From the NCBI GenBank assembly GCA_025024175.1, contig QCXZ01000001.1, positions 34,590,942 through 34,654,941 on the forward strand: 64,000 nt of DNA, given 5' to 3'. Positions 1 to 64,000 of this stretch are shown here, one piece after another; position 1 is the stretch's first letter, and each line of letters begins with the position of its first letter. The DNA is from Rhyzopertha dominica (lineage: Eukaryota > Arthropoda > Insecta > Coleoptera > Bostrichidae). The notes under the pieces were generated by a model. The model saw only the letters and a program-made list of their open reading frames with translations, did no database searches and was not told where the DNA came from. Made by a program: the position numbers and the translations under genes.

Positions 1-499
1 ATCTAGTAAACAAAAACATCATTTTACAAATAAAAACAGATAAGAATAATACAAATCACCTTAATACATTAACAAATGCTTAAAAGTTATAGGTAGTGTT
101 CTTTAGGCTTTCACAGTCGGTATTAGGTTTAATCAAATTTACTCCTTCCACGCTGTTATGCCGTCGTCTCTTTTCTTCATATGTTTCACTGCTCCTGACT
201 GGCTGTGTCTTCAGTGGTGTATTCAGTTTGATACTTGATCTGAACCGGAGTTCATTCACGATTTCTGTATTTTGCCACTGCTATTGTATTTGTCGCCCGT
301 GGCGGACGTTAAGCAGCTCTGTAGTTGGTGCATATCGTCAATTTTGTGATGAAATTGCTTGTGGCCGCCTTTGGTTTTTGTTTATTAGCAGCATTTTCCA
401 TATCTCGTTGATCTTCATGCCATCATTCCTGTTTATATCTTGCGCGAGTTGTTCAATAGCCAGTGCTTCTCTTCTAATCTGCAATAGCCTAATGGTCTG
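1..499. other. Unclassified sequence, possible old minus-strand coding relic
   Basis: No gene is recognised here. The minus strand can be read for roughly 130 codons with only two stops and a plausible protein composition (charged, glutamine and asparagine rich), which is more than the AT-rich surroundings usually allow, so an old transposon-derived frame is possible. The plus strand also has a 134-codon frame, but its composition (serine, phenylalanine, cysteine) looks like a shadow. No family was recognised. Confidence 0.25.
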
Positions 500-1580
500 A
501 CACTATCCGAATTAATATTCGGAATGTTTCCGATTATTCAAATATTCGGATGATTCCGATTATTTCAGAATATTCGGAATACATTTATTTTCACCGCGCA
601 CACGGTTCGCGCTTACTGTCATACCGATGATAACCACCACAGGATGCGATGGAAACATTTTAGTGGAATCGGAATATGAACTAGAATAGGAATAGGAAAC
701 AAGTCGCGCAAGGAAGGTGGGTTATGTATCGAAACTTAGACGCTTACCGAATTACGCAATCGCTTGCGCTTGTTCGATACCGACAATAAACTCATTTCCC
801 TGGCTGTTTGATGGAATATTCGGTCAAATACAAAATACAAATTCAAAAACAAGTAGAATACAATACAAAAGCATAGGCAAGTTATAATATCAAAACTTGG
901 AAACCTGTCGAAATACATGATCGCCTACGCTTGCTCGGTATTGATGCAGTTTTTTCACGCGCTACTTTCCGTAATATTATTTTCAAATACAAAAACGTGT
1001 AAAATTGTGTAAATTCAATACGATTCTGTCTGACAGAAACAGTGAGTTGCTTAATTATTATAACCATTGTCGTTATTAACATGACGTTAGCTTTTAATTT
1101 CAATAATGTTTACAGAAAATAATATGAGAATAAAATTGAACACCGATAACAAGATCTCATTGAAAATTTATACACAATACAGAAATGACATATTCACGCC
1201 GCATGCAATTTTTGATAAGTAAAAAAAAACAGTTTTACGCAACATTTATGTACCTATATAACTAAGTCACAATAGGTAAGTATTGCAATATTGTACATGC
1301 TAATCTTTCTGCACAGGGCAACACAAAACAATCATTTAGGTTGAAGGGTATAACCACGAAATCTAATCTAAATTTGAAAATCATGAACACCAACTGCAAC
1401 TCGATCGCATGGGGAAGCGAAAGATACCGAACTAAGGCGACGCGCGGTGTCGATTTTGTTCTGACCGACGCTTCGCCCACTTTATTCCTATTCCGAATAT
1501 TATTCCGATTATTAACGTCTTCGGAATTGGAACATTCCGATTCTTTCAATCATCCGATTATTCCCAACTCTACTGACTAA
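500..1580. repeat. Repeat unit bounded by TTCCGAAT-rich sequence
   Basis: Short palindromic words built on TTCGGAAT/ATTCCGAA are clustered at 505-580 and again at 1486-1565. Sequence at 668-720 (TCGGAATA followed by GAATAGGAATAGG and a GTCGCGC stretch) resembles the reverse complement of 1440-1510. This suggests a roughly 1-kb non-autonomous element with long imperfect inverted ends. The middle (750-1400) is AT-rich and has no gene I can support. Confidence 0.35.
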
Positions 1581-1884
1581 CATCTTTGTACCTCCGAAAT
1601 TGATTTAAGGCTATCCTCTATAGTCTATAGCATGTGCTATAGCTGATCTTTGGAGTTAGCATAAATGTAAGACGCTTCGGAGCTCCTGGATCCTTGTTTT
1701 TACCTAACCTGAGGTTATTCCAATATAGTCTTTAGCGGACCGAATACTGTAAAGCCCGGTGCATTCATGAGTTCTTGTTTGTCTTTTAACGATTTAATCT
1801 ATTGAGACACCTTACCAGTAGGCTTAAAGATTGTTTCAATATCTTTACGCTACGATTAAAACAGATCATCGTCCTCTATTAGGA

Positions 1885-2700
1885 CTCCTAAAAAAAACCA
1901 CTGGACGATCTATCGCCTAGAATACAGACTAACTGTTTGTTTACTGAGATACAACTTCGAGCTGATTTATGTGCCTAGAAAACAATAAGTAGTCGCAGAC
2001 GCTCTCAGCAGAGACCCCGCGTCGGAGAAAATCCGTACCGTACCGACTATCTAAACAAACGATTAAGAGTACACTCAGTAGTAGTAACATCNCGTGAANG
2101 TGAACAGTGGCTTATCATTAAGTTTGTTGTTGTTAATAAACTTCATAATAAAACAGCTTCAAATGTGACAGCAGCACTAAATAACGTGTTTTCAACTCGT
2201 GGATTGCCTGCCGAAGTATTTTCGGAAAAAAATTCTTTCGGATTTTCAAATTTTCTCAAACAATACAACATTGAAAGCACTACCTAAAGTCCGCTATATC
2301 CAAAATCAAATGGAATGGTTGAGCGGGCGATACAGACTGTGAAAGGTTTGCTCATTAAAGCTATTAAGTCTGGAGAAGATTCATTCCAGGCAATGCTTTA
2401 TTATAACGTCAGCCCGAAAACAGATCTGCCAGCACCATGTGATCTATTGATGGGGAGGAAGTTGAGAACATTATGTCCGGTTTCAAAGCATGCACTTCAG
2501 CTTAAGTTTCCAATAATATTAAAAAACAATGCGCATACTACGATAAATCATCTAAGAGATTGTCGGAGTAGAAGACCGAGCAAAAGGTGCTCCTCCAAGA
2601 AAAAACTCTTGCCTGGAAACCTGCGACAGTTTTAGGTAAATCAGGTCCAAATGATTATATTGTAAAATCCGGTGATGATGCTAAATATCGCCGAAATCGT
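1885..2700 (+). pseudogene. Ty3/gypsy retrotransposon pol relic (RNase H end and integrase)
   Basis: The translated plus strand at 1950-2035 shows the end of a gypsy RNase H region, including VVADALSRDP preceded by an in-frame stop. After a linker with several undetermined bases, 2120-2640 reads as a retroviral-type integrase core. It has the typical block around the third catalytic residue (SNGMVERAIQTVK), where E is kept, and then the usual tail (MLYYN, P-LLMGRKLRT). The second catalytic block is altered: where an SDNG-type aspartate is expected the frame reads FSEKNSF. A stop precedes the SNGMVER block. No LTRs were identified. This is a dead fragment in an intron or the 5' flank of the nostrin-like gene. 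Confidence 0.75.
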
Positions 2701-3819
2701 GTTTTCCTTAAGGCAAGAGTGGCAAGCTGCACCAAAATACATGGGAAATACATAAATACATGACAATAAACAAACAACAAACACGGACAATGCTCGATCA
2801 GGTGACCACAAGCAATTCCATCATAACACTGAGGTTCCCATCAACTCAGTGACGCTAAACGCTCGTCACGGGAGATAAATACAATAGCAGCCACAAATGA
2901 CAAGCATTTGTGCTTGTGTATTTGGTAAAACTTGCAAAAAATTCACATTTGATGAGTCATTAAAAAGTTCATTCAATAAAAGTTGTGTATCAAATACATT
3001 TCTTTACATTNTATACATACAAGATCCGGGTCCCTCGGGCCCGGACCCTTCCATAATTTACGGGCCTGGGGAGAACCCCTCCCCTTTTCCCTGTACGACA
3101 CTGACTTTTCCCATTGATTGTATTTAAATCGGTACTGCAAGTATACTTTCAAATCGATTTGGTATCGACAACAATTTAAAAATGAATAGTTTAACCTTAA
3201 CAGGGGTAGAGGGATCATGGACACATTTGGAGCATTTATTAATGAAAAAGTGTTAAGGTTAATTGTTTTATTTTTCAATCAAAACTTTTTTTATTTAACA
3301 TCTTGTAAATGTAAATTAAAACTACACTTAATGTTTCTACTGAACTTATTACTAGCTACAGACTTGCACTATGTATTATTATACTGATAATCCCCGTTGC
3401 ATAATAAGTAATTGTGTTGAAATATATTACGGATAATAAAGTTGCCGTGTCACTGCCAAGATCATGGGTGTATATCCGGCGTGCGCGAAAAGATAAGCAA
3501 GATCAACAAAGCAAGTTCATTTTTATAGCAGTGGAAAAATTTTGCGTTATCCATGTATGAACTGTACTAATTGTTTATTCCTAAACTGTATTTTAGTAAG
3601 GTGAAAATGACCAATATGGTTGTGCTCAAAATTTGAAATATCTAAGTATTTACCCATATTCATGTTAAAATAAGTTGAAGTAATATATGTAGGAAAAATC
3701 CATACTGCCTATCAAACACCAGCCAGAGCAAATACAATTATGTGACCTTTTAGACGCACTTATTACTTATTACACTTATTATAGTTAAAATTGCTTAAAT
3801 GAATATATTTATATTTTAG

Positions 3820-6800
3820 GTTGTCACGAAGCACGAGCCTTATACATATTGCCCATCTGCACAACAACAAGAACGTTTCAGATAAGGAAAATGCAAAGGT
3901 ATGGGGGTGGTTTATTTATACAGCAGGGGTTAATTAAATGTTTATATTTTTAGCTGGAGGGTAAGAAGCGGAAAGCGGAGGATGCAGTCAAAAAAGCGGA
4001 CGTTGAATACTACACCTTGTGCGTAAAAGCAGAAAGATCCAGGTATGTGTTCAAAAACGATTAACGTTTGCATAGGTACAGCTCGACCAATGAGAACTTG
4101 CGGCTGAGATTCGGGTAAAATGCATACAAGAATGAGTGGGAGAATCAAGCTCTCGAGTCCTACAATAATAATAATAATGATGTCTTTATTCGTTCGGTCA
4201 AGTTACAAAAAAAAGAATAAAAAAATATAAGGCATGTATAATAATCCTTGACGTGTCGACACAAACGAAACGGCTGAGTTCAGATACCGACCAGAATGGC
4301 GGCATCTGCTCTTCCACTCAACCGGAAGATAATAGATTAGTCATTCAACAAGGCAGTAACTATAGCAAATTAAGTAAAAAATGGAAAAACAAGATAGAAG
4401 GGCAATAACTAAGTTGGAGAATAAAGATCATAAATGTGAAATAACTAAAAGCAAGGATAATGTGTAGGAACAAGCAACAAGTACGACCCGAGAAGAAGGT
4501 TCACTGACATGCATTACTGTGTGTTGTGATCAGGGAATGGCAAGTAAAGACTTTTTGTATTCGCCAACTCCTACTATCCACAGTAAACTCTAAACACAAC
4601 GTTATGCCAAAGCACACAGACCGTCGTTGTCATGACGTAATTCACGAGGCGCATGCGAGAAATAGCGCGTATTTGCATTAGTAGGTTCCGCCTGTTCTCG
4701 CGCGTTTCTCTTTTTATAAAGACCATATTGTAGCCCTGCCTTATAAATTTTTATACATATCTTACAAGATAATGATTGCAATTGATAAATAAAAATAGAT
4801 CAATCTATCAAAATACGGCAACACAGTTATTAGTTGTAAGTATTTATTACGATGCAAATATAGATAAATTTACAACTTAATAATGAATTGGAAAATACTT
4901 TAGATATATAAATTTACATTTATATATTATAATTACTTACCTACATAAAACCGTTTCTACTTTTTGTGAATTATTACTGGTCTTCCCGAGAGAAATTTAA
5001 TAGGACATGAACTTATTTATTATTGTTTGGGTGCAACAACAAAAAACTCGGCGTAGGGGTAGATCACAATTTTAAAAAAACAACGTCCTCAGAGGGTAAG
5101 TTTCACAATAAAAATGAATGAAATGAATAAAAAGAATGGACTACTAGCATTTATTTGTTCATTATCCGTTTCTTGCGAAAAATTCTAGAGATCTGGAGCC
5201 CAATTTTTGAATCGTTCAATCAACCTTCCTGATGTTATTTCGATCAGAAAATACAACTGACTGATCTATGTAATAAGATAATATTTTGTCGGATAGATTG
5301 CTGTCTCTTGAAAACACTGACAAAAAATGAATAGTCTGACGTTTCGATTACACCTATAATCTTTGTCAGGCAAATTTTGAGGTTCTTCGTCTTTGACAAA
5401 GATTATAGGTGTAATCGAAACGTCAGACTATTAATTTTTTGTCAGTGTTTTCAAGAGACAGCGATCTATCCGACAAAATATTATCTTATTATATTATGGA
5501 CGCTGAAAGCATTCACCCTCGTATGATCTATGTAATCTACGTAGGTAGTGATCATTTAATTGCAACAGGCAGTGATGTCCTTAGGGCGACTTCAAAGTTT
5601 GAAAATCATCAAAACAAAGTGCTACACTCGTGAATGGAGGGGAGCTGTGGTTTCAATTGTTTTCAACAGTTCTCTTTGCTAACGTTTAAAAACATATTTT
5701 GTTCACTAGATAACGTATTTAACTGTAAAACAGTTCGTAATGCTCACTGGCAAACTCTTCCGCAAGTTCTCGTTAGTCAAACTGTACCTGTATCAGAATT
5801 AATAATTAATAGTNTAAGGAAAATAAATAGCTCCTAAGTTGCTGCTTAAACGATTCGTCAGACAATTTTAACATAGTTCGAAGTTTGTGCAGAAAACAAC
5901 CTTCAAACTTAGAATAACGTGCTGAGGGATAGTAAACGAGTCCGCTGTAATGTTTATATTGTGAAAGATTGATCGCCTTATCAATAGGTCAGACAGATAC
6001 GTGCCTAGGAGTTTTACGAACGCATACCCTGTATATTAACATTATAAAGATGTAATCCTATGGAACTTGTTTTACTCTTCATTAGAAGAAAAAGTAATGT
6101 TTCACAAAAATAAACTGTTCTGATAAATATGAAATATAAATAATGTTTCGCAGAAATTAACAATAATCTTTAAAAGCAGAATTCAATTTAATATTAAAAA
6201 TAATTTCTTGTTATAAAATTACTGTTTGTATGAGCGACGCATTTTAAATTATATATTTAAATATTTGAGCAGAAAACGCCGCTCTATGGAACTCCGTTTC
6301 ACTTTTTATTGGATGTATTTATCCTGTTAAATACGGAATATAAATGATGTTTCTAAAGAGATATTAAAATTAAAATTATTGTTGTATAAATCGGGCTGTA
6401 TATTTTAGATACTTGAATGTTTCTTTGTTTGTACATTTACAGATAGTGACACAAACTATATAAATTATATTCTGTATTTAAAATAACCTTTAAATTAAAG
6501 AAGCATTCATTTAATTCGCAACGTTTTTGGGTTCTTGCTAGAAAATCTACGTTTTAAACGTTTTTTAATTTTTTAGGATTGTTGAATTTATGTATTAGAT
6601 AGTTTAACTTTCATGCACTTTTGTTAGATTTACGTGTTGCTGCGTTTAAATATTTGCTTTATTTAACGTTGCCTGAGAGCAACAGAGTAGTACGTGAAAT
6701 ATCCGCAAGTTTAATTTCCAATATGTGTTGCCACAATTTGTACGATAGTGATAACGTGCGTCTACTCCCATTCCTCTAATAAACAGGGTTTTGGAGCGAA

Positions 6801-9800
6801 TGGAGGTGACGTCCGACATTAGCATTGGGTGAAATAAAAGTCTGATTTTTCGCTGGACTTCAAGATCGCAATAAAAATAACTCAAAATAGTGTCCGTGTC
6901 TTAATCAGATGACATGAAGAAATTTCCGAAGTGTAAGAGTTTACAAAGCTTTACTTGAAATAATCCTATATTATGTGTTCTACTATTACAAATTGCGCAT
7001 GCTGTTTTGGGGAAATGCATATACTGATTCAAGCTTAATATCATGTCAATATTGAAAAAGACACCATCATTGTGTTCAGTACAGAAATAAAATGTTGATG
7101 TCTCTTTTGTTGCTTATTAGAATTCATCAGCATACTGTACTCCTTACTTTGCAATGACTTGTCTTTGCGACAAAAAATAAAATGAGGAAGATACGAGTAT
7201 ATGAGGAAGAAGCTCTTGTTAATAAAGGTATTTTTACTATCAATAGTATCCGGTGTGACCCTCTTGTAACAGGGTATCGGGTACAACGTACTTGTTTACA
7301 ATCAATTCTTAAGGGTGCACTATGCGAATTGACCGGCCTGTTCAGTTCAAAATTATATACGTCAATTTTATGGTCGTTACCGAGGATTTCTTATCCGGTT
7401 TCTAGATTCCTGCTACAGTACTCCGCCGGCCTGTACAATATGCTTAAAGTCACAAGAAATATTTTACCCCGCTTATCTGATATTTAATTTACGTAACACA
7501 GATTATGATTCAAACTGTAGTTTTATACAGGGTGTTCAAGGTAACAGTCTACATTAGCTAACTTATTTGACGTCGTACACTAATGGTTTAAATGGGGAAG
7601 TCTCATGAATTTTTGAGAAGTATTTTGTGGTGTTTACAAAAAAAACAATTGAATATCAACTGATATCGAAGGACCCCATTTTTAGAGCGTCGAATTAACC
7701 AAAAAAGTACTAAGATATCATTACCCCACAGTCATTTGTTTTTGAGATATCTCATGTTGAATAATCGCTGTTCAGTAGTGGTTTAAAAGGGCTAAGTTTC
7801 ATTAATTTTTGGGAAGAATTTTGTGGTGTTCACAAAAAATAATAGAACGAACCCACTCTACGACTACTACTATACTACGGCGACGTTAGCTTCGTATAAT
7901 ACAGCAATTCGTCAACATGAGATATCCCACACCAAATAACTTTGGGGTAGCGGTATTTTAGTACTTTTGTGTTTAATCTGGTGTGCCCTATATAATGGGC
8001 GGTTCCTTTTAAAATAACAAAGTTGTAGTTGATATCTCAGTCAGTTGTGTATTTATTATCACCATTGGATTTCTCTCAAGAAAATCGAGGGACTTTTCTG
8101 TTTGAACTACTATTCTACAACTTCAAATAAGAAAGTTAACTATTGTAGATTGTTTCTTGAGATACATTAAAAATAAATGACTATAGGGTAGTGGTACATA
8201 CCTTAGTATTTTTTTGCTTAAGGCGNGTCGCTANCTAAGGAGGATATCGGTCGACCTGTGAAATTATACGTATGCCCAGTAGGTGCAATAAAATGGACTG
8301 AATGTTACTGAAATGATTTATAACGTCTCCATAAACTCAGCGTAATCAGCTGCTCACGTTATTTTTGAATTGGTTCTCTATATTTTTGAAAACAATTATT
8401 AATTAATAAAGCTACAAAGTTATGATCTGTTTTTAATTCGCTTATAAAAATAGAAAAACCTCGGATGAGTATAATGCAATTAAATTATGTTAAATATTTA
8501 TATTTCTACCTACTATAAAATTAAATTTTGTATATATATTTTTAATTATAGAATTATATTGTTGTAGCAAAATATTTATTGCATTACAAAAGCTGAAAAC
8601 AATACTTTTTTATACAAAACCATATTGAATAATACAATTAATAATTAAATGTAATAAATGAATTATAACAACTTGAACCTAAACAAAAATTTATCTCGGG
8701 ACATGTTCCTTTATATAGGTGAGAATCTGCTACATTTTTTTATTCATTTTCCTCTACCCATATGCGTAGCTAACACAATATTTTAGGGGGGGGGGTTTAA
8801 TCCCTCGAGTAGAAATAATAATAATTATTTACGATAGGTAATAAAACATTAAATATTGAAGTTAACTTTATTCTCAATGGAGGCAGCTTTGGCGATGGCA
8901 GTTTTACCGTATTTCATAAAAATTTAAAGTCAATACATATAAATAATTATCATAATTAAACCTTGAGAAATATTTTAGGGGGGCTATCGAGAAGTTATGG
9001 GGGGCTTAGCCCCCCAAATACCCCTAGCTACGCCTATGCCTCTACCAAAAGTTGTCACGTTTTATGCCATTCGTCCGCATTTGATTATTTGCGACCCAAA
9101 CTATTAAAACGGTTTCCTCTCTTTCTGTGATAAGCGACTAACCTTGATGAATATGATAATTTTTGTCACATTTTTATTAAAAATATATGAATTAGTTTCT
9201 TTTTCTTTCCAAATCGTAATATTTTTTGTAACAATTGCTTCGTCATAGAAGATCATCCTGTGAAGCTCCCAAAAAAACTTTAAACTAGATCAGTAGACCA
9301 CTGGTTTAAACTGATACACTCTCCTTACCTTCAAATTCTATTTTAGCTAAGTTTAAAATTTTTCCTTTGTACGCCAGATAGAACATTTAAGTTATGTGAG
9401 TTATATAAAATTACTCGCACGAGTTTTACACTGCAGCACGTCTTTCACAAATTTTACATAGGGTTCGTAATTACCTTTTCTCTTCCAACCATTTGTTGCT
9501 TAAATTTTGAAAATGCGTTTCTTCCTCTAAATTTTTGTAGTCGACTTTCATATGTTTAATTCTCCAGAAAATATGTTTGTTTGTCAATGTCTTTGCTGAA
9601 ATTTGTTTGTTGACAATTTTCTTTATACTCGCTATTTTTGTATTACCTTTAACTTCATGACTATTATAACCTAACCTCCCATTTTTCTTTCCAAGCATTT
9701 ATGGGCGTTTTATCTTTTAACCCTCTTAATTTAACATGGATAATTAATTTTTCCCATTTTACTTTCTAAACAAAATTTATAGAACTATTACATTTACCAA

Positions 9801-12800
9801 CTGAAAAATTTATTCTTTTCCTGCCGACGAGTTTTGCTGCAATCGAATAAGAACGTTCTATAATGTTGTTATCAACGTCAGATAACAAGCGTCGAGCGTA
9901 GTCGACGCTGGCTTAAAAAATCTTTGCATTTGTTTTTGTAATGTTCTATTTAACTATTGTAAAAAATTTGTTCAACTTTTTCTCGGTATAAATATGCTCA
10001 ACATTTATTGTGATCACTAGAGGTATCATGTGCGGCATTTATTTATTTCTAATTTTCTGTATTTTATTGCCCCTTTTATATTCTTGCTCATACAAGTAAT
10101 ATTTTGGTCTAATAATTTTCGGTTCTGCAGATGATATGCAGTATCGGTTGTTAAATTCTTCAGTTTATTGATTTCTGCATTTAATCTTTTTAACTATCAA
10201 CTCATGTTGCATTTTATCGGAGACGTTTTAATACTTTAATACGTGGATACTATTTGAGGAACCTGTATGTATGGTTTTTTGAATACGCGTGGTTTGTCTC
10301 TATACGAATTCCCTCGTAACATGCGCAAAATTTTCTTAAATCATATAGCACTTCTTGTTTATTCGCTGCCTCTTTCATGATTTCAAATTTTTTTCCTATT
10401 CATTTACACTTGATGATCAATTGATTTTTTCTTTTTGAAACACCACAAAATTAACAAAAATTCATGAAACTTTTCCCTTTAAATCTCTAGTCTAGGACAT
10501 CAGATAAAAAAAGTTAGCTATTGTTGACTGTATAATCGCTAAAAATGTTAATTTCATCCAAGTTTGCACATTAATGTCATTTATTATCTTTCAGGCTAGA
10601 ATGGGAATCTGCAGTTCTAAGAGGAGCTAGTGCATTTCAGTCACTCGAAGAAGAGCGATTACACAACCTCAAGTCTGTGCTTACTGTATATCTTCAACGT
10701 AGTTCTGAGCTGTGTCCTAGGTTGATGGAGGTATATTATATTTATAACCTGAACAGGTTCAAAAGTTTACCGGCTATGTTTTGCAATAATTATAGGCAGT
10801 GGAAAGACTCAAAGCTCCTGCAGCAATTGCCGAACCCTCAAAAGACATAACTGTGTTTATAAGCTTACGACAGTCTTCTCAACAGATTTCTGAACAGTTA
10901 TTACCAGACTTTTATTGTGAACATATAACATTAGCTATGAATCGTGAGCGGAGAAAACAGGTAGTACTATTAAAAAAAAGCAATCACAAAATATTTTACC
11001 TCATATATGAATATATATTTGCAGGCACTTGTTAAGCTACTACATTTAATAAGGCAGGATATAGAGCGAGAAAGAAAATCAAAGAATGGTTTAGAAAGTT
11101 TATCCAAAGCAATTCAACAGACTCCTAACTTTGGTGCAGAAGATTCGCAACAGACTGTTTCAGAGAAATTATATCACGTAAATAACAAAAATAATGCTTT
11201 AATCCAAATTTGTTTATGATCCTATTTTTGCAGATGAAATCCATGTTGACATACTTGGAAGGTGCTCGATACAAAGTACAAAGTGCATTAGCAGAATTGG
11301 ACAGCAGACCCAGGACTGGCCATCCGCTTGCTCCACACATCACTATTACAAGGGATAAGTCCGGACTCCAGCAAAGTGTTCTTAAGGTATGAAACAGCCC
11401 TTAGGTGCCTTGTTGTTCCAGTGTTTTTTTGTTTATTATAGTTTTTCCAAACTTAACACCATAAATAATAATAATTAATACACAACATGAAATCACTTCT
11501 TCTTGGAGCTATAATCGTGGGTTTACTTCGCATGTAACGATATGCGCAGTAGACTTTCAAATAGGAAAGGGAAACTAACATACCCTGAACATATAATGTA
11601 TTTTTATTTATACCATAACCAAATAGGTACGTTCAAGCAACGTAGTCATAAATGACACAACTACGTCCTGCGTCTTTAACGTCTAATAATGTTTCATACT
11701 CGTAATATGACATTGTTCAGCTAGTGAACAATTTTCGAAAACATAAGGTTTTGGAAAAAATGTTTCATAAAATGTATTTGATACGAAGGAGCGAACACCG
11801 CAGTCACCGTCTCACCGTGCCTTTTAATTTTAAGTAGGTGTAAAGTCATTTAGAGGTTAACTTTTTTAAGGGAGATCTACACATGGTGTCTTTTTTTAAA
11901 CGATACACCTTCAATGACTTTCAACAGAGGAAAAATTTAAAAATTTGCAAGAACAAGTAGTTACACCTTTGTAGACGCACAACATTTAAGATAAGCTTTT
12001 AAAGTACTGCGTGAGCAAATAAGAGAGGTGACCGGTCATATCTCATAAACCAGTAGCCCTAGAGCTTTGAGGTAAAAAATTTCTTAAGTAAAGTGGGCAT
12101 GAGAAATTGCTGGAAAATATTTTCGAGTTTGTAAAGTGACGTGTCATTTTTAGCCTAATAAATGTCTGCGGTATTAAATATTTTAAGATTGTCTGGACTA
12201 AAATCTACCATTTTTCTTTTGAACATTTTTTTTGTTAAATGTAAAATAAAGGAGTGGGGGGCGGTAATTAATATAGTAAATCGCTAATATTTCAGGTTTG
12301 GCTTGACCTATTTCAACCAACATGGTGTCGTTTTCAAGAGCTTATGTGTCCTTATAAAAAGCAATTTTAAGTGTCAGAACATTGTGTGTTGACCGCAAGA
12401 GGGCGTATTCTGAAGCTACTACCTAAATATCAATTTTTCTCGAAATTTTTAAATGCAAAGTTATAAGGTTATTTATATTATTAAATGAACAATTGAATAT
12501 AGACTAAAATGGTGAAAACCGCACCATTTAAAAAATTCGAGAAAAATCTATATTCAGGTAGTAATTTCAGAAAACGCACTCTTACGGTCAACACACAAAC
12601 TATGTTCTGACACTTAAAATTGCTTTTTATAAGGGCATATAAGCTCTTGAAAACGACACCTCGTTCGTTGAAATCGGTCAAGCCAAACCTGAAATATTAA
12701 CGATTTTCTATATCTCCGCCTCCCACTCCTTTATTTGACATTTAACAAAAAAATGTTCTAAACAAAAATGGTAGATTTTAGTCCAAACAATCTTAAAATG

Positions 12801-15800
12801 TTTAATACCGCAGACATTTATTAGGCTAAAAATAACAAACATTTTTTTTTTAATTTGGAGGTACCACAGCGCTCTCTAGCGGTCACTTTACAAACTCGCA
12901 AATATTTTCCAGCAATTTCTCTGGGCCACCTTACTTTAAAAAAATTTTACCTCAAAGCTCTAGGACTTCTGGTTTATGAGATATGACCGGCCACCTCTCT
13001 TATTTGCTCATCCTGTACAGCGCTTGCAGCTGGACTGACGAGAACTTGCGGCTGATGTTCAGATAAGATGCGTACAAGATTAAGTGGGAGACTATTCGAG
13101 TAGAGAGAGATAGAAGTGCGCGCGGCGCTGAGATGTGCGCATTATTTAAGACTATGTGCCATGGGGTTTGCCGACGATGATGTAACTACCTCAGAATCCG
13201 ACTGAATTACGGCTACTGCCTTTTTTCGTTTTGAAAATTACATTTGTTTTGTACGTGACATTGTTCATATAGTATTAATAACGTAGGGGAAACATTTAAG
13301 ATGACAACTCTTCAAGAACTCGGCGAATATGATTTTGATAGAAGACTACAATTTTGCAAAATTATGATGAAAAAGTTGTACTAAATCCAAATACTATGAA
13401 GAACATTTGCTTAACAACGAATGCATGTTCTTTTTAAATAACCATGTGAATAGGCATAATCTGCGCTACCAGTCCAGTAAACGAAGTAAAATGAACGGAA
13501 ATAAATCGTGCAGTTCTGGATTTTTGTATAGGGTATTCTGTATTGTATAGGTTGTTTCAATGAACAACATAGTAAAAGTCTTGACCGCTGAAATGTGAGC
13601 GTTGGGAGGGGAGGGGGTGGAAAGGTACGTTTTTTGCGTTTCTCGTGAATATTTCGAAAACGCGCCCTTTAGCGGAAAATGTGCCGTATACAAAATTAAA
13701 GTAAATTAAATTTCACACCAAAATAAATCCTACACATATTATCCTATCATCAACACCTGGCACGATACAGAGGGTGAAAAGATCGAATATGTAGTAGGTG
13801 TGACAATAATAGCTGGATATGTCGACTTGATTGTTTTGCTTATTGCTTTGGCGCCACCAGGAAAAGACGTATTCTTCTAGAAGCCTGGTAGGAGCGAAGT
13901 GGAGTCAAAACGCTATTCAACAATTAAACGCCAACAACTTTCTTTTGTTAAAACCATCCTCCTTCTCCACTCCTTCAGTGGTGGCGATACTACCTCGTTC
14001 ATTTATAATATGACCAAAAAGGGGTATGGTTAAGTTGTTCAGCAAATTATCCAACCAAATAAAATATATATCGGACATCTTTATAAACCCTCTGCAACAC
14101 CAGAATAGATTGCACGAGCTGGCGAATTGCTATTATTTATAAATTAAAAGTTCTTTAGAATGTTTTTCTTTAATATTAGGTATGGTGCTTGTATTGTAGG
14201 TAGAATAAAAACGTATAGAACATGTAAAATTTAATTTACTTTAATTTTGTATACGGCACATTTTCTGCTGGAGGGCGCAGTTTTCGTGATATTCACGAAA
14301 AACTCGAAAAACGCATCTTTCCACCCCCTTTCCTCCCAATGCTCACACCCTAACAGTCAGGACTTTTAGTATGTTGTTCGGGGAGGTCACCCCTACCACT
14401 ACACAAAAATTCAGAACTACACGATTTATTTCCGCTGAGAGGCCTTTTTTGAACTTCGCTGACTGGATTAAAAATCCAATATTTTTCGAGCAGGTCATAA
14501 GCAGAAACTGAATGTGTGGGCTGGAACATCTGGCAGCGTAATTTTAATTGATGTACTACGTTGAACTCTGGTATGGTGGTATGTGTTTAGAAATGGTTAA
14601 ACATGTAATTCTTCATCTAATCACAAAGCAATTCGAAAATCAAAGTGACATTGAATGAAATTCATATGTTGGACAAATACCATTTGTTTTACCAATACGG
14701 TGGAGTTAATTGCGAAATTGGTTAAACTATAGATCATTGGACTAGTAGGCGTGGAACAGTTGAACGTCCGTCTCTACCACACCATTTGACCGCATCGGAA
14801 TTTTTGCTAATATCTAAAATCCATGACTTAAAAACGCAACCTACAAGCTCAAAATATTTACGACAAATAATTATTCACAAGTGTGGGAGGATTTCACATT
14901 TCACGTGAAATATTTTAAAAGTATGGCAGGAGTTTGAAAACCGTCTGTACTACTGTATGGAAATCTATTGTAAGGTCATGGATTTCTATGCTTTTATTTA
15001 CACTCTTTTGCCATTTCAAATAAATTATATTACTTTTTGCTTTCAAAAACATTAAATAAGAAATACCTTACAATGAAACACGAAATTTTTGGGTAATTTA
15101 CAAGTATTTTTTTATTTTTAAATTCTAGTCTAGACAAATCTGTATTGTATATACATAATACTTATTTATCTACTATTACATTGTTTTAATTTATGGCGAA
15201 TTCCGAATTCTGGAAAAAGTAAAACAAACACTTGCGGTGAACCACGTGGAATGGTTCATCATCCACCAAGAAGTACTTTTCGCCGCGTTGTTCTGCAATT
15301 CTTGGAAAATGAAAAGTGTAACAGAAAGAAAAGGTATGTAGAGAGTGAAGCTAATCAAACTACAATAATAATTGGCCGTATTTGCTCATAATTTAGTTTC
15401 TGCTGCTGTAAAATGTAAGAGAAATATTTTAAGAATATTAAAGCATCATAAATTTGCCATTGGACAAGGAACTGCATAAACATGACTTCCAAAATCACGA
15501 AAGGGGAGAAAAAGAATACTACAAAATCAACTTGTTTCCGTATTATTTACGGTTGAAGCGACCTTCAATAGTTATTGACAAGTTAGTCTGCGTAATATGC
15601 ATAACGATCAATGTCTATATAAATTGAAGATGGCTAAGGCACATTGGACGTTATTTGTTTGATGGTACACTGAAAAAGAATTCGATTTGAGACTACGATT
15701 AACATGATGTAATATCAGTAAAATGGTTTGTTCCATATTGCTCTAAAGGTTTAGATCGTAATAATAACAGGCGTTGGTATCACTACATTTAACGCCTCTT

Positions 15801-17411
15801 GACTTTTTATGGGTATATATTAAAGAACAAGTTTAAAAAGATATTCTAATCTAACTTGTTATGTCTGCAATGTTTCCAAAGAAATGCTTTTAAGATGTGA
15901 CAATTCTTTAGTAAGCCGTTTTCAGAAATGTACTGAGGTTTAAATACATTTTTTGCAAAATTGTTAGTTTTTATGAAGACCATCAATTATTGCAAAAGTA
16001 GGCGTTAAAAAGCAGTAGCTCCTTCACGACAAATATATTTTTTCTTCAAAGCTTTGTTTACCCAATATTTCTTATGCTCAAGTTAAATGCTAAACGCATA
16101 CAATTTTCCTTTGATAGTTGCCTACAAAAATTCTTGGAATAGAAGAAAAATTGATACAAAAATTGACTTTTCATTGTAGATAGTCCTTCAGGCAAAAGGC
16201 GTTAGACTTTTAATTGCAAGATAATGTGGGTCTACTTAGGTAAAATTTTTGATTTGGATCCTGCCCATTTTCACGCAGTGCGGCCGTCCACAAAGAGACT
16301 AACATGAATTTTTGGTAAAAGCAGCATATTGAAACTTCTTGTAAATTTTCCATTAGAGATGAAAAAGTTTTATATAAACATAACATTCAAGGATTTATAA
16401 TAATACTTGTCCTGGGATTATCATTCGTGCTACAATTATCTGTCATGAAATTCGATCTTTATATATCACTAGAACTTAAACATGTATCAACATTTTTTAT
16501 AACCGTAATCCTCCTTGTTGAAATATTGTATAATCTTTCTTGAGTATTCGATATGAAAGTCAAAAGTACATATTTAGTATCGCAATCCATACCTATCTTT
16601 ATATTTCGGCGTTTTAAACCATATATATGTTTGTATTTAAAGGCGTAGCTTAAATAGAAAAGTAGATGGCATACCAAGCCCTTGGTATATAAACAAAACC
16701 AGTTCTATGCCATGCTGTCTGCATTAGACCTAAATTACACTGACGAGTCATAATAATAGCGAAACAGATCTGTCTGTAGCTGGTACGATATGCATTTTAA
16801 AGACCTAATTTTTCCATATATCTTTTATTAGCGTGATGCGCTCCCAAATGAGGTGTACTACTAAAGTTTCCATTGAGGTTCAACAGCACAAAGACACGTC
16901 TACTAGACAGCTGGATTTATCGAGTATTTATCTACTGAATGCATGATTCTAGGTACCTCAATGGTTGAAAGACCAATACACAGAACCAGAAACTAGTCCT
17001 TTAAGTGAAAAGTCTGTTAAATCAGACATTCAAATAGAAGATATCGATCCCGATTGGGCCGACAGGGGAGCTGGTGACGGCAATTCCAACCAACCCGATT
17101 CGGACTTTGGTACGATTGTAATGTTGTACAATGCTTTGGTTGTAAAGGTGAAATAATTTTTTTCAGATGAATTTTCGTCCCAAAGCAGTGCAGGTGGTGA
17201 CCATCACAGTGCAGATGAACCGACAATGCAGCCTGTAGCTCAATGTAGAGCGTTATACAATTATACTCCTAATCTACCTGATGAACTAGGTCTGAGGCCT
17301 GGCGACGTCTTATCCGTATACAAGCAACAAGATGATGGCTGGTGGTTAGGCGAGTGTAATGGTTCTGTGGGTATATTTCCTGCTACGTATGTCGAAACCA
17401 TTCATACGTAA
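3820..17411 (+). CDS. nost: Nostrin-like F-BAR/HR1/SH3 protein, 3' eight coding exons
   Basis: Exons are 3820-3898, 3954-4042, 10595-10730, 10796-10960, 11025-11177, 11234-11386, 16953-17109 and 17167-17411 (stop TAA). All junctions are GT-AG and the phases agree, giving about 392 residues. The first two exons and the next encode the end of an F-BAR domain (LEGKKRKAEDAVKKADVEYY, then LEWESAVLRGAS). Exons at 11025 and 11234 give an HR1/REM-like coiled coil. An acidic linker (DIDPDWAD) follows, then a C-terminal SH3 domain with ALYNY, DDGWWLGE and GIFPATYVE. This order matches nostrin, an adaptor linking membrane curvature, actin and endocytosis. The 5' exons, with the F-BAR start, lie left of the window: the first visible exon begins with one base of a split codon. 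Introns of 6.5 kb and 5.6 kb are full of repeats. Family assignment rests on domain order and motif recall. Confidence 0.88.
4085..4145 (+). repeat. Dispersed repeat fragment, related copy at 13018-13190
   Basis: The stretch GAGAACTTGCGGCTGA, a variable TTC-GGTAAAATGC-TACAAGA part and AGTGGGAGA recurs at 13041-13091 with scattered changes. It follows directly on the nostrin exon ending at 4042, so it lies at the very start of that intron. No coding potential is visible. It may be the head of a SINE. Confidence 0.5.
4163..4200 (-). repeat. 3' tail of a LINE (minus strand) with ATT-type microsatellite
   Basis: On the minus strand the sequence reads GAATAAAGACATCATTATTATT, with a polyadenylation-like AATAAA followed by a short ATT/ATC run. 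Two longer LINE relics in this window (ends near 28,625 and 32,655) finish in the same way, so this looks like another truncated 3' end of the same kind. No LINE coding sequence was recognised next to it. Confidence 0.45.
5271..5491. repeat. Near-perfect 98-bp inverted repeat (hairpin)
   Basis: The left arm 5271-5368 and right arm 5394-5491 are reverse complements with two mismatches, separated by a 25-base loop. The pairing starts at TAATAAGATAATATTTTGTC on the left and stops sharply at both outer ends. A transcript across this region would fold into a long stem. It lies in the 6.5-kb nostrin intron, in sense orientation, so it would be present in the pre-mRNA. Confidence 0.85.
7545..10500. 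repeat. Repeat module in direct (7583, 7770) and inverted (10435) copies
   Basis: A module with GGTTTAAA-GGG-AAGT, CATGAATTTTTG and TTTTGTGGTGTT-ACAAAAA occurs at about 7583-7660 and again at 7770-7850. A reverse-complement version (ACACCACAAAATTAACAAAAATTCATGA) is at 10435-10495. Inverted copies about 2.7 kb apart suggest either one large element with inverted ends or separate insertions. Nothing else in 6,000-7,540 or 9,060-10,430 could be assigned to a gene; these parts are plain AT-rich intron. Confidence 0.45.
8760..9050. mobile_element. MITE-like element with CATAGGCGTAGCTA-type inverted ends
   Basis: The left end reads CATATGCGTAGCTAACACAA followed by a run of ten G. The right end reads GGGGGGCTTAGCCCCCC and then TAGCTACGCCTATG. 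The terminal words are inverted copies of each other (CATA-GCGTAGCTA). The inside is AT-rich and non-coding. The size of about 290 bp and the inverted ends fit a miniature inverted-repeat element. Confidence 0.5.
12012..13010. mobile_element. Foldback element, about 1-kb imperfect palindrome
   Basis: The left arm 12012-12455 is the reverse complement of 12527-13010 over its whole length with scattered differences. Matching anchors are TGAGCAAATAAGAGAGGTG (left) with CACCTCTCTTATTTGCTCA (right), and AGGTTTGGCTTGACC (left) with GGTCAAGCCAAACCT (right). The centre is about 70 bp. No protein is encoded; the open frame at 12481-12681 on the minus strand lies mostly inside one arm. It sits in the last long nostrin intron. 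Confidence 0.8.
13018..13190 (+). repeat. Dispersed repeat fragment, longer copy of the 4085 repeat
   Basis: Shares GAGAACTTGCGGCTGA and the following 35 or so bases with 4089-4143, then continues with GGGAGACTATTCGAGTAGAG and a GC-richer stretch (GTGCGCGCGGCGCTGAGATG). It directly adjoins the foldback element at 12012-13010. No open frame or recognisable box A/B promoter was found. Confidence 0.45.
13468..14475. mobile_element. Foldback/MITE-like element with 250-bp inverted arms
   Basis: Sequence at 13470-13715 returns in reverse complement at 14226-14475. Matched pairs include GTATACAAAATTAAAGTAAA against TTTACTTTAATTTTGTATAC, and the GGGAGGGGAGGGGGTGG block against CCACCCCCTTTCCTCCCAA. 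The two arms differ at many sites, so the element is old. The roughly 510-bp centre contains no gene I can support. Confidence 0.75.
14480..15000 (+). pseudogene. Decayed Tc1/mariner transposase copy
   Basis: Fragments of the plus-strand translation in shifting frames line up with the better preserved transposase at 36592-37525. They include KLNVWAGTSG near 14,505, RRGTVERPS near 14,755, KIHDL near 14,820 and a closing WQEFENRLYYC near 14,925. Many stops and frameshifts are present. It lies directly to the right of the 13468-14475 foldback. Confidence 0.55.
15215..15950 (+). pseudogene. Second decayed Tc1/mariner transposase copy
   Basis: Broken frames on the plus strand resemble the same transposase family: NNNRRW near 15,760, a damaged TPLDF block near 15,795 and YIKEQV near 15,815, with stops and small deletions between. 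No terminal inverted repeats were found. It is less certain than the copy at 14,480. The rest of this intron up to 16,952 shows nothing I can identify. Confidence 0.4.
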
Positions 17412-17631
17412 TGTTTTATTTATCATGTTATTACTATGTGAGTTCATATAGGAATGTTTGTGACTGTACTGATTCATACTGGACTTGTTTTTAATATGTA
17501 ATGTTGTTGCAATTTAAAAATTATTTTAATTTGCATGTATGCCAAAAAGTAAGATGTTTAAATGTGAATACCTACTTTTCTATTTGTTAATACATATGCC
17601 TCTTTTTTAATATTGTAACTTCTTCGTTTAC

Positions 17632-17637
17632 AATAAA
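17632..17637 (+). promoter_or_regulatory. nost: Candidate polyadenylation signal of the nostrin-like gene
   Basis: An AATAAA hexamer lies about 220 bp after the nostrin stop codon at 17411, in an AT-rich stretch that fits a 3' UTR. It is the first AATAAA hexamer after the stop. Confidence 0.5.
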
Positions 17638-17900
17638 TAATTTTCAGTAATGAATAATGTGTACATATACGTATATTATCATTATAATGAACATAGATTA
17701 TAATTTAATGGGTTTTCAGGCATGAAATGAATTCAGACTATAATTAACTTTCACTATTATCATTATATATATAATCTTATGAAAATCATTAATACATTTC
17801 ACAGTTCTATTAATTTTATGCGACTACGGTCAACTTTTATAAAAGCATTGAAAGAAAAAAATTTTTTTATTCGTCTATAAGAGATCTTGCATTTGCGCTT

Positions 17901-19250
17901 TATCCAGAATAGATACACACATGTATGTATTTATTCTGGATAGAGTATTGAAGAAAACCGCAGAAAAACTCCAATCACATCTCGATTGTCTTAAGCCAAT
18001 CTTCAACACCTTCATCAACACGATGGATAGACGCAAAACCAACAGGCCATGTTGCATGGGGGCATTTGTTGACCATATGTTCAATTGTTTGAAGGGGGTC
18101 TCCACATTCACAAGAAGGGTTGATAGATAAATCGTATCTATTAAGAAAAAAGTTTGATTTCCCATGACCAGTGCGAAGGCGATTTAGATTGACCCAAGAC
18201 TTTCTTGGGAGGTCAGTTTCAGCTACCTTTTTGATTGAATATATCATGTTTCTTAAGTTGCCAAGCAGAATACCATCCATCTTCAATGGTATAAGGAGCA
18301 CGAAGGAAATCTTCTGTCCACAGAGGTTTTCTGGAAGTTAGCCGAGTTGTAGGTAGCTCTTGCAGATCTCGTGAAATCAGAAACTCATTGGGAGCTGATT
18401 GATATTTTTGCGAAGCTTTATATGTAGCAAACTGTCTGCGAATCTGCAGAGGGGCAATGTTTGAAAGAATCGGAAACCAAGGTAATGGAGTTGACGTAAT
18501 TGTTCCAGTGATTATTGCAGTATTCAGTTGAGTGTCAATTTTTCCTGGGTGATGACTATTTTTGCAAACAGGACAGCCGTACTCAGCAGTGCTATAAAGC
18601 ATGGCAGTTGCAGAAGTATGGAGTACACTTGTNTCTTCACCCCAACTTATACCAGCAAGCTTAAGCAGGATGTCATTTCTGGTCCGTCATTTTTTACTGA
18701 TGTTCTCTAAATGTTTCTTGTATGTTAGAAACATATCTAGAGTCACTCCAAGGTATTTTGGCGAGAAGTTATGTTTAAGAATTATGTTATTTGACACAAC
18801 TTGAAGTTGTTTTGTCTTTTGATGATTGTTGAGATGAAAACAAGTTACTTCTCTCTTCCTCGGATTAGGGCACAAGCGCCAGGCTTTAAAATAGCAATTC
18901 ATAATCTCGATGTCTCTTGAAAGGTTTTCTACAAAGGACAGAAAAGCCTTTACTTTGCAAAGTCAATGCCATGTCGTTTGCATACACAAATTTTCTCGAT
19001 TAAGTTACTGGAAGGTCATTTATGTAAAGGTTGAAAAGAATAGGCTACAGAACCGATTCTTGTGGAAGACCATTATTCAAAATCCTGAATTTGCTACTTT
19101 TCTCTCCCAGAAACCCTCTGAATTGACGTTGGGACAACATTCGTTCAATAAGCTTCACAATCTTTCCATATTATCATTATCAGGCGAGTATGAAGGAACA
19201 AGTTTTTTTTTTTGTAGGCATCAAATCAAGAAACACGTGTAAGTATACTT
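17901..19250 (-). pseudogene. Decayed LINE reverse transcriptase relic (minus strand)
   Basis: Reading leftwards on the minus strand gives the C-terminal half of a non-LTR retrotransposon ORF2. It starts with a damaged reverse transcriptase palm region around 18,950-19,200, then RPNPRKREVTCFHLN and SPKYLGVTLD at 18,720-18,880. Next come LYSTAEYGCPVCKNSHH at 18,545-18,600, and finally LNRLRTGHGKSNFFLNRY and CECGDPLQTIEHMVNKCP near 18,055-18,190. The last block is the CCHC-like motif seen at the end of many jockey/CR1-type ORF2 proteins. Several frame changes and stops break it. A short inverted repeat (TATCCAGAATA / TATTCTGGATA) lies at its 3' edge, 17,907-17,942. Confidence 0.75.
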
Positions 19251-21526
19251 AAAAATTCTGCATATAGGTAGTTACTGCTACTGCTTGTGTAAGGTATAAA
19301 ATTTTGCATTTTGAATTAAGATTTATTGCACTTGTAAAGATATAAGAACGTGTGATGTCGATATTAATCTGTAACTATAAAACTATTTGCTCTTATGGTC
19401 GTTTAGAGGATAATTGAACAGTGTGGCTACAAGTACAGTACATAGATACATAATAAAATAAGTAACTTAAGCGGAAAGCTTATATCTATATTTGCCGAGT
19501 GCAGAAATATTTTTTTCTAAACTATTTCATTTGTTTTGTGTTCCATAAAAAATAAATTAGTTTCGGTAAAGATTACCTACTATTTTCAGTGTGATATACA
19601 AAATCGAATTGATTAATAACGACCGATATTTTAATGAATCGATTCATATAGTTTTTATTTTGACCATCTGCAATACGCACATCAAATTCGAGATCAAGAA
19701 TGGCCCATCGAGATAGAGATCAAAAACTGATTTTTACGTTTTTTCGAGACCGAGATCGAGAATGTCAAAATCTCATTTCATCATGTCGCGTCGCCCGCGA
19801 CATTACTATAGAAACTTACCTATTTATAAGTACGTAACTTGAAAGCTTTAGATCCGTGTTTGGTAAGTTGGTTTTTCTAAGCACTCCTTAGAGCAAATAT
19901 TTTCAAAGGAAATGTGAGAATGTCTATTATTATAATATAAACATATCTACTTATATTTCTATTAACAAACTACGGTTCCTGTGTATTTGAATTATAGACG
20001 ATAAACTTGAACGAGCACTGGGAAAGAGAGCGCTAACAATTCTCTGAATAAACAGCTTAATTTGTATGCATTTTTTTAATCCAGCATAAGCCTATAAGGG
20101 AGCGGTGGTGTATAACCACCGAATAAATAATTCAAAACCGTAAACAAAAATACTAAGCAAACTTAGACGCGCTTGCGGCAAATAAATCCGCATAGCTTAT
20201 CTTTCCAAACAATTGATTCGTCCTGGTGGTGGCGTGTGATGTTTGTGAGGTTAACGTTGGTTAGAAATCATGTTTGACACATGTAAGTGGGGTCTCTCTT
20301 GTACCGCACGTGTCTTCAGCACGTGGCCCGCACGAGGCATACCAATCACAGAGCAGAGACACTTTCATCATTTATAAGTACGGGGTACCAAACGACAAAT
20401 GCAACATATATAATAATAGGTAGAATTTTTTTGCATTTGAAACGAGTACTTATTATGTGAGAATATCTCAAGACCTGTTATACTAAGCAAAGTGAGTAAC
20501 ATAACTTTTTTATAAAGTAACGCGTCTTATTTATAATGATATTACTGTTGTTGAAAAACCTTAATTAAATAGCCTGAAAACAAGTTTGAGTGTGCTTTGC
20601 TTCACGTTTTTTATTAGATAACTCTGAAGATTGTTTTGGCCTAACGGTCATTTTTAAAAAACATCAAAACTATATGCTGAGCTCAGATTTGCAAAGTTTC
20701 GCCCGCGTCCCTTATATTTCCAGGGGTTTTAAAAATTAGTTGTAAGAATCTCTGGTCTGGGCTTGATGGTCGACTTCATAATTTCGGTAGGTAATATCAA
20801 AAACGTATTGGATATAGGAATTTCTTTTTGGGTAATTTCCACGTTTTTTCTTCTGATGCGCTTTTTTCAACTTTTGAATGTTCCAAAAAGATTTATTTTA
20901 CTTTTTTTTTCTCAATGTAAGAGTTTGATGTTGTTTTGATCTAAACAATCATTATTTTTAATGCTATGGTGGCAAAACTTATACCTTTATTTATTTCAGT
21001 CTATACTTGCAATTTGTTTTAATGACTTTACCTGATTGTCCTATGTATGATTGTTTATTATACTTGTATATATCTATCACTTTTATTCCGAATCTATTGA
21101 ACTCTTGATTTAATTTACTGCAACGAAAATGTATTCTTTTTTATTTGGGTTAGCATTGTACAACATTATTTTTATTTTAGCTTTGTATTGTTGTTTTAGA
21201 TATTCGGTCTACAATTTTTGTGTTTTATCCATTGTTGAAAGCTAGCTTTTTAATGCTTGCTATAATTATTTTTCAAATTTTTAATTTTTAGTTTGTACAT
21301 GCATTTACCAGTAAATTTAAACTATATAATACAAAATGTCTAATTTGTAATGTTCGAATAATTGTAAAGATTAGTTACAATCAAAACAACCATGACGGTG
21401 TGCTAGACTGGGATAAAGTAGATTATTGGTAGATTGTAAAACATTACAAAGGTTACACCGTTTGTAGCTAACAATTGTCAGTTCATTTTACAATAAACAG
21501 TATTAGTGCGAAAGGACTACACAAAA

Positions 21527-21800
21527 ATGGATATCTACATCGAAGCATTTTCAGATAACACAAACATAGTAGGTATGAAAAATAACAACTAGGTATGTTT
21601 TAAAATATTATATTCAGCTTTGTAAAACAAAACCTTGGCCGATTTCCTCTTATAATAAAAGCGTTAATAATGGAAGTTCTATCTCTAAAACTAGATAGTA
21701 TAAAAGATGGAGAAATTCAGTGGTATAGCGCGATAGGNATGAAGGTACTATTTATTTTTTTAACGTTAACCATAAATTTATGTAATTCAGTATAAAAATT
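21527..21800 (+). other. Possible exon pair of an unidentified gene or gene fragment
   Basis: An ATG at 21527 opens 15 codons that end at a good donor (AG|GTATGA at 21572/21573). A second open stretch, 21621-21792, follows a candidate acceptor and encodes a hydrophobic, membrane-like sequence with a stop near 21,792. A possible donor lies after ATGAAG at about 21,744. The phases of the two pieces do not match across the simplest splice, so either one is not coding or the fragment is dead. I do not recognise the family. Confidence 0.2.
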
Positions 21801-22377
21801 CTTAGAAGAGATAACTGTCTTCATAGAGATTTGCGTATTAACATAGAAGTCAACCGAGTTCAGGTTTGGGGTATCATTTTTTAAAATAATTTATATGTGC
21901 AAAAAGAAACGTGAATGCCACTATTTTACAAAATAATGTGCGGCTCTTTTGTTTGACTGCTACGGAATTGCTGTGCGATTATACTCGTACATATAGTCAT
22001 TAGTTGTATCATCTGCAGTATATCTTCTAATGATTATATTGTCTCCCATAAGAGCCGGATTAGCCGGGAAGCTGCTGCTATTCGTCACGAATTCACAGAA
22101 TTGTTGAACATTATGCAAAGATGTTTCAATCAATTTATCAATATCAAATGTTAGCTATTATAGGCTATTACTTACCTCCTGTAAGCTTTAAAACTCATCG
22201 ATTTTAAATGGCATCATGTGCAGTATTCAGTATTGTTCCTTGCAAAAAATTAAGGCAAAGAAAACAGCTACAAAGGGTTTGTTAAAAAAACTATGTATAA
22301 AAATGAAATTATTAGATCAATCATTGTGAAAATTAACAAGGTTCTATTCTGATAGTTGCGAACCGATTACAATATAT

Positions 22378-22825
22378 TCGGAGAAACCCTGTCACTGATT
22401 TAAAAATTGACAAAAAATCCTATTCTGGCGATTTGATCACTGCAGCAATATTTGTCAAAGAAGCTCCAAAAAATTTTTGAAACAAACAGTTCAATTAAGT
22501 TTTTAAAGTAAATAAAGTGATCAGCTAGGAAGCAAGACGTCATAGAAATAACATTCCAACCTGATATAGTCTAAACCGATTAGAAATGCCACACAGACTC
22601 GAGTGTAGGTGGTTTGGATCAGTTTAGATTTTATTATATTGTAGTGTTGTTTCTATGACGTATCGCTACCCTGGTCCTTGCTGTTTAATTACTTAAAAAA
22701 TTGTTTGAACTGCATGTATCAAACATTTTTCTTGGAACTTTTTCGACAAAGGTTGCAAAAGTAATAGAAACATCAGAATAGCAACTATTGTCAGTGTTTA
22801 ATCAATAACAGCATTTCTCCGAAAA
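22378..22825. repeat. Imperfect palindrome of about 450 bp
   Basis: The left end (TATTCGGAGAAA, then TTGACAAAAAATCCTATTCTG) is mirrored by the right end (CAGAATAGCAACTATTGTCA, then TTTCTCCGAAAAAAG), and the inner parts also pair (CTTTGTCGAA-type words, CAAGGACC against GGAAGCAAG). The centre is near 22,600. It has the shape of a foldback or MITE insertion and no coding capacity. Confidence 0.6.
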
Positions 22826-24785
22826 AAGTATTGGTTTACTTCACCTAAAATTAAAGGAGGCCAGCTATTGTTTTACAACAAATAGTTATAAGAAAAAATA
22901 AACCAAAAAGGTCATTCTTCTTGCTATGATCCATTGTCGGAAGATAAATGCCGAATCGGCTCCCATACATAGCATGCTTATTATGTTTTGATGGTTATAC
23001 TTGTGTAATTTAACTGTTCAACTGCATTAGTAAGAAAAATAAGTAATTTTGATACTCAACAGGTATACGATGTCATTAAATTTTAGCAACTTTGCTTCTC
23101 AACACTATGACTGGTTTACTAATATATTATCAGCTAATACATATAATGTATGTATTGGGTACTTACTTTTTCCATTAGATCACGTATGCAGAGATATGAA
23201 ATAGATGCAATACATATAGGTACGATTGTTCAGTTCACTAACCTAAGGATTCAATAAAAACACAAATTCGTAAGGCCGGTACCATTATCTTAACTAAATC
23301 TTTATATTAAAAGCCGATATTAGCTAATATTAAACTCTGTAACCATACATCTCCGTCCAGTAAGGCAGACGGTTCAGATTTAAATGACGGGATTTTGATA
23401 TTAGTTTAATACGGAGAATAGGAACCAGTCACTGTTGCATAAACTATTTTTTGTATTACACTTTGTACATATACTCTCACTTTGCCACTGCATATACAAA
23501 CGATGTCCTAATCTCTCACCTATAAATAAAAATACGTCGGGAAATCGCCAAATCGCCAGCAAACGATTGCTACTGTGCAGTGCTGATAGACTGCCACTCA
23601 AACCAATCATATAGCTAGCAAAGTTACCACAGCAGTGTATTTTTTTAAATTTCATACACAATAACCTACCAAACTAATTAATTTAGCAACCAAAAATGCA
23701 TAAATGCTAAACATGTCAAATCCTCTAGCTATTTATTTTAATACAGGCGATCCTGGAAACGAATTTATAGATAAGTATGTTGGCAAACACAAACGTAACA
23801 AAACATAATAATAGCATTTCAACAGTTCCCATGATACGAATTGCAGGGTTATTGGATATACGACAAAGCGACCCCACTTTAAACTAGGGCTATAATATTT
23901 TTTGGACGGCACCGCCTTAACCACCGTCACAAAGCATTCAACATATTGCCGGTGCTTAACCGGAGTGTGGCTTATCAATTAGGGGCAGTTAAGTTTCCGG
24001 TTGGGGTGGATGCGGAAGTACGAGGTGCATCCNAATGAAAAAGTGCTTCCTGCACTTTGCATATTTGTTAAATGTGAGGATGCATTTATTGGAACGTTAA
24101 ATTTTACAGATTACGTATAAAACTAACTAGATTAAAATTACATTGATTTGCCTAGAAGAAGATACAAATGCGAATTTTGTTTAAAATAAAATAAATTACG
24201 AATCTAAAGGGTCACAAAATATTTTCTGTTTGTAAATTTACACTTACTAAGTGTAAATATAAATTTACAGATAGTAAGTTTAAATTTAGAAATAGCAAGT
24301 GTAAATATTACATTTACTTTCTGTAATTTTCTTGCACGAAGGATGCATTAGTGTGATAGGTGCATTTAATATTATTTCTATCTGGGAAAGATAAAGTCAA
24401 ATTGATTTGTAACATATGTTGTCACATCCTTAATCTAGAGCAATAAGTATGACATCTACTAGAGACAGTCATACATTAAACGTATGAAGTAAGTACAGTC
24501 GGTTGCAAAATTCATGAAACGATAACTAGTTTTAAATCATAAGATAATTATAGCATTAGTTATGGGAATAATCTACAGTAATGAACTTTTACATAAGTGC
24601 TATCTAGTATATAAAAATTAAACAGTATTTGATGAGTCTATAATAATGTTTTAGTCCTATGCTCAAAAGAAGACATTGCATTAATTTGCAACCGATAGTA
24701 CATACCTACGTCTTAACTTAGTATCAGTGAAACAGATAAAATATATACAAATCTGTTAGTAACCTTATCATAATCATTAATTAAA

Positions 24786-25710
24786 CAATCAGTTTTTCTG
24801 AAATATCTAAGTAATCTAGAAATATTCAAATTTGAAATTCCGGAAATCTTCTTAGCTATAGCTATTCGTTTTCTTACATTCACTGAGGTGTAGAGAGCTT
24901 AAGGATAGTTACTTTTTTCTTTTCAATAACTTTTCATCCCTTAGTGGTTTCACGGTTCTGAACTATTTTTTGACATCGTTTATTCTTCTTGCACAAAAAA
25001 AGTAACTTTTTTTGTATGTCGATAAGATTTAACCGTTTTCGAGATAAACGACATTTTACTGGAACATGCTTAAACAGAAATGGGATATTCAAATCACATC
25101 AGCAAGGCTGTGACAAATGAAACAAAGGATATTACTGTCACAATTAAGTAAAATTTATTTAGATTCCGGTTTACAGGCAATCATGTATAGTCTGTTTCCA
25201 CACGCTGAATATGCCGATATGGTATTTGTGTATGGTACGGCCCGAAAAACGCCTTCCATATTCTTTAGGAGCTGATGCACTCCTTTGGCGAAAACCATAT
25301 ATAAATACCATATTGGCATATTCGGCGTGTGTAAGGACACTAGGCATGATTGACTGAAAACTGGAAACTTAATAAATTTTAATATCCCATTCCTGTTTAA
25401 TCATGTTCAAATAAAATGTCGTTTGTTTCGAAAACGGTTAATCTTATTGACATACAAAAAGAGTAATTTTTTAGTGCAAGAAAAATGATAGATTTCAAAA
25501 GTTAGTTTAGAACCGTAAAACCACTAAGAGTTGAAAAGTTATTGAGAAGAAAAAGGTAACTACCCTTGAATTTTTTACCCCTCAGTGAATGTAAGAATTT
25601 GAAAATGTGTCTAAAATCAGGCCCTTCTATATAGCCAAGATGATTTCCGGAATTTCAAATTTGAATATTCCTAGATTACTTAGATATTTCAGAAAAAAGT
25701 GGTTGTTTAT
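24786..25710. mobile_element. Foldback element, about 925-bp palindrome
   Basis: The left arm 24786-25095 pairs with 25370-25710. Examples are CTGAAATATCTAAGTAATCT with AGATTACTTAGATATTTCAG at the outer ends, and AACCGTTTTCGAGATAAACG with CGTTTGTTTCGAAAACGGTT further in. The centre, 25150-25345, holds a second inverted pair (CACGCTGAATATGCC / GGCATATTCGGCGTGTG), so the element is nested. The sequence after it up to about 27,100 has no gene I can support. Confidence 0.75.
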
Positions 25711-27124
25711 TTACAACTTCTAAGGGTTGTATCTCTGAAACGGAGCGCTGTAGTGTATAAGTCGATACCAGTTTTTTTTTGTTCAGAATTGTGAATACTA
25801 CCATTTCACAAAATATTGTCACTTCCTCCTGTATCACCCTGTATATGTTTATAAAGGAATTGTTTAGGATAATAACCCACTACATTGATAAGCGTGTCCT
25901 TGGAGAAATTAGCAAAACAGTTAGTTATGATATTGTATGTGTAATTCCAACAACTTAGAATTTCTAATAACCTTTTAATTGAAATTTTACTTTGAAACTA
26001 GACTATCGTAGGATAGTCTTTGTAGTCTTTGAACAAAGAGTTATATCAATTTCCTACGTAGCTGCTGCCAAGCACTGGCCTAATTGCTACTAAATCTACT
26101 TGTTTACTATTCAATCGCTGTAAAATGGTCTAAACGTAAAAAAACAAAATTTGAGCAAAAAATTTCTTGTCTGTGTGTCAGTGTGTGGACGCGATAACTT
26201 TCGAAAGACTTAGCATATAACTAATTAGCGACCTATTGTTTTTGAGGCAAGTAGGGTATCGGGAAAGGGGTGAAATTGGGGAGTAACTACCCTTTTTGAA
26301 AATTTTTATTTTTTAATATTTTTTCGTTTTAGCATGTGATTAGTAGTATAATTGCGAGTATTATTCGCCCTTATAAATTTCCGGAGCAGTAAACTATTTA
26401 GAAGATATTAGCAAAAAAAGCGTTACTTAAAAAACGGTTTTTCGTATGTATCTCCGAAAATACTTATACATTCAAAAAATGAAAATACCGTCACATAGGA
26501 AATAAAATTTCTCACAGAAAGTGTTAAAAAATTTTTAATTTTCTTCAAAATTTTGACATTTTCGAAATATTTCTAAAAAACGTATTTTGGACCCTGTCCG
26601 TACGATTTAGTTTAAATTTTAGTATCGTATAGAAAATCAAATTTCTGATCGGAAAGGACTCTTGCAATTTATTGTTAAGTTAATAATTTTCGAGTTATTT
26701 GGGGAAAAAACGAATAATTAACGCCGAAGACTGGATGAGTTTGTATTAGACAAGATCGACTTGTTTTGACCATTATTAGATATAAACTGTTCATATTAGA
26801 AAGATTTTGCTGAATTCGTTCTCAAGCAGTGCTGATTTGAATTAATCTTTGATAACAAATGAAAGTATAAATAATTCATTACAAATGATTCGAAATTTTT
26901 TTGCAAAGTTGCGTATATAGGTCTGTAGTTTTGAATATATATCTACCAAAAAGATTGTCTCTGTTAAATAATATCAATCCCGCTTCCATACATATGGAAA
27001 GCTTGAGTGAGGTAGAATTAATTTGTAAATGTAAAACAATGGTGATATAAGGTAGGTAAAATTATAATTTGTATTGCCTCTAGTTCTACCATTTATTTTT
27101 TAAACCACCCCGTACAATATTGAT

Positions 27125-27240
27125 TTATCTTTTGCCGTGCCCCTTGTGCGAATGCTGCTGACATCCTGGCTGATGCAGGGCGGAGCTTGGAATTGATTGT
27201 GGAGAAGTGTCAACAGCGGACGTCGGTTCTCGGGCCCGCA
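27125..27240 (+). pseudogene. Short retroelement coding fragment
   Basis: A GC-richer island in AT-rich DNA reads as 38 open codons containing NAADILADAGRSLELIVEKC. The composition stands out from its surroundings and looks like a piece of a transposon protein that was inserted or survived. It ends near an undetermined base at 27,241. No family can be named from so little. Confidence 0.3.
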
Positions 27241-27540
27241 NATTTCACGCTACTTGAGCCCTAACAAATTCGTTAATAGCTGTCNCTGACATNGTTAAAG
27301 AAAAATTTATCGATACTTCCTTATCGTATTACTAAACTATTCTCTCACGACCACAGAATTTAGATTGGGGTTCACGTATTAGTATATACTTTTGTTTACC
27401 ATAATATGTACTACGTACTTTTAAAATACTATAGTAATTAAGGAGATAAGGGTATTTTCTACAACTTTAAAATATATTTTTGATATTAAGGATCATATTA
27501 TTAAGAAAGACGATTACATAAAAATTTCATAATTTTTTTT

Positions 27541-27582
27541 ATGATGTTTATCATTATCATTATCATTATCATTATCATTATC

Positions 27583-27616
<34 letters not shown>

Positions 27617-27655
27617 ATTATTATTATAATTATTATTATTATTATTATTAAAATC
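27541..27655. repeat. Compound microsatellite (ATTATC)n then (ATT)n
   Basis: Several tandem copies of ATTATC run into a long ATT tract with a few interruptions. The open frame found on the minus strand here (poly-isoleucine, then poly-Asp/Asn) is only the translation of the repeat. Confidence 0.95.
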
Positions 27656-28099
27656 AAAACGCCAGCGAAAGTGGATATGTCTATAATCAAGGATTTCATT
27701 AAAAACGACTACTTCAGTAGAAATGGCTTAAAGAACCCTGAGGTTTCCGTTGCAAATTTTCTGCACGTTCCTTGTGTAAATTAAACCAATTTTCCGTCTT
27801 TTCTCATCTAAAATATCTTTAATTTCATTGAATAGGTTTAAGACTAAGCTTTAGATTGTTAACAATCCTGGCAACAGCAGAATGTTGAAGCAAGTGTCGT
27901 CAGTAGCTGCAAAGAATGTCTAGATACAGTAAGAACCATTATTAGAAATGCTAACATTAACAAAAGTACTCTTGCACTGCGTTGAAAAGCAGCAACGCCC
28001 TGGAACAACGTACATAATTTAGCGTCAAATCAAGTAACAAAATATTTTCACAATCAGGGTTGTTACAAATATTGCAAATAAAATCATCATTCGTTTAAT

Positions 28100-28320
28100 T
28101 TATACATGTCGCAGGCATATTGTAAAAGCAGGCGTTTCATGAAACGCCTAGACTTTTTGAAAATGACTGAGCTAAATGTAAAATGCAGCATGATTTTACA
28201 TACATTTAGGCGTTTTACAAAAAGCGTATCCGATTTTCAGCGTATTTTAAAACAATACCACTCTCAAGCACTGTTTTACAATGAGCCGATCTTAATCAGG
28301 CGTTTTATATAAAGAGCGCA
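28100..28320 (+). repeat. Repeat with AGGCGTTTTA-type motifs, inverted copy at 29700-29945
   Basis: This segment matches the reverse complement of 29700-29945 over about 200 bp, with shared blocks GAAAATGACTG-GCTAAATGTAAAATG and TATTTTAAAACAAT-CCACTCTC. Inside each copy the words AGGCGTTTTA-AAAACGCCT form small palindromes. The pair brackets a LINE relic. It is probably one transposon family present twice. Confidence 0.6.
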
Positions 28321-28624
28321 AACATATTTCTGACAATTTATCGAAAATTTATCTGTTGACGTATTTATTTAAAGACACAAAAGTACATTATGTGAATGCA
28401 AAGCAGGAAATATACGTTTCCAAAAAATGTCGTCATTCTGATAATGAAAAATTTGGGCATCTGTTTAGGTACGTACCTATATTTAAACACAGTAAAAATA
28501 CATAGGTACTTTTATATAAAAGGAGAAAATATTTTAACAAATGTAAAATGTTATTCTCACAAACGCGATCAAAAATTTAGGAATCCGTTTACTTAAGTTT
28601 ATATTAAAACATACAATAAAATGT

Positions 28625-29400
28625 GTACAACACAATAATAATAATAATAATAATAATAATAATCTTTATTCATGTTCATAACCATATAGATTTTACAAAC
28701 GTTAAAATAATTGTTTTATAATAATTGTTTTAATAATATTAAAATAATAGGTTTGGACATCCAAGAACATACTAAAAGACATTGCATGTACTTACAGTTT
28801 GTAATAAAATCATCAGTGTTATAAAAGGCTTTAGATATTAAATAAGTCTTAAGACGACTTTTAAATTGTTTTATATCTAAATATTTAATATTATCCGGCA
28901 GAGCGTTATAGAATTTGATACCAAGATATTCACTACTCATTGATTTTGACAATCTGATTTTTTTTGACAAAGGTTGTCATTGTTTCGCATATCATGGGAG
29001 TAAATACTATATTGTATTGCCATTTTTAATGTACATATCATAGTGATAGATTTATTAGAATTTAAGCTAAGTTTGTTTGCAGCAAACCATCTAAATGCCA
29101 TCAACCGAGCATAATCATTATTCTGCAAAGTTTCCGTCAAGGATCTGTTTGTACTAAATAAAGTTGTGTCATCCGCAAACTGAATACACTTGTTTCCTAT
29201 AAAGGATAGGGAGTCGTTAATATAAATTAAAAATAGTAACGGTCCAAGGATCGATCCTTGTGGAACCCCATGTTCTAAAAGTAAGCTCTTTGATAGTTTA
29301 GAATTCATTTTGACTTCCTGCGTTCTGTTTGTTAAGAAAGAAGTTAACATTTTTCAACTTTTTGGGTGAAGATTATAAGTGTACAGTTTTCTCAATAAGA
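28625..29400 (-). pseudogene. LINE reverse transcriptase relic (CR1/jockey-like), minus strand
   Basis: The minus-strand frame 29350-28937 carries reverse transcriptase blocks in the right order: HGVPQGSILGPLLFLIYIND, then CIQFADDTTLF with the catalytic FADD (usually YADD or FADD), then WFAANKLSLNSNKS. After a frame change it ends with YLGIKFYNALPDNIKYL and FKSRLKTYLISKAFY, typical of the extreme C-terminus. The 3' end is an AATAAAG followed by (ATT)n at 28,636-28,670, so the 3' terminus is intact and the copy is 5'-truncated at about 29,400. Confidence 0.8.
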
Positions 29401-29589
29401 TATCGTTTGATACACGGTCGATGGTTCTAGAAAGGAGCACACCACATATTCACTATTCTCAAATGTTGAGTTTAATAATATAATATATACTATAATAATA
29501 TAAAAATATCTATGTCTCAAAAATATGCAATTCGTAAGGATGGGAACTTCTTCAAGATTTAATACTTGACCGTCAACATTTTCTAGGAT

Positions 29590-29945
29590 AGATAGAGTGA
29601 CAGTTGAAGTGTTACGTCGTCAATTCTCTGGTGGAATGTCGTTTGTGTCTATAGCATTATGTGGTGTGCCAATTACTTTTTCTAAATCTTCTTCTGTAAT
29701 TATATCTTTAATAGGATCTTTCAACAACAGAGAGTGGCATTGTTTTAAAATATGCCAAAACACACATACGCGTTTTGTAAAACGCCTAGGCGTATGGGAA
29801 AACGCTAAATGTATCAGGCGCAACGTCAAATCATGCAGCTTATTGCTTCATTTTACATTTAGCCCAGTCATTTTCGAAGAGCCTAGGCATTTTATAAAAC
29901 GCCTACTTTTGCAATCTGCCTACGACATACAGAACTCTTATCGCG
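29590..29945 (-). repeat. Transposon-like fragment, inverted partner of 28100-28320
   Basis: Minus-strand sequence 29945-29700 repeats 28100-28320. The minus frame continues leftwards as a fairly conserved-looking acidic peptide (IITEEDLEKVIGTP and NDIPPEN, then near 29,560 a DGQVLNLEEVP stretch after a frame change). That looks like the N-terminal part of a transposase, possibly piggyBac-like, but this is a guess from composition only. Confidence 0.4.
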
Positions 29946-30269
29946 TCCGCTAATTTCTACATAGTGCGTAAAAAATGTGAAACCATCAAACCGTTTGGAG
30001 GAGTAAAACGCGAGGATTTGTTTGAATTACAATCTGTCCGTTCAAAATGAAGCAGAGAAAGACATAATTAATTAATTCCATAAAAGTATAGCCATTGAAA
30101 AAGCTTGAAACTTGCGGTGTTCCTCTTTCTTTCCATAAATATGGGAGACATTTTCACCACTTTCAAGAACCGGACACCAGTGCAGGAAGAAGCAGTTGAG
30201 TATATTAGTGAAAATTTTTTATCGTCAAAGACTGTGTTGCTTCATTTGTTTCTCCCCTGTACATTATTT

Positions 30270-31000
30270 TTAACTTAATTCTTAGAACTTCCATCATTCC
30301 TGACATTTGGAAAACGACTTCAATTTGCTCCATCTTCAAAAAAGGAGATTGATCAGAAGTAAGCAATTATCGTCTAGTAACACTACTGTGCTGTTTTGCA
30401 AAGGTCTTTGAGGCCATCCTTCACAAACATTTATTTTCTCCGATCAATCAGTTAATTTCTTTGCATCAGCGCAAATCTCGTTTGTTTCCTCAGTTCACAG
30501 CTGAGGCTTTGGACTGCTGCTCACAGATCGATGTAATTTACACTGACTTTCGCAAAGCATTTGACACTGTCGATCACAAAATTCTCTTAGGTAAGCTCAA
30601 AACATTTGCATTCTCTCCCGCTTCTCTTCTATTAGTTTCATCCTATCTAAATAACAGACACCAGTTCGTCCGCTATCGTAACTTTAAATCTACTTCATTT
30701 GTTGTGACTTCCGGGGTCCCTTAGGTTCTCTTTTTATATTTTTTATCAATGACATTGTTGATGTTTTGGAGTGTCTAAAGTTCCTTTATGCCGATGATCT
30801 TAAAATTTTCTGCAATGTTGCTGCAACATCTAACTGGCCTTGTAGCAGGATTTAAATGCTTTATCTCAACGGTGCTCGTCAAACAAACTCTCTTTTAACA
30901 TTAACAAATGTGTTTGTATCTGTAATTCTCGCAGCCTCTTTCCCATATATCATCACTATAGAGTCGATAATGTCAAATAACGTCAAATCGTTACAATTGT
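30270..31000 (+). pseudogene. LINE reverse transcriptase relic (jockey/R1-like), plus strand
   Basis: The plus strand translates, with three breaks, into consecutive reverse transcriptase blocks: PDIWKTTSICSIFKKGD near 30,300, ISLHQRKSR near 30,460, then IYTDFRKAFDTVDHKIL with the first catalytic aspartate at 30,535-30,585. After that come VTSGVP (stop right after), SLFIFFINDI, and LKFLYADDLKIF with the catalytic YADD at 30,775-30,810. Each piece is well conserved, so the copy is not very old. Ends were not found. Confidence 0.8.
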
Positions 31001-31948
31001 ATTACTGTCTAATACGATCAAAATGGGAGCCCTGTCTACAGGGTTCATAGTGACTTGATTGAAACTGCGCTTTCTGAAATTTTTAGCTTTTATCATGGAC
31101 TGATTTTTATCCTGATAGAGGATTGGACCAATCTGTCCTCCTTGCCAGACTTAACTTGGTTTCCCTTCAAACCCGTCGAACCAAAAAAAGCAAATCATTT
31201 TCAGTACACAAAAGAAAATCCCGGAAAAAATTTTATAAGCAGGGTTTTCTACAAGGTGGAGAATTTAAAGTGTGGGTTATTACAAAAAAGAAAAAAGGAC
31301 ATGATGCCGTATTTCCTGTTTTAGAGAGATTGCACAACTCCTATCTCCTATTCCTATTAAGAAAAAAATTGGATGACATTAAAGGTTTATTCGGATACAT
31401 ACTTCCCAACAACAAACAACGTTTACCTTTTTACTTTTATTGCTAAGGAATAATGTTTTTTTTTCAAAATATAAAATAATATTATTTGCCAAAATCAGTG
31501 TTATGTTGTAATAAAAAAAACTATTTTTTTTCAAACGTTATTAAAGTGGCAATTTTCTACAGCTAGCATAGGAGCCAAAGTGTCAAATTATATCTTAGCA
31601 ACAATGACACTCACTTTTGCTGCATATACGCAGCAAAAATCATTTGCAGCCACGGCGGCAAATATTAAGGAAACTTGATTAAATTATTTACAACTTCTGA
31701 AGCGGCCTCAGCCACTTCAGGGGGCGTACATTCGATGTCTGACATGGCGAAAACTCAAAATGATTAGTTCCAATGGGAAATATTTTTAGAATATTCGGTA
31801 AAACTTACAAAATGCAGCCAGGTTTTGTGACACATCAAATTATTTTTCTGGTTGTTTACATTTCGTCACTAGAGAAACCTTTCCCAGAGCAAACTAAAAT
31901 AATCACTGAAGCACGATACGCAAATTTAAAATTACTCAAATTAAAATT

Positions 31949-32035
31949 AAAGTGACTTTATGTAGCGCGGCTGGACCTATCTGCCTCGCAAGCTCGGCAG
32001 TTAAACTCCAGCCTTGCTACATAAAAGTTCACTTT
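31949..32035. repeat. 87-bp hairpin with an inner palindrome
   Basis: The outer arms AAAGTGACTTTATGTAGCG-GGCTGGA and TCCAGCC-TGCTACATAAAAGTTCACTTT pair over about 25 bp, and inside them CTGCC-CGGCAG forms a second short stem. It is the size of a tiny MITE or of a structured RNA precursor. There is no promoter evidence for the latter. Confidence 0.6.
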
Positions 32036-32523
32036 ATCTCCTCATAACATAATATACTATTTTATTTCTAATTTTATTTTTTCTTCTTTTTATGTTTGGA
32101 ATGGACCTTTTCAACTGCTGAACTACGTATCTTCAAGCTTTATATGTTTTTATTACCTTATTAATTATTAATTTTGTATTATCGGAAGAATAAAAACGTC
32201 CTAAGTATCTTTTTCTTTTATGTTGGGGCCTAATTAGCAATTTTGGAAGCTATCTGCTGAAAGATACGTTTGATAGAGGCACGGCCTATCTAAATTACTT
32301 TAAAAATCAAAGACCTAAATAACATTTTTTTAATTCTTTCGGAATATTACTAAATCAACAAATATTTACAATAATAAGTCTTCTTTTGTATACCCTACCA
32401 AATTTGAATTCATTCTAAAAATAAATGTTTGTTATTGTAGCATAAAAAGTGGATTATCTCAAAACCCAGTTTTTACTGATAAGCCCTTATTCGACCAAGC
32501 CACAGAGGATATCGTCGGGTTAT

Positions 32524-32655
<132 letters not shown>

Positions 32656-34350
32656 ATGATATAGTTTATTTCTTTTTGTACATTTTTCGTATTACATATG
32701 CGTGTAGATATGATGCGACAACCTTAATATTAAACATTAGATCTAATTAAGAACTAAGTAAACAGTATGTGTGCCCGCAAAAGCATAGCTTGTATGGGAG
32801 TTTTTAAGGCTAATGTTCTAAATTTTAGTGCTTATTCTACTTGTACTTTAATTTTGACAACGTCAGGTACTCTAATTACCCATAATATGTTGTTGCAAAA
32901 TATTTCTAGGATTGCCATCTATCCAGTTTTTAATACTTTTCTTAAATTGTTTTAGTGTTTTACTCTCCTTTGTGTTTTTGCCTTGCAAGTTACAAATTTT
33001 TGCTATAATATAATTTCATATATTTTTGTCCTGCTGTTTTATTTTCACTTTATTTTTTCCGAGTTTCATGATTATAATTAATTTTTTTGTTGGTATTTAT
33101 ACTTATGTAGAGGAAAACAAGTAAGTTATATACATATAGTTGTGTTACATCAAATATCTTAGTTTCTTGGTATAGTAGATCTGACGGATAGAACATCTTT
33201 CTTGTATATAATAATCATTAGAATTCACTTTTGTAGTATTTCGAGTAAAGTCATAACAGTTCTTCCTACTGTTCCCCCTGTTATAATTCCGTGTTCTACA
33301 TAGACTGCATCTTTGAGCAATATTTGTAATATGAATAGTCCAACGTAAATGTTTGTCGATGTAAACTCCAAGATTTGAGAATTATATATATTTTGTTCTT
33401 TTTTTGGAGATTTAGCGGTAGTCATTGGTTGTTAAATAAATTTTCATATCACTCTCTACTAGTGTTTTTAAGTCTTGCAGTGTTTTGCCTTTATACGAGT
33501 ATAAGTTGGCTGTGTCATCTGCATATGCAATTATTTCACTAATTGTTCTTATTCTGAAAATATCGTTAATGTAAGTATATCATGAAAAGCATATATGGGG
33601 CCCAAGACCTTATGTACCTTGTGTTATACCATCTTTACTTATGCGTTCTCCTATTTTTATAATTTCAGCGATTGGCCTCTTATGCCAATATTGTGCAAGG
33701 TGTCCAGTGGTTTTACTGTGGCTGTGTTGAATTGCTTTTGCTAAATCTAAAAATATACAAAGCGGTCTTTCATTGTTGTCTAACACTCTCGGAACTTCTC
33801 TTACGAGTTGTATAACTGCACCCTGAGTTGAAATGTTCTGCTTAAATCCAAACTGTGATTCTTATTTAGTTAATTATTATTATGGTCTGCAGATTATTGT
33901 GCACCAGTTTTAAATATCATTGTAATAAGAGATCTTTTAAAGATGTTTGGAAATTCACTTGTGCTGAGCATGTTATCTATAATTATAATTAATGGAGGCG
34001 TTATCTCATTAGAATTTGACTTTAGGGTTTATGTATTTAATTTATCGGGACCTGGAGGTGCTTTACTTTTTAAGGTTTTGATCGTTGTTAATACTTCTTT
34101 CTCCTCAGTGGGAATTAAATATATTGTGTTTGATATGTTTATGTCATTCTGATAGACAACATTATTTGATGACTTTATTTTTCTGTTTTCTCTTGTGCAC
34201 TGAGTAGAAAAAGAACTTACGTAGTGCCTGCAAATGATGGTTAAAGCATCCGAAAAGCCGTCAAATACAGGCGTCCTTGCGTAAACCATAAAGCATTCGA
34301 ATATAGTGTTCCCATAAGGGTGCATTTTTCGTGCCACCAATGGCAATGAA
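32656..34350 (-). pseudogene. Heavily decayed LINE, minus strand
   Basis: The minus strand begins on the right with EVLTTIKTLKSKAPPGPDKLNT (34,100-34,030), a block that precedes the reverse transcriptase palm in many LINEs. It continues leftwards in pieces that keep an 'ADDTANLYSY' stretch (near 33,505-33,535) and a polyadenylation-like AATAAA near 32,675, followed by the AAT tail. Frames change often and no piece exceeds about 70 codons. This is the oldest-looking LINE of the window. Confidence 0.6.
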
Positions 34351-34554
34351 AGCTACCCCTATTTAATCAACACAACGGATCCTATTGGCTACTAAAGATG
34401 AGCTTCAACTAATCGATAGCTGCTAGAAAGGTCTCTATGCCAAAGGTGCTTTGTGATGAAAATTGAATTCACCATGTAATGCTAGGGGTGGTAACATCCA
34501 ACGATCAAGTTAAATTAAGTGGAAAACTGTATCATAAGATGTAAACTGCTGGGG

Positions 34555-34562
34555 TATATAAA
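34555..34562 (+). promoter_or_regulatory. TATA box of the bHLH gene
   Basis: TATATAAA in a GC-flanked setting (CTGGGG upstream). A plausible start of transcription is 30-40 bases downstream around TCTTATCAAGT (34,589-34,599), and the first ATG of the bHLH gene is at 34672. The arrangement fits an insect TATA-initiator promoter with an 80-base leader. Confidence 0.55.
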
Positions 34563-34671
34563 CAGACTTCCACGGGAATTTGTTATAGTCTTATCAAGTA
34601 CGATAACAATCTAATAGTTTTCTTCGTGCGATGTAATTTAGTGTGTGGTCAAATTATACATATGTTTTGCA

Positions 34672-37600
34672 ATGAGTTCTAATCGGTCACAGGTACCGGA
34701 TTCTTCATCCTCACCACCAGCTAGGTATGTTGTACGTAACATTACGTTAAGTATGGTTAATATTGTATAATGTTATGCTGAAAAAAGGTTTCATTGTCGT
34801 ATTGGTAATGATCATTATTAAAATGTAACTGCATTTTTTATACAGAATATATGAAGCATTCATATATTCATTACAGTTTTCTATTTCATAATTTTTGACA
34901 TTTTTGCTTCAAGACCATTATTTATTTTCTTGAATATATTGATGAAATGTAGTTACGTTTTTAGTTTATTATAATAGCATGCAAAATTGTATAGGTATTA
35001 TAATAGGTAACGGTCAATTTTATTTCAAAACATTTAGTGAGTGCCGTAGTAGTTCTTAAAAAGGTTTTGAACTATACAATATAGAGACCGAATAAACACA
35101 ATGCATATATTATACTGTACAGTATACGTTCATATAAGGTGGTCATGTAGCAAGCCTGTTGCGGAAAACAATTGGTTGATGATAACCAAGAATACGACAA
35201 TTCTTTAAAAATATTAGGATTCAGTAGCGCTGGAAAAATGGCGCTTGTGATATAGCCTAACAAAGATACAATATTTAACTTAAAATCCATGTTCATTGTC
35301 TAGATATTTTGTTTTACATGCTTTGTTATAACACGTTCTAGCACGAGTCTGCCATGCCATAGCCGAATTCAACGTGATGCTCTTGTTAAATTATAATAAA
35401 ATTTGTATTAAATGTCCAAGTCGGCTTTTTAAGAAAGATACCTGTACCTGCGTATATACACAATTATACGCAAATCCTGTAAGTTCCCTACCATGTTTAA
35501 TATAACTTTCTTCTACATATAAAAATATTAATGCGATATAAAGTCTAAATCGTGTTACATCCTATGAATACTAAATGATATAATAGTTAAAATATTTGCA
35601 AACTAAATTATCTGCCATTACTTGTGACGTCATGTACTGTTGCCGGCCGCCATTGTTGTTTTGGTTTGTGTTCTAGCTAAGCATTTTTTATACCCACCGT
35701 GGTTGGACCCGTGGGGTAGGTGACGTCAGAGCCTTTTTTGAGGGCATGGCTAATTCATGTTTTGAGCTTACTTGAGGACATTTAAATTTTTTTTACCCAT
35801 ATATGCCAAAATCTTATGCTCTTTCGACCCAACACGTTTCTTAAAATTGCGCTATTTTTCCATTTTGAATAATAATTTAAATAATTTTGGCATATACCTA
35901 ATAGATATGTTGACAGTTATATTCTTCCAAATCGAAGGCTAACCCAGAAAAGTGTAGTGCTACCTATTAAATTAATGCTGTAAATACTTAAAATTAATAT
36001 AAGGCAGGGTTTAAGGTGTGCCAATGGTAACTAGAATGATATTATTGGTTGTCAGCCTATAAAATTGTCTGCAATCCTGTCAATAAGCAATAATCAATAA
36101 GTGTGTAGCGAGGCTGCTTCTGCATCCTGAAGCTGCGGGTTCGAGTTCCGCCCAGGGCACACCTCTATACTCATTTACTGCTGAACGGGATAGCCTTTGT
36201 GGTTGCCAGGTATAGGTTAAACGGTAAGAAATGGAAGCAAAGTAATGTCAGGATCTTTCTTTTTTCAAGACATAGTTTAGCTGGCGTAAACAGATTCATT
36301 TTCGATATACAGGGTGCTTTACAAATGCTATCGATTACTATTGAAAACTCGTATCTCAGTTACTATAATTTCTTAAATATTTTTTTCCGCAGCATGAATG
36401 GTATAGTTACCTATATGGTATACAGAATGTTTCACGAATGATAATGACCCTGACGAAATTAAAAATGCAACCCAAAATACATTCTCATAGCCAATGTGGT
36501 AATTTTACATGGTATTGTTTAAAAAATAAATTGGGAATCCATGACGGCTATGCGCTATGGTTCCTGTCACTGTATTTATTAAAAGTCAAAATGTATTCAA
36601 ATGATGAAAAAACAGATATCATTTTGATTTATGGTGAATGCAAGAAAAATGCTTCCGCTGCTGCGCGTTTATACAGACAACGTTTTCCAAATAGAAGATC
36701 TCCTTCCGATACAATTTTCAAGAGACTTGAATTAACTTTAAGGACAAACTGGCCACCACTCAAAAAGTGAAGAGAAAGAACAGCAACAGGCCCTGACAAT
36801 GAAATTAGAGTATTGGAAATGATTGACGAAAATCCTCATATTAGTCAAAGGGTAGTCTCAAGAGCAACCGGTATTAGTCTGTCTTCAGTACACCGAATAA
36901 TTACAGGCAACCAATTTCATCCATACCACTTGCAATTGGTTCAGGCCTTAAAGAAGACAGATTATCCTAAAAGACTGACTTTTTGTAACATTTTTCGGGA
37001 ACACCAAAATTTGAATGTGAAATTTTATGACAACATTTCTTCTCAGATGAAGCAAGATTTTCTAATAATGGTGGAGTTAACAAACATAACATGAATTATT
37101 ATACTTATCTAAATTTTTTAAGAAACGTTTTACCGGTACTTCTCAAAAATGTAAATATACAAATAAGACAAAATCTATGGTTCCAACAAGACGGGGAACC
37201 TGCGCATTATCATAGAATAGTGCGAAATCATCTTGATTTGGTTTTGCCTAACCGATGGATAGGAAGAGGTTCAATTAATCCTTGGCCACCGAAAAGCCGG
37301 GACCTTACTCCTTTGGATTTTTTTCTGTGGGGAATGGTAAAAGAGCAAGTATACCAAACACCAATTGAATGTGTAGAATATTTAGAAAATAAAATACGTG
37401 AACAATGTAGATCCATCACTCCAGAAATGTTAATGCATGTTAAAAGATCGTTTTGGGCACGAATTCAAGCTTCTAAAAACAGCGGAGGGCGACATTTTGA
37501 GCATTTATTACATTATTGTTATTGAATATACATTTTTCAAAAATAAAATTTGTTTTACAATACCGAATTTACTTAATGCAAATGATTGAAGCTTATGTCA

Positions 37601-40572
37601 AAATTTACGAATATATACAGCTCTCTGCGTTTTATATTTTTTAAGACGATGAACAATTATCAATGTTACCTCTGCAAATGTATTTTGGGTTGCATTACGG
37701 TCTATATGTTAATTTTTTTTATATTTCAATAAATTGTGAGCATTTCTTAGTTCAAAATACGAAAAATGTCCCTATAGGTACAGGGTGATTCACTAAGGGT
37801 ACGGAACGACTCTATCTTGAAAATCCCTCACTCTATAACTTCAAAACAAAAAATGACACTCGTCAAGGGTTTTTACCGCTTTTTTACGTAATAGCCTACA
37901 AACCGAAGTTAAGAAAATATATCGCCCCCTTTTAAATTTTTCGAGAAATCGAGAAAAGTATGACAATTTTTCAAATATCGCCCTCTATATACAGCTATTT
38001 AGAGTAACTAATTTTAAAATCATTTACCATTAATATTAATCCTCTTGAAACTCTATCTAAATTGAGTCCTAGTTCCTTGAATTTGGTTGAGGTGTTTAGA
38101 AAATAAAAGCATCTAGAAGTTTAGAGGCTATTTTGCTTACCATGGCAACCAGCAAAAATTTTTACGAAAGTAATAGAAAATTAAACAGAGACTCTGAATA
38201 CTATTTTCCAACAACATTTTATCGGCAAGTTTTGGAGTTATTCGCGTTTATTTGTAATGTGATCTCAAATACGCCCCCTAGCGGGCAATTTAGGAATTTA
38301 TTTGGTAAATTTCTACCCAAAAATTATTTTACTCAAAGAGATAGCGTAGTGGGTTTTCAAGATAGAGCCGCTAGGCACCATTAATGAATCGCGGGGTATA
38401 TTAATTCGAAACGCTATCTAAGGGAGCTAGAGTCCGTTAAGCCGGCGTGACGACCGAAATTACAATTATCTCAGTTGAAATAAATTTCCATAAATATTAA
38501 CCCGAGTTAATTTTTTGGCATCGAATCTAATAGTGCTTAATTAGGGAGGAAGGAAAGTACAATGGGTTAAAGACGTTAAATTTTACTTAGAAAGAAGTTT
38601 TTGTAAAAATTTTCCTGTAAAATAAGATAATTTAATTATTTATTTTACTGAATCTTGTTACTTTTTGAGTTCATGAGGTTTCCCTAAAGCGTTTACCAAG
38701 CTTAATCCGAAATCTAAAAAATCATCCGAAAACAATTTTTAATAGCACTAATAAATCCAGTGAATTACTACTTACCTAAAAATTAGCTCAGGTGCAGATT
38801 TCAGTAATTTTATCTCAACCGGTTACTGAAATAAAGCAGCGGTTTAACAAGAGCAGTTTAGGTACGTTTTGGGTGACAATAATTTCATACAAATTCAACC
38901 ATTTCTCAAAATTTATTTATGTCCTCGTATTCACGTGCACTCTGCTTTATTGTGCTTATTCTTTCTCAATAACTTTATTGGGTCATTGAAATTCATGTTG
39001 TGAATGAAAAATTCGCTTTTTCAAACAGCTTGCAGTATGGTGCTTTCAGCTGCGGCGAGTTGTCCGAAGAAGAGGTTTCAGACTTGCCCAGCTGCGCTTT
39101 CGCGGGCAGACCCACATCGAGCACAAATATGCAACATCACTACCTCTCCACATTACATCATAATCCAGGTAGGCAATATATAATATATTCTTTAAAGCAG
39201 ATACATATTGCCAATACTATACAATAATTTATAATTCCAAATAATTGCATAGGTATACATAGTAGTAAAGTAGAATACAAATTATTACTTACTATTTGTA
39301 ATAATTATTTACAGTTGTTATTAAAATACCTTCGTATTAAACGTTATTGTACAGTTGACTTCTTAAAAGATTACCGCCTGTGGCGAAAAGCATTCTTCAA
39401 ATTAAAATGATGAAACTATAAAATGAAATATTTGGATCTAATTCTAGTTCCTCAGAAAACTGCTCATTTAGATTCTTTTTAACTTTTGACGAAGGTCCAA
39501 TCCAAACCAATGATATTTTTATTAGAAATTTCTTACCGATTCCTTCAAGATATCAAGATTTTTCGTAACATATATTTATCAAGTTTAACTCTTCTTTTAT
39601 AAAATGTATTTAAGCTCAATTACAACTACTTAAAAGAAAATGTACCTAAGAACGTCTTAAATACAAATTCATGATATAATTTAACTACAATTTTAATACA
39701 TTAGTAATGTAGTTACAATTATTTAATTTCTCCAAGGAAAAACAATAGAAGTTGTAAATTTTGACAAAAATACAAAGCCGCTTACTAGGTGTATTGCGTC
39801 ATGAAATTTTTCTTGTTTTAAGTGTTCGTTGTGCAAGAATTTTTACTTTGTTAGCAGCAGGCAGCAAGCAAAATTGTAGCAATATGTATTTAAATAGTGT
39901 GATTTAATACTAAGAAAAATGTAGTTACTGAAACGGAATCACTAAGGCTAGAGAAGCATTTAAATGAGTACTTAAACAGATGAAATGTAATTGAACTACA
40001 TTTCCAACTACTCGTAGTAAATACTTAACAACGCTACCAGTAAGCAATAGACACCTACTGCTAAACTGCTGTATGCTTATATGCTCAATGGCAAAAGTTG
40101 ACGGCTTCGTTTTCTGCTCCTAGCATGGCAGTACCATTGTTGTAGGTATACANTTACTCATCTTACACTTAAAAAAAGGTGGATATATTATTAAATTTTC
40201 TAGATAAATAGGAGTAGCGGGAGCAATGGAAAATACAATTTTAACAATTAATAAGCACCTAGAGATTAAAGTTACGTAATTTTAGAAATTAGTTAATATT
40301 ATGTTAAGGAAATACATTGGATTCTAGGCTTAATTTAACTCATTTAAGTATCATATTTATAGCTTCTTAGCTCATAAAAATAAACATCAGTTGATATTTA
40401 ATAGTGAGAATGTATGCCAATGCACTAAAGTTTTTGGTAATTTGATGAACTTGATTCCAGACAGTGTCCAGTGCTCCGCCAATTCATTGTCGGGGACAGA
40501 TTACTATGGCAGTTCTCCTTACAGAGTCCAGAGACATGCAGCCAACATTCGGGAACGGAAAAGGATGCTGAG
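34672..40572 (+). CDS. bHLH transcription factor of PTF1/Fer type, first three coding exons
   Basis: Exons are 34672-34724, 39029-39168 and 40461-40572, with GT-AG junctions and matching phases. Exon 1 gives a serine/proline-rich start (MSSNRSQVPDSSSSPPA) after a TATA promoter. Exon 2 is acidic and serine rich. Exon 3 ends inside the basic DNA-binding region (QRHAANIRERKRML), which contains the E-box-contacting NIRER residues, and stops at a split codon, so an intron interrupts the domain just before helix 1. The basic region is closest, from memory, to the 48-related (Fer2, PTF1A, FERD3L) group. The exon with helix-loop-helix is not found in the remaining window; it must lie beyond it or be lost in the gap. 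The final donor (AG|GTCTGC) is weak. These proteins act in the nucleus as heterodimers in neural or pancreatic-type cell fate in other animals. Confidence 0.72.
36107..36165 (+). repeat. tRNA-derived SINE-like segment with a Pol III B box
   Basis: GGTTCGAGTTC at about 36140-36150 matches the RNA polymerase III B box at 10 of 11 positions, and TAGCGAGGCTG about 33 bases upstream is a weak A box. The 3' end (CCCAGGGCACACC) is not a tRNA acceptor arm that pairs with the 5' side, so a functional tRNA is unlikely. A complementary AGGTGTGCC occurs at 36019-36027. Confidence 0.4.
36464..37696 (+). mobile_element. Tc1/mariner-superfamily transposon with perfect 20-bp TIRs
   Basis: The termini AATGCAACCCAAAATACATT (36464-36483) and AATGTATTTTGGGTTGCATT (37677-37696) are exact reverse complements. 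They enclose a damaged transposase gene on the plus strand. The 1.23-kb length is typical of mariner-like elements. No clean TA duplication is visible directly outside the repeats, so the real ends may be a few bases further out. It sits in the first intron of the bHLH gene. Decayed relatives are at 14480-15000 and 15215-15950. Confidence 0.85.
36592..37525 (+). pseudogene. Mariner-like transposase with DUF4817-type N-terminus, inactivated
   Basis: The ATG at 36592 starts a DUF4817-like helix-turn-helix segment (EKTDIILIYGECKKNA, RLYRQRFPNRR). A stop at 36,768 interrupts the frame. A second HTH follows (ISQRVVSRATGISLSSVHRII) at 36,840-36,905, then a frame change near 37,035. The first catalytic aspartate survives in the shifted frame (FSDEARF), but the stretch between it and TYLNFLRNVLPVLL is shortened, so part of the catalytic core is deleted. 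The rest (37,091-37,525) is open, with WFQQDGEPAHYH (second D) and DLTPLDFFLWG (third acidic residue). The gene is non-functional but recent enough to keep perfect TIRs. Confidence 0.85.
37778..38400. mobile_element. MITE-like element with about 44-bp imperfect inverted ends
   Basis: The left end (ACAGGGTGATTCACTAAGGG, then CTCTATCTTGAAAA) is mirrored by the right end (TTTTCAAGATAGAG, then CATTAATGAATCGCGGGGTA). About 620 bp long and without a credible gene; the 83-codon frame at 38133-38384 lies inside it and has no recognisable features. The opening ACAGGGTG resembles the ends of other repeats in the window (36,311 and 7,531). Confidence 0.6.
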
Positions 40573-42920
40573 GTCTGCTATTGGACCCACAGGGTACACT
40601 TGTCTTGATATGTGGCTTGATGTTAGAGACCCTATTTCAACCAAGGTTGTTTTTGGCATAGTTTTATAATCCATGCACGCATATGTATATCCTGCGTAGA
40701 AAAACAGTTAAGTGTTTTTATGTTTCTTAGTTTTGTTTTGACTAAAATAACATCGGATCTTATTCATGTATCGAATCCGCATAAAATTTTAAAACAAATG
40801 AATGGTCTAATTTGATTAAAAACGAAAGTTACAGTTCACTGCCGAACTTTCAATTTTACTAATATTACGTTATGTACGTCCTTCAGTTTGATACTTCACA
40901 TCATTTTTGTAACTAAACACCTATTTGTACATATCATTACAGTTCTGCTGTTCTCTTAACCTCTACAGACGGAAATACCGACTGAATAACCATTATAGGC
41001 GAAAAGATAGAGCTAATCAATTTACTTTAATTTCAAAAGTTTTCATACCTATATAAGAACCAACTATGTATAACATTTTAAAATTTTGCATTACGTGGTA
41101 CTGACCGAGACTTTGTTTAAGTTGCAATAGGAAATTTGCAAAAGTTCTGAAAACTTGGAATAACGTTTCTAATAATGTTTTACAACATGTATTGAGCAAC
41201 GTTTCAAAAGTAAGGAAACTGTATTTTTCTCGTAATGTGTGAAAAAGCACAAAATCTGCAAATTATATAGAAACACAAAACTGTATAACATTTTCCTATG
41301 AATGTGCAACCATTTTGGACTAAACGCAACATTCATTTATTACACGTATTTAATTGATCTTGCCATTCTTAATGAGTATAATTATAATAATAACAACTAG
41401 TCTCAGTTTATATATAGCTTTGCAACCTCGTGCGCAAATTGGAATCTTTATTCTTTTGCAATTTTAATTATTACCTACAATAATTGCCCACATAAAAAAA
41501 CTTCAAAAGTTTTCCAAATTTTAATAAGAATTGGGATTAATATTTTACTGAAGGCATAAAATTTGCAACCATGATTTTTTAGCATAATATTTTTAAATAG
41601 TAGTTGCATAAATTTTGGACACCAGGGACTCGTTAAAGCACTTACTATTTTCTACTATAATCAGAGGTATAATTATAACGTAATCTTCGAAAGTAACAAT
41701 CGAGATTTCAGAATGTTATTTCTGTTGTTAAATTAATTTTAGAGATGGTTATTCATTTTATAAACTAATAAAAGACATTCACTTTTCATCAGATTAAAAC
41801 GTACGTACATGCAATATTTTTTTCACTTAATACAAAAAGATGAGATTTTAAAATTATGTAACGCTCAATGAGAATTTAAATATCTAAAAGTTCTCTAAAT
41901 CCTATGGTGGAAGAAATGAAAATGAATACATTAAATTTATATAGATTCTTATGTGTTTAATTAAAATTAATTCAAATGAAAATATAATCGACCCTTTAAG
42001 TTACTTTCTAGATCAAGGGGCTTGTGACGTGGAGCGGTCGTGTATACCGTGAAATGAAAGGGTTGTAGATCGGTCGGACTAACGCAACTGCATGATCCTT
42101 TTTAGATCTTTTTCCGCTCTTTAATCAAACGTCGATAGCCTAAAACATTTACTAAGTTCACTTTCCGGTAACATGCTTGTACGTGCTCGATGATCATTGG
42201 ATAACACTGTTCATTTCAATAAATACAATTTTTTTCCTCAACTCCGCGATCATTGGATAACCCTATAACAATTTTTCAATACCTTGCACGTAAAATATAG
42301 ATTATGTAACGCAAACATAAGTGTATTTCTTTTCCTTTTTTAAAATTAAACAGAAAACAGATACCTAAGCTTAAAGTAAGCGATAACGTCAAAGGTCATT
42401 ATAATTCGTATTGCTTGTGACGTCATAGTTCATTTTTTCTTTCTTACTTTCTTTTGATTTTGAACAATCAAGAAAATAGAAAATACGTATACGATTATTT
42501 TTTCAACAAAACACTTGGAGGACACAAAATCGTTAAACATTTTATTATTTACAGTATTTACAGTGACTTGAATAGTTAGCAAATTATGGTATTGCTTACA
42601 ATTGGTAAATTGAATTTTACAAAACACGTGGGAGTGTGTATTTTCAACATATTCTGTAGTGTTTTGTGGGATAATCAACTTTAAGGTTGCAGAAAGCTCA
42701 CATTTCGGAGCTGTGGCGTGGCACGATTTCGTTTAACTTTTAGTTTTAGGTAAGGTGACCTACCGTCCGGATTTAACCGGCGTGAAAACAGCAGCCAAAA
42801 GATAGCAGCCTAAATTTCCGAATATACCCGAATATACCATAGAAGTACTGAATATAGATAGTTGCCGGTTATACCCTACGGCCATACTCAGGTAAATATA
42901 AATTACGGTTGCATTCTAAC
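40573..42920. other. No recognisable gene; AT-rich intron or intergenic DNA
   Basis: I searched this stretch for the missing helix-loop-helix exon of the bHLH gene and did not find it. The minus-strand frames at 41017-41250 and 42430-42678 have no family features and are probably chance. A CCGGATTTAACCGGCG palindrome lies at 42,766-42,783, shortly before the satellite. Confidence 0.55.
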
Positions 42921-42924
42921 GTGT

Positions 42925-45900
42925 TCATAAATAAACAAGTAACAAAAATATGCGAATTTCAACAATTATTTATATCTCGGGGAACGGAGTTGTTGCCATG
43001 TTAGTCCCTCAGCAGAATAATCCCACGTTAATGAACTTCCGATCTTTGAAAACAGATTTACTTACTGAATAATTAATAAAAATTTGTGAATATAAACAAT
43101 TATCTATATCCCAGTTAATAGAGTTGGTGCCACGTAAGTTCTTTAGCAGAAAAATTTCCTTGTCAAATAGCTATCGATTTCCGCAAACAGATTTACTTGC
43201 ACTACATCAAGGGCCCAGTTATTAACAATATTTATAAACAATTATTTATAACTCGGTTAATAGTAGAGTTGATGCCACGTAAGTTCTTTTGCAGAAAAAT
43301 TTCCTTGTTAAATAGCTATCGATTTCCGCAAACAGATTTACTTGCACTACATCAAGGGCCCAGTTATTAACAATATTTATAAACAATTATTTATAACTCC
43401 GTTAATAGAGTTGATGCCACGTAAGTTCTTTTGCAGAAAAATTTCCTTGTTAAATAGCTATCGATTTCCGCAAACAGATTTACTTGCACTACATCAAGGG
43501 CCCAGTTATTAACAATATTTATAAACAATTATTTATAACTCCGTTAATAGAGTTGATACCACGTAAGTTCTTTTGCAGAAAAATTTCCTTGTTAAATAGC
43601 TATCGATTTCCGCAAACAGATTTACTTGCACTACATCAAGGGCCCAGTTATTAACAATATTTATAAACAATTATTTATAACTCGGTTAATAGAGTTGATG
43701 CCACGTAAGTTCTTTTGCATAAAAATTTCCTTGTTAANTACCTATCCATTTCCGCAAACAGATTTACTTGCACTACANCAAGGGCCCAGTTANTAACAAT
43801 ATTTATAAACAATTATTTATAACTCNGTTAATAGAGTTGATGCCACGTAAGNTCTTTTGCATAAAAATTTCCTTGTTAAATACCTATCCATTTCCGCAAA
43901 CAGATTTACTTGCACTACATCAAGGGCCCAGTTATTAACAATATTTATAAACAATTATTTATAACTCGGTTAATAGAGTTGATGCCACGTAAGTTCTTTT
44001 GCAGAAAAATTTCCTTCTTAAATAGCTATCGATTTCCGGAAACAGATTTACTTGCACTACATCAAGGGCCCAGTTATTAACAATATTTATAAACAATTAT
44101 TTATAACTCGGTTAATAGAGTTGATGCCACGTAAGTTCTTTCGCAGAAAATTTTCCTTGTTAAATANCTATCNATTTCCGCAAACAGATTTACTTGCACT
44201 ACATCAAGGGCCCAGTTATTAACAATATTTGTAAACAATTATTTATAACTCGGTTAATAGAGTTGATGCCACGTAAGTTCTTTTGCAGAAAAATTTCCTT
44301 GTTAAATAGCTATCGATTTCCGCAAACAGATTTACTTGCACTACATCAAGGGCTCAGTTATTAACAATATTTATAAACAATTATTTATAACTCGGTTAAT
44401 AGAGTTGGTGCCACGTAAGTTCTTTTGCAGAAAAATTTCCTTGTTAAATAGCTATCGATTTCCGGAAACAGATTTACTTGCACTACATCAAGGGCCCAGT
44501 TATTAACAATATTTATAAACAATTATTTATAACTCGGTTAATAGAGTTGATGCCACGTAAGTTCTTTCGCAGAAAATTTTCCTTGTTAAATAGCTATCGA
44601 TTTCCGCAAACAGATTTACTTGCACTACATCAAGGGCCCAGTTATTAACAATATTTGTAAACAATTATTTATAACTCGGTTAATAGAGTTGATGCCACGT
44701 AAGTTCTTTTGCAGAAAAATTTCCTTGTTAAATAGCTATCGATTTCCGCAAACAGATTTACTTGCACTACATCAAGGGCCCAGTTATTAACAATATTTAT
44801 AACTCGGTTAATAGAGTTGATGCCACGTAAGTTCTTTTGCAGAAAAATTTCCTTCTTAAATAGCTATCGATTTCCGCAAACAGATTTACTTGCACTACAT
44901 CAAGGGCTCAGTTATTAACAATATTTATAAACAATTATTTATAACTCGGTTAATAGAGTTGATGCCACGTAAGTTCTTTTGCAGAAAAATTTCCTTGTTA
45001 AATAGCTATCGATTTCCGCAAACAGATTTACTTGCACTACATCAAGGGCTCAGTTATTAACAATATTTATAAACAATTATTTATAACTCGGTTAATAGAG
45101 TTGATGCCACGTAAGTTCTTTTGCAGAAAAATTTCCTTGTTAAATAGCTATCGATTTCCGCAAACAGATTTACTTGCACTACATCAAGGGCTCAGTTATT
45201 AACAATATTTATAACTCGGTTAATAGAGTTGATGCCACGTAAGTTCTTTTGCAGAAAAATTTCCTTCTTAAATAGCTATCGATTTCCGCAAACAGATTTA
45301 CTTGCACTACATCAAGGGCTCAGTTATTAACAATATTTATAAACAATTATTTATAACTCGGTTAATAGAGTTGATGCCACGTAAGTTCTTTTGCAGAAAA
45401 ATTTCCTTGTTAAATAGCTATCGATTTCCGCAAACAGATTTACTTGCACTACATCAAGGGCTCAGTTATTAACAATATTTATAACTCGGTTAATAGAGTT
45501 GATGCCACGTAAGTTCTTTTGCAGAAAAATTTCCTTCTTAAATAGCTATCGATTTCCGCAAACAGATTTACTTGCACTACATCAAGGGCTCAGTTATTAA
45601 CAATATTTATAAACAATTATTTATAACTCGGTTAATAGAGTTGATGCCACGTAAGTTCTTTTGCAGAAAAATTTCCTTGTTAAATAGCTATCGATTTCCG
45701 CAAACAGATTTACTTGCACTACATCAAGGGCTCAGTTATTAACAATATTTATAAACAACTATTTATAACTCGGTTAATAGAGTTGGTGCCACGTAAGTTC
45801 TTTTGCAGAAAAATTTCCTTGTTAAATAGCTATCGATTTCCGCAAACAGATTTACTTGCACTACATCAAGGGCTCAGTTATTAACAATATTTATAAACAA

Positions 45901-48900
45901 TTATTTATAACTCGGTTAATAGAGTTGATGCCACGTAAGTTCTTTTGCAGAAAAATTTCCTTCTTAAATAGCTATCGATTTCCGCAAACAGATTTACTTG
46001 CACTACATCAAGGGCTCAGTTATTAACAATATTTGTAAACAATTATTTATAACTCGGTTAATAGAGTTGATGCCACGTAAGTTCTTTTGCAGAAAAATTT
46101 CCTTGTTAAATAGCTATCGATTTCCGCAAACAGATTTACTTGCACTACATCAAGGGCTCAGTTATTAACAATATTTATAAACAATTATTTATAACTCGGT
46201 TAATAGAGTTGATGCCACGTAAGTTCTTTCGCAGAAAATTTTCCTTGTTAAATAGCTATCGATTTCCGCAAACAGATTTACTTGCACTACATCAAGGGCC
46301 CAGTTATTAACAATATTTATAAACAACTATTTATAACTCGGTTAATAGAGTTGATGCCACGTAAGTTCTTTGCAGAAAAATTTCCTTGTTAAATAGCTAT
46401 CGATTTCCGGCAAACAGATTTACTTGCACTACATCAAGGGCCCAGTTATTAACAATATTTATAAACAACTATTTATAACTCGGTTAATAGAGTTGATGCC
46501 ACGTAAGTTCTTTTGCAGAAAAATTTCCTTGTTAAATAGCTATCGATTTCCGCAAACAGATTTACTTGCACTACATCAAGGGCTCAGTTATTAACAATAT
46601 TTATAAACAACTATTTATAACTCGGTTAATAGAGTTGGTGCCACGTAAGTTCTTTTGCAGAAAAATTTCCTTGTTAAATAGCTATCGATTTCCGCAAACA
46701 GATTTACTTGCACTACATCAAGGGCTCAGTTATTAACAATATTTATAAACAACTATTTATAACTCGGTTAATAGAGTTGATGCCACGTAAGTTCTTTTGC
46801 AGAAAAATTTCCTTGTTAAATAGCTATCGATTTCCGCAACAGATTTACTTGCACTACATCAAGGGCCCAGTTATTAACAATATTTATAAACAACTATTTA
46901 TAACTCGGTTAATAGAGTTGATGCCACGTAAGTTCTTTTGCAGAAAAATTTCCTTGTTAAATAGCTATCGATTTCCGCAAACAGATTTACTTGCTCTACA
47001 TCAAGGGCTCAGTTATTAACAATATTTATAAACAACTATTTATAACTCGGTTAATAGAGTTGATGCCACGTAAGTTCTTTTGCAGAAAAATTTCCTTGTT
47101 AAATAGCTATCGATTTCCGCAAACAGATTTACTTGCACTACATCAAGGGCCCAGTTATTAACAATATTTATAAACAACTATTTATAACTCGGTTAATAGA
47201 GTTGATGCCACGTAAGTTCTTTTGCAGAAAAATTTCCTTGTTAAATAGCTATCGATTTTCCGCAAACAGATTTACTTGCACTACATCAAGGGCTCAGTTA
47301 TTAACAATATTTATAAACAACTATTTATAACTCGGTTAATAGAGTTGATGCCACGTAAGTTCTTTTGCAGAAAAATTTCCTTGTTAAATAGCTATCGATT
47401 TCCGCAAACAGATTTACTTGCACTACATCAAGGGCTCAGTTATTAACAATATTTATAAACAACTATTTATAACTCGGTTAATAGAGTTGATGCCACGTAA
47501 GTTCTTTTGCAGAAAAATTTCCTTGTTAAATAGCTATCGATTTCCGCAAACAGATTTACTTGCACTACATCAAGGGCTCAGTTATTAACAATATTTATAA
47601 ACAACTATTTATAACTCGGTTAATAGAGTTGATGCCACGTAAGTTCTTTTGCAGAAAAATTTCCTTGTTAAATAGCTATCGATTTCCGCAAACAGATTTA
47701 CTTGCACTACATCAAGGGCCCAGTTATTAACAATATTTGTAAACAATTATTTATAACTCGGTTAATAGAGTTGATGCCACGTAAGTTCTTTTGCAGAAAA
47801 ATTTCCTTGTTAAATAGCTATCGATTTCCGCAAACAGATTTACTTGCACTACATCAAGGGCCCAGTTATTAACAATATTTATAAACAACTATTTATAACT
47901 CGGTTAATAGAGTTATGCCACGTAAGTTCTTTTGCAGAAAAATTTCCTTGTTAAATAGCTTATCGATTTCCGCAAACAGATTTACTTGCACTACATCAAG
48001 GGCTCAGTTATTAACAATATTTATAAACAACTATTTATAACTCGGTTAATAGAGTTGGTGCCACGTAAGTTCTTTTGCAGAAAAATTTCCTTGTTAAATA
48101 GCTATCGATTTCCGCAAACAGATTTACTTGCACTACATCAAGGGCCCAGTTATTAACAATAATTTATAAACAACTATTTATAACTCGGTTAATAGAGTTG
48201 ATGCCACGTAAGTTCTTTTGCAGAAAAATTTCCTTGTTAAATAGCTATCGATTTCCGCAAACAGATTTACTTGCCACTACATCAAGGGCCCAGTTATTAA
48301 CAATATTTGTAAACAATTATTTATAACTCGGTTAATAGAGTTGATGCCACGTAAGTTCTTTTGCAGAAAAATTTCCTTGTTAAATAGCTGATCGATTTCC
48401 GCAAACAGATTACTTGCACTACATCAAGGGCCCAGTTATTAACAATATTTATAAACAATTATTTATAACTCGGTTAATAGAGTTGATGCCACGTAAGTTC
48501 TTTTGCAGAAAAATTTCCTTCTTAAATAGCTATCGATTTCCGCAAACAGATTTACTTGCACTACATCAAGGGCCCAGTTATTAACAATATTTATAAACAA
48601 TTATTTATAACTCGGTTAATAGAGTTGATGCCACGTAAGTTCTTTTGCAGAAAAATTTCCTTCTTAAATAGCTATCGATTTCCGCAAACAGATTTACTTG
48701 CACTACATCAAGGGCCCAGTTATTAACAATATTTATAAACAATTATTTATAACTCGGTTAATAGAGTTGATGCCACGTAAGTTCTTTTGCAGAAAAATTT
48801 CCTTCTTAAATAGCTATCGATTTCCGCAAACAGATTTACTTGCACTACATCAAGGGCCCAGTTATTAACAATATTTATAAACAATTATTTATAACTCGGT

Positions 48901-51530
48901 TAATAGAGTTGATGCCACGTAAGTTCTTTTGCAGAAAAATTTCCTTCTTAAATAGCTATCGATTTCCGCAAACAGATTTACTTGCACTACATCAAGGGCC
49001 CAGTTATTAACAATATTTATAAACAATTATTTATAACTCGGTTAATAGAGTTGATGCCACGTAAGTTCTTTTGCAGAAAAATTTCCTTCTTAAATAGCTA
49101 TCGATTTCCGCAAACAGATTTACTTGCACTACATCAAGGGCCCAGTTATTAACAATATTTATAAACAATTATTTATAACTCGGTTAATAGAGTTGATGCC
49201 ACGTAAGTTCTTTTGCAGAAAAATTTCCTTCTTAAATAGCTATCGATTTCCGCAAACAGATTTACTTGCACTACATCAAGGGCCCAGTTATTAACAATAT
49301 TTATAAACAATTATTTATAACTCGGTTAATAGAGTTGATGCCACGTAAGTTCTTTTGCAGAAAAATTTCCTTCTTAAATAGCTATCGATTTCCGCAAACA
49401 GATTTACTTGCACTACATCAAGGGCCCAGTTATTAACAATATTTATAAACAATTATTTATAACTCGGTTAATAGAGTTGATGCCACGTAAGTTCTTTTGC
49501 AGAAAAATTTCCTTCTTAAATAGCTATCGATTTCCGCAAACAGATTTACTTGCACTACATCAAGGGCCCAGTTATTAACAATATTTATAAACAATTATTT
49601 ATAACTCGGTTAATAGAGTTGATGCCACGTAAGTTCTTTTGCAGAAAAATTTCCTTCTTAAATAGCTATCGATTTCCGCAAACAGATTTACTTGCACTAC
49701 ATCAAGGGCCCAGTTATTAACAATATTTATAAACAATTATTTATAACTCGGTTAATAGAGTTGATGCCACGTAAGTTCTTTTGCAGAAAAATTTCCTTCT
49801 TAAATAGCTATCGATTTCCGCAAACAGATTTACTTGCACTACATCAAGGGCCCAGTTATTAACAATATTTATAACTCGGTTAATAGAGTTGATGCCACGT
49901 AAGTTCTTTTGCAGAAAAATTTCCTTCTTAAATAGCTATCGATTTCCGCAAACAGATTTACTTGCACTACATCAAGGGCCCAGTTATTAACAATATTTAT
50001 AAACAATTATTTATAACTCGGTTAATAGAGTTGATGCCACGTAAGTTCTTTTGCAGAAAAATTTCCTTCTTAAATAGCTATCGATTTCCGCAAACAGATT
50101 TACTTGCACTACATCAAGGGCCCAGTTATTAACAATATTTATAAACAATTATTTATAACTCGGTTAATAGAGTTGATGCCACGTAAGTTCTTTTGCAGAA
50201 AAATTTCCTTCTTAAATAGCTATCGATTTCCGAAACAGATTTACTTGCACTACATCAAGGGCCCAGTTATTAACAATATTTATAAACAATTATTTATAAC
50301 TCGGTTAATAGAGTTGATGCCACGTAAGTTCTTTTGCAGAAAAATTTCCTTCTTAAATAGCTATCGATTTCCGCAAACAGATTTACTTGCACTACATCAA
50401 GGGCCCAGTTATTAACAATATTTATAAACAATTATTTATAACTCGGTTAATAGAGTTGATGCCACGTAAGTTCTTTTGCAGAAAAATTTCCTTCTTAAAT
50501 AGCTATCGTTTCCGAAACAGATTTACTTGCACTACATCAAGGGCCCAGTTATTAACAATTATTTATAACTCGGTTAATAGAGTTGATGCCACGTAAGTTC
50601 TTTTGCAGAAAAATTTCCTTCTTAAATAGCTATCGATTTCCGCAAACAGATTTACTTGCACTACATCAAGGGCCCAGTTATTAACAATATTATTTATAAC
50701 TCGGTTAATAGAGTTGATGCCACGTAAGTTCTTTTGCAGAAAAATTTCCTTCTTAAATAGCTATCGATTTCCGCAAACAGATTTACTTGCACTACATCAA
50801 GGGCCCAGTTATTAACAATATTTATAAACAATTATTTATAACTCGGTTAATAGAGTTGATGCCACGTAAGTTCTTTTGCAGAAAAATTTCCTTCTTAAAT
50901 AGCTATCGATTTCCGAAACAGATTTACTTGCACTACATCAAGGGCCCAGTTATTAACAATATTTATAAACAATTATTTATAACTCGGTTAATAGAGTTGA
51001 TGCCACGTAAGTTCTTTTGCAGAAAAATTTCCTTCTTAAATAGCTATCGATTTCCGAAACAGATTTACTTGCACTACATCAAGGGCCCAGTTATTAACAA
51101 TATTTATAAACAATTATTTATAACTCGGTTAATAGAGTTGATGCCACGTAAGTTCTTTTGCAGAAAAATTTCCTTCTTAAATAGCTATCGATTTCCGCAA
51201 ACAGATTTACTTGCACTACATCAAGGGCCCAGTTATTAACAATATTTATAAACAATTATTTATAACTCGGTTAATAGAGTTGATGCCACGTAAGTTCTTT
51301 TGCAGAAAAATTTCCTTCTTAAATAGCTATCGATTTCCGAAACAGATTTACTTGCACTACATCAAGGGCCCAGTTATTAACAATATTTATAAACTATTTA
51401 TAATTAATAGAGTTGATGCCACGTAAGTTCTTTTGCAGAAAAATTTCCTTCTAAATAGCTATCGATTTCCGGAAAACAGATTACTTGCATACATCCAGTA
51501 CCTAGTAATTAACAATGTTTATAAAGAACA
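42925..51530. repeat. 142-bp satellite DNA array, about 60 copies
   Basis: The unit runs from AACAATATTTATAAACAATT through CGGTTAATAGAGTTG, CCACGTAAGTTCTTTTGCAG and CTATCGATTTCCGCAAACAG to CATCAAGGGCCCAGTTATT. Copies are head to tail with a 142-bp step. The first two (42,940-43,190) and last two (51,400-51,580) are clearly diverged, as expected for array edges. Sub-types occur in blocks: CCTTGTT with GGGCCCAG (43.2-44.7 kb), GGGCTCAG (44.9-46.2 kb), AACAACTATT (46.3-48.2 kb), and near-identical CCTTCTT copies (48.5-51.4 kb). Five or so units have lost 14 bp between two ATTTATA words. The 103-150-codon frames seen here come from copies that lost one base (141 bp) and so stay in frame; they are not genes. 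Confidence 0.97.
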
Positions 51531-51738
51531 CCCCGGTAATTATAGGTGGTGCCACGTCAGTTCTTCAGTAGAAAAATAAGCAAACCAAGCGACCAAGTGT
51601 TCCAAGGGTCTTAGACTTAATTGTACTGAAGTGTAGTGTTCGAATAGTGATGAATTAAAAAGTAGCTTTAAAATAAGTAGTATTTAAAACTGATGTGTAT
51701 TCTGCTACTAAGGTTAATTAAGTAGAATCTGCGTTTTT

Positions 51739-51838
51739 NNNNNNNNNNNNNNNNNNNNNNNNNNNNNNNNNNNNNNNNNNNNNNNNNNNNNNNNNNNNNN
51801 NNNNNNNNNNNNNNNNNNNNNNNNNNNNNNNNNNNNNN
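51739..51838. other. Assembly gap (100 undetermined bases)
   Basis: Exactly 100 n's, the conventional placeholder for a gap of unknown length. To the left are diverged satellite and non-coding flank; to the right the viral capsid relic begins at once. The true distance, orientation and even adjacency of the two sides are therefore not established by this sequence. Confidence 0.97.
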
Positions 51839-52800
51839 GTAGTAATATGAACGACGGAAATTAGCATACATTTCATACAAAATAGCATATTTATTTGTTT
51901 TAAAATCGAGATTTAGGTTGTCATAGGGTAGGATTCGGAATTTAAGAAAACTTTTAAATTTGTTATATGACATGATCAAACTGGTTACTATAAGAACTTA
52001 AAACATTTTTACGGTTGATTTGAAAACCTATTAAAATAAATCTGGGTTTTTCCAACTGATTAGTAGTTTTAACAGGCCAAATGTGTTTTGTTGTCTGTGG
52101 CAGCATTGGATATTCATACAGATCCCAAGCACGAAAACCAATTTCCAGATCTTGCGATTTTTCAATTTGTTTTAATAAACGCAGTTTTTCAATATCAGAT
52201 ATTTGAACGTGTGGAATTTTCCATACAATTTTATTTATTGTAAGCTGAGGAACTTCACCAGCCACAGGAGAATAGTAACAAAAATTGTTGTCAGTAGAAC
52301 TTCGTATTAGGATCAGTTCCTGTTTCATATTAATTAAAATTTTTCTGAAATCCTCGAAAAATCCCATAAGCAGTTTCATTGGTATCACGAAATTAAAATT
52401 TCCGTTTGCATCTCTTATATAAGCACTTTCTACGTCCATGCCGGCTGCTGCATAACGTGTTGCGTCGGAGATTTAAACGAACACAAGTTTTTCATTCTGG
52501 ACGTCGTTCCTACGTTTTTCACTTTATCCACCGTGCAACCTGCTATTTCGTATCTCATTTCATCAAATAAGTATGCCGCACAGTTATTTAAAAGCTTTAT
52601 TTTTTATCACTATTTTCCTTTGTCATCCACAAATTTTCCCCTATGCAAAGAAGACTCTCACATGGTAATTGTATAATATCCTGTGCTTGAACGGTAATTC
52701 TTATTCATCTTGAGTTATTTGATATTGTTGTATTATGTAGCATATAACGGTGGTATTCAATTTTGTTATGACTCATCGAATATGCACCTGGTTCACATTA
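51839..52800 (-). pseudogene. Major capsid protein (double jelly-roll type) relic, cut by the gap
   Basis: On the minus strand, sequence from about 52,800 leftwards resembles the hexon-like major capsid protein of insect Polintons: a block with AYLFDEMRYEI near 52,545, then the open 158-codon part 52439-51963 (KQELILIRS, RFILIGFQINRK), then after stops and a frame change LPYDNLNLDF and YAILYEMYANF (51,930-51,850). It then runs into the n-gap, so the C-terminal part is missing. At least three frame disruptions are present. The protein builds the icosahedral shell in the family. Assignment is from motif recall; a structure-based comparison would settle it. Confidence 0.7.
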
Positions 52801-52989
52801 AGTATACCAAGAGCCATTGTTTATTTCTTTAGACTGAAACTAAATGCTCAAGAACAGCTGTTTTCAGTGTCAACTCTGCCAGTCTTGTTTTAAAAACTAC
52901 CCCTACTTTTATAAATATTTCTTTTTATATCAGTTTGAGTGGGAAAACTTGATACGCTGTATTGTTTATATTATATCTAAATACCATTT

Positions 52990-53677
52990 TTAAATTTTTT
53001 GAGATGTAGTCTGATTCGTTATCAACTCTTTATTGAAATTGATAAATTTACCATCTTGGTCGGTGATTTTAAGCTGAATTTCGTTAATATAATGTGTGGT
53101 TTATTGGTAAGGTATATGACGTTGGAGGGGTTTTCAATGATTTTTCGCCGGGCAGCACATTAGGGTAAAACATATGCAAGACATGTACAGGCTTGTTGTT
53201 GTTATAAGAGTTGTGTAACCAAATTACACTCAATGTTAATTGAATTAACGCTGGTTATGTTAATTGGGAAGTTTGAAATATGTCGCTTGTTTGCAGATAA
53301 TTTCACTGATTGAGAATCCTAATAACGATCCAATACTGTTAGGTACCGAAAAATCGATATCTTGATCACATTTTACTTCTGCATGTTAATGTATTTAGAT
53401 TCAGTCTGAGAGTAAATACAAACGTTGCTGTCTTTGACGAATGCTCGTTTACGGCTCTTTCTATATCGTTAACTTCGTAGGAACCGGTGGGAATAGTAAA
53501 CAGTTCTTTTCCAATACGAATTTTGTTATTCTCACTACTCACATTTGGAATTGTATAATTAACTCAGAAAATCGATTAAACCCAAAACATAGTTTTCACC
53601 AGGAACCTAGTATTATGGCGGTTGAATGTTTGTTGAAAGAAGAGTTTCTCTCCAGACAATGTAAAAATGTATGACAT
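52990..53677 (-). pseudogene. Penton-like minor capsid protein relic
   Basis: The minus frame opens at 53677 with a start resembling insect Polinton penton proteins (MSYIFTLSG). It continues with NNKIRIGKELFTIPTGSYEV and NDIERAV at about 53,535-53,455. Two in-frame stops interrupt the N-terminal third (near 53,578 and 53,566), another stop follows near 53,384, and a frame change near 53,100 separates MFYPNVLPGEKS from IQLKITDQDGKFINF; the last stop is at 52990. In the family this single jelly-roll protein fills the capsid vertices. It lies directly upstream of the major capsid relic on the same strand, the usual neighbourhood. Clearly inactive. Confidence 0.7.
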
Positions 53678-53799
53678 TTTTGTACTATAAAACAGCAAGA
53701 ACGAATTACACTATACAGATATGTTTCATAAATAGGACAAAAAATCATAAGTATTGCTATTTATTTAAATTATCATCACGTTTTACAATATAAATACCA

Positions 53800-54272
53800 A
53801 CATTTAAGATGAATTTACATTTTCTAATGCGGCATGTCAATTTGTTATTTAAATGCTGACCGCAATGAAAAGATCTAAATATATTCTTGAGAGTTCCTAA
53901 GTTTGGGCAGCCTTCTTTCTGTCAGATCGATAACGGTGTTGTTTAAAAAATTGGAAAGCCATAGTTTCTTTCCTGATTCCTTTTACGGCAACCACCTCTT
54001 CCGATCCAACAAGTTCTTTTAAAAAAGTCCTTGATTTCTTCATAGTATAAAAAGTTACCATTTTTTGAAGTTCCTTCCCAGTGTAAACCGTGCAGATTAT
54101 CCGTTGTCCATTTTATATGTCTTTGGACTTGAGAGTTGTAGTAAAAAGAAGTTGTAGGTAATTTTACCAAGCGATGTGTCCAACAGTCACGATCCAGATG
54201 CATAAGAGCAATCTCCTTGCAGAGAAAAGGTTCCTCTTTGTATTGGAAACCCTGTATATCGATGATTATCAT
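53800..54272 (-). pseudogene. Polinton-associated protein of unknown function (DIQGF type), frameshifted
   Basis: The start at 54272 gives MIIIDIQGFQYKEEPFLCKE, followed by WTHRLVKLPTTSFYY and LHGLHWEG, a pattern I recall from uncharacterised insect Polinton-linked proteins. An acidic residue early in a beta-strand-like DIQG motif would fit an RNase H or exonuclease fold, but that is only a suggestion. The frame changes near 54,000 (VVAVKG in the second frame) and again before 53,880 (GCPNLGTLKNIFRS), so the C-terminal third is broken. A TATA box lies about 80 bases upstream at 54352-54359. Confidence 0.5.
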
Positions 54273-54351
54273 TTTTGCTGTCTGTAGAACGTTTTAACCG
54301 AGTTAACACACGCGCGCACACAAGAGCTATGGCAAAGCGTGATCGTGATGC

Positions 54352-54359
54352 TTATATAC
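54352..54359 (-). promoter_or_regulatory. TATA box upstream of the DIQGF-type gene
   Basis: On the minus strand the sequence reads TGTATATAAGC, about 80 bases upstream of the ATG at 54272, with a GC-rich GTGTGCGCGCGTGTG stretch between them. It falls just past the stop codon of the protease gene (54380), in the short spacer between two same-strand genes, which fits separate transcription of the downstream gene. Confidence 0.45.
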
Positions 54360-54379
54360 ATAGATTTTGATGACGTACG

Positions 54380-55238
54380 TTACAGGTTTTTTGATAAGAA
54401 CATTAAACATAAATGACCACAGTTAAAAGAATTATAATTTTGGTACTTGTCATAGTTATAATATACTTTTACGCAACCGTTTGAATTAAAATATTTAGAA
54501 ACCTCTACGGGTGGTTTTAGGTTTCCAAAACTATCGAAATATGTGATGTTGTCTCCTTTTTTAAAGTAACTAACCCAGTGACTGCCGGGTTCGTTGTGTT
54601 TTTGTAGGGTTTATTATACCACTTTCCTTATTTCTAATTTTTTGGGGTAATGCATCTCTCATAAATATTCCTCTAAAAAAAGGTATTTGTAACAATTTAA
54701 CAAATTTTAGCAAGTCATAGTTTGTTAGCGGTCGATTAGGTAGCCTTCTGATTACTTTCAACGCGAAAATCTTTTTCTTCCTGGGCTTTTGGGAAAAAAC
54801 AGTCCTAAACCTGTTCTGTGTGGACGCAGAAAAGCCCCCTTCCACAATCAATTTTGTTTCAATAACTTGGTTGTGTCTTTTCGACTCCTGGAGCTGCTTT
54901 TTAGCTTCAGCAGCAGAATTTACTGCTTTAGCAACTTGTGAGGCTCCGCTTGCAATCGCACCTAGGGCGCTCAAACCTGCGAATAGGGGGATGAGAGGAA
55001 GGAATCCACCCGTTTTAGGAATTTTTATAACACGAGGTGTTGCTCTTATTTTAGGTTTAAGAGTCTTTGCAGCTTTTAAAGCAACAGATATAGCACCTTC
55101 TAACGTAGAGGGCTTGCTCTTCTTTAAACTTTCTCTAATTTTAACCATTGCTTTGTTGAAGGAAATCTTGCGACCGTTTTTATTTTTTATTTGTTTACTT
55201 CTTTTTTTATTCTTTACTTTCCGATGTTTTCTAGTCAT
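54380..55238 (-). pseudogene. Core (pX-like) protein fused to adenain-type cysteine protease, one frameshift
   Basis: The N-terminal third is very basic (MTRKHRKVKNKKRSKQIKNK), followed by a hydrophobic segment (FLPLIPLFAGLSALGAIASG) and a coiled, charged stretch (AEAKKQLQESKRHN), as in adenovirus pX-like core or membrane-active proteins of Polintons. From about residue 165 the frame enters an adenovirus-type protease (PFFRGIFMRDALP). A one-base frame change near 54,607 ends the first frame at 54570. In the next frame all later motifs are intact: SHW with the catalytic His, YFDSFG with the acidic residue, and FNCGHLCL with the Cys, ending at 54380. Total about 285 residues. Such proteases mature the capsid. 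The fusion itself seems usual in insect relatives; the frameshift may be real decay or an assembly error. Confidence 0.78.
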
Positions 55239-55296
55239 GATGTTTGCACCCCGAATACTCTATGAAAACTAATCGACTTAGAATGAGCTGTTTACT

Positions 55297-55635
55297 TTAT
55301 AGTTTTACTCTTTTAACGTTTTCATCCCAATCATTATCATCATCATCAAATTTACGTTTCTGTGTGCTAATTTTAAATTTTTTATTGGAGGTAACTTCAT
55401 CACCATCGCTGTTCTGTCGTTTGAGACTAAAAGTTGCAGGGGAACTAACCATGTTCTCATTCTCATTATTTTGAGTGTATAAATTCAAATTTGTTTTAGG
55501 ATAATATTTTTTCCTGGCGTTTTCGTGGTAATCCATATCCCTCTCATCACCTTCATGTTTGATATTATACTTTTTTCTTTTACGATTACCGGTTAAGTTA
55601 TCATTGTCAGTATTAATATCATCTTCCCAATTCAT
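55297..55635 (-). CDS. Highly charged orphan protein, 112 aa
   Basis: No family recognised. The protein is hydrophilic throughout, rich in Asn, Asp, Glu, Lys and Arg, with basic clusters (NRKRKKY, KKFKIS, KRKFDDDDNDWDENVKRVK) that could act as nuclear localisation signals and an acidic C-terminal part. It looks disordered. Its ATG overlaps the stop of the upstream PLA2 gene in the arrangement ATGA (55635-55632), so both were probably read from one mRNA. It is open in a region with many broken genes. It could be a DNA-packaging or scaffold protein, but nothing shows this. Confidence 0.6.
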   Translation of the reverse strand: MNWEDDINTDNDNLTGNRKRKKYNIKHEGDERDMDYHENARKKYYPKTNLNLYTQNNENENMVSSPATFSLKRQNSDGDEVTSNKKFKISTQKRKFDDDDNDWDENVKRVKL

Positions 55636-56298
55636 TTTTTCTTCGCCTGCTTTATTTCTCTTGGCGGTGTTGTTTCGCCGCTTTTTAGGTTTTGTTGTTG
55701 TTTGTTTAACATTTTTTTGTTTAATATATTAATACAATCATTTACTTCTTTGACAGTTTTTTCTGAAGAAATTTTTATTCTCTCCAGTAATTTGACACAT
55801 GTATTAATGATTTCTAAGTAGTCTTTTGATAGACCCATACCTAATTTTACTTTCGCTTTCATCGCGTTACCCACAGCAAAAGCCATTAGTCTTTCTTGTA
55901 GGGAAGCGTCTTTGGAAATGGTTCTTTCCATTGCACGTTTAGCTAGTCTTTCATCAGCCACATGACGTAGCTTGGTATTTTTTTCTTGTGAATAACTTAT
56001 ATCATGTTCACGACATGCTTCATCCAACGGGTTAATACCAACATCCCCTCGAGCTAATCTTTTCTCAAGCTTTGTACCTGGGGTGTTATATACATTAGTG
56101 TGATAAATGTGAAAGGTGTTGTTAAAACAGCTTACCTGGTCCACAGAAGTTGTAGCCAGGTAAATGCATTTCCCAAGGTAACTTATTAATTATGCTATTT
56201 AGTAAACCACTACCTGTGTGATAGTACAACATAACACCTGATGTTAAAGCAGTCAAGACCAAATAATATCTAATTATAAAGCTACCTTTCACAACCAT
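55632..56298 (-). CDS. Phospholipase A2 domain protein (spliced), 202 aa
   Basis: Exon 1 is 56298-56136 and exon 2 is 56077-55632, joined across a 58-nt GTAAGC-CCCCAG intron with a CTAAT branch-like site; phases agree. The intron falls inside the calcium-binding loop YNFCGPG (residues 49-55). The catalytic His-Asp follows in DEACREHDISY (H79, D80). An N-terminal hydrophobic stretch (residues 7-26) could be a membrane anchor. The remainder is helical and lysine rich. The arrangement recalls the PLA2 of parvovirus VP1 and of other small virus minor capsid proteins, which act on membranes of the infected cell. All visible active-site elements are present. It is divergent from the ATPase gene and overlaps the next ORF by ATGA. 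Confidence 0.85.
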
Positions 56299-56336
56299 TT
56301 TATAATCATTTGAACGAGTATATTGAAACAATAAGC
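56299..56336. promoter_or_regulatory. Very short divergent intergenic region
   Basis: Only 38 bases (or 11 if the ATG at 56310 is used) separate the PLA2 start (minus) and the ATPase start (plus). No TATA box fits in between, so each promoter must overlap the other gene's 5' end, or the ATPase begins at the inner ATG. Confidence 0.4.
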
Positions 56337-57032
56337 ATGCTCAGAAAAATAAAAGTTATTAAACACAAAGTATCTTTGGAGGTGGAAAATAATGATTTAA
56401 AAAAACGTGAAACAAGTAAACATGGTATTTTATTTCCTTCAACCGTTAGGTGTATAATTACAGGACCCAGCGGTGCTGGAAAAACTAACGTAATGATAAG
56501 TCTAATTGAACATGAAAATGGGTTAAAATTTGAAAATATTTACCTATATTCACGATCTTTATCCCAACCAAAATACATATATCTTGAACATCTTCTGAAA
56601 CCAATAAAAGGTATTCATTATTTTGCTTACAATGCGGGGGAAAACATATTGGACCCCTCAAAAGCAAGAAAAAATTCGATTTTTATTTTTGATGATGTTG
56701 CGTGTGATAATCAGGATATTATTAGAGAGTATTTCAGTCGGGGAAGACATAACAACATAGATTCATTTTATCTTTGTCAAACTTATGCAAAAATTCCCAA
56801 ACATTTGATTAGGGATAATGCAAACGTTGTGGTTTTGTTTAAGCAAGATGATACCAATTTAAAACATGTATATCAAGATCACGTTGGTACCGACATGGCT
56901 TTTGATGAATTCAAACAAATTTGTTTTCACTGTTGGAAGATTCCGTTTCAGTTTTTATCAATATTCACAGAAAGCGATTTAAATCGCGGTCGTTATAGGA
57001 AAAATTTTGATTATTTTATATGTTTTGAGTAA
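56310..57032 (+). CDS. A32/FtsK-HerA-type genome packaging ATPase, 240 aa
   Basis: The Walker A motif GPSGAGKT is at about residues 52-59, and Walker B with the following acidic residue (IFIFDDV) at about 121-127; a sensor-like region (DSFYLCQTYAKIPKHLIRDN) follows. The length of 230-240 residues is normal for the Polinton/adintovirus packaging ATPase, which pumps the genome into the capsid. The frame is intact, with no sign of decay. An alternative start at 56337 (MLRKIKVIKHK) may be the real one, because it leaves more room for the divergent PLA2 gene. It ends 207 bases before the next plus-strand gene. Confidence 0.92.
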   Translation: MNEYIETISMLRKIKVIKHKVSLEVENNDLKKRETSKHGILFPSTVRCIITGPSGAGKTNVMISLIEHENGLKFENIYLYSRSLSQPKYIYLEHLLKPIKGIHYFAYNAGENILDPSKARKNSIFIFDDVACDNQDIIREYFSRGRHNNIDSFYLCQTYAKIPKHLIRDNANVVVLFKQDDTNLKHVYQDHVGTDMAFDEFKQICFHCWKIPFQFLSIFTESDLNRGRYRKNFDYFICFE

Positions 57033-57239
57033 CAAACAAGTTTTCCATTTATTGATAACATTTAATCCTTTTATCAACCCGGCGATTGATGTTTGCTGAA
57101 TAATGATAAAACTTTGTTATTCGTTACTTATCTATTCTCCGAAAGCAGTTTATCATGTATGTTGTTCTTATAAACAGTTTTCAATTGGTTTGCAATAATT
57201 TATCTGTTTGTCTAATAATTTAACACATTTTTATAAAAC

Positions 57240-57812
57240 ATGTTTGCTATAAAACCGTTGAAATCGGTGTATCAGTTACTTTACATTGGGCGTATCAACA
57301 AAAGTGTGAACAAGAAAGAAATGGATGTGCCCTGCACTTTGATTTTCCAATCGACTGATGAGGTGCAGTTACCTACCGACATGCTGTTTGTCGTTACAAA
57401 GGAGCTCTTGAAGTTCAAACAACAAGAGGCAAGAATGTCCGGTAAGAAGGTGGTTATTAAACTGGGTTATTCACCAAGGGGAGCACGGTTGGTGGATTTG
57501 TTTGGAAACATGCCTATAAAATACGTAAGAACAAACCTACGGGACCAGAACGAGTTGGATCTGTTTGAAGCTGCTATTCGGCGGTTTCAGATAAATATGG
57601 TTGCTCTACCCATTGAACAAAGTTCGCAGGGAGAAGAACCCGAGGAAGTCATCAGTCTCGATGATGAGGATGAAGATACTCAGGATTTACCTGCACCGAC
57701 AGCTAAAAACAAACGATCTGCACCAAGAACGACAACTACAAACACCTCTTTAAAGAGGATGAAAACATCTGGAGGAGACCATTCTCCTGAAGATGCTTCT
57801 CAGCTGGGATAA
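57240..57812 (+). CDS. Orphan protein with SUMO-interaction-like motif, 190 aa
   Basis: Not recognised. The first 125 residues look folded, with alternating hydrophobic strands and helices (LPTDMLFVVTKELLKFKQQE, KVVIKLGYSPRGARLVDLFG). The rest is disordered, with an acidic stretch directly after a hydrophobic core, EEVISLDDEDED, which has the form of a SUMO-interacting motif. A threonine- and serine-rich tail with basic patches (NKRSAPR, LKRMK) follows. Base composition is richer in G and C than the neighbours. A TATA-like TTTATAAAA lies directly upstream (57,230-57,238). It is intact and sits between ATPase and integrase, convergent with the latter. Nuclear localisation and DNA binding are guesses from composition. 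Confidence 0.75.
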   Translation: MFAIKPLKSVYQLLYIGRINKSVNKKEMDVPCTLIFQSTDEVQLPTDMLFVVTKELLKFKQQEARMSGKKVVIKLGYSPRGARLVDLFGNMPIKYVRTNLRDQNELDLFEAAIRRFQINMVALPIEQSSQGEEPEEVISLDDEDEDTQDLPAPTAKNKRSAPRTTTTNTSLKRMKTSGGDHSPEDASQLG

Positions 57813-57901
57813 TGGTCTTATGTAAATAAAACACATACAATATTTTATAAAAAAAACATTTATTGTAAACTATAATGTTTATTAGAATAAAAATATTGTT
57901 C

Positions 57902-58821
57902 TTAAAGTATATTGTCTTTATTTATCCACGAATTATGTTTATTGTTAAATCCTAACCACTTAACAAGCACTTGGTTTCGTCTTCGTTTCAATACCTTTTC
58001 TACGAGAAACACATCCGGATATTTTACTTTTTGCAGTTGCTCTTGATAAAAACATCCAAGAATATCTTTACCATTTTCGTCCTTCAGTAAATATGTAGTT
58101 GGGTTTGTTAATTTAACTTTTCGTATAGTAAAAACCTCTGTTGACCAGTTGGGTAAATATTTTTTATCAAAAATTCCTCGCACTTTTGAAATACGAACAT
58201 GATCACCCGCATGAAACTTGGGTGTAATATTAGTAATTTTAATCTTGTTGTATACCGTTTCAAGAAGTCTGGACTCATCCTTTTTAGAGACATCATCAGG
58301 TTTCATATGTATTGTTCTATGGATTGTATTGTTATATTTATTACAATTTTTGGTAACAAATCCAACCACTTATAATTGCCCTGCAAGCTAAATTCTTTCC
58401 ACATAAAATTTTTTAGGGTTCTATTTACCCGCTCGACAATAGACGCTTTTTTTTCGCTGTACGCTGAATAATGGTTTACGTTATACTTTTTAATCAAATT
58501 ACGAAAGCTTGCATTATAAAACTCTGTCCCCATATCGGTCTGAAGGTTTACAGGTTTTTGTATTTTAAAAACTTTTTCCATTGCTTTGCTCACTTCTACA
58601 CCGGTTTTGTGTTTTATAGGAAATGCCCACACAAATTTAGAAAAACAATTAATTACAACTAATATGTACTTATAACCTCCATTAACTTTGGAATAAGGGA
58701 GCATTTCTACCAGATCTGCTTGAAACAGATCATTTAATGATTTTAGTATAACAGCACGTCTTTTAAAATTAACTCGAGCTGGTTTGTGTATTTCTTCTAC
58801 AACCTGTCTTTTCATATCCAT
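57902..58821 (-). pseudogene. Retroviral-type integrase with C-terminal chromodomain, one frameshift
   Basis: The frame from 58821 has the rve catalytic core: FQADLVEM (D36), LQTDMGTEFYN (D96) and KASIVERVNRTL (E130). No N-terminal zinc-binding HHCC domain precedes it. The frame shifts by minus one near 58,340-58,350, in an A/T-rich stretch. The second frame continues through a small beta barrel (FHAGDHVRISK) to a chromodomain at the C-terminus (DVFLVEKVLKRRRNQVLVKW and NSWI), ending at 57902. In Polintons this enzyme inserts the element into host DNA; a chromodomain would bind methylated histone tails. All catalytic residues remain, so the break is recent or an assembly error. Confidence 0.85.
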
Positions 58822-58838
58822 TTTTAAGTTTTAATCGA

Positions 58839-59805
58839 TTATTCTATAATTTTTGCTTCTTTTAGTTCCTCTATAATTGAGATTATTTCGTTTGTATGAC
58901 CCGTGTGTCCAGCGTTTTGAGATGATAGTAGTAATCGCAAGCGCTCTACAAGCTCGTTTGGATCATCCCAGTAGATATAGTCCGTTTTATTTGTGTTTGA
59001 TTCCATAAATATTCCCTTACCCGTTGTCTTTGATACTGCTATTGGTGCTATGACATGTTTGTACTTGTCTAAATTACAGCCACTAATTTGCTCGTTGGGT
59101 TTATAGCGGCGTCTGGCTGCGTTTGTTTTTAAAAACAATATGTCTGTAAGTTTCTTTATCCTTTTGTGTGTAATTTTGAGGATATTTTTTAAATAGCAAT
59201 TCATATAGCCCAGGAGTACCTTTGTATCTTCTATTTTTTATTATTATATCAGATCCATCAATTTCCATTCGTGAATCACCAATAAAAAGCTTTTCACCGT
59301 TTTTTGTTGTTCTTACACCATACTTTTGATCAAATTCACGTTGTTTTTCAGTATTTAACAAATCTGAAATATACTTTTTGGGTAGAGAACCATATTGATC
59401 TCTATTATCATTATCATCCGTATCTGTATCAGATGTTGTTGAAATGGTGTGTAATAAAGAGCGTTTTTCATCGCTAAGTTCTTCCACTAAATCATTTTCA
59501 TTATCATTGTCATCACCATAATCGTTATAATCTTCATTTTCCCAATCCACTTCTTCAGCTGAGGGTGTTAATTCCTCCTGTTTTACAAGCTTTTTCTCAT
59601 GTGATTTATCAATCGGTGAAAGCGGTTGGTAAGTAACATTTTTTGTATCAATCTTATTCTCAATATTTTGTAGGTGTTTTGTTATGGGTGAGAAAATTTC
59701 TTGCTGAACCATGTGACCATGTTTAAGCATTTCTAGCTTATTTTTTATATTTCGTCTTTTAATGACGAGTCTTCTTTTTATATTTCTTTCTTTTAAATTT
59801 GTCAT
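58839..59805 (-). pseudogene. Conserved Polinton protein of unknown function (YWDDPNEL type), one frameshift
   Basis: The first frame (59805-59101) has a basic N-terminus, a long acidic low-complexity middle (many D, N and E) and a folded part with RRYKGTPGLYELLFKKYPQ. A plus-one frame change near 59,130, at a run of T followed by A, leads into the second frame. This ends at 58839 with YIYWDDPNELVERLRLLLSS, HTGHTNEIISIIEELKEAKI. I recall the same two conserved blocks from uncharacterised proteins next to integrase or polymerase in insect Polintons. Function unknown. It lies just upstream of the integrase on the same strand, 17 bases apart, so the two probably share a transcript. The start faces the AACAGACAG repeats. 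Confidence 0.65.
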
Positions 59806-59814
59806 AACAGTAAA

Positions 59815-59888
59815 AACAGACAGCTTTTACATGTAAACAGACAGCTGGCTATATGTAAACAGACAGTAAACAGACAGGTCTGTCTGTT
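59815..59888. promoter_or_regulatory. AACAGACAG iterons between divergent viral genes
   Basis: Four direct copies of AACAGACAG start at 59815, 59836, 59858 and 59869, and one inverted copy (CTGTCTGTT) is at 59880-59888. The last two form a perfect inverted repeat with 9-bp arms and a 2-bp spacer that touches the ATG at 59889. Distances between starts are 21, 22, 11 and 11 bp, so all copies lie on the same face of the helix. The 83-bp region separates the YWDDPNEL-type gene (minus) from the Cys-rich ORF (plus). It could be a shared promoter element or a replication-protein binding site. Confidence 0.8.
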
Positions 59889-60512
59889 ATGTTGGTTTAT
59901 TCAGCACTTAAATATGCTTCATGTGCGTCTGCGCTAATATATTGCATATTTCTCGCTTCTAATTATGTTAATCAGTCACTATTCGTTATTCCTTTTGATA
60001 AGATCAGTATGGAACAACATAAAAATTGTATAAGTGAACTATTAAGCAAAATTAATCATTATTTAAATGCCGATAATGAACAATCGATGCAAATAACTGT
60101 GTTTTCAAGTACGTTACATAAACTAGTTTTACTAGAGCTGAAAAAACATTGCCGTTATCTGAAAGAATGTGAGAATGCTGAAATAACTGTGGTTTACAAC
60201 AAAATATTTGGAGATCACTTGACAACGTGCCCGTGGTCCAATCCTAAATGTACAGTAGGTCCAGATACCTGTTATTGCTACAAAGTGATGACACGAATAA
60301 AAGCATGTAACGAACTACTTAACGATTTGGATGTGATGAGATTGTCTGATACCGGAGGAAAAAAGACTCAACAGGGTGATGACGGTGATGAAGAGGAAAG
60401 TGTTATAAGCGAAACTCAAACCACAACAAAATGTGTTTTATGTTTTTGTCAATATTATATAACAAACAATGTTCAAAGGATGTTAAATTCTATGAGAAAT
60501 TTGTTTAAATAA
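59889..60512 (+). CDS. Cysteine-rich orphan protein, 207 aa (or 167 aa)
   Basis: Not recognised. If it starts at 59889, the N-terminus is hydrophobic (residues 10-32). However, the inner ATG at 60009 (MEQHKNCISELLSK) may be the real start, because a TATA-like TAATATATT (59,935) and an initiator-like TCAGT (59,972) lie between the two. The middle is helical with repeated Cys and His (KHCRYLKECEN, HLTTCPWSNPKC, CYCYK), possibly a zinc-binding or disulfide-bonded module. An acidic stretch (GDDGDEEESV) precedes a C-terminal CVLCFCQYY motif. Intact frame; low similarity to anything I know. Possibly a host-interaction protein, without proof. Confidence 0.65.
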   Translation: MLVYSALKYASCASALIYCIFLASNYVNQSLFVIPFDKISMEQHKNCISELLSKINHYLNADNEQSMQITVFSSTLHKLVLLELKKHCRYLKECENAEITVVYNKIFGDHLTTCPWSNPKCTVGPDTCYCYKVMTRIKACNELLNDLDVMRLSDTGGKKTQQGDDGDEEESVISETQTTTKCVLCFCQYYITNNVQRMLNSMRNLFK

Positions 60513-60576
60513 AACAATAATTTACATTAATTATTTTTATTTGTTACAGCCTTTTGCATACATTCAAACTCTGTCT

Positions 60577-61221
60577 CTACAAATTTTTGTAATTTATTAG
60601 GTTTACATACATATTCTTCATATTTTTTTTAAGAACAACAGTATTCCATATTATGTAAAATGTTTTATTTAAATCCTCCTTCTGTGTAATGGTTATTGCC
60701 GGTATTGCAGTATTCAAACACACCATACCAAAAACTACATTTTGGGCATGAACATATTCTAGAGATAAATTGTCTATCTTGTTGTTCCGTATTTTCATCA
60801 TCTCGAGTGTTAGCGTTGGATTACCACTGAGCAAAATAAACGATTTGTGATCAAAAAAACTCTTACTTGTAATACAGATATCCTTCACTTTTTCATCTAT
60901 TACATTGATGCTGTTAATACTTCCATCCAGCAAATCAAACACCAAACCATAAAACATTGTTGTTATAGGCATCCTATCGAAGACCAGACAGCGTAACGTT
61001 TCAGCATGTAACAATTTAAAAAATCTTTCCATTGCAAAAATCATATACAGCTGCGATGTAAACTTATCGGTGATTTTCTGTTGAATTAAATTCGCTTTCA
61101 AATCTTCAGCATAATCCGAATATGTTACTTTAAATAATAGATAATGCTTTGCAAGCGATCTTAGTGTTGTAGTTTTTCCACAACATGCAACCCCATCCAG
61201 AAAGACAACGGCACCTTTCAT
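60577..61221 (-). CDS. Deoxynucleoside/thymidylate kinase-like protein, 214 aa
   Basis: The P-loop LDGVACCGKTTTLRSL is at residues 8-23, and a VFDRMPITTMFY block at about residues 80-91 matches the DR(S/M) motif of the deoxyribonucleoside kinase and thymidylate kinase family. A lid-like region with basic residues (MMKIRNNK) follows. The length fits. It most resembles, from memory, the divergent thymidine kinase proteins of nudiviruses and related insect DNA viruses. It would supply nucleotide precursors for viral DNA synthesis, alongside the dUTPase 1.1 kb away. The frame is intact. It is divergent from the CHHC gene across a repeat-rich 540-bp spacer. Confidence 0.72.
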   Translation of the reverse strand: MKGAVVFLDGVACCGKTTTLRSLAKHYLLFKVTYSDYAEDLKANLIQQKITDKFTSQLYMIFAMERFFKLLHAETLRCLVFDRMPITTMFYGLVFDLLDGSINSINVIDEKVKDICITSKSFFDHKSFILLSGNPTLTLEMMKIRNNKIDNLSLEYVHAQNVVFGMVCLNTAIPAITITQKEDLNKTFYIIWNTVVLKKNMKNMYVNLINYKNL

Positions 61222-61309
61222 TTTATTCTTGATAACACCAACAAACTAACAACCAAAGATTAGTATGCTATATAAATACGTATAATAAAAAAATCTTGCT
61301 ATTATTCAT

Positions 61310-61640
61310 AACAAAAGTCAAACATGGTTTGCACACGTAAATTATATTACGTGCTTGATAAAAAGTTTTTGAAATGAATGTCTACTACGTTTCCGTTAAA
61401 CAAAAGGTCAAATGTGATTTGCGCATTCGGCATACATAAATTGCACACGTGTTTGATAAAAAGTATTTTTTTAACGAATGCTGATTGCTGACTATATGAA
61501 TTTACATAAACATGTTTTGACGTTGTTTGAGGTCATGCTTTATACACATGTGTATGATAAATGCGGAAATGTGTTATTAAAATGCTTTGACGTTGTTTGA
61601 GATCATGCACTATACGCATGTGTGATAAATGCGGAAATGT
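61310..61640. repeat. Two families of direct repeats in the kinase-CHHC spacer
   Basis: Repeat A: a 55-bp unit starting TTTGACGTTGTTTGAG-TCATGC and ending GATAAATGCGGAAATGT occurs at 61516-61572 and 61586-61640 (step 70 bp). Repeat B: AAAAG-TCAAA at 61316 and 61402, each followed by TTTGC-CA and later by GCACACGT and TTGATAAAAAGT (ending near 61,371 and 61,469). The spacer is 540 bp, the longest non-coding part of the viral block, and ends in a run of about 25 A (61,644-61,668). It may hold the promoters of both genes, or an origin. Confidence 0.7.
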
Positions 61641-61678
61641 AATAAAAAAAAAAAAAAAAAAAAAAAAACAGTTGAGCA

Positions 61679-61688
61679 TATATTTAAA
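61679..61688 (+). promoter_or_regulatory. TATA-like box of the CHHC zinc-finger gene
   Basis: TATATTTAAA followed about 30 bases later by TTCATTGTAAAG, where transcription could start; the ATG of the CHHC gene is at 61760. Together with the GC-richer bases between (GCTCGCTGCATG) this resembles an insect-type core promoter. Confidence 0.5.
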
Positions 61689-61759
61689 GCTCGCTGCATG
61701 TATGTTTATTCATTGTAAAGTGTGTTCAGCTGCTTCGTAGGAAACCTAATTTTAAAAAA

Positions 61760-62205
61760 ATGGGTGATGGTGTGTAATTTAATTATTTTTTACTAAATAA
61801 CAATTTTTATATTATTTCTATTTTACAGAATTTGCACGTTGTCCTATTAATTCATCGCATTTTGTATTAAAATCAAGAATGCTGCGGCATTTAACAAGAT
61901 GCAGCTATCAGCTAGCTAGGCAGCGAGGACAGCAACAGCCACGAACAGAACTGCCCCCTTATGTGGGGGTTCCACCACCACCACGACCGCCGCCACCACA
62001 ACAAGATGACCAACCACCGCCACAGCCGCTCCAGACTGAAGCCCGGGAGCAGCCAAACGAGGAGGAATGTTGGGATAATAGCAATTATCCAACATATGCT
62101 CCAATGCCGCGGTATGTGCCTCCGCCGTGGTTTAGCAAAAAACAAAAACAGGAGTGGCGAAGACTGCAGGGTGTACATTATAAGCAGGATCAGTATCAGT
62201 CTTGA
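61760..62205 (+). CDS. Viral CHHC zinc-finger protein resembling GTSF1/Asterix (spliced), 128 aa
   Basis: Exon 1 is 61760-61769 (three codons and one base). A 59-nt intron follows, from GTGTGT to TTTTACAG with an ACTAAAT branch-like site, then exon 2 at 61829-62205. Only the spliced product puts the start in frame with residues 5-28, which form a CHHC finger: C8-x5-H14-x9-H24-x3-C28 (CPINSSH, RHLTRC). This spacing is that of U11-48K and gametocyte-specific factor 1 (GTSF1). A proline-rich linker follows, then an acidic tryptophan-containing patch (EEECWDNSN) and a basic tail (PPPWFSKKQKQEWRRLQ); GTSF1 proteins also have acidic Trp-containing tails that bind Piwi. GTSF1 normally has two fingers, this protein one. 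It could interact with the piRNA machinery or with RNA; this is inference. AATAAA signals lie at 62,211 and 62,241. Confidence 0.8.
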
Positions 62206-62384
62206 TTATAAAAATAAAATTATCCAACATCCGATAAAAAAATAAATGTATTTATTACAAAATGGGTTTTTCTGTGTTTTATAATTTTATGTAATCATGA
62301 GCACAATTATCTCTGCTGAAGTAAATGTAAACTATAGAACGGTATATATTGATACCAAACATATAAGAAACAGTACTATCAAAC

Positions 62385-62937
62385 ATGTTGCGGTATTACA
62401 AAATTGTGTCAGAAGCTTACGCACCGATCCGCGCATACGAAAAGTCTGCTGGTTTAGATTTACGTTCGTTATACACCTGTACGATTCCGGCAAAAGGAAA
62501 ATTTTTGATAAATACTGGGTTGATTATACAACTGCCTGAAAATACATACGGTCGAATTGCACCACGTTCTGGATTAGCATCAGAACATTTTATTGACGTG
62601 GGAGGTAAATTTTGTACATATTTTTCTTTTACATATACATATATTTATATAGTTGTTTGCAATTATTTCAGCTGGAGTAATAGACGAAAACTATACTGGT
62701 GAAATAAAAGTGTTATTGTTCAATTTTTCTGAACAACCATATACGGTATTAAAGGGGGATAAAATTGCTCAACTAATCTGTGAAAAGCTAGTATACCCAG
62801 AAGTTGTGGAAACAAAAGAGGTAAAATTGTGAACATATTAATACTGTAACATTACTAAAAAAATAATATTGTTTGTATAGACCATAACAAACACAGAACG
62901 TTCGTCTAGAGGTTTTGGTTCTTCAGGAAGAAACTAA
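62385..62937 (+). CDS. dUTPase (trimeric type) with two short introns, 141 aa
   Basis: Exons are 62385-62604, 62672-62820 and 62881-62937, separated by introns of 67 nt (GTAAAT-TTTCAG) and 60 nt (GTAAAA-TATAG); phases agree. All five dUTPase motifs are present in order: KSAGLDLRS, APRSGLAS, GVIDENYTGEI, GDKIAQLI and the glycine-rich RGFGSSG. Motif V lies only in the third exon; without the second splice the protein would end four codons later. The enzyme converts dUTP to dUMP and keeps uracil out of viral DNA. It follows the CHHC gene on the same strand and ends 16 bases before the polymerase ATG. An ATG at 62297 opens an overlapping frame of 80 codons that is probably not translated. Confidence 0.92.
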
Positions 62938-62953
62938 CACTACCACCAACATC

Positions 62954-64000
62954 ATGACATCGCAAGAAAAATATCTAGATTATTATGTAAAAAAGGTGCT
63001 AGATAAATTTGAAAGGGTATGTAGATTGGTTAAAACTAAAGAAGATTTTGATAAGTGGATTAGATTATTGAGTAAATTCATTAAAACAACACAAAGCGCA
63101 ATTAGAATTAAGTCCAGTTGTGTGAAAAATTTTTTGAGATTAGAGTCCCAATTGGCGGTTTTAAATTACTACAAGGAAAACTTAAAATTACAAAAACAAC
63201 AAATGAAACGTTCAAAGAACAGGTTTGTTGTTTGGCAAGATTTAGAGTCTGCATTTAAATCCAGGATAAAAACAGGAGCGATTGTTAATCTTAGCATAAA
63301 GGATCCCAAAACATTTTTTCTTAAGGCTTACAAAAGTTTTGTTAAAAAAATTAAGGATGCATTAAGGACTTCTTTATTGAAAGTCAATGTAATATTTAGT
63401 GCAAATTTTGTTCAACCGAAAACTTTAGAAACTGATATAAAACATTTTAGTACGCGAAACAGCGTAATTGATAAAACCACAGACTTAAAAACCTGGTATA
63501 AGGAGAATGTTCAGGATAAAATTTTAAAAGAATTGGAGGAGTTTCAAGAAAGGGATTCGGGTTGGGCTCTCTATCAAATATTAAATTTAAAAGTTAATAT
63601 AAACAAATTTGCACCCATAAATATAGGCATATCTACATATGTTAAATTACCTTTCTTTTTAAGCAAGAAACGTGCTGTTCTAAACATTGAAAATGATGAT
63701 GAGTATTGCTTTCTTTGGGCAATAGTGGCTCATCTATATCCAGCACCGTGTGATAAAAATCCGCGCAGAATTTCTTCATATCCGCACTTTTCTAACGTGC
63801 TAAATTATAGTAACATCAAGTTTCCTATAAAACTGAAGGACATTCCTAAGTTTGAATTAGCAAACAGTTTATCAATAAATGTTTTCACATATGAAGCTAG
63901 AGAGATATTGCCTCTAAGTTTAAGTAAAACCAATTATTCTACCACTATCAACTTACTACTTATAAAGAACGTAAACTATTTTAATCATAGCGGTGATGAG
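62954..64000 (+). CDS. Family B DNA polymerase, N-terminal part (Polinton type), runs off the window
   Basis: Open for all 349 codons to the edge, from an ATG at 62954, 16 bases after the dUTPase stop. The first 190 residues are lysine-rich and helical. From about residue 195 the sequence has the typical N-terminal extension of insect Polinton polymerases: ERDSGWALYQILNLKVNINK, KRAVLNIENDDEYCFLWAIV and SSYPHFSNVLNY. This region precedes the exonuclease and polymerase domains, which lie to the right of the window, so no catalytic motif can be checked. The enzyme copies the element's own DNA, most likely by protein priming. The frame shows no disruption. Confidence 0.82.
   Translation, partial: MTSQEKYLDYYVKKVLDKFERVCRLVKTKEDFDKWIRLLSKFIKTTQSAIRIKSSCVKNFLRLESQLAVLNYYKENLKLQKQQMKRSKNRFVVWQDLESAFKSRIKTGAIVNLSIKDPKTFFLKAYKSFVKKIKDALRTSLLKVNVIFSANFVQPKTLETDIKHFSTRNSVIDKTTDLKTWYKENVQDKILKELEEFQERDSGWALYQILNLKVNINKFAPINIGISTYVKLPFFLSKKRAVLNIENDDEYCFLWAIVAHLYPAPCDKNPRRISSYPHFSNVLNYSNIKFPIKLKDIPKFELANSLSINVFTYEAREILPLSLSKTNYSTTINLLLIKNVNYFNHSGDE

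Follow-up and report, generated by a model that had tools for sequence, protein, structure and literature searches.

A predicted GTSF1-like protein with a single CHHC finger in a Polinton of the beetle Rhyzopertha dominica

GTSF1 is a host protein that aids Piwi in transposon silencing, and silencing suppressors of the Argonaute-hook (GW/WG) type are known from plant viruses. CHHC zinc fingers occur in three eukaryotic protein groups only, according to the available text of two studies (PMC9539491, PMC9385479), and binding to structured RNA was shown for each of the three groups (PMC9539491, available text). As far as the same two sources are accessible, GTSF1 contacts RNA through finger 1 and PIWI through its aromatic tail. 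In mouse GTSF1 the PIWI-binding residues are W98/W107/W112, and no detectable cleavage potentiation was left when the four basic residues in finger 1 were all replaced (PMC9385479, accessible part). The mouse paralogues GTSF1L and GTSF2 are described as binding PIWI via the finger and not the tail (PMC9539491, accessible part), and W99 of BmGtsf1L is required for Vreteno binding and aids Ago3 binding (PMC10711660, accessible part). A zinc-finger accessory gene, 'Ziftr', is reported from an adomavirus and some adintoviruses, which belong to a related virus group; the available text describes its products as regulators that are remotely CTCF-like, not CHHC (PMC11071296).

The locus described here lies in a window of 64 kb (the whole stretch of DNA analysed, C1:34590942-34654941) of a genome that was searched over 479 Mb in 138 contigs. 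As read from the sequence, its CHHC gene consists of two exons and a 59-nt GT-AG intron (Table 1). An earlier note on this DNA had described one 59-nt intron ahead of a finger with the spacing C8-x5-H14-x9-H24-x3-C28 in a 128-aa product, followed by a proline-rich linker and an acidic tail containing Trp. All of these can be read directly: the intron has its GT-AG ends, the four finger codons start at 61840, 61858, 61888 and 61900, and both linker and tail are present in exon 2. Without splicing, the frame of exon 1 meets a stop after five codons. The exon-2 product (124 aa, 61831-62202, starting FARCPINSSHFVLKSRMLRHLTRC...) belongs to a frame that is open already from 61801, and by reading its first in-frame ATG is found at 61879. 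Because this ATG lies inside the finger, the whole finger needs splicing from an upstream start (or a non-ATG start). In L044 and L046, two copies of a second subfamily, exon 1 reads ATGAGTGATG, the intron acceptor and donor are retained (the donor as G/GTGAGT), and the exon indels are mostly multiples of 3. Judged from the sequence, the CHHC gene is very probably spliced.

Table 1. Features of the CHHC gene and of neighbouring genes of the element (window positions).
Feature	Position	Strand	Basis or remark
A32-like packaging ATPase	56337..57029	+	PF04665 E 1.7e-10
Retrovirus-like integrase core and chromodomain	57905..58821	-	PF00665 E 2.3e-12, PF00385 E 4.7e-6
P-loop gene	60577..61221	-	Pfam AAA_28 25.9 bits, cut-off 27
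Exon 1 of CHHC gene, ATGGGTGATG	61760..61769	+	10 nt; three codons and one base
Intron of CHHC gene, GTGTGT...TTTTACAG, donor G/GTGTGT	61770..61828	+	59 nt, GT-AG
Exon 2 of CHHC gene: finger, Pro-rich linker, Trp tail, stop	61829..62205	+	Sequence; in-frame dN/dS
CHHC zinc finger, CPx4Hx9Hx3C, CPINSSHFVLKSRMLRHLTRC	61840..61902	+	Pfam PF05253; model; Foldseek
Pro/Gln-rich linker, where GTSF1 has its second finger	61936..62049	+	Sequence; pLDDT 50-61
Acidic Trp motif EEECWDNSNYPTY including W81, candidate PIWI hook	62059..62097	+	Alignment with GTSF1s; 12/17 to P0127
W100 (PPPWF), W109, predicted helix 103-122	62128..62196	+	Sequence and AlphaFold
dUTPase, first exon (donor by eye)	62385..62604	+	PF00692 E 3.7e-16
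Type B DNA polymerase, N-terminal part; frame runs past the window into L017	62954..64000	+	Sequence search

The finger, for which the earlier note had proposed a profile search, matched PF05253 (zf-U11-48K) at E 3e-8 with 33.8 bits over residues 2-24, above the curated cut-off of 21.1 bits. The query was the exon-2 product alone, with the exons not joined, and this was its sole Pfam family at E<=10. Among 14 named control genomes, PF05253 exceeded its cut-off in one, the archaeon Sulfolobus acidocaldarius, so the match by itself is no proof; the archaeal match is either chance or an archaeal CHHC protein. Across the 127,996 residues of the six-frame translation of the window, the pattern C-x5-H-x9-H-x3-C was found once, and 20 block shuffles gave none. 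Modelled by AlphaFold with an eight-row alignment, the finger reached pLDDT 84-90, with a hairpin and a helix at residues 14-31; the middle of the exon-2 product had low confidence, and a helix was predicted at residues 103-122. Without the alignment the finger was poor (pLDDT 46-56), and since the eight rows include GTSF1s, the model is not independent of sequence similarity. Foldseek returned six rows at E 0.45-8.7, none significant. Its first row, silkworm GTSF1, is no real fit because the rmsd is 19.5 A; the second, mouse GTSF1 6x46, superposed at 0.7 A over 26 residues but at E 1.9, and the fourth, U11-48K 2vy4, at 0.9 A over 26 residues with E 7.1. The structure 9nhc, listed alongside the GTSF1 entry 9nhb, is a SIWI (silkworm) complex. 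Taken from its sequence, the finger is supported as a true CHHC finger.

Among seven fingers compared, the one nearest to the element finger was finger 1 of the host GTSF1-like gene L002 (11/23 identical residues, BLOSUM 66). The other six shared 5-8 of 23 residues: fingers 1 and 2 of host L001 (7/23 and 5/23, the latter with different spacing), the finger of the host U11-48K-like gene L016 (8/23), human U11-48K (8/23), and fingers F1 and F2 of mouse GTSF1 (8/23 and 7/23). The element finger is basic (R3, K14, R16, R19 and R23 of the exon-2 product). In the alignment with the basic ridge of mouse finger 1, R29 and K36 both correspond to R, R26 corresponds to L (with K adjacent) and K39 to Y, so that basic residues stand at two of the four positions published as RNA-binding. 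When the exon-2 product alone was compared with PDB, GTSF1 and U11-48K reached only E 0.73 and 1.2. A profile including the window protein and GTSF1s gave 7.5e-18 for mouse GTSF1, 1.2e-14 for silkworm GTSF1 and 6.1e-6 for U11-48K, values that serve the alignment and are not independent proof because GTSF1 rows sit in the profile.

The element protein shares with GTSF1/Asterix (UPF0224) its small size, a finger-1-like CPx4Hx9Hx3C, three tail tryptophans and an E-x-W-D tail. It differs in having one finger, a Pro/Gln-rich linker and a predicted C-terminal helix, and in being encoded by a Polinton. A second CHHC finger was sought in the exon-2 product with Pfam, and one stretch only was found, with the linker in place of the second; the host-like two-finger proteins P0122 and P0125 gave two PF05253 stretches each. 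The likeness to GTSF1/Asterix that the earlier note had seen thus holds for the finger and the E-x-W-D tail and fails for the number of fingers. By its sequence the element protein is GTSF1-like but not a GTSF1, because it has one finger where GTSF1 has two. U11-48K (SNRNP48) has a single CHHC finger and matches the same Pfam model; its chain is much longer (339 residues in 8r7n_F against 128 aa), its finger is less alike, and other U11-48K regions are absent from the element protein, whose only Pfam match is the finger. TRM13 tRNA methyltransferase also has a CHHC finger, according to the available literature text; no Pfam match to a methyltransferase domain of its type was found in the exon-2 product at E<=10.

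The tail tryptophans of the exon-2 product are W81, W100 and W109. In the profile alignment, which includes GTSF1 rows, W81 is aligned with W107 of mouse GTSF1 (E-D-W107-D-K) and with the tryptophan of E-N-W-D-D in silkworm GTSF1. The tails read SDEDWDKDLWE in mouse GTSF1 and DENWDDE in silkworm GTSF1, and host L001 ends ...YENWDKV; unlike these, the element motif continues as NSNYPTY. When the tail was shuffled 100,000 times, E.WD appeared in 900 shuffles and [DEY]E.WD in 143; the longer tail motif appeared in 0/100,000, a motif that was framed after P0127 (see below) had been seen. Argonaute-hook suppressors likewise have short Trp motifs set in disordered, acidic stretches, and in P0127 such motifs are repeated; the motif of the element protein differs from theirs in being E-E-x-W-D as in GTSF1 and in being fused to a CHHC finger, and its target would be PIWI.

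The gene had been assigned to a Polinton in the earlier note, and its surroundings bear this out: dUTPase and type B DNA polymerase (PolB) genes adjoin it, and an integrase and an A32-like ATPase lie in the same element. Polymerase, rve integrase and ATPase, the defining genes of Polinton/Maverick (adintovirus-like) elements, are all present, and by its gene content the element is a Polinton. A phospholipase-A2-like protein is also among its genes. The search for an adenovirus-type protease stayed below the cut-offs (C48, 18.8 bits against 20.7; C5, 14.1 bits against 21.3). The P-loop gene presumably encodes a thymidylate-kinase-like protein, and the frame 51963-52439 looks like a double-jelly-roll major capsid protein and is a putative capsid gene. 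Next to this capsid-like frame, on the left of the element, the assembly has a gap of 100 N (51739-51838); no terminal inverted repeats were found between 40,001-64,000 and L017. The integrase looks split or frameshifted in the window copy, its core and chromodomain lying in two overlapping minus-strand frames. The thymidylate-kinase-like gene and the CHHC gene are divergent; the stretch that separates them, 61319-61650, holds direct repeat pairs (48, 32, 22 and 20 nt) followed by a poly-A run and is, from its layout, likely a two-way promoter region. Two further open genes, 59889-60512 (207 aa) and 57240-57812 (190 aa), had no Pfam match above cut-off. Repeats at 43122-51426 with frames IAIDFRKQIYLHYIKGPVINNIYKQLFITRLIELMPRKFF... 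form a tandem satellite adjoining the element. Named PolB relatives, among the best 120 of 7,979, were nearly all from insects, a lacewing first and then mostly beetles, wasps and ants. One PolB relative, P0066, is assigned to a genome of the Enterobacter cloacae complex; contamination of that bacterial assembly by insect DNA is the probable cause.

At least 17 matches to PF05253 were found in the genome at E<=0.001 (150/150 first-look candidates scored). Fourteen are copies of the element gene, the window included, and three are host-like genes: L001 and L002, which are GTSF1-like with two fingers, and L016, with one finger, which is named U11-48K-like by sequence and adjoins a gene matching mitochondrial uL2m. 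The exon-2 protein had 58 matches in the genome, and 8 of them (window included) were full length and 100% identical over 124 residues. All 13 other element copies show 98.1-99.8% identity over 2.2-2.9 kb, and the copies are young; exon 2 is frameshifted in 6 of the 13. A search with the ATPase gave at least 152 matches, with fragments counted apart (150/224 candidates scored): 6 at 81-100% identity and the rest of those listed mostly at 27-62%. Two ATPase fragments (65-68%) lie near a degraded copy of the CHHC-bearing element. Many ATPase matches are in open frames, and the Polinton load appears heavy and partly recent. The genome thus holds numerous further Polinton copies, which belong to several families.

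In these other Polinton families no PF05253 match was found by the same lower-bound search, so the CHHC gene marks one lineage within the genome. The dUTPase exon had 39 matches, and since only five of them (53-55% identity) lie outside the CHHC-bearing family, dUTPases that this exon can detect are rare in other families too; three of the five are within ~15 kb of a listed ATPase. In 2,001 bases of one other Polinton family, at a place guessed from the ATPase, there was no recognised frame and no CHHC by eye. The earlier note had suggested looking for the same gene in other Polintons; the other families of this genome did not yield it in the lower-bound search, and outside the genome one probable relative, P0127, was found.

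This relative came from a profile search of 5.8 billion proteins, in which 2,456 candidates gave 7 proteins at E<=1: the window ORF P0001, P0127 and five GTSF1-like proteins with two fingers by eye. Two of the five are near-identical to host L001 and L002, and the sole named one is the ladybird beetle protein P0124. P0127 (E 0.032; JGI, 174 aa, 13 members, 36,934-base contig) starts MCLLGRMNKHMWKC, which resembles the second half of a CHHC finger; P0001 likewise begins at the Met inside the finger. Pfam gave no match for it, inspection by eye showed no second finger, and it carries five copies of [ED][ED]SW[DN]xD[DN]Y. BLASTP of the window protein against P0127 aligned 12/17 residues at E 2e-6 (a single comparison), and from these sequences P0127 is a probable relative of the element protein.

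Other searches returned no further relative in the collections covered. With the window protein alone, 13 candidates were found and only the protein itself matched. In IMG/VR viral contigs, close relatives of the CHHC gene, ATPase and PolB gave 10, 7 and 4 pattern stretches with 0 confirmed, the PolB profile 20 stretches with 0 confirmed, and P0127 6 stretches with 0 confirmed; P0127 in GTDB genomes gave 19 and 0. A DNA pattern of the Trp motif hit four loci in viral contigs, with no relative by eye and no CHHC pattern nearby. Nine viral-contig loci with the CHHC DNA pattern were judged by eye to be chance, with open frames of 31-57 residues; this pattern admits one leucine codon family and Asn only and has low sensitivity, and the window gene fits it. 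PHROGs held no match for the CHHC gene or P0127. In the part of the literature covered, to which subscription journals mostly do not belong, no CHHC protein of a virus or Polinton was found, and the terms GTSF, piRNA, Argonaute and CHHC are absent from two preprints, on animal-virus gene transfer and double-jelly-roll viruses.

The selection on the gene was measured against an older second subfamily, which is represented by L046 on C41 and, on C86, by L044 and a tandem array that includes L033. For exon 2, dN/dS was 0.16, 0.25, 0.20, 0.20 and 0.23 against L046, L044, L033, L034 and L037 (Fisher p 3.8e-6, 3.6e-4, 6.3e-5, 2.1e-5 and 1.3e-4, in this order), and no constraint appeared in the two shifted frames (p >= 0.13). 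A sixth copy, L042, was too similar to tell (only 1 silent change), and the array copy L033 lacks exon 1 and has an altered acceptor. The neighbouring genes in the same copies gave no clear selection signal: the thymidylate-kinase-like gene showed no significant constraint (dN/dS 0.99 against L046, p 1; 0.53 against L044, p 0.29), and the dUTPase exon gave 0.15 (L033, p 0.032) and 0.62 (L034, p 0.45), with L046 and L044 offering too few codons. The older copies are thus partly relics, as the thymidylate-kinase-like gene indicates. They are partly broken; the constraint predates their insertion.

Consensus differences, at which all aligned second-subfamily copies agree (at least 8/12), were also counted as silent/replacement. 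They numbered 4/0 in codons 1-17 (p 0.0013), 3/0 in codons 18-41 (p 0.014), 8/7 in codons 26-124 (p 0.0068) and 12/7 over the whole (p 9.7e-5). The 12 copies stand for two or three independent insertions, since ten come from one array. Codons 1-17 lie upstream of the exon-2 ATG, and the constraint on them therefore favours an upstream start and hence the intron. The earlier note had allowed for a chance frame; eight identical copies and a low dN/dS (0.16-0.25) in one frame only argue that the exon-2 frame is not due to chance.

Capture of the finger gene from the host is plausible by sequence, because the nearest finger is finger 1 of host L002, and unproven, because 23 residues give no firm tree. 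The intron was considered as proof of host capture and rejected: by reading, the acceptor of the L002 exon is in another phase, with 22 nt from the exon start to the first Cys codon in L002 and 11 in element exon 2.

PIWI interference is the best-supported mechanism for the element protein, and from the sequences we infer its binding, dominant-negative action, expression, splicing and host origin. In our preferred reading, to which we give a little less than an even chance, it would be an accessory GTSF1-mimic protein of one Polinton lineage, in competition with the GTSF1 of the host for binding to PIWI-piRNA complexes. The acidic E-E-x-W-D tail would mimic the grip of GTSF1 on PIWI and occupy its place there. 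The lone finger, with an incomplete basic ridge and no second finger, would neither boost slicing nor recruit silencing factors. The protein should act as a decoy because the PIWI tail is kept, the RNA-binding finger is incomplete and the second finger is gone, and such a decoy, docked on PIWI, would blunt piRNA silencing of the element in the germline. In favour of this reading are the Pfam match, the nearness to host finger 1, the aligned tail tryptophan, the motif repeats of P0127, the purifying selection, the eight identical copies and the two basic positions. Against it count the single finger, the shortness of the tail motif, the GTSF1 rows in the aligning profile, the poor PDB and Foldseek E-values, the modest score of P0127, the archaeal PF05253 match and the binding of PIWI via a finger in mouse GTSF1L and GTSF2. 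If the finger instead bound tRNA or structured RNA of the element and the Trp tail another partner, with no part for PIWI, the protein would be an RNA-binding regulator of its element. This would suit the basic finger, the neighbourhood of dUTPase and polymerase genes and the structured-RNA binding of each CHHC group (PMC9539491, available text); we consider it rather unlikely, and it leaves unexplained both the E-x-W-D tail common to GTSF1s and its multiplication in P0127.

Poorer still are the prospects of a working GTSF1 substitute, which would aid PIWI slicing, so that the resident element directs the pathway of its host against competing Polintons or viruses, a form of superinfection exclusion. 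Rivals are at hand, with at least 152 Polinton ATPase matches in the genome, most of those listed at <=62% identity, and the protein has the CHHC finger and the Trp tail in common with GTSF1. Its second finger is absent, however, it keeps two of the four residues whose joint replacement stopped mouse GTSF1 from potentiating cleavage (PMC9385479, accessible part), and such a protein would endanger its own element too. A U11-48K-like splicing factor acting on element or host RNA is very improbable: the Pfam model bears the U11-48K name, U11-48K is single-fingered and the fold matches 2vy4 as given above, but the host L016 finger is less alike (8/23), and U12-type introns were ruled out by eye, the three introns seen in the element beginning GTGTGT, GTAAAT and GTAAAA. 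We give hardly any credence to the view that the frame is open by chance or is a functionless fragment of a host gene in decay. The exon-2 frameshifts and the relic-like state of the older copies would fit it, and against it stand the in-frame constraint in five comparisons, absent in shifted frames, the splice sites that L044 and L046 retain, and the Pfam match above cut-off.

The preferred reading, competition with GTSF1 on PIWI, could extend to a PIWI-antagonist family of stripped-down GTSF1 mimics with one finger and one to five hooks (five in P0127). Such a family is possible but doubtful on the sequences at hand; its candidate hook motif would be E-E-x-W-D-x-[DSN]-[DN]-Y. If the reading is true, this would be the first mobile-element protein found, within the literature searched, to jam the piRNA pathway by copying the pathway's own cofactor, and a fourth CHHC protein group would stand beside the three of the literature. 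A selected GTSF1-like CHHC protein in a DNA transposon adds an element-encoded CHHC member, and it raises a testable question: viruses encode suppressors of siRNA silencing, so do transposons carry counterparts that act on the piRNA pathway?

The divergence between the two subfamilies is uneven. The dS of exon 2 is 0.23-0.28, several times that of its surroundings, which diverge less (intron 2/59 and 3/59; upstream 9/161 and 8/159; 3' flank 5/85 and 7/84; dS 0.04-0.05 in the thymidylate-kinase-like gene). On the simplest reading of these sequences, exon 2 may have been exchanged with a more distant relative, and other carriers of the gene would therefore exist. On C86, positions 9949314-9960021 (L033-L041, L047) hold a head-to-tail array of ten units of ~1.15 kb, each unit consisting of CHHC exon 2, dUTPase and the start of PolB (window 61781-62977). 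This satellite-like array, born from the element, might conceivably give rise to antisense small RNAs.
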